Origin: Deltaproteobacteria bacterium
Lineage (GTDB): Bacteria > DRYD01
Reading direction: 5' to 3'
Assembly (NCBI GenBank): GCA_028276365.1
Contig: JAPYWL010000038.1
Span: forward strand, 1-12,037
DNA: 12,037 bases
A program made the position numbers and the translations under genes. Each line of letters begins with the position of its first letter. Within the stretch, counting starts at the first letter, position 1. The notes below the pieces were generated by a model. That model worked only from the letters and a program-made list of their open reading frames with translations, was not told the DNA's origin and made no database searches. Shown here piece by piece: positions 1 to 12,037 of this stretch.

Positions 1-937
1 TCAAAATAATGAGTATATATTAGCTAGGAATAAAGTCAAAAATCCTGAATTAATTCAACAAAATAAAATAAGGTTAATAACTAAGATAAATACTGATAAT
101 TTAAATATAGAAAACTATTATTTACCTATTCAAAGTATAGAGCAATATTTAAATTTAGATAATGAAAACATATTATTATTAGGGAATAATGGTAATTATG
201 CAGGAGTTTTTAATATAAATACAGGAAAGTTAAAAACAATAATACAAAATAAAGAAGGTAAAAAAGGATTTAGATTTACTAATTTTGTTATAAAGGATGG
301 TAATAAAATATATGTAGAAGGTTATTTTTTTGATGAAAATCAAGTAGCAGAAGATGAAAATAATTACTGGGTAGAGTTTTATCCTGAAAAATCTGAGTTA
401 AATGCTTTTGGTAAAAAGGTAGTTAATACTACAGAAATAGTAAAGAAGTTAGGTAAAGTTAGAATGTTTTATTATGCTAAACCTGATTTAGCTGTATTTA
501 CAAGGATGTCAGGAATGTATCCTACTGAATTATGGGCTTATATAAATAATAAATTAACTAAAATAGATACCCAAGAGTATATAATAGAAATAGCTTTATC
601 TAAAAAAGCAGACGCTTTGTATCTATATAGGAAAGGAAAATTAAGTTATTTTTGTGTTTATAACTTAATAACAAAGAAAAGAGTAGATATACCAGCTTCC
701 CAAGGACGACCATTTATTTATCCTTTTATAACTCCTGATGGTAATGTTGCTGTTGTTTCTTATCTTAACTTATTTAATAAAAAAATGGACTTTTATATTG
801 GATTTAAGCAAAATGATTATAAACTGAATGAATTGGTAAGTGATGTAAAAATGGGATCTTTTAAATTAGCTGAAGACGGTTCTAAGTTTAGCTTACTTAA
901 TGAAGATGGTGTTATTATTGGAAATATAATAAAATAA
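1..937 (+). CDS. Beta-propeller-like protein, C-terminal part (5' end cut by window edge)
   Basis: The reading frame is open from base 2 to the TAA at 935-937 and gives 311 visible residues. The true start lies left of the window. The first in-frame ATG (464) is internal, because the 154 codons before it are uninterrupted and have the same composition and codon use. The protein is rich in short beta-type segments with repeated turns such as NNGNYAGVFNINTGK, TPDGNVAVVSYLN and AEDGSKFSLLNEDG. These resemble the blade hairpins of TolB/WD40-like propellers, where a PDG turn precedes a hydrophobic strand. No catalytic motif, membrane segment or cysteine cluster is visible, and the missing N-terminus may hold a signal peptide or lipobox. 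The specific role is unknown. It converges on mutS2 across a 203-bp spacer. Its coding status is fairly sure; the fold is an inference from pattern only. Confidence 0.75.
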   Translation, partial: QNNEYILARNKVKNPELIQQNKIRLITKINTDNLNIENYYLPIQSIEQYLNLDNENILLLGNNGNYAGVFNINTGKLKTIIQNKEGKKGFRFTNFVIKDGNKIYVEGYFFDENQVAEDENNYWVEFYPEKSELNAFGKKVVNTTEIVKKLGKVRMFYYAKPDLAVFTRMSGMYPTELWAYINNKLTKIDTQEYIIEIALSKKADALYLYRKGKLSYFCVYNLITKKRVDIPASQGRPFIYPFITPDGNVAVVSYLNLFNKKMDFYIGFKQNDYKLNELVSDVKMGSFKLAEDGSKFSLLNEDGVIIGNIIK

Positions 938-987
938 GTATAAACGTAGATTAATATCAATAAAAATTAGACTATTTCACATCGACG

Positions 988-1006
988 AATTTTTTTATTA
1001 AAAATT
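988..1006 (+). terminator. Possible weak AT-only hairpin between convergent genes
   Basis: The arms AATTTTT (988-994) and AAAAATT (1000-1006) pair perfectly around a 5-base loop, about 50 bases after the stop of the propeller-like gene. The stem has no G-C pair and such palindromes arise easily in AT-rich DNA, so a terminator role is only a possibility. Confidence 0.2.
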
Positions 1007-1068
1007 TATATGAAGGATTTCTTATTTTTTACCTAATTGTTATATTGGAGTAAATATATAGCATAACT

Positions 1069-1097
1069 GTTTAGCTTACCCACAGGGGAATTGAAAG
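1069..1097 (+). repeat. Solitary CRISPR-like repeat (type I-B style), no array
   Basis: This 29-bp stretch begins GTTTAGC, has a central near-palindrome TTACCC-ACA-GGGGAA (one A/G mismatch in a six-position stem), and ends AATTGAAAG. Type I-B repeats are typically 29-30 bp, start GTTT, carry a short central TACC/AGGAA palindrome and end ATTGAAAC, which forms the 8-base 5' handle of the crRNA. This copy differs from that handle only in its last base. I see no second copy where an array would place one (about 65 bp to either side), nor elsewhere in the window, and no cas gene. It may be an array remnant, a crRNA-like element or chance. It is locally GC-richer than its surroundings. Confidence 0.5.
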
Positions 1098-1140
1098 ATA
1101 ACAATAGTTAGTTAAGTTTTGATATTTTTTAATTAATAAT

Positions 1141-3627
1141 TTAATTTAATAATTCAACAATAGTTACTCCAAAACTTCCTTCTTTTTCATTAGCAAAATA
1201 AAAGTCTTTAACCATTAGATTTTTCTTTTTGAGTTCCTTTAGATAATCCCAAACCATTTTAGATAATACTTGTCCTTTGCCGTGAATTATTCTAATGGTT
1301 TTTAATTTAGTTAAAAATGCGGTTTTTATAAAATCCTCTACTTTCTTTTTAGCTTCTATATAACTATCTCCTCTTATATTTATCTCATAAATCGTATATT
1401 CTTCGTAGTTATTTTTAGGGTTATAATTTATTTTATTTTGGATTTTATTTTGTGTGGAATCTATTTTATTAGGCGTTTTAGTTGATTTTTTTATAAGTTT
1501 TAAATCATTTTTGTTAATTTCGTAGGTAATATTTTCTGATTTTACTAAGACTTTGTTTTTAGAAATATCTATAACTTCTCCTTCTAAATTTAAGGAATTT
1601 ATAAAAACGATATCTCCTATTTCTATATTGTTTTTATTTTCTGAGGTAATATTTTCTGTTAAATCTTGTGTTTTTAAAGAATCTAAATTATAATTTTTAA
1701 TTGATTTTATTAAGTTTTGAATTTTATCTATTTTGTTTTTGGATTTTAAAGAGATTAATTCTTTTTCCCAAGTACTTACAAGATTTTTAACTTCTAAATT
1801 AAAGAGCTTTTTGGCTTCATTATAAGCTTTTTCATAAGCAGTTTTAAAAGACTCACTAATTATATTTTCTTTCATTTCTTTTAGTTCTTTTAGTTTTTGT
1901 TCTAATTCTAATTCTTTTTGTTTTAAATTATTAATTAATGTGTTGTATTCATTAATTTTTTTAATATAATCGTTAAATATGTTAAGTTTATCAGATTTAT
2001 CAAGTTCTTTTAAAATATTATATGAATTTTGGATAATAGTGTTTTTAAGGCCTAATTTATTAGCTATTTCAATTCCTAAGCTATCAGAAAAAGTATCATA
2101 AATAAGTTTATATTTACTCTGTAAGTTTTGATAATCAAAATTTATTGAAGCATAAGCTATATATTGTTTGTTTTTTAAAACATATTCTTTAACTTCATCA
2201 TAATGGGTAGAAAATATGATATAGGTATTATCATATTTAAGGAGTTCTTCAATTAGAGCTATGGTTAAGGCAGCTGCTTGTAAAGGATTAGTACCACTTA
2301 CTCCTTCGTCTAATATTATTAAAACTGTTTCTTCTTTGGCTTTAGTTTCTAAATAATTTATTATTTCGTTCCAAAAGGAAACATGGGATGAAAAGGTACT
2401 AAGATTAAATTCTAAATCCTGAAAATCAATAAATTCAAAGAAGATTTTATCAAATTTTTGTAATTTACAATATTTGGCAAAAACTGGGAGATCTAAATTG
2501 TTAAAAATACTTATTAAAACTATTGATTTCATTAGAGTGGTTTTACCACTTGCATTAACTCCTGTAATTAATAATGCCTTTTTATTTAATTTAAAATCTA
2601 CTTCTACACAATTTTTTATTATCGGATTTATTAACGATTTTATTTCTATTTCAATAGATTTATTAGATTCAGTATTACATTTAGTAAAAAATGGGCTTAA
2701 TTTATAATAGTTTTCTAAAAACGATAAAACACTTATTATTTTCAATACTTTATTTAGATTATTTAAATTTTTAGTAATGTAATCATAAATAGTTATTAAT
2801 ATTTTTTGAATTTCTTCTTGTTCTAAAGAATTAAGTAATGTTAATCTATTATTATAGGGTATTATGAAGTTGGGTTCAAAAAATGCAGTTTTATGAGTAG
2901 AAGAGTAATCTTGGATTATCCCTTCCATTAAATTTATATACTGATTATTTAGTAGAATTACATATCTATTATTTCTTATTGTTATGTCTTTTGAATTTAG
3001 GTATTTTTGGTTTTCTTCTATGAATTCTTTTAGTTTTAAAGGAATAATATTATTTAGGTTTTTAATTTCATTTCTTATTTCTTTTAATTTACTTGTTGCA
3101 GTATCTTTTATATAGCCTCTTACGTCAATAGAATTATCTAAAATATAATAAAGTTCATTAAAATCAGAGCTTTTAATAAAATTATTAAAATTACTTAAAT
3201 TATTGTTTTTTTCTAATTTAGATTTTATTCTCTTTTTTAGATCTAAAAAATCTTTTAAAAAGTAAAAGAAATTAACTAAGGAATCTATTCCAAAAATACT
3301 ATATTTAGGTTTAATGTAAAATTCTAGTCTATTAAAGTCTATATATTTTGTATATTCATAATAATTATTATTTTCTATATTTAAGTTATTTGTGATAAAG
3401 AAGTTATTAAATATCCCTGCTTCATTTATATTTATACTAAAGTTTGGATTTTCTTTTAAGAATAGATAAAATTCCCAAGCTGTATCTTTAAAGTTTATCA
3501 ATATCTTCTCATTTATTATTAAATTATAAATTAAATCTAAGAAAGTAAGACAATACTTATTTGAGGTAGCTTCTAATTTAGTTTTTATTTTAGTTAATTC
3601 TTTGAATTCAAATAATCTATTTTTCAT
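1141..3627 (-). CDS. mutS2: Endonuclease MutS2 (MutS-type ATPase with C-terminal Smr domain)
   Basis: The 828-residue length is close to the usual ~780-800. MutS2 is a homodimeric DNA/ribosome-associated ATPase, linked to recombination suppression and, in Bacillus, to rescue of collided ribosomes. Order of parts: a divergent N-terminal lever/clamp region (about 1-340); a MutS ATPase with Walker A TGVNASGKTT (355-364), STFSSH segment (410-415), Walker B ending LDE (439-441) and FSTHYDE (472-478); a coiled coil rich in K/E/L (about 535-640); a KOW-like beta segment (668-712); and an Smr domain (748-828) with IIHGKG (780-785) and EGSFGVTIVEL. Two motifs are unusual: the MutS2 stretch normally read as DELGAGTDP is DEGVSGTNP, and the Smr LDLRG motif is INIRG. 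The ATG at 3625-3627 has no evident Shine-Dalgarno. The gene is divergent from mtaB. Family assignment is firm. Confidence 0.95.
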   Translation of the reverse strand: MKNRLFEFKELTKIKTKLEATSNKYCLTFLDLIYNLIINEKILINFKDTAWEFYLFLKENPNFSININEAGIFNNFFITNNLNIENNNYYEYTKYIDFNRLEFYIKPKYSIFGIDSLVNFFYFLKDFLDLKKRIKSKLEKNNNLSNFNNFIKSSDFNELYYILDNSIDVRGYIKDTATSKLKEIRNEIKNLNNIIPLKLKEFIEENQKYLNSKDITIRNNRYVILLNNQYINLMEGIIQDYSSTHKTAFFEPNFIIPYNNRLTLLNSLEQEEIQKILITIYDYITKNLNNLNKVLKIISVLSFLENYYKLSPFFTKCNTESNKSIEIEIKSLINPIIKNCVEVDFKLNKKALLITGVNASGKTTLMKSIVLISIFNNLDLPVFAKYCKLQKFDKIFFEFIDFQDLEFNLSTFSSHVSFWNEIINYLETKAKEETVLIILDEGVSGTNPLQAAALTIALIEELLKYDNTYIIFSTHYDEVKEYVLKNKQYIAYASINFDYQNLQSKYKLIYDTFSDSLGIEIANKLGLKNTIIQNSYNILKELDKSDKLNIFNDYIKKINEYNTLINNLKQKELELEQKLKELKEMKENIISESFKTAYEKAYNEAKKLFNLEVKNLVSTWEKELISLKSKNKIDKIQNLIKSIKNYNLDSLKTQDLTENITSENKNNIEIGDIVFINSLNLEGEVIDISKNKVLVKSENITYEINKNDLKLIKKSTKTPNKIDSTQNKIQNKINYNPKNNYEEYTIYEINIRGDSYIEAKKKVEDFIKTAFLTKLKTIRIIHGKGQVLSKMVWDYLKELKKKNLMVKDFYFANEKEGSFGVTIVELLN

Positions 3628-3679
3628 AATATTTATTTTAAATTATTTTTTTATTAAACCTTTATATTTTATGTTGTAT

Positions 3680-3707
3680 TTGATTTTTAAATTTAAAGAG
3701 GTAAAAT
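3680..3707 (+). promoter_or_regulatory. Candidate sigma70-type promoter for mtaB
   Basis: A -35-like TTGATT (3680-3685) and a -10-like TAAAAT (3702-3707) are separated by 16 bp, within the 108-bp spacer between divergent mutS2 and mtaB. Transcription would start near 3714, about 22 bases before the mtaB ATG. The AT-rich context makes chance matches likely. Confidence 0.35.
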
Positions 3708-3735
3708 ATAAATTTTAGTATAAAATAATATTAGG

Positions 3736-5142
3736 ATGTTGGATTATGCTATTTATTATTTAGGCTGTAGAGTAAATCAGGCTGAAGTAGAGAGTTTTGA
3801 GGATAAATTATTGGAATTTGGTCTAAAACCTTCTTTAAATGGAAAAGCAGATGTTATTATATTTAACACTTGTTCAGTTACTAATAAAGCTGAAAAAGAA
3901 TCATATAGGTTAATAAGAAGAGTATTTAAAGAAAATCCACAAGCTAAGTTATTTATAACTGGATGTATAGTCCCACTTAATAAAACACTAATAGATCAAG
4001 TTAAAGACAGAATTATTAATCAAGACCAAAATTTAGAAAAATATAAAGATAATATTTTTATTATCTCTTCTTTAAATAAAAATAAATTAATAGATATTTT
4101 AAAAGAACAGATAAAAGATAAAATTAATTTTTTAGAAGGAAATAATGGTTTACAAAATTTAAGGTTTAAGTATAATATAAAAGTTCAGGATGGATGTAAT
4201 CACTTTTGTACTTTTTGTATAATTCCTTATACTCGAGGAAGATCTAGAAGTAAACCAATTGAGCAAGTTATTAAAGAAATTGAAACTATTAAAAATAATT
4301 TGATATCTACTTCTAAAAAACTAAATAATGAGGATATAGGAATAGAAATAGATTTAGTAGGAATATGTTTAGGAGATTACGGTTTAGATATTAACACTAA
4401 TTTAGCTAAATTATTAAAAGAAATCGCTGAAGTTATAAAAAATACTAATATAATTCTAAGATTAAGTTCTTTGGATTTAGCTACGATTGATGATGATTTA
4501 ATAGAAGTTGTATATAATACTCCCAATATTGCTAAGTATTTCCATTTACCTTTACAAAGTGGTAGCAATGAAATCCTTAAATTAATGAAGAGGAATTATA
4601 CTGTGGAAAAATACCTAGAAACTATAAATAAAATAAAGCAAATTCCTGATGTGGGAATTACTACCGATATAATTGTAGGATTCCCTGGAGAACAAGATCA
4701 CCATTTTAATGAGACTCTTCAAGTTGTTGATTATGTTAAATTTCATAGGATACATATATTCCCATTTTCTTTTAGACCATATACCTATGCTTATAATAAA
4801 TTAAGATATGTAAAATTAGATCCTGATAAAATAAAAGAGCGTGAAAAAATATTAACTCAAAGAAGTTTAGACAATAGTTACAATTTTATTAAATCTAATT
4901 TAAATAAAGTTTTTAAAGTTTTAATAGAACCAAATTCCTTAGCTTATACTCATAATTTCATTAGAGTTAAAACCGATATAAATACTGATATACCTATATT
5001 AAAAAATATAATAATTAAAGGAATATATGAACAAAAAACTAATTTTTATATAGCTTTAGGTTATGAAGTTAAAAATAAAGAAGAAGTTAAAAATAAAGAA
5101 TTAGAAAAACAAGAATTTGAAAAACAGGAATTAAAAAAGTAA
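3736..5142 (+). CDS. mtaB: tRNA (N6-threonylcarbamoyladenosine-37) methylthiotransferase MtaB
   Basis: This radical-SAM enzyme adds a methylthio group to t6A37, giving ms2t6A37 in tRNAs reading ANN codons. The UPF0004 domain has three cysteines for the auxiliary [4Fe-4S] cluster: C11 (LGCRVNQAE), C46 (NTCSVTN) and C77 (TGC). The radical-SAM motif CNHFCTFC supplies C154, C158 and C161 and is followed by YTRGRSRS. NTCSVTNKAE and the GRSRS context fit MtaB rather than MiaB, which usually has NTCxVRE. Later sections include HLPLQSGSNEILKLMKR and TTDIIVGFPGE, both typical of the family. The C-terminal region (about 395-447) is TRAM-like. The last ~25 residues are a K/E-rich tail of five-residue repeats outside the conserved fold. 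The ATG is directly preceded by TTAGG with no spacer, so initiation is weakly signalled; a TTG one codon later is possible. Confidence 0.93.
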   Translation: MLDYAIYYLGCRVNQAEVESFEDKLLEFGLKPSLNGKADVIIFNTCSVTNKAEKESYRLIRRVFKENPQAKLFITGCIVPLNKTLIDQVKDRIINQDQNLEKYKDNIFIISSLNKNKLIDILKEQIKDKINFLEGNNGLQNLRFKYNIKVQDGCNHFCTFCIIPYTRGRSRSKPIEQVIKEIETIKNNLISTSKKLNNEDIGIEIDLVGICLGDYGLDINTNLAKLLKEIAEVIKNTNIILRLSSLDLATIDDDLIEVVYNTPNIAKYFHLPLQSGSNEILKLMKRNYTVEKYLETINKIKQIPDVGITTDIIVGFPGEQDHHFNETLQVVDYVKFHRIHIFPFSFRPYTYAYNKLRYVKLDPDKIKEREKILTQRSLDNSYNFIKSNLNKVFKVLIEPNSLAYTHNFIRVKTDINTDIPILKNIIIKGIYEQKTNFYIALGYEVKNKEEVKNKELEKQEFEKQELKK

Positions 5143-5172
5143 GAATTAAAAAAGTAGGAATTTAAAATTCAA
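5065..5172 (+). repeat. 15-bp tandem repeat crossing the mtaB stop codon
   Basis: Seven imperfect 15-bp units run through the 3' end of mtaB: 5065-5079, (GAA at 5080-5082), 5083-5097, 5098-5112, 5113-5127, 5128-5142, 5143-5157 and 5158-5172. Each starts GAA(G/T)T. The first two are identical (GAAGTTAAAAATAAA), and units five and six differ only in the last base (TAA versus TAG). In protein they read EVKNK, E, EVKNK, ELEKQ, EFEKQ, ELKK-stop. The fifth unit contains the actual stop, the sixth carries another in-frame stop, and the seventh reads EFKIQ. The array therefore continues past the coding end in the same frame. Confidence 0.85.
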
Positions 5173-5250
5173 GATGTAATAACATTTAGTTAGTGTAAGT
5201 TAAAAATGAGAGGTTAAAGAATTTATAAATTAAATATTGTAAAGTAAAAC

Positions 5251-5256
5251 AAGGAG
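5251..5256 (+). promoter_or_regulatory. Shine-Dalgarno site that fixes the accC start
   Basis: AAGGAG lies 9 bases before the ATG at 5266. A TTG at 5257 is also in frame, but it directly abuts this site with no spacer, so the ATG is preferred. Confidence 0.8.
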
Positions 5257-5265
5257 TTGTATATT

Positions 5266-6621
5266 ATGGATAAAATAAAAAAGGTTTTAATAGCTAATAG
5301 AGGGGAAATAGCTTTAAGGATTATAAGAACATTAAAAGAATTAGATATAAAGAGTGTAGCTATTTATTCAGAAGTGGATAAAGATTCTTTACATGTTAAA
5401 TTTGCAGATGAAGCTGTTTGTATAGGCAAAGATGAGGTAAGCAGTTCTTATCTAAATATCCCTAATATAATAAGTGCGGCGTTATTAACTAATAGTGATG
5501 CTATTCATCCTGGGTATGGGTTTTTATCTGAGAATTATAAGTTTGCTGAGATTTGTAGATCTCATGATTTAATATTTATTGGACCAAGTAGTGAAAGTAT
5601 AAGAGATATGGGAGATAAAATTAAGGCTAAGGAAATTGCTAAAAAGCTGAATGTCCCTACTATTCCTTCTACAGATGCGATAAGAGATATAGATCAAGCA
5701 AAGAAATTTATTAATAAATATGGGTTACCGGTGATAATAAAGGCTGCTGGTGGCGGCGGCGGCAGAGGAATGAGAATTATTTATAATATAAATGAATTAG
5801 AAACTAAATTTATTCAAGCTACTAATGAGGCTAAAAATTTCTTTAATAATCCTGATGTATATATAGAAAAACTTATTACTAATCCTAAGCATATAGAAGT
5901 ACAAATAATAGGCGATAAAAAGAGACCTTATCATCTTTATGAAAGGGATTGCTCTGTTCAAAGAAGGCAACAAAAGATAATAGAAGAAGCTAATTCTTTA
6001 ATACCTGATAATATTAGGCAATCTATATTAAACGATGCTCTTAAAATAGCTGAATATATGAAATACTATTCAGCTGGAACTATTGAATTTTTATATGATT
6101 TAGATACTAATGAATACTATTTCATGGAAATGAATACTAGAATCCAAGTGGAACACCCTGCTACTGAAATGATAACTAATACTGATATAGTTAAATTACA
6201 ATTATTAGTAGCTGATGGCTATAGCTTAGATGAATTTAATTTAGATAATATAAAAGTAGATGGATATGCTATAGAAGTTAGGATATATGCTGAAGATTCT
6301 GTAAGATTAGCACCTTCTATTGGAACTATTACTAAAGTTTATTTCCCTAATTTTACTAATGTTAGGGTTGATACTGCTGTTGTTAATGGATATAATGTAA
6401 CTCAATTTTATGATAATATGATAGCTAAACTAATAGTTAAGGGTAAAAATAGGCTCGATGCTATTAAAAGGCTTAATATATATCTTGATCAAGTTATAAT
6501 AGAAGGGGTTAAAACTAATATAGAATTCCTTAAAAAAATTATAAATGATCCTAATTATATAGATTATAAGTATAATACTTTAACTCTTGATAATATGTTA
6601 AAAGAAGTTGTTAAGGTTTAG
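5266..6621 (+). CDS. accC: Biotin carboxylase (acetyl-CoA carboxylase subunit, AccC-type)
   Basis: This ATP-grasp enzyme carboxylates biotin on a carrier protein using ATP and bicarbonate. From the ATG at 5266 the protein has 451 residues, against 449 for E. coli AccC. Visible parts: the N-terminal Rossmann-like domain with LIANRGEIALRIIR (8-21); IHPGYGFLSEN (80-90); a glycine-rich ATP loop GGGGGRGM (162-169) following K159; H209-E211 (KHIEVQ); YERDCSVQRRQQKIIEEA (225-242); and the active site MEMNTRIQVEHP, with E288, N290, R292 and E296 at the E. coli numbers. The usual GHAIECR reads GYAIEVR. The glycine loop uses four consecutive GGC codons, a local GC peak. No biotin carrier gene (accB) or carboxyltransferase lies beside it, so a role as the biotin carboxylase subunit of pyruvate carboxylase or another acyl-CoA carboxylase cannot be excluded. 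Confidence 0.93.
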   Translation: MDKIKKVLIANRGEIALRIIRTLKELDIKSVAIYSEVDKDSLHVKFADEAVCIGKDEVSSSYLNIPNIISAALLTNSDAIHPGYGFLSENYKFAEICRSHDLIFIGPSSESIRDMGDKIKAKEIAKKLNVPTIPSTDAIRDIDQAKKFINKYGLPVIIKAAGGGGGRGMRIIYNINELETKFIQATNEAKNFFNNPDVYIEKLITNPKHIEVQIIGDKKRPYHLYERDCSVQRRQQKIIEEANSLIPDNIRQSILNDALKIAEYMKYYSAGTIEFLYDLDTNEYYFMEMNTRIQVEHPATEMITNTDIVKLQLLVADGYSLDEFNLDNIKVDGYAIEVRIYAEDSVRLAPSIGTITKVYFPNFTNVRVDTAVVNGYNVTQFYDNMIAKLIVKGKNRLDAIKRLNIYLDQVIIEGVKTNIEFLKKIINDPNYIDYKYNTLTLDNMLKEVVKV

Positions 6622-6679
6622 TTTTGTTTATTTTTAGATTATAATTTTAATGAAATAAGTTTAATGAAGGGGCAAGGTT

Positions 6680-8020
6680 ATGATGGAAAAAGATAATAAA
6701 ATAGAACAAAATATAAAATCAAGATTTGCTAAGAAGGAAGAGAAGCAGGAAAAAAAGGAAGAAAAATTATCTAAAGAAGAGATAATTAGTTTAATAAATA
6801 TTGCTAAGGAAAGCTTAAAAAAATCAAATACAAAGGATTCCAAAAAGCAATTAGATGATATAAAGAAAGTAGAATTAGCAACAAAAGCTAAATTTTTTAA
6901 ACAAAAAATTAGTTTAAAGGATTTATCTATGTTTGTGAGTCAATGGGGAATAATGATGGAAGCTGGATTAGATCTTAAAAAGGCTTTATTTATATTATTT
7001 ACTCAAACTGAGAATATTAGATTAAAACAAATTGTAGATCATATATATGTGGTAGTATCAGGGGGGGGTACTATATCCAAAGCCTTAAGAGATTATGAAA
7101 AAGAGTTAGGGAATTATTTTATAGGGATAATAGAAGCAGGAGAGAAAAGTGGATTATTAGCTGAAAATTTAAAGCAATTAGCAAATTCTTTAGAAAGGCA
7201 AGCTAAAATTCAGGCTAAAGTTAAATCTGCATTGACTTATCCTATTATGGTTATCACTTTTGCTGTTTTATTAGCTTTTGGGATATTTCAGTTTGTTTTA
7301 CCTAATATATTTTCTGTTTTAAAAGATATGAACATTAATTTACCTATAATAACTGTTATTTTAATGGGAATAACTGATTTTATGAGGACCCCTTATTTTT
7401 ATATACTGTTTTTAGGAACTATTATAGGGGGGTATTTATTTTATAATAATTTTTCTAAAACTAAAAGAGGAAAAGAAGTATTAGATATAATAAAAATGAA
7501 ATTACCCATATTTGGACCTATTATTAAATCTTATTTAGTGGTTAATTTTTTTAATACTTTATCTTCCTTATTAGCTACAGGAACTCCTATGCTTAAGGCT
7601 TTAGAGATAACTAAGCAAGTTATTGATAATTCCATTTTTAATAGGATTATTGATTATTCTATAATAAAAATAAGTGAAGGAAAGACATTAAGTGATATAT
7701 TTTTTAAATTTGTAAAAGGTCAATACAATCCTAATACTACTATTTTAAATGAGGAAGATAAGTTAATTATTTCAATAATAAGGGATTTATTTGATCCTAT
7801 GGCACGGCAAATGATAAGTATAGGTGATGAAACTGGAAAGATAGAAGAAGTGCTAAAAAAATATGCTGATTTTACTGAGGAGCAGTTAAATAGAACAGTG
7901 GAATCTATATCTTCGGTTATAGAACCTTTAATGATAGTATTTATTGGTGGATTTGTTGCTGTTATACTACTTGCGGTTATGGTTCCTTTATATAGTGTTA
8001 TAGGAGCAGGAGAACAATAA
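6680..8020 (+). CDS. Type II secretion / type IV pilus inner-membrane platform protein (GspF/PilC family)
   Basis: Proteins of this family form the inner-membrane platform that couples the assembly ATPase to pilin or pseudopilin polymerisation. There are two T2SSF domains, about 82-205 and 283-438, each with the motif (F/A)xxQ/NTLxxLLxxGxPLxKAL: SQWGIMMEAGLDLKKAL in the first and NTLSSLLATGTPMLKALE in the second. Both also carry IxxGExxGxL (IIEAGEKSGLL 150-160; MISIGDETGKIEEVL 378-392). Membrane segments lie near 187-208, 238-255 and 415-438. Length is 446, against ~400 usual. The extra residues are a charged Lys/Glu-rich N-terminus (1-75) and a ~30-residue insertion (about 343-372) before the second MISIGDE motif. 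A GAAGGGG Shine-Dalgarno (6666-6672) precedes ATG 6680; ATG 6683 is also possible. No gspE, pilT or pilin genes are nearby. Confidence 0.88.
   Translation: MMEKDNKIEQNIKSRFAKKEEKQEKKEEKLSKEEIISLINIAKESLKKSNTKDSKKQLDDIKKVELATKAKFFKQKISLKDLSMFVSQWGIMMEAGLDLKKALFILFTQTENIRLKQIVDHIYVVVSGGGTISKALRDYEKELGNYFIGIIEAGEKSGLLAENLKQLANSLERQAKIQAKVKSALTYPIMVITFAVLLAFGIFQFVLPNIFSVLKDMNINLPIITVILMGITDFMRTPYFYILFLGTIIGGYLFYNNFSKTKRGKEVLDIIKMKLPIFGPIIKSYLVVNFFNTLSSLLATGTPMLKALEITKQVIDNSIFNRIIDYSIIKISEGKTLSDIFFKFVKGQYNPNTTILNEEDKLIISIIRDLFDPMARQMISIGDETGKIEEVLKKYADFTEEQLNRTVESISSVIEPLMIVFIGGFVAVILLAVMVPLYSVIGAGEQ
7061..7068 (+). repeat. Eight-G homopolymer within the gspF-like gene
   Basis: The run encodes Gly128-130 in the first T2SSF domain (context VVSGGGTISKAL). 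It is the longest G run in this very AT-rich window; the next is six G at 7427-7432 in the same gene. A one-base slip would shift the frame early in the protein. Confidence 0.9.
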
Positions 8021-8061
8021 AATATTTATGATAAAAATACATATAAATATAAAGGTAATAA

Positions 8062-8220
8062 ATGGCTGAAAAAGAAGTTTTGTTAAAGAGAATTCCAAAG
8101 AAAGTAGGAAAAAAAGTTTTTAAATATCTAAATAAATTTAGGATTTATCATAGTTTTATAAATTCCTTTAGGGAACCTGAATTTAAAACATATAAATATT
8201 TAAAATATTTAAATAGATAA
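8062..8220 (+). CDS. Small basic hypothetical protein, 52 aa
   Basis: ATG at 8062 is preceded by AAAGG (8051-8055) at a 6-base distance, and the frame runs to TAA at 8218-8220. The product starts MAEKEVLLKRIPKKVGKK and has 15 Lys/Arg against 4 Asp/Glu, plus many aromatics (F and Y). It ends in the short internal repeat KYLKYLN. There are no cysteines, no membrane-length hydrophobic stretch and no signal peptide. It begins 41 bases after the gspF-like stop and ends 61 bases before upp, filling most of what would otherwise be an empty 261-base gap, so it may be cotranscribed with gspF. I do not recognise the family. A chance ORF is possible, but the placed ribosome-binding site and length argue modestly for a real gene, perhaps nucleic-acid- or membrane-surface-binding given its charge. 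Confidence 0.5.
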   Translation: MAEKEVLLKRIPKKVGKKVFKYLNKFRIYHSFINSFREPEFKTYKYLKYLNR

Positions 8221-8233
8221 GTTTGAGAATTGC

Positions 8234-8260
8234 TTAATATTAAAATAAAAAAAATATTAA
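8234..8260. repeat. 8-bp perfect inverted repeat upstream of upp
   Basis: TTAATATT (8234-8241) and AATATTAA (8253-8260) are exact reverse complements around an A-rich 11-base loop, 21 bases before the upp ATG. No U-tract follows on the + strand, so it looks more like a possible operator or promoter-spacing element than a terminator. The AT-only composition makes chance plausible. Confidence 0.35.
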
Positions 8261-8281
8261 TATAAAAAAGATGGGGAATTT

Positions 8282-8902
8282 ATGATAAAAATAATAGATC
8301 ATCCATTAGCAAAAACTAAATTAACAATATTAAGAAATAAGAATACTCATTTTAGTTTATTTAGGAAATCAATGCAAGAAATTTCTTATTTATTAGCTAT
8401 CAATTCTTTAAGTGATTTAGAGTTAATACAAGTAAATATAGAAACACCTTTAGCTAAGACTAAGGGGTATGAAATTAAGAATAAATTACTAATAGTTCCT
8501 ATATTAAGAGCGGGATTGGGATTGTTACCTGGCTTTACTGATTTGCTTAACACTGCTACAGTTGGGTTAATAGGATTAAAACGGGATGAGGATACTTTAT
8601 TACCTTCTCAATATTATGTTAATATTCCCAAAAGTTTAGAGGATTATGTTACAGTTATTTTAGAACCTATGGTAGCTACTGGGGGATCTTTGAGAAAAGC
8701 TTTAAATATATTACTTGAAAATAAAGCCTCTAAAATTAAGGTATGTTCTATTATAGCATATCAAAAAACTATTACAGAGTTGGAAAATGAATTTCCCTTT
8801 GTAGATTTTTATGTATTAGCTTTAGATAGTGAATTAAATGAAAAAGGATTTATTATCCCTGGTTTAGGGGACGCAGGTGATAGAACCTTTGGTACTATAT
8901 AA
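8282..8902 (+). CDS. upp: Uracil phosphoribosyltransferase
   Basis: The enzyme salvages uracil, joining it to PRPP to make UMP in the cytoplasm. The 206-residue length is typical (~208). Family marks in order: VPILRAGLGL (72-81); GLIGLKRDEDTLLPSQYY (95-112); the PRPP loop EPMVATGGS (128-136), where most homologues read DPMLATGGS, a conservative D-to-E change in a PRPP/metal-contacting position; and the uracil-binding tail GFIIPGLGDAGDRTFGT (189-205), which is intact. The stretch usually read AAPEG is AYQKT here (159-163). The ATG at 8282 has only a weak GGGG (8273-8276) upstream. The gene is followed directly by an 18-bp tandem duplication and an AT-rich spacer before the gmhB-like gene. The assignment is firm. 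Confidence 0.94.
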   Translation: MIKIIDHPLAKTKLTILRNKNTHFSLFRKSMQEISYLLAINSLSDLELIQVNIETPLAKTKGYEIKNKLLIVPILRAGLGLLPGFTDLLNTATVGLIGLKRDEDTLLPSQYYVNIPKSLEDYVTVILEPMVATGGSLRKALNILLENKASKIKVCSIIAYQKTITELENEFPFVDFYVLALDSELNEKGFIIPGLGDAGDRTFGTI

Positions 8903-8908
8903 AAACCG

Positions 8909-8944
8909 TAAAACTTAATAAAATAATAAAACTTAATAAAATAA
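8909..8944 (+). repeat. Perfect 18-bp tandem duplication after the upp stop
   Basis: The unit TAAAACTTAATAAAATAA occurs twice back to back (8909-8926 and 8927-8944), starting six bases after the upp TAA. The unit length is a multiple of three and each copy carries in-frame stop codons relative to upp. Confidence 0.9.
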
Positions 8945-8973
8945 AAATTAAAAACACTTCATTTTTTCTTTTT
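8943..8973 (+). terminator. Possible weak terminator between upp and the gmhB-like gene
   Basis: A-rich arms (8943-8954) face a T-rich arm (8962-8973) across the loop CACTTCA, with a mismatched centre. The T-rich strand would end the transcript. There is no G-C pair in the stem, so support is weak. Confidence 0.22.
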
Positions 8974-9020
8974 ATATCTTTAAAACCAAGCTTATGGAAA
9001 TTAGGAAGTTTATTTAGCTT

Positions 9021-9545
9021 ATGCTTAATAAAGCTTTATTCTTAGATAGAGATGGAGTTATTAATGAATATATTCCTAACAATTATACTAAAAAATTATC
9101 TGAATTATATTTGTTTAATTATGTTTTTAAAGTATTAAAGTATTTTAAAGGAAAAGGATTTAAATTAATTGTTATAACTAATCAGGCTGGTATTAATAAG
9201 GGAATTATAAATTATAAAGATTTTGTTTTAATTTGTAAATATTTGATGTATTATTTAGATTTAGATGCTATATATTTTTGTCCTCATAAGGATGAGGATA
9301 ATTGTCAATGTAGGAAACCTAAAAATTTATTACTTAAAAAAGCAATACAAAGATTTAATATAGATCCAAATTTGAGCTATTTTATAGGAGATAGTTATAG
9401 AGATTTGTTAATCGCTAAATCATTAAATATAAAATTTGTATTAGTTTTAAGTGGGCAAACTAAATTAAAAGATATCAATAATTGGGAATATAAACCTGAT
9501 TACATTATAAAGAATTTAAAATATTTAAGGAAAATTATTAAATAA
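9021..9545 (+). CDS. HAD-IIIA phosphatase, GmhB type (heptose-1,7-bisphosphate / histidinol-phosphate phosphatase family)
   Basis: GmhB-type enzymes remove the C7 phosphate from D-glycero-manno-heptose 1,7-bisphosphate; relatives act on histidinol phosphate. The 174 residues carry all HAD motifs: FLDRDGV (7-13, nucleophile D9 and acid/base D11), VITNQAG (51-57, T53-N54), K99 in CRKPKN, and IGDSYRDLLIA (122-132, D124 and D128). The structural zinc site of the GmhB subgroup is present as CPH (C87, H89) and CQC (C95, C97). The AGGAAG at 9003-9008 is 12 bases before the ATG, slightly far. An upstream in-frame ATG (8994) stops after seven codons. The substrate cannot be read from sequence. No other heptose genes are in view, but a lipid-head-group transferase follows 80 bases downstream. 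The stop lies in a 21-bp tandem duplication. Confidence 0.87.
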   Translation: MLNKALFLDRDGVINEYIPNNYTKKLSELYLFNYVFKVLKYFKGKGFKLIVITNQAGINKGIINYKDFVLICKYLMYYLDLDAIYFCPHKDEDNCQCRKPKNLLLKKAIQRFNIDPNLSYFIGDSYRDLLIAKSLNIKFVLVLSGQTKLKDINNWEYKPDYIIKNLKYLRKIIK

Positions 9546-9572
9546 AAAAATAAAATTATTAAATAAAAAAAT
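9531..9572 (+). repeat. Perfect 21-bp tandem duplication containing the gmhB-like stop codon
   Basis: Two identical 21-bp units (9531-9551 and 9552-9572) encode KIIK-stop-KN in the gmhB frame. Loss of the first TAA (9543-9545) would add seven codons and end on the same KIIK-stop sequence. Confidence 0.9.
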
Positions 9573-9625
9573 ACATAAAAAAAGCTTATTTATAGGTAAA
9601 CTGTTTATATTGATCATTAAGTATT

Positions 9626-10513
9626 ATGTATTTTTTATTTAAGAAAAATAAGTTATTTCAGGAATCTATAAAGTTAAGACCTGTTGAAGAATTTATCAAT
9701 ATAAATCTTTATAGACCATTAGCTTTTTTGGTATTATTGATTTTACTAAAGTTAAAGATTAATACAAAGCCTGAAATTATTGTTGTTTTTCATACATTTT
9801 TAATAATTTTAGCTTCTTTTTTAATTTTATTTGAAAATAATTTTATTAATTTTGTGGTGTTTTTTTTAATAAACTTGAAGATAGTATTAGATAATTTAGA
9901 TGGACAATATAGTAGAATAAAGAAGATGGAATCTGAATTAGGTAGGTATTTAGATACTATAATGGATTTTTTTGGAAATTTTACTTTATTTTTATCTATT
10001 GGAATTAAATATAATAATTTAATTTTGGCTATTTTAGCATTTTTTTTATTTACTGTTATTCTTTCTTATGATTTTAATTTAGAGTATTTGTATAGAAATA
10101 TAAGAAATGAACAATTTAGACCTAATATAAAAGATAATCCAAACTTTATGCTTAATTTTTTAAAGGGAATGTATGATTTTTTTCTAAAGCCACAGGATGA
10201 TTCTATAAAATATATTGAAAATAAAGCATTTCAATTTTTTTTTAGTTTAATAAAAAAATATAAATTAAAATCGTATATTAATGATTTGGAGTTAGAAAAT
10301 AAGTTAAAAGAAATATTTTGGCATAAGAATTATCTTCATATAACAGCTAATATGGGATTATCTACTCAATTATTTATTTTGAGTTTAATGATCTTATTTA
10401 ATTTAGAATTTTATTTTTTTTACTTTATATTTTTTGAATTTTTATTTTTAATTTTAGTTTTTTTTATTAGAATTTTGATTATATTTTTTTATGGGTTATT
10501 GATAAAGAATTGA
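9626..10513 (+). CDS. CDP-alcohol phosphatidyltransferase family membrane protein
   Basis: The family displaces CMP from a CDP-activated lipid or polyol with a second alcohol, making phospholipid head groups or phosphodiester polyols, at the inner membrane. The signature is almost complete at 89-114: D89, D92-G93, R97, then eight residues to G106, D110 and D114 (core DNLDGQYSR and GRYLDTIMD). The position before R97 is Ser where Ala is usual. The N-terminus holds LRPVEEFININLYRPLA, a cytoplasmic helix seen in many members. Membrane segments lie near 32-42, 52-69, 72-88, 117-127, 131-150, 246-268 and 268-292. A hydrophilic region (about 151-235) separates the two halves. The acceptor cannot be predicted; phosphatidylinositol-, cardiolipin- or inositol-phosphate-type reactions are all possible. 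The ATG has no Shine-Dalgarno. It follows the gmhB-like gene by 80 bases and ends in TGA. Confidence 0.85.
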   Translation: MYFLFKKNKLFQESIKLRPVEEFININLYRPLAFLVLLILLKLKINTKPEIIVVFHTFLIILASFLILFENNFINFVVFFLINLKIVLDNLDGQYSRIKKMESELGRYLDTIMDFFGNFTLFLSIGIKYNNLILAILAFFLFTVILSYDFNLEYLYRNIRNEQFRPNIKDNPNFMLNFLKGMYDFFLKPQDDSIKYIENKAFQFFFSLIKKYKLKSYINDLELENKLKEIFWHKNYLHITANMGLSTQLFILSLMILFNLEFYFFYFIFFEFLFLILVFFIRILIIFFYGLLIKN

Positions 10514-10562
10514 ATTTAATTTTTTATATTTTTTTAATTTTTTTTTACATTTTATTAAAGAT

Positions 10563-10591
10563 TTGTTAAGAATAGGTGATAAAATTATAAA
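10563..10591 (+). promoter_or_regulatory. Candidate sigma70-type promoter for the metallopeptidase gene
   Basis: TTGTTA (10563-10568) and TATAAA (10586-10591) are separated by exactly 17 bp. Predicted initiation near 10598 leaves a leader of about 26 bases carrying a strong GGAGGGAGGA Shine-Dalgarno (10605-10614), 9 bases before the ATG. This is the best promoter match I found in the window. It follows a T-rich stretch (10515-10558) that separates it from the upstream gene. Confidence 0.55.
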
Positions 10592-10623
10592 ATAAAGGAA
10601 TTATGGAGGGAGGAATCTAAAAT

Positions 10624-11712
10624 ATGTTCGGTATGCCTACTAATGGTGTAGATAGTTTTAAAATATACAGAGATTTTACTGATTTTTTGGAATCTAATTT
10701 TAGAATAGACGATAATAGATTAAATAAAATAGATATTAATTCTTTGTTAAATAGTATAAATACTACAACAGATCCTACTGAAAGACAAAGATTAGTAGAG
10801 ATACAGATGAAATTAATTTATTTCTATAATCAAGCAATCCAAGAAAGAGTAAATAATGGATATCAACAAAATGATGATTTCTTTAGATTTTATTCTGAGG
10901 TTGAAAAGCAGAGAAAGATAAATGTTTATAAGAAAGGTAATATTTATGTGTTATCTGCAAAAGAATTAGATGATAAAGAATTATTACTAAGTACTCAAGC
11001 TGAAAAACTTATAAAAGAATATATTCCTAAATTTGATACTAAGCTTTATATCATACCTGGTATTAAAGATAATAATGCTTCACATGCTTATAGGGATGGC
11101 AAATCTTTTTTAGCTGGTGGGGGTTATAAAGGTAAGGAATTATTTACATTAGGTGATGATATTTTTAGTCATGAACTAGGACATTTTATACTAGAACAAT
11201 TAAATCCAAAATTTAGGGATAGTGTTTCTTTAGAAGCTAAAACTATACACGAGTCTTTTGCAGATACTGTTTCTTTTTTAGATTCTGCTAAAGATAAATC
11301 TAATAGAGAGAAACTAAATTTAAATAATTTATATTCTGAAAATCCTGTTTCTGTACATGGTGAGATAAAAGGTACTAATGAAAGAATAGTAAGGAGATTT
11401 TACACTACAAGTGATTATAATAAATTAAAAGAGGAATTGCCTGAAGAACATATACTATCAGTACCAATAACTGAATCTATTTATCATGTTTGGGCTCATT
11501 TAGTAGAGAATTCTATAAAACAAGGTAAAACTAAAGATGAAGCAGTAGATTACGCAACTTCTACTATCCAAGCTATTATAAAAAAGGCAGCTGAAAAAAC
11601 TGATCCAAATCTTAATTCTTATTTGAATTCAATAATACAGAGTGCTCCTAATGAAGAATTACGAAAATTATTCATCCAAGAATTTTCCAAAAGAAATTTA
11701 CCTTTTAAATAA
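10624..11712 (+). CDS. Putative zinc metallopeptidase (HExxH, gluzincin-like)
   Basis: The 362-residue protein has the zinc/catalytic motif HELGH (183-187) and, 22 residues later, HESFAD (209-214). There E210 would be the third zinc ligand, as in gluzincins such as thermolysin and fungalysin, where the second motif is (N/G)ExxxD. An acidic strand precedes the first motif (GDDIFSHELGH). A later segment ESIYHVWAHLVENSI (284-298) resembles the C-terminal helical part of such peptidases. The N-terminal ~130 residues are helical, charged and unrecognised. There is no signal peptide, lipobox or membrane segment, so the enzyme is either cytoplasmic or exported by a pathway that does not use a Sec signal. 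It has its own likely promoter and the strongest Shine-Dalgarno here, suggesting independent, possibly high, expression. The substrate is unknown. The metallopeptidase call is fairly sure; the family is not. Confidence 0.75.
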   Translation: MFGMPTNGVDSFKIYRDFTDFLESNFRIDDNRLNKIDINSLLNSINTTTDPTERQRLVEIQMKLIYFYNQAIQERVNNGYQQNDDFFRFYSEVEKQRKINVYKKGNIYVLSAKELDDKELLLSTQAEKLIKEYIPKFDTKLYIIPGIKDNNASHAYRDGKSFLAGGGYKGKELFTLGDDIFSHELGHFILEQLNPKFRDSVSLEAKTIHESFADTVSFLDSAKDKSNREKLNLNNLYSENPVSVHGEIKGTNERIVRRFYTTSDYNKLKEELPEEHILSVPITESIYHVWAHLVENSIKQGKTKDEAVDYATSTIQAIIKKAAEKTDPNLNSYLNSIIQSAPNEELRKLFIQEFSKRNLPFK

Positions 11713-11737
11713 TTTAAAATTAAAATAAAGAAAGATT

Positions 11738-11783
11738 GAACAAAATAAAATAAAGATTATTTTTTGTTTCTGAAATTTTTTTA
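11738..11783 (+). terminator. Possible terminator after the metallopeptidase gene
   Basis: GAACAAAATAAAATAA (11738-11753) can pair with TTATTTTTTGTTTC (11757-11770) through a bulged stem that includes two G-C pairs, followed by a run of seven T (11776-11782). Energetics are poor because of the bulges. Confidence 0.3.
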
Positions 11784-11844
11784 TTTTAATAAAATAGTGC
11801 TTAAAAATAAAGGATTTTTTTTTAGTATTTTTAATTCATATAAT

Positions 11845-12037
11845 ATGAAGGTTAATTTAGAGTTAAATAAAAAGGTAAATGATCTAATAAATGAGGTTCA
11901 GAAAGTAATTGTTGGGCAGTATAATGTGATATTAAAAACTATTTTAGCGTTATTAGTAGATGGTAATGTATTGTTAGAAGGGGTTCCAGGATTAGCTAAG
12001 ACTTTATTATTAAAGAATTTATCAGCTGCTACTGCGG
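11845..12037 (+). CDS. MoxR-family AAA+ ATPase, N-terminal part (3' end cut by window edge)
   Basis: Only 64 codons are visible. They match the start of MoxR/YeaC-type AAA+ chaperone ATPases: KVIVGQYNVILKTILALLVD (21-40), then NVLLEGVPGLAKT (41-53), whose GVPGLAKT is the Walker A loop. MoxR proteins act as chaperones, often with VWA-domain proteins encoded nearby, in maturing metalloenzymes or envelope complexes. The partner genes would lie right of this window. The alignment of the conserved region supports ATG 11845 as start, yet there is no Shine-Dalgarno. Instead TATAAT (11839-11844) touches the ATG. It lies 132 bases after the metallopeptidase stop in the same direction. Confidence 0.88.
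   Translation, partial: MKVNLELNKKVNDLINEVQKVIVGQYNVILKTILALLVDGNVLLEGVPGLAKTLLLKNLSAATA

Follow-up and report, generated by a model that had tools for sequence, protein, structure and literature searches.

The CRISPR repeat at positions 1069 to 1097 of the analysed DNA belongs to one of about 20 copies of the initial part of a CRISPR array that are spread through the host genome. Taken together, these copies probably represent a MITE-like, dispersed family that derives from a CRISPR array head (about 100 bp of leader and one repeat) and that spread as insertions. CRISPR leaders and repeats are usually regarded as fixed parts of arrays, and single ectopic repeats are rare. The presence of leader plus repeat at about 20 gene ends would mean that an array head can act like a family of dispersed repeats, which raises the questions of how CRISPR loci reach new sites and whether Cas1 moves more than spacers. 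With this family it can also be asked whether antisense RNA driven by the leader has a use at gene ends or is simply tolerated. In the literature searched, mostly without subscription journals, we found no earlier report of a dispersed leader-repeat family.

The leader and repeat copy behind mutS2

The window, meaning the whole stretch of 12,037 nucleotides that was analysed, is contig C120 of the fragmented assembly G000 (1.59 Mb, 124 contigs, 87% complete), and the family is described here for this one species. Positions 1069–1097 read GTTTAGCTTACCCACAGGGGAATTGAAAG and show one mismatch to the consensus of the host arrays, GTTTAGCTTACCCATAGGGGAATTGAAAG. As the sequence-only reading had stated, this is a 29-bp type I-B repeat with a GTTT start, a central palindrome and the 3′ end ATTGAAAG; from what is known of type I-B systems, we take these last eight nucleotides (1090–1097) to be the would-be crRNA 5′ handle. 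Elsewhere in the window no second match with three or fewer mismatches to the array consensus was found, and 200 shuffles gave none. The same reading had called the repeat lone. This holds in so far as the window contains no cas gene and no second full repeat, but a leader copy is attached to it and about 20 such single-repeat units occur genome-wide. Because 962–1068 copies a CRISPR leader, the feature is 962–1097 and not the repeat at 1069–1097 by itself. The features are as follows.

962–1097, + strand: whole dispersed unit, CRISPR-leader copy plus one repeat (one of 24 full-length genome matches; alignment)
962–1068, + strand: repeat-proximal CRISPR leader copy, without the outer leader found before arrays (about 90% identity to the C84 array leader; alignment)
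1069–1097, + strand: CRISPR repeat, one mismatch to the array consensus (pattern match)
954–961, no strand: left copy of a probable target-site duplication, ATATCAAT (7/8 identical to 1098–1105; family-wide permutation test)
1098–1105, no strand: right copy of the probable target-site duplication, ATAACAAT (permutation test)
1141–3627, − strand: mutS2, MutS domain V and Smr (Pfam MutS_V and Smr)
2–937, + strand: convergent ORF upstream of the unit, 311 aa, no Pfam match (ORF call and Pfam)

The unit sits between convergent genes, as had been read from the sequence, with the ORF ending at 937 facing mutS2. It is antisense to mutS2 and points into its 3′ end, the stop codon lying 43 nt past the repeat end. 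Among the genes of the window are the housekeeping genes mutS2, miaB-like, accC and upp, and an Rfam search of the window gave no match. In repeat and leader, 962–1097 matches the arrays of the host; a functional array has at least two repeats and a spacer, and 962–1250 contains one full repeat. The repeat starts with the 11 bases GTTTAGCTTAC, which also occur without mismatch at 886–896 within the coding sequence of the upstream ORF, probably by chance.

A dispersed family in a type I-B host

A matching array elsewhere in the genome, which the sequence-only reading had considered, does exist, together with a complete type I-B cas operon. Arrays with the window-type repeat were found on C72 (39 repeats), C84 (32), C59 (9) and C66 (3), with spacers of 35–40 nt. 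The operon on C84 (cas8b/csh1, cas7/csh2, cas5b, cas3, cas4, cas6, cas2 and cas1) stands directly before leader and array, a second cas6 adjoins the C68 leader, and cas1 is present once in the 87% complete assembly. The cas4 frame (C84 4638–5220, − strand) is open over its full length and has no ATG, GTG or TTG near the ribosome-binding site; its start is likely ATT. Beside several arrays and units (L086, L089, L090, L095, L097 and L104) we observed a multi-copy gene family of about 510 aa (MKKLPIGISDFKELINGNYIYVDKTEY...).

With a relaxed repeat pattern, 107 copies were detected in the genome, from which about 15 are isolated. The 100 bases upstream of the isolated repeats are alike and are the same sequence as the true array leader. 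A search with the whole unit gave 24 full-length leader-repeat copies, 4 of which head arrays and 20 of which have a single repeat. The units of C68 and C71, whose contigs end just past the first repeat, appear to be array heads. An outer leader (...GAATCTGTCGATCCCCCCAG) precedes the unit in the 4 array heads and in two of the 20 single-repeat copies (C87 and C72). The other 18, including the window copy, lack it and begin at about AGAAAAAYTA, with one 5′ border common to 16 of them. At the 3′ side the border of the single-repeat copies is the repeat end, and the flanks are unrelated. Before the main array of G001, a genome of the same genus, outer and inner leader are joined in the same order, which suggests, from the two sequences compared, that the single units descend from an ancestral full leader. 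Neither GTDB contigs nor IMG/VR gave a match to the repeat pattern in a set from which the genome itself may be missing.

We also compared the orthologous gene ends in G001. All 12 (11 distinct loci, since two share one ortholog) are without the unit, and the single-repeat units are therefore insertions in the G000 lineage. For instance, thrS, assigned by its C-terminal sequence, ends in LFDLLKNL* in G001 and in LFDLLNKLE followed by LSIPLWVS* in G000, where the antisense repeat provides the final codons together with the stop. Repeats in G001 and G002 otherwise lie within arrays, and leader-like matches elsewhere in G001 were low-complexity T-runs only. Judged by these sequence comparisons, of the genomes compared only the G000 lineage shows this spread of the unit. 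Many short non-coding copies, common borders and empty sites in relatives, which are among the features by which a MITE is recognised, were found.

The idea that the repeat is an array relic, which had been proposed for the window copy, would require that an array at each site shrank in place to leader plus one repeat. Decaying array remnants do occur in G000 (C66:5809–6165 and C70:14300–14410), and in G001 a degenerate CRISPR leader with repeats (C26 690–1960, L130) lies 0.6–1.9 kb behind mutS2, although not at the mutS2 end. We nevertheless consider such shrinkage highly improbable, as it would have to account for 20 sites, all at different gene ends, with the 12 orthologous ends compared (11 loci) empty. 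Moreover, most single copies group together by sequence and have in common a 10-nt deletion and an altered leader end, and the outer leader of the arrays is missing in 18 of 20. In the C70 remnant (14250–14550, − strand; L088), a repeat adjoins the outer leader immediately; behind it come degenerate repeats and three half repeats (GGAATTGAAA) spaced about 16 nt apart.

The 26 leader columns adjoining the repeat differ most among the single copies of the dispersed family (mean difference 0.205, compared to 0.07–0.11 elsewhere in the unit). The array leaders differ by 0.065 in this segment, and the repeats at the array heads are identical; the window copy is among those nearest the array type. 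In studied systems, the repeat-adjacent leader is the docking segment of adaptation complexes. As this segment is the most eroded, the single copies have probably lost the ability to take up spacers, in agreement with their having one repeat each. The eroded leader ends may keep the copies from growing into arrays.

Position and orientation at gene ends

The repeat end points antisense toward the 3′ end and stop codon of the neighbouring gene in all but two of the 20 single copies. Under random intergenic insertion, modelled on the ORFs called in this analysis, the rate of facing a stop is 0.45, and the binomial probability of 18/20 is about 4e-5. In addition, 15 of the 18 are at most 15 nt from the stop or contain it (expected, 0.053 per copy); the binomial probability computed for 14/18 is 3.5e-15. 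The distances, corrected for a duplicated half repeat in 8 copies, are mostly 1–14 nt, and the stop codon lies inside the unit in 4 copies, so that the window copy with its 43 nt is looser than most. The neighbouring genes include relA/spoT, lepA, hemB, a fumarase-type lyase, thrS, an FTCD-type formiminotransferase and a Lon-domain protein. Read in antisense, the repeat contains a stop codon in each of the three frames within 30 nt.

Replication-strand bias was considered as the cause of the orientation and rejected, since the sign of the GC skew varies among copies (12 negative, 7 positive and one without a measurement away from the element). The orientation is independent of GC skew and therefore follows the gene, not the replichore. 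Plain transposition leaves this orientation rule unexplained. Copies of the unit may survive best at gene ends, where a three-frame stop would come from the antisense repeat; their retention may also reflect harmlessness.

Selection for a regulatory function would explain both position and orientation. The units would then be mini-CRISPRs: transcription from the leader would yield a crRNA-like antisense RNA, and the guide in this RNA would be the adjacent gene's 3′ end or would match another target. Any putative leader transcript would run through the repeat into the antisense of the neighbouring gene end. In favour of mini-CRISPRs, the antisense position is uniform, the genome contains Cas6 and Cascade genes, and ectopic repeats that act as guides are already known (PMC9458426). 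Several results speak against a guide function, including the CreTA-like guide that had been suggested for the window copy. The 36-nt sequences after the repeats matched 612 kb of the genome (about 38%) no better than control gene ends did (34.1 vs 32.7 bits). No second full repeat is present that would close off a guide, and the sequences of repeats and handles have drifted, with about half of the copies having ATTAAAAG. Folding of the unit did not exceed that of shuffled sequences, and no promoter above chance was found in the window. We therefore regard regulatory mini-CRISPRs as unlikely.

The insertion family does share features with CreTA, whose creA is an ectopic CRISPR repeat outside arrays (PMC9458426), namely repeats outside arrays that are degenerate relative to the array repeats, in a type I-B host. 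It differs in having about 20 copies with a leader, placed at stop codons. CreTA is recognised by a spacer-like match to a nearby promoter that drives a small toxin RNA, and by a crRNA-like RNA that Cas6 processes and Cascade binds; no toxin RNA or matching promoter target was found, and no match exceeded the controls in 612 kb. Exaptation of repeats in general (PMC8730458) also has something in common with the family. Solitary repeat units of viruses, the Racr RNA anti-CRISPRs (PMC10651486), are likewise single repeats behind a promoter-like region and without adjacent cas genes. However, Racrs are carried by viruses and plasmids, whereas the present units are chromosomal, stand behind housekeeping genes in many copies and use the host's own leader. 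We found no sign of carriage by a virus, provirus or plasmid: the window genes are housekeeping genes, and 0 IMG/VR contigs contain the repeat. In Methanocaldococcus jannaschii, multi-locus elements of leader (LR) plus short repeats place one leader type at many sites, some with few repeats, and these are true spacer-bearing arrays. We know of no stop-codon rule for the LR elements, and a scan with a repeat pattern for this organism gave no match.

REP elements and their RAYTs provide another comparison, as these dispersed intergenic repeats lie in part within 15 nt of stop codons (PMC12306157, PMC2817692). The present units share this placement, but are derived from a CRISPR leader, are not dominated by a palindrome and occur in one orientation only. 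The Y1 transposase family of RAYTs (PF01797) was absent from the 87% complete G000 assembly.

Borders of the unit and its possible mobilisation

Direct repeats of 5–8 bp touch both borders in several copies; they are clear in about 5 of 17, vary in length and are absent from many. Examples are ACTATTT on both sides in C5, ATATCAAT/ATAACAAT in the window, TTTATTAA/TTTATTTA in C70 and AAGAA in C106. Flank pairs matched better than permuted pairs (p 0.0005). As the scoring was set after the examples had been viewed, the test was repeated under 24 settings, excluding the duplicated C16 copy, and gave p 0.0003–0.02. A looser search for duplications over 45-base flanks gave no signal. AATTACCCTAT at the start of the leader and AATTCCCCTAT at the end of the repeat mirror each other and form a weak inverted repeat (about 10/11 bp in the array type and 9/11 in most copies). 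The genome search with the whole unit detected no longer element that bears both unit ends, and transposases of the three families searched (Y1, PF01797; DDE_Tnp_1; IS256-type) were not found in G000 at 87% completeness.

These borders suggest that the unit moves as DNA, which would be cut and joined with a 5–8 bp stagger by an enzyme acting in trans, either a Cas1-containing complex or a transposase. Tentatively, the array head might itself be a mobile element, for which the CRISPR integrase Cas1, the sole enzyme of this kind detected here, would cut the repeat end and the mirror motif of the leader and insert the unit behind active genes with a short target duplication. We regard this role of Cas1 as doubtful; if true, CRISPR arrays could seed themselves at new sites.

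Alternatively, a self-spacer directed at a gene end would cause cleavage, and repair of the break would copy repeat and leader from an array. Such repair would bring gene sequence right up to the repeat end, in agreement with the observed positions, and would require no transposase, in line with the result for the three families tested. On the other hand, it predicts variable borders on the leader side, whereas one border is common to 16 of 18 copies, and it does not predict flanking duplications. Moreover, no self-targeting spacer was found for the unit sites when the 81 array spacers were compared to 426 kb including gene ends. Repair after self-targeting is thus very unlikely, and insertion of a mobile, non-autonomous unit that has defined ends is, as the simplest account, the reading that we prefer.

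Two further loci bear on the surroundings of the units. C16 1–12631 (L100) and C83 1–12381 (L098) form a segmental duplication of about 12 kb with about 94% identity, and a leader-repeat unit stands behind the same gene in both copies. At a second site, one copy of the duplication has the repeat alone and the other apparently the leader start alone. This pair was considered as a near-isogenic empty site and rejected, as the two are different remnants of one old copy. On C124 (8457–8476, − strand; L094), the perfect palindrome GTAATAACCGGTTATTAC lies directly behind one unit.
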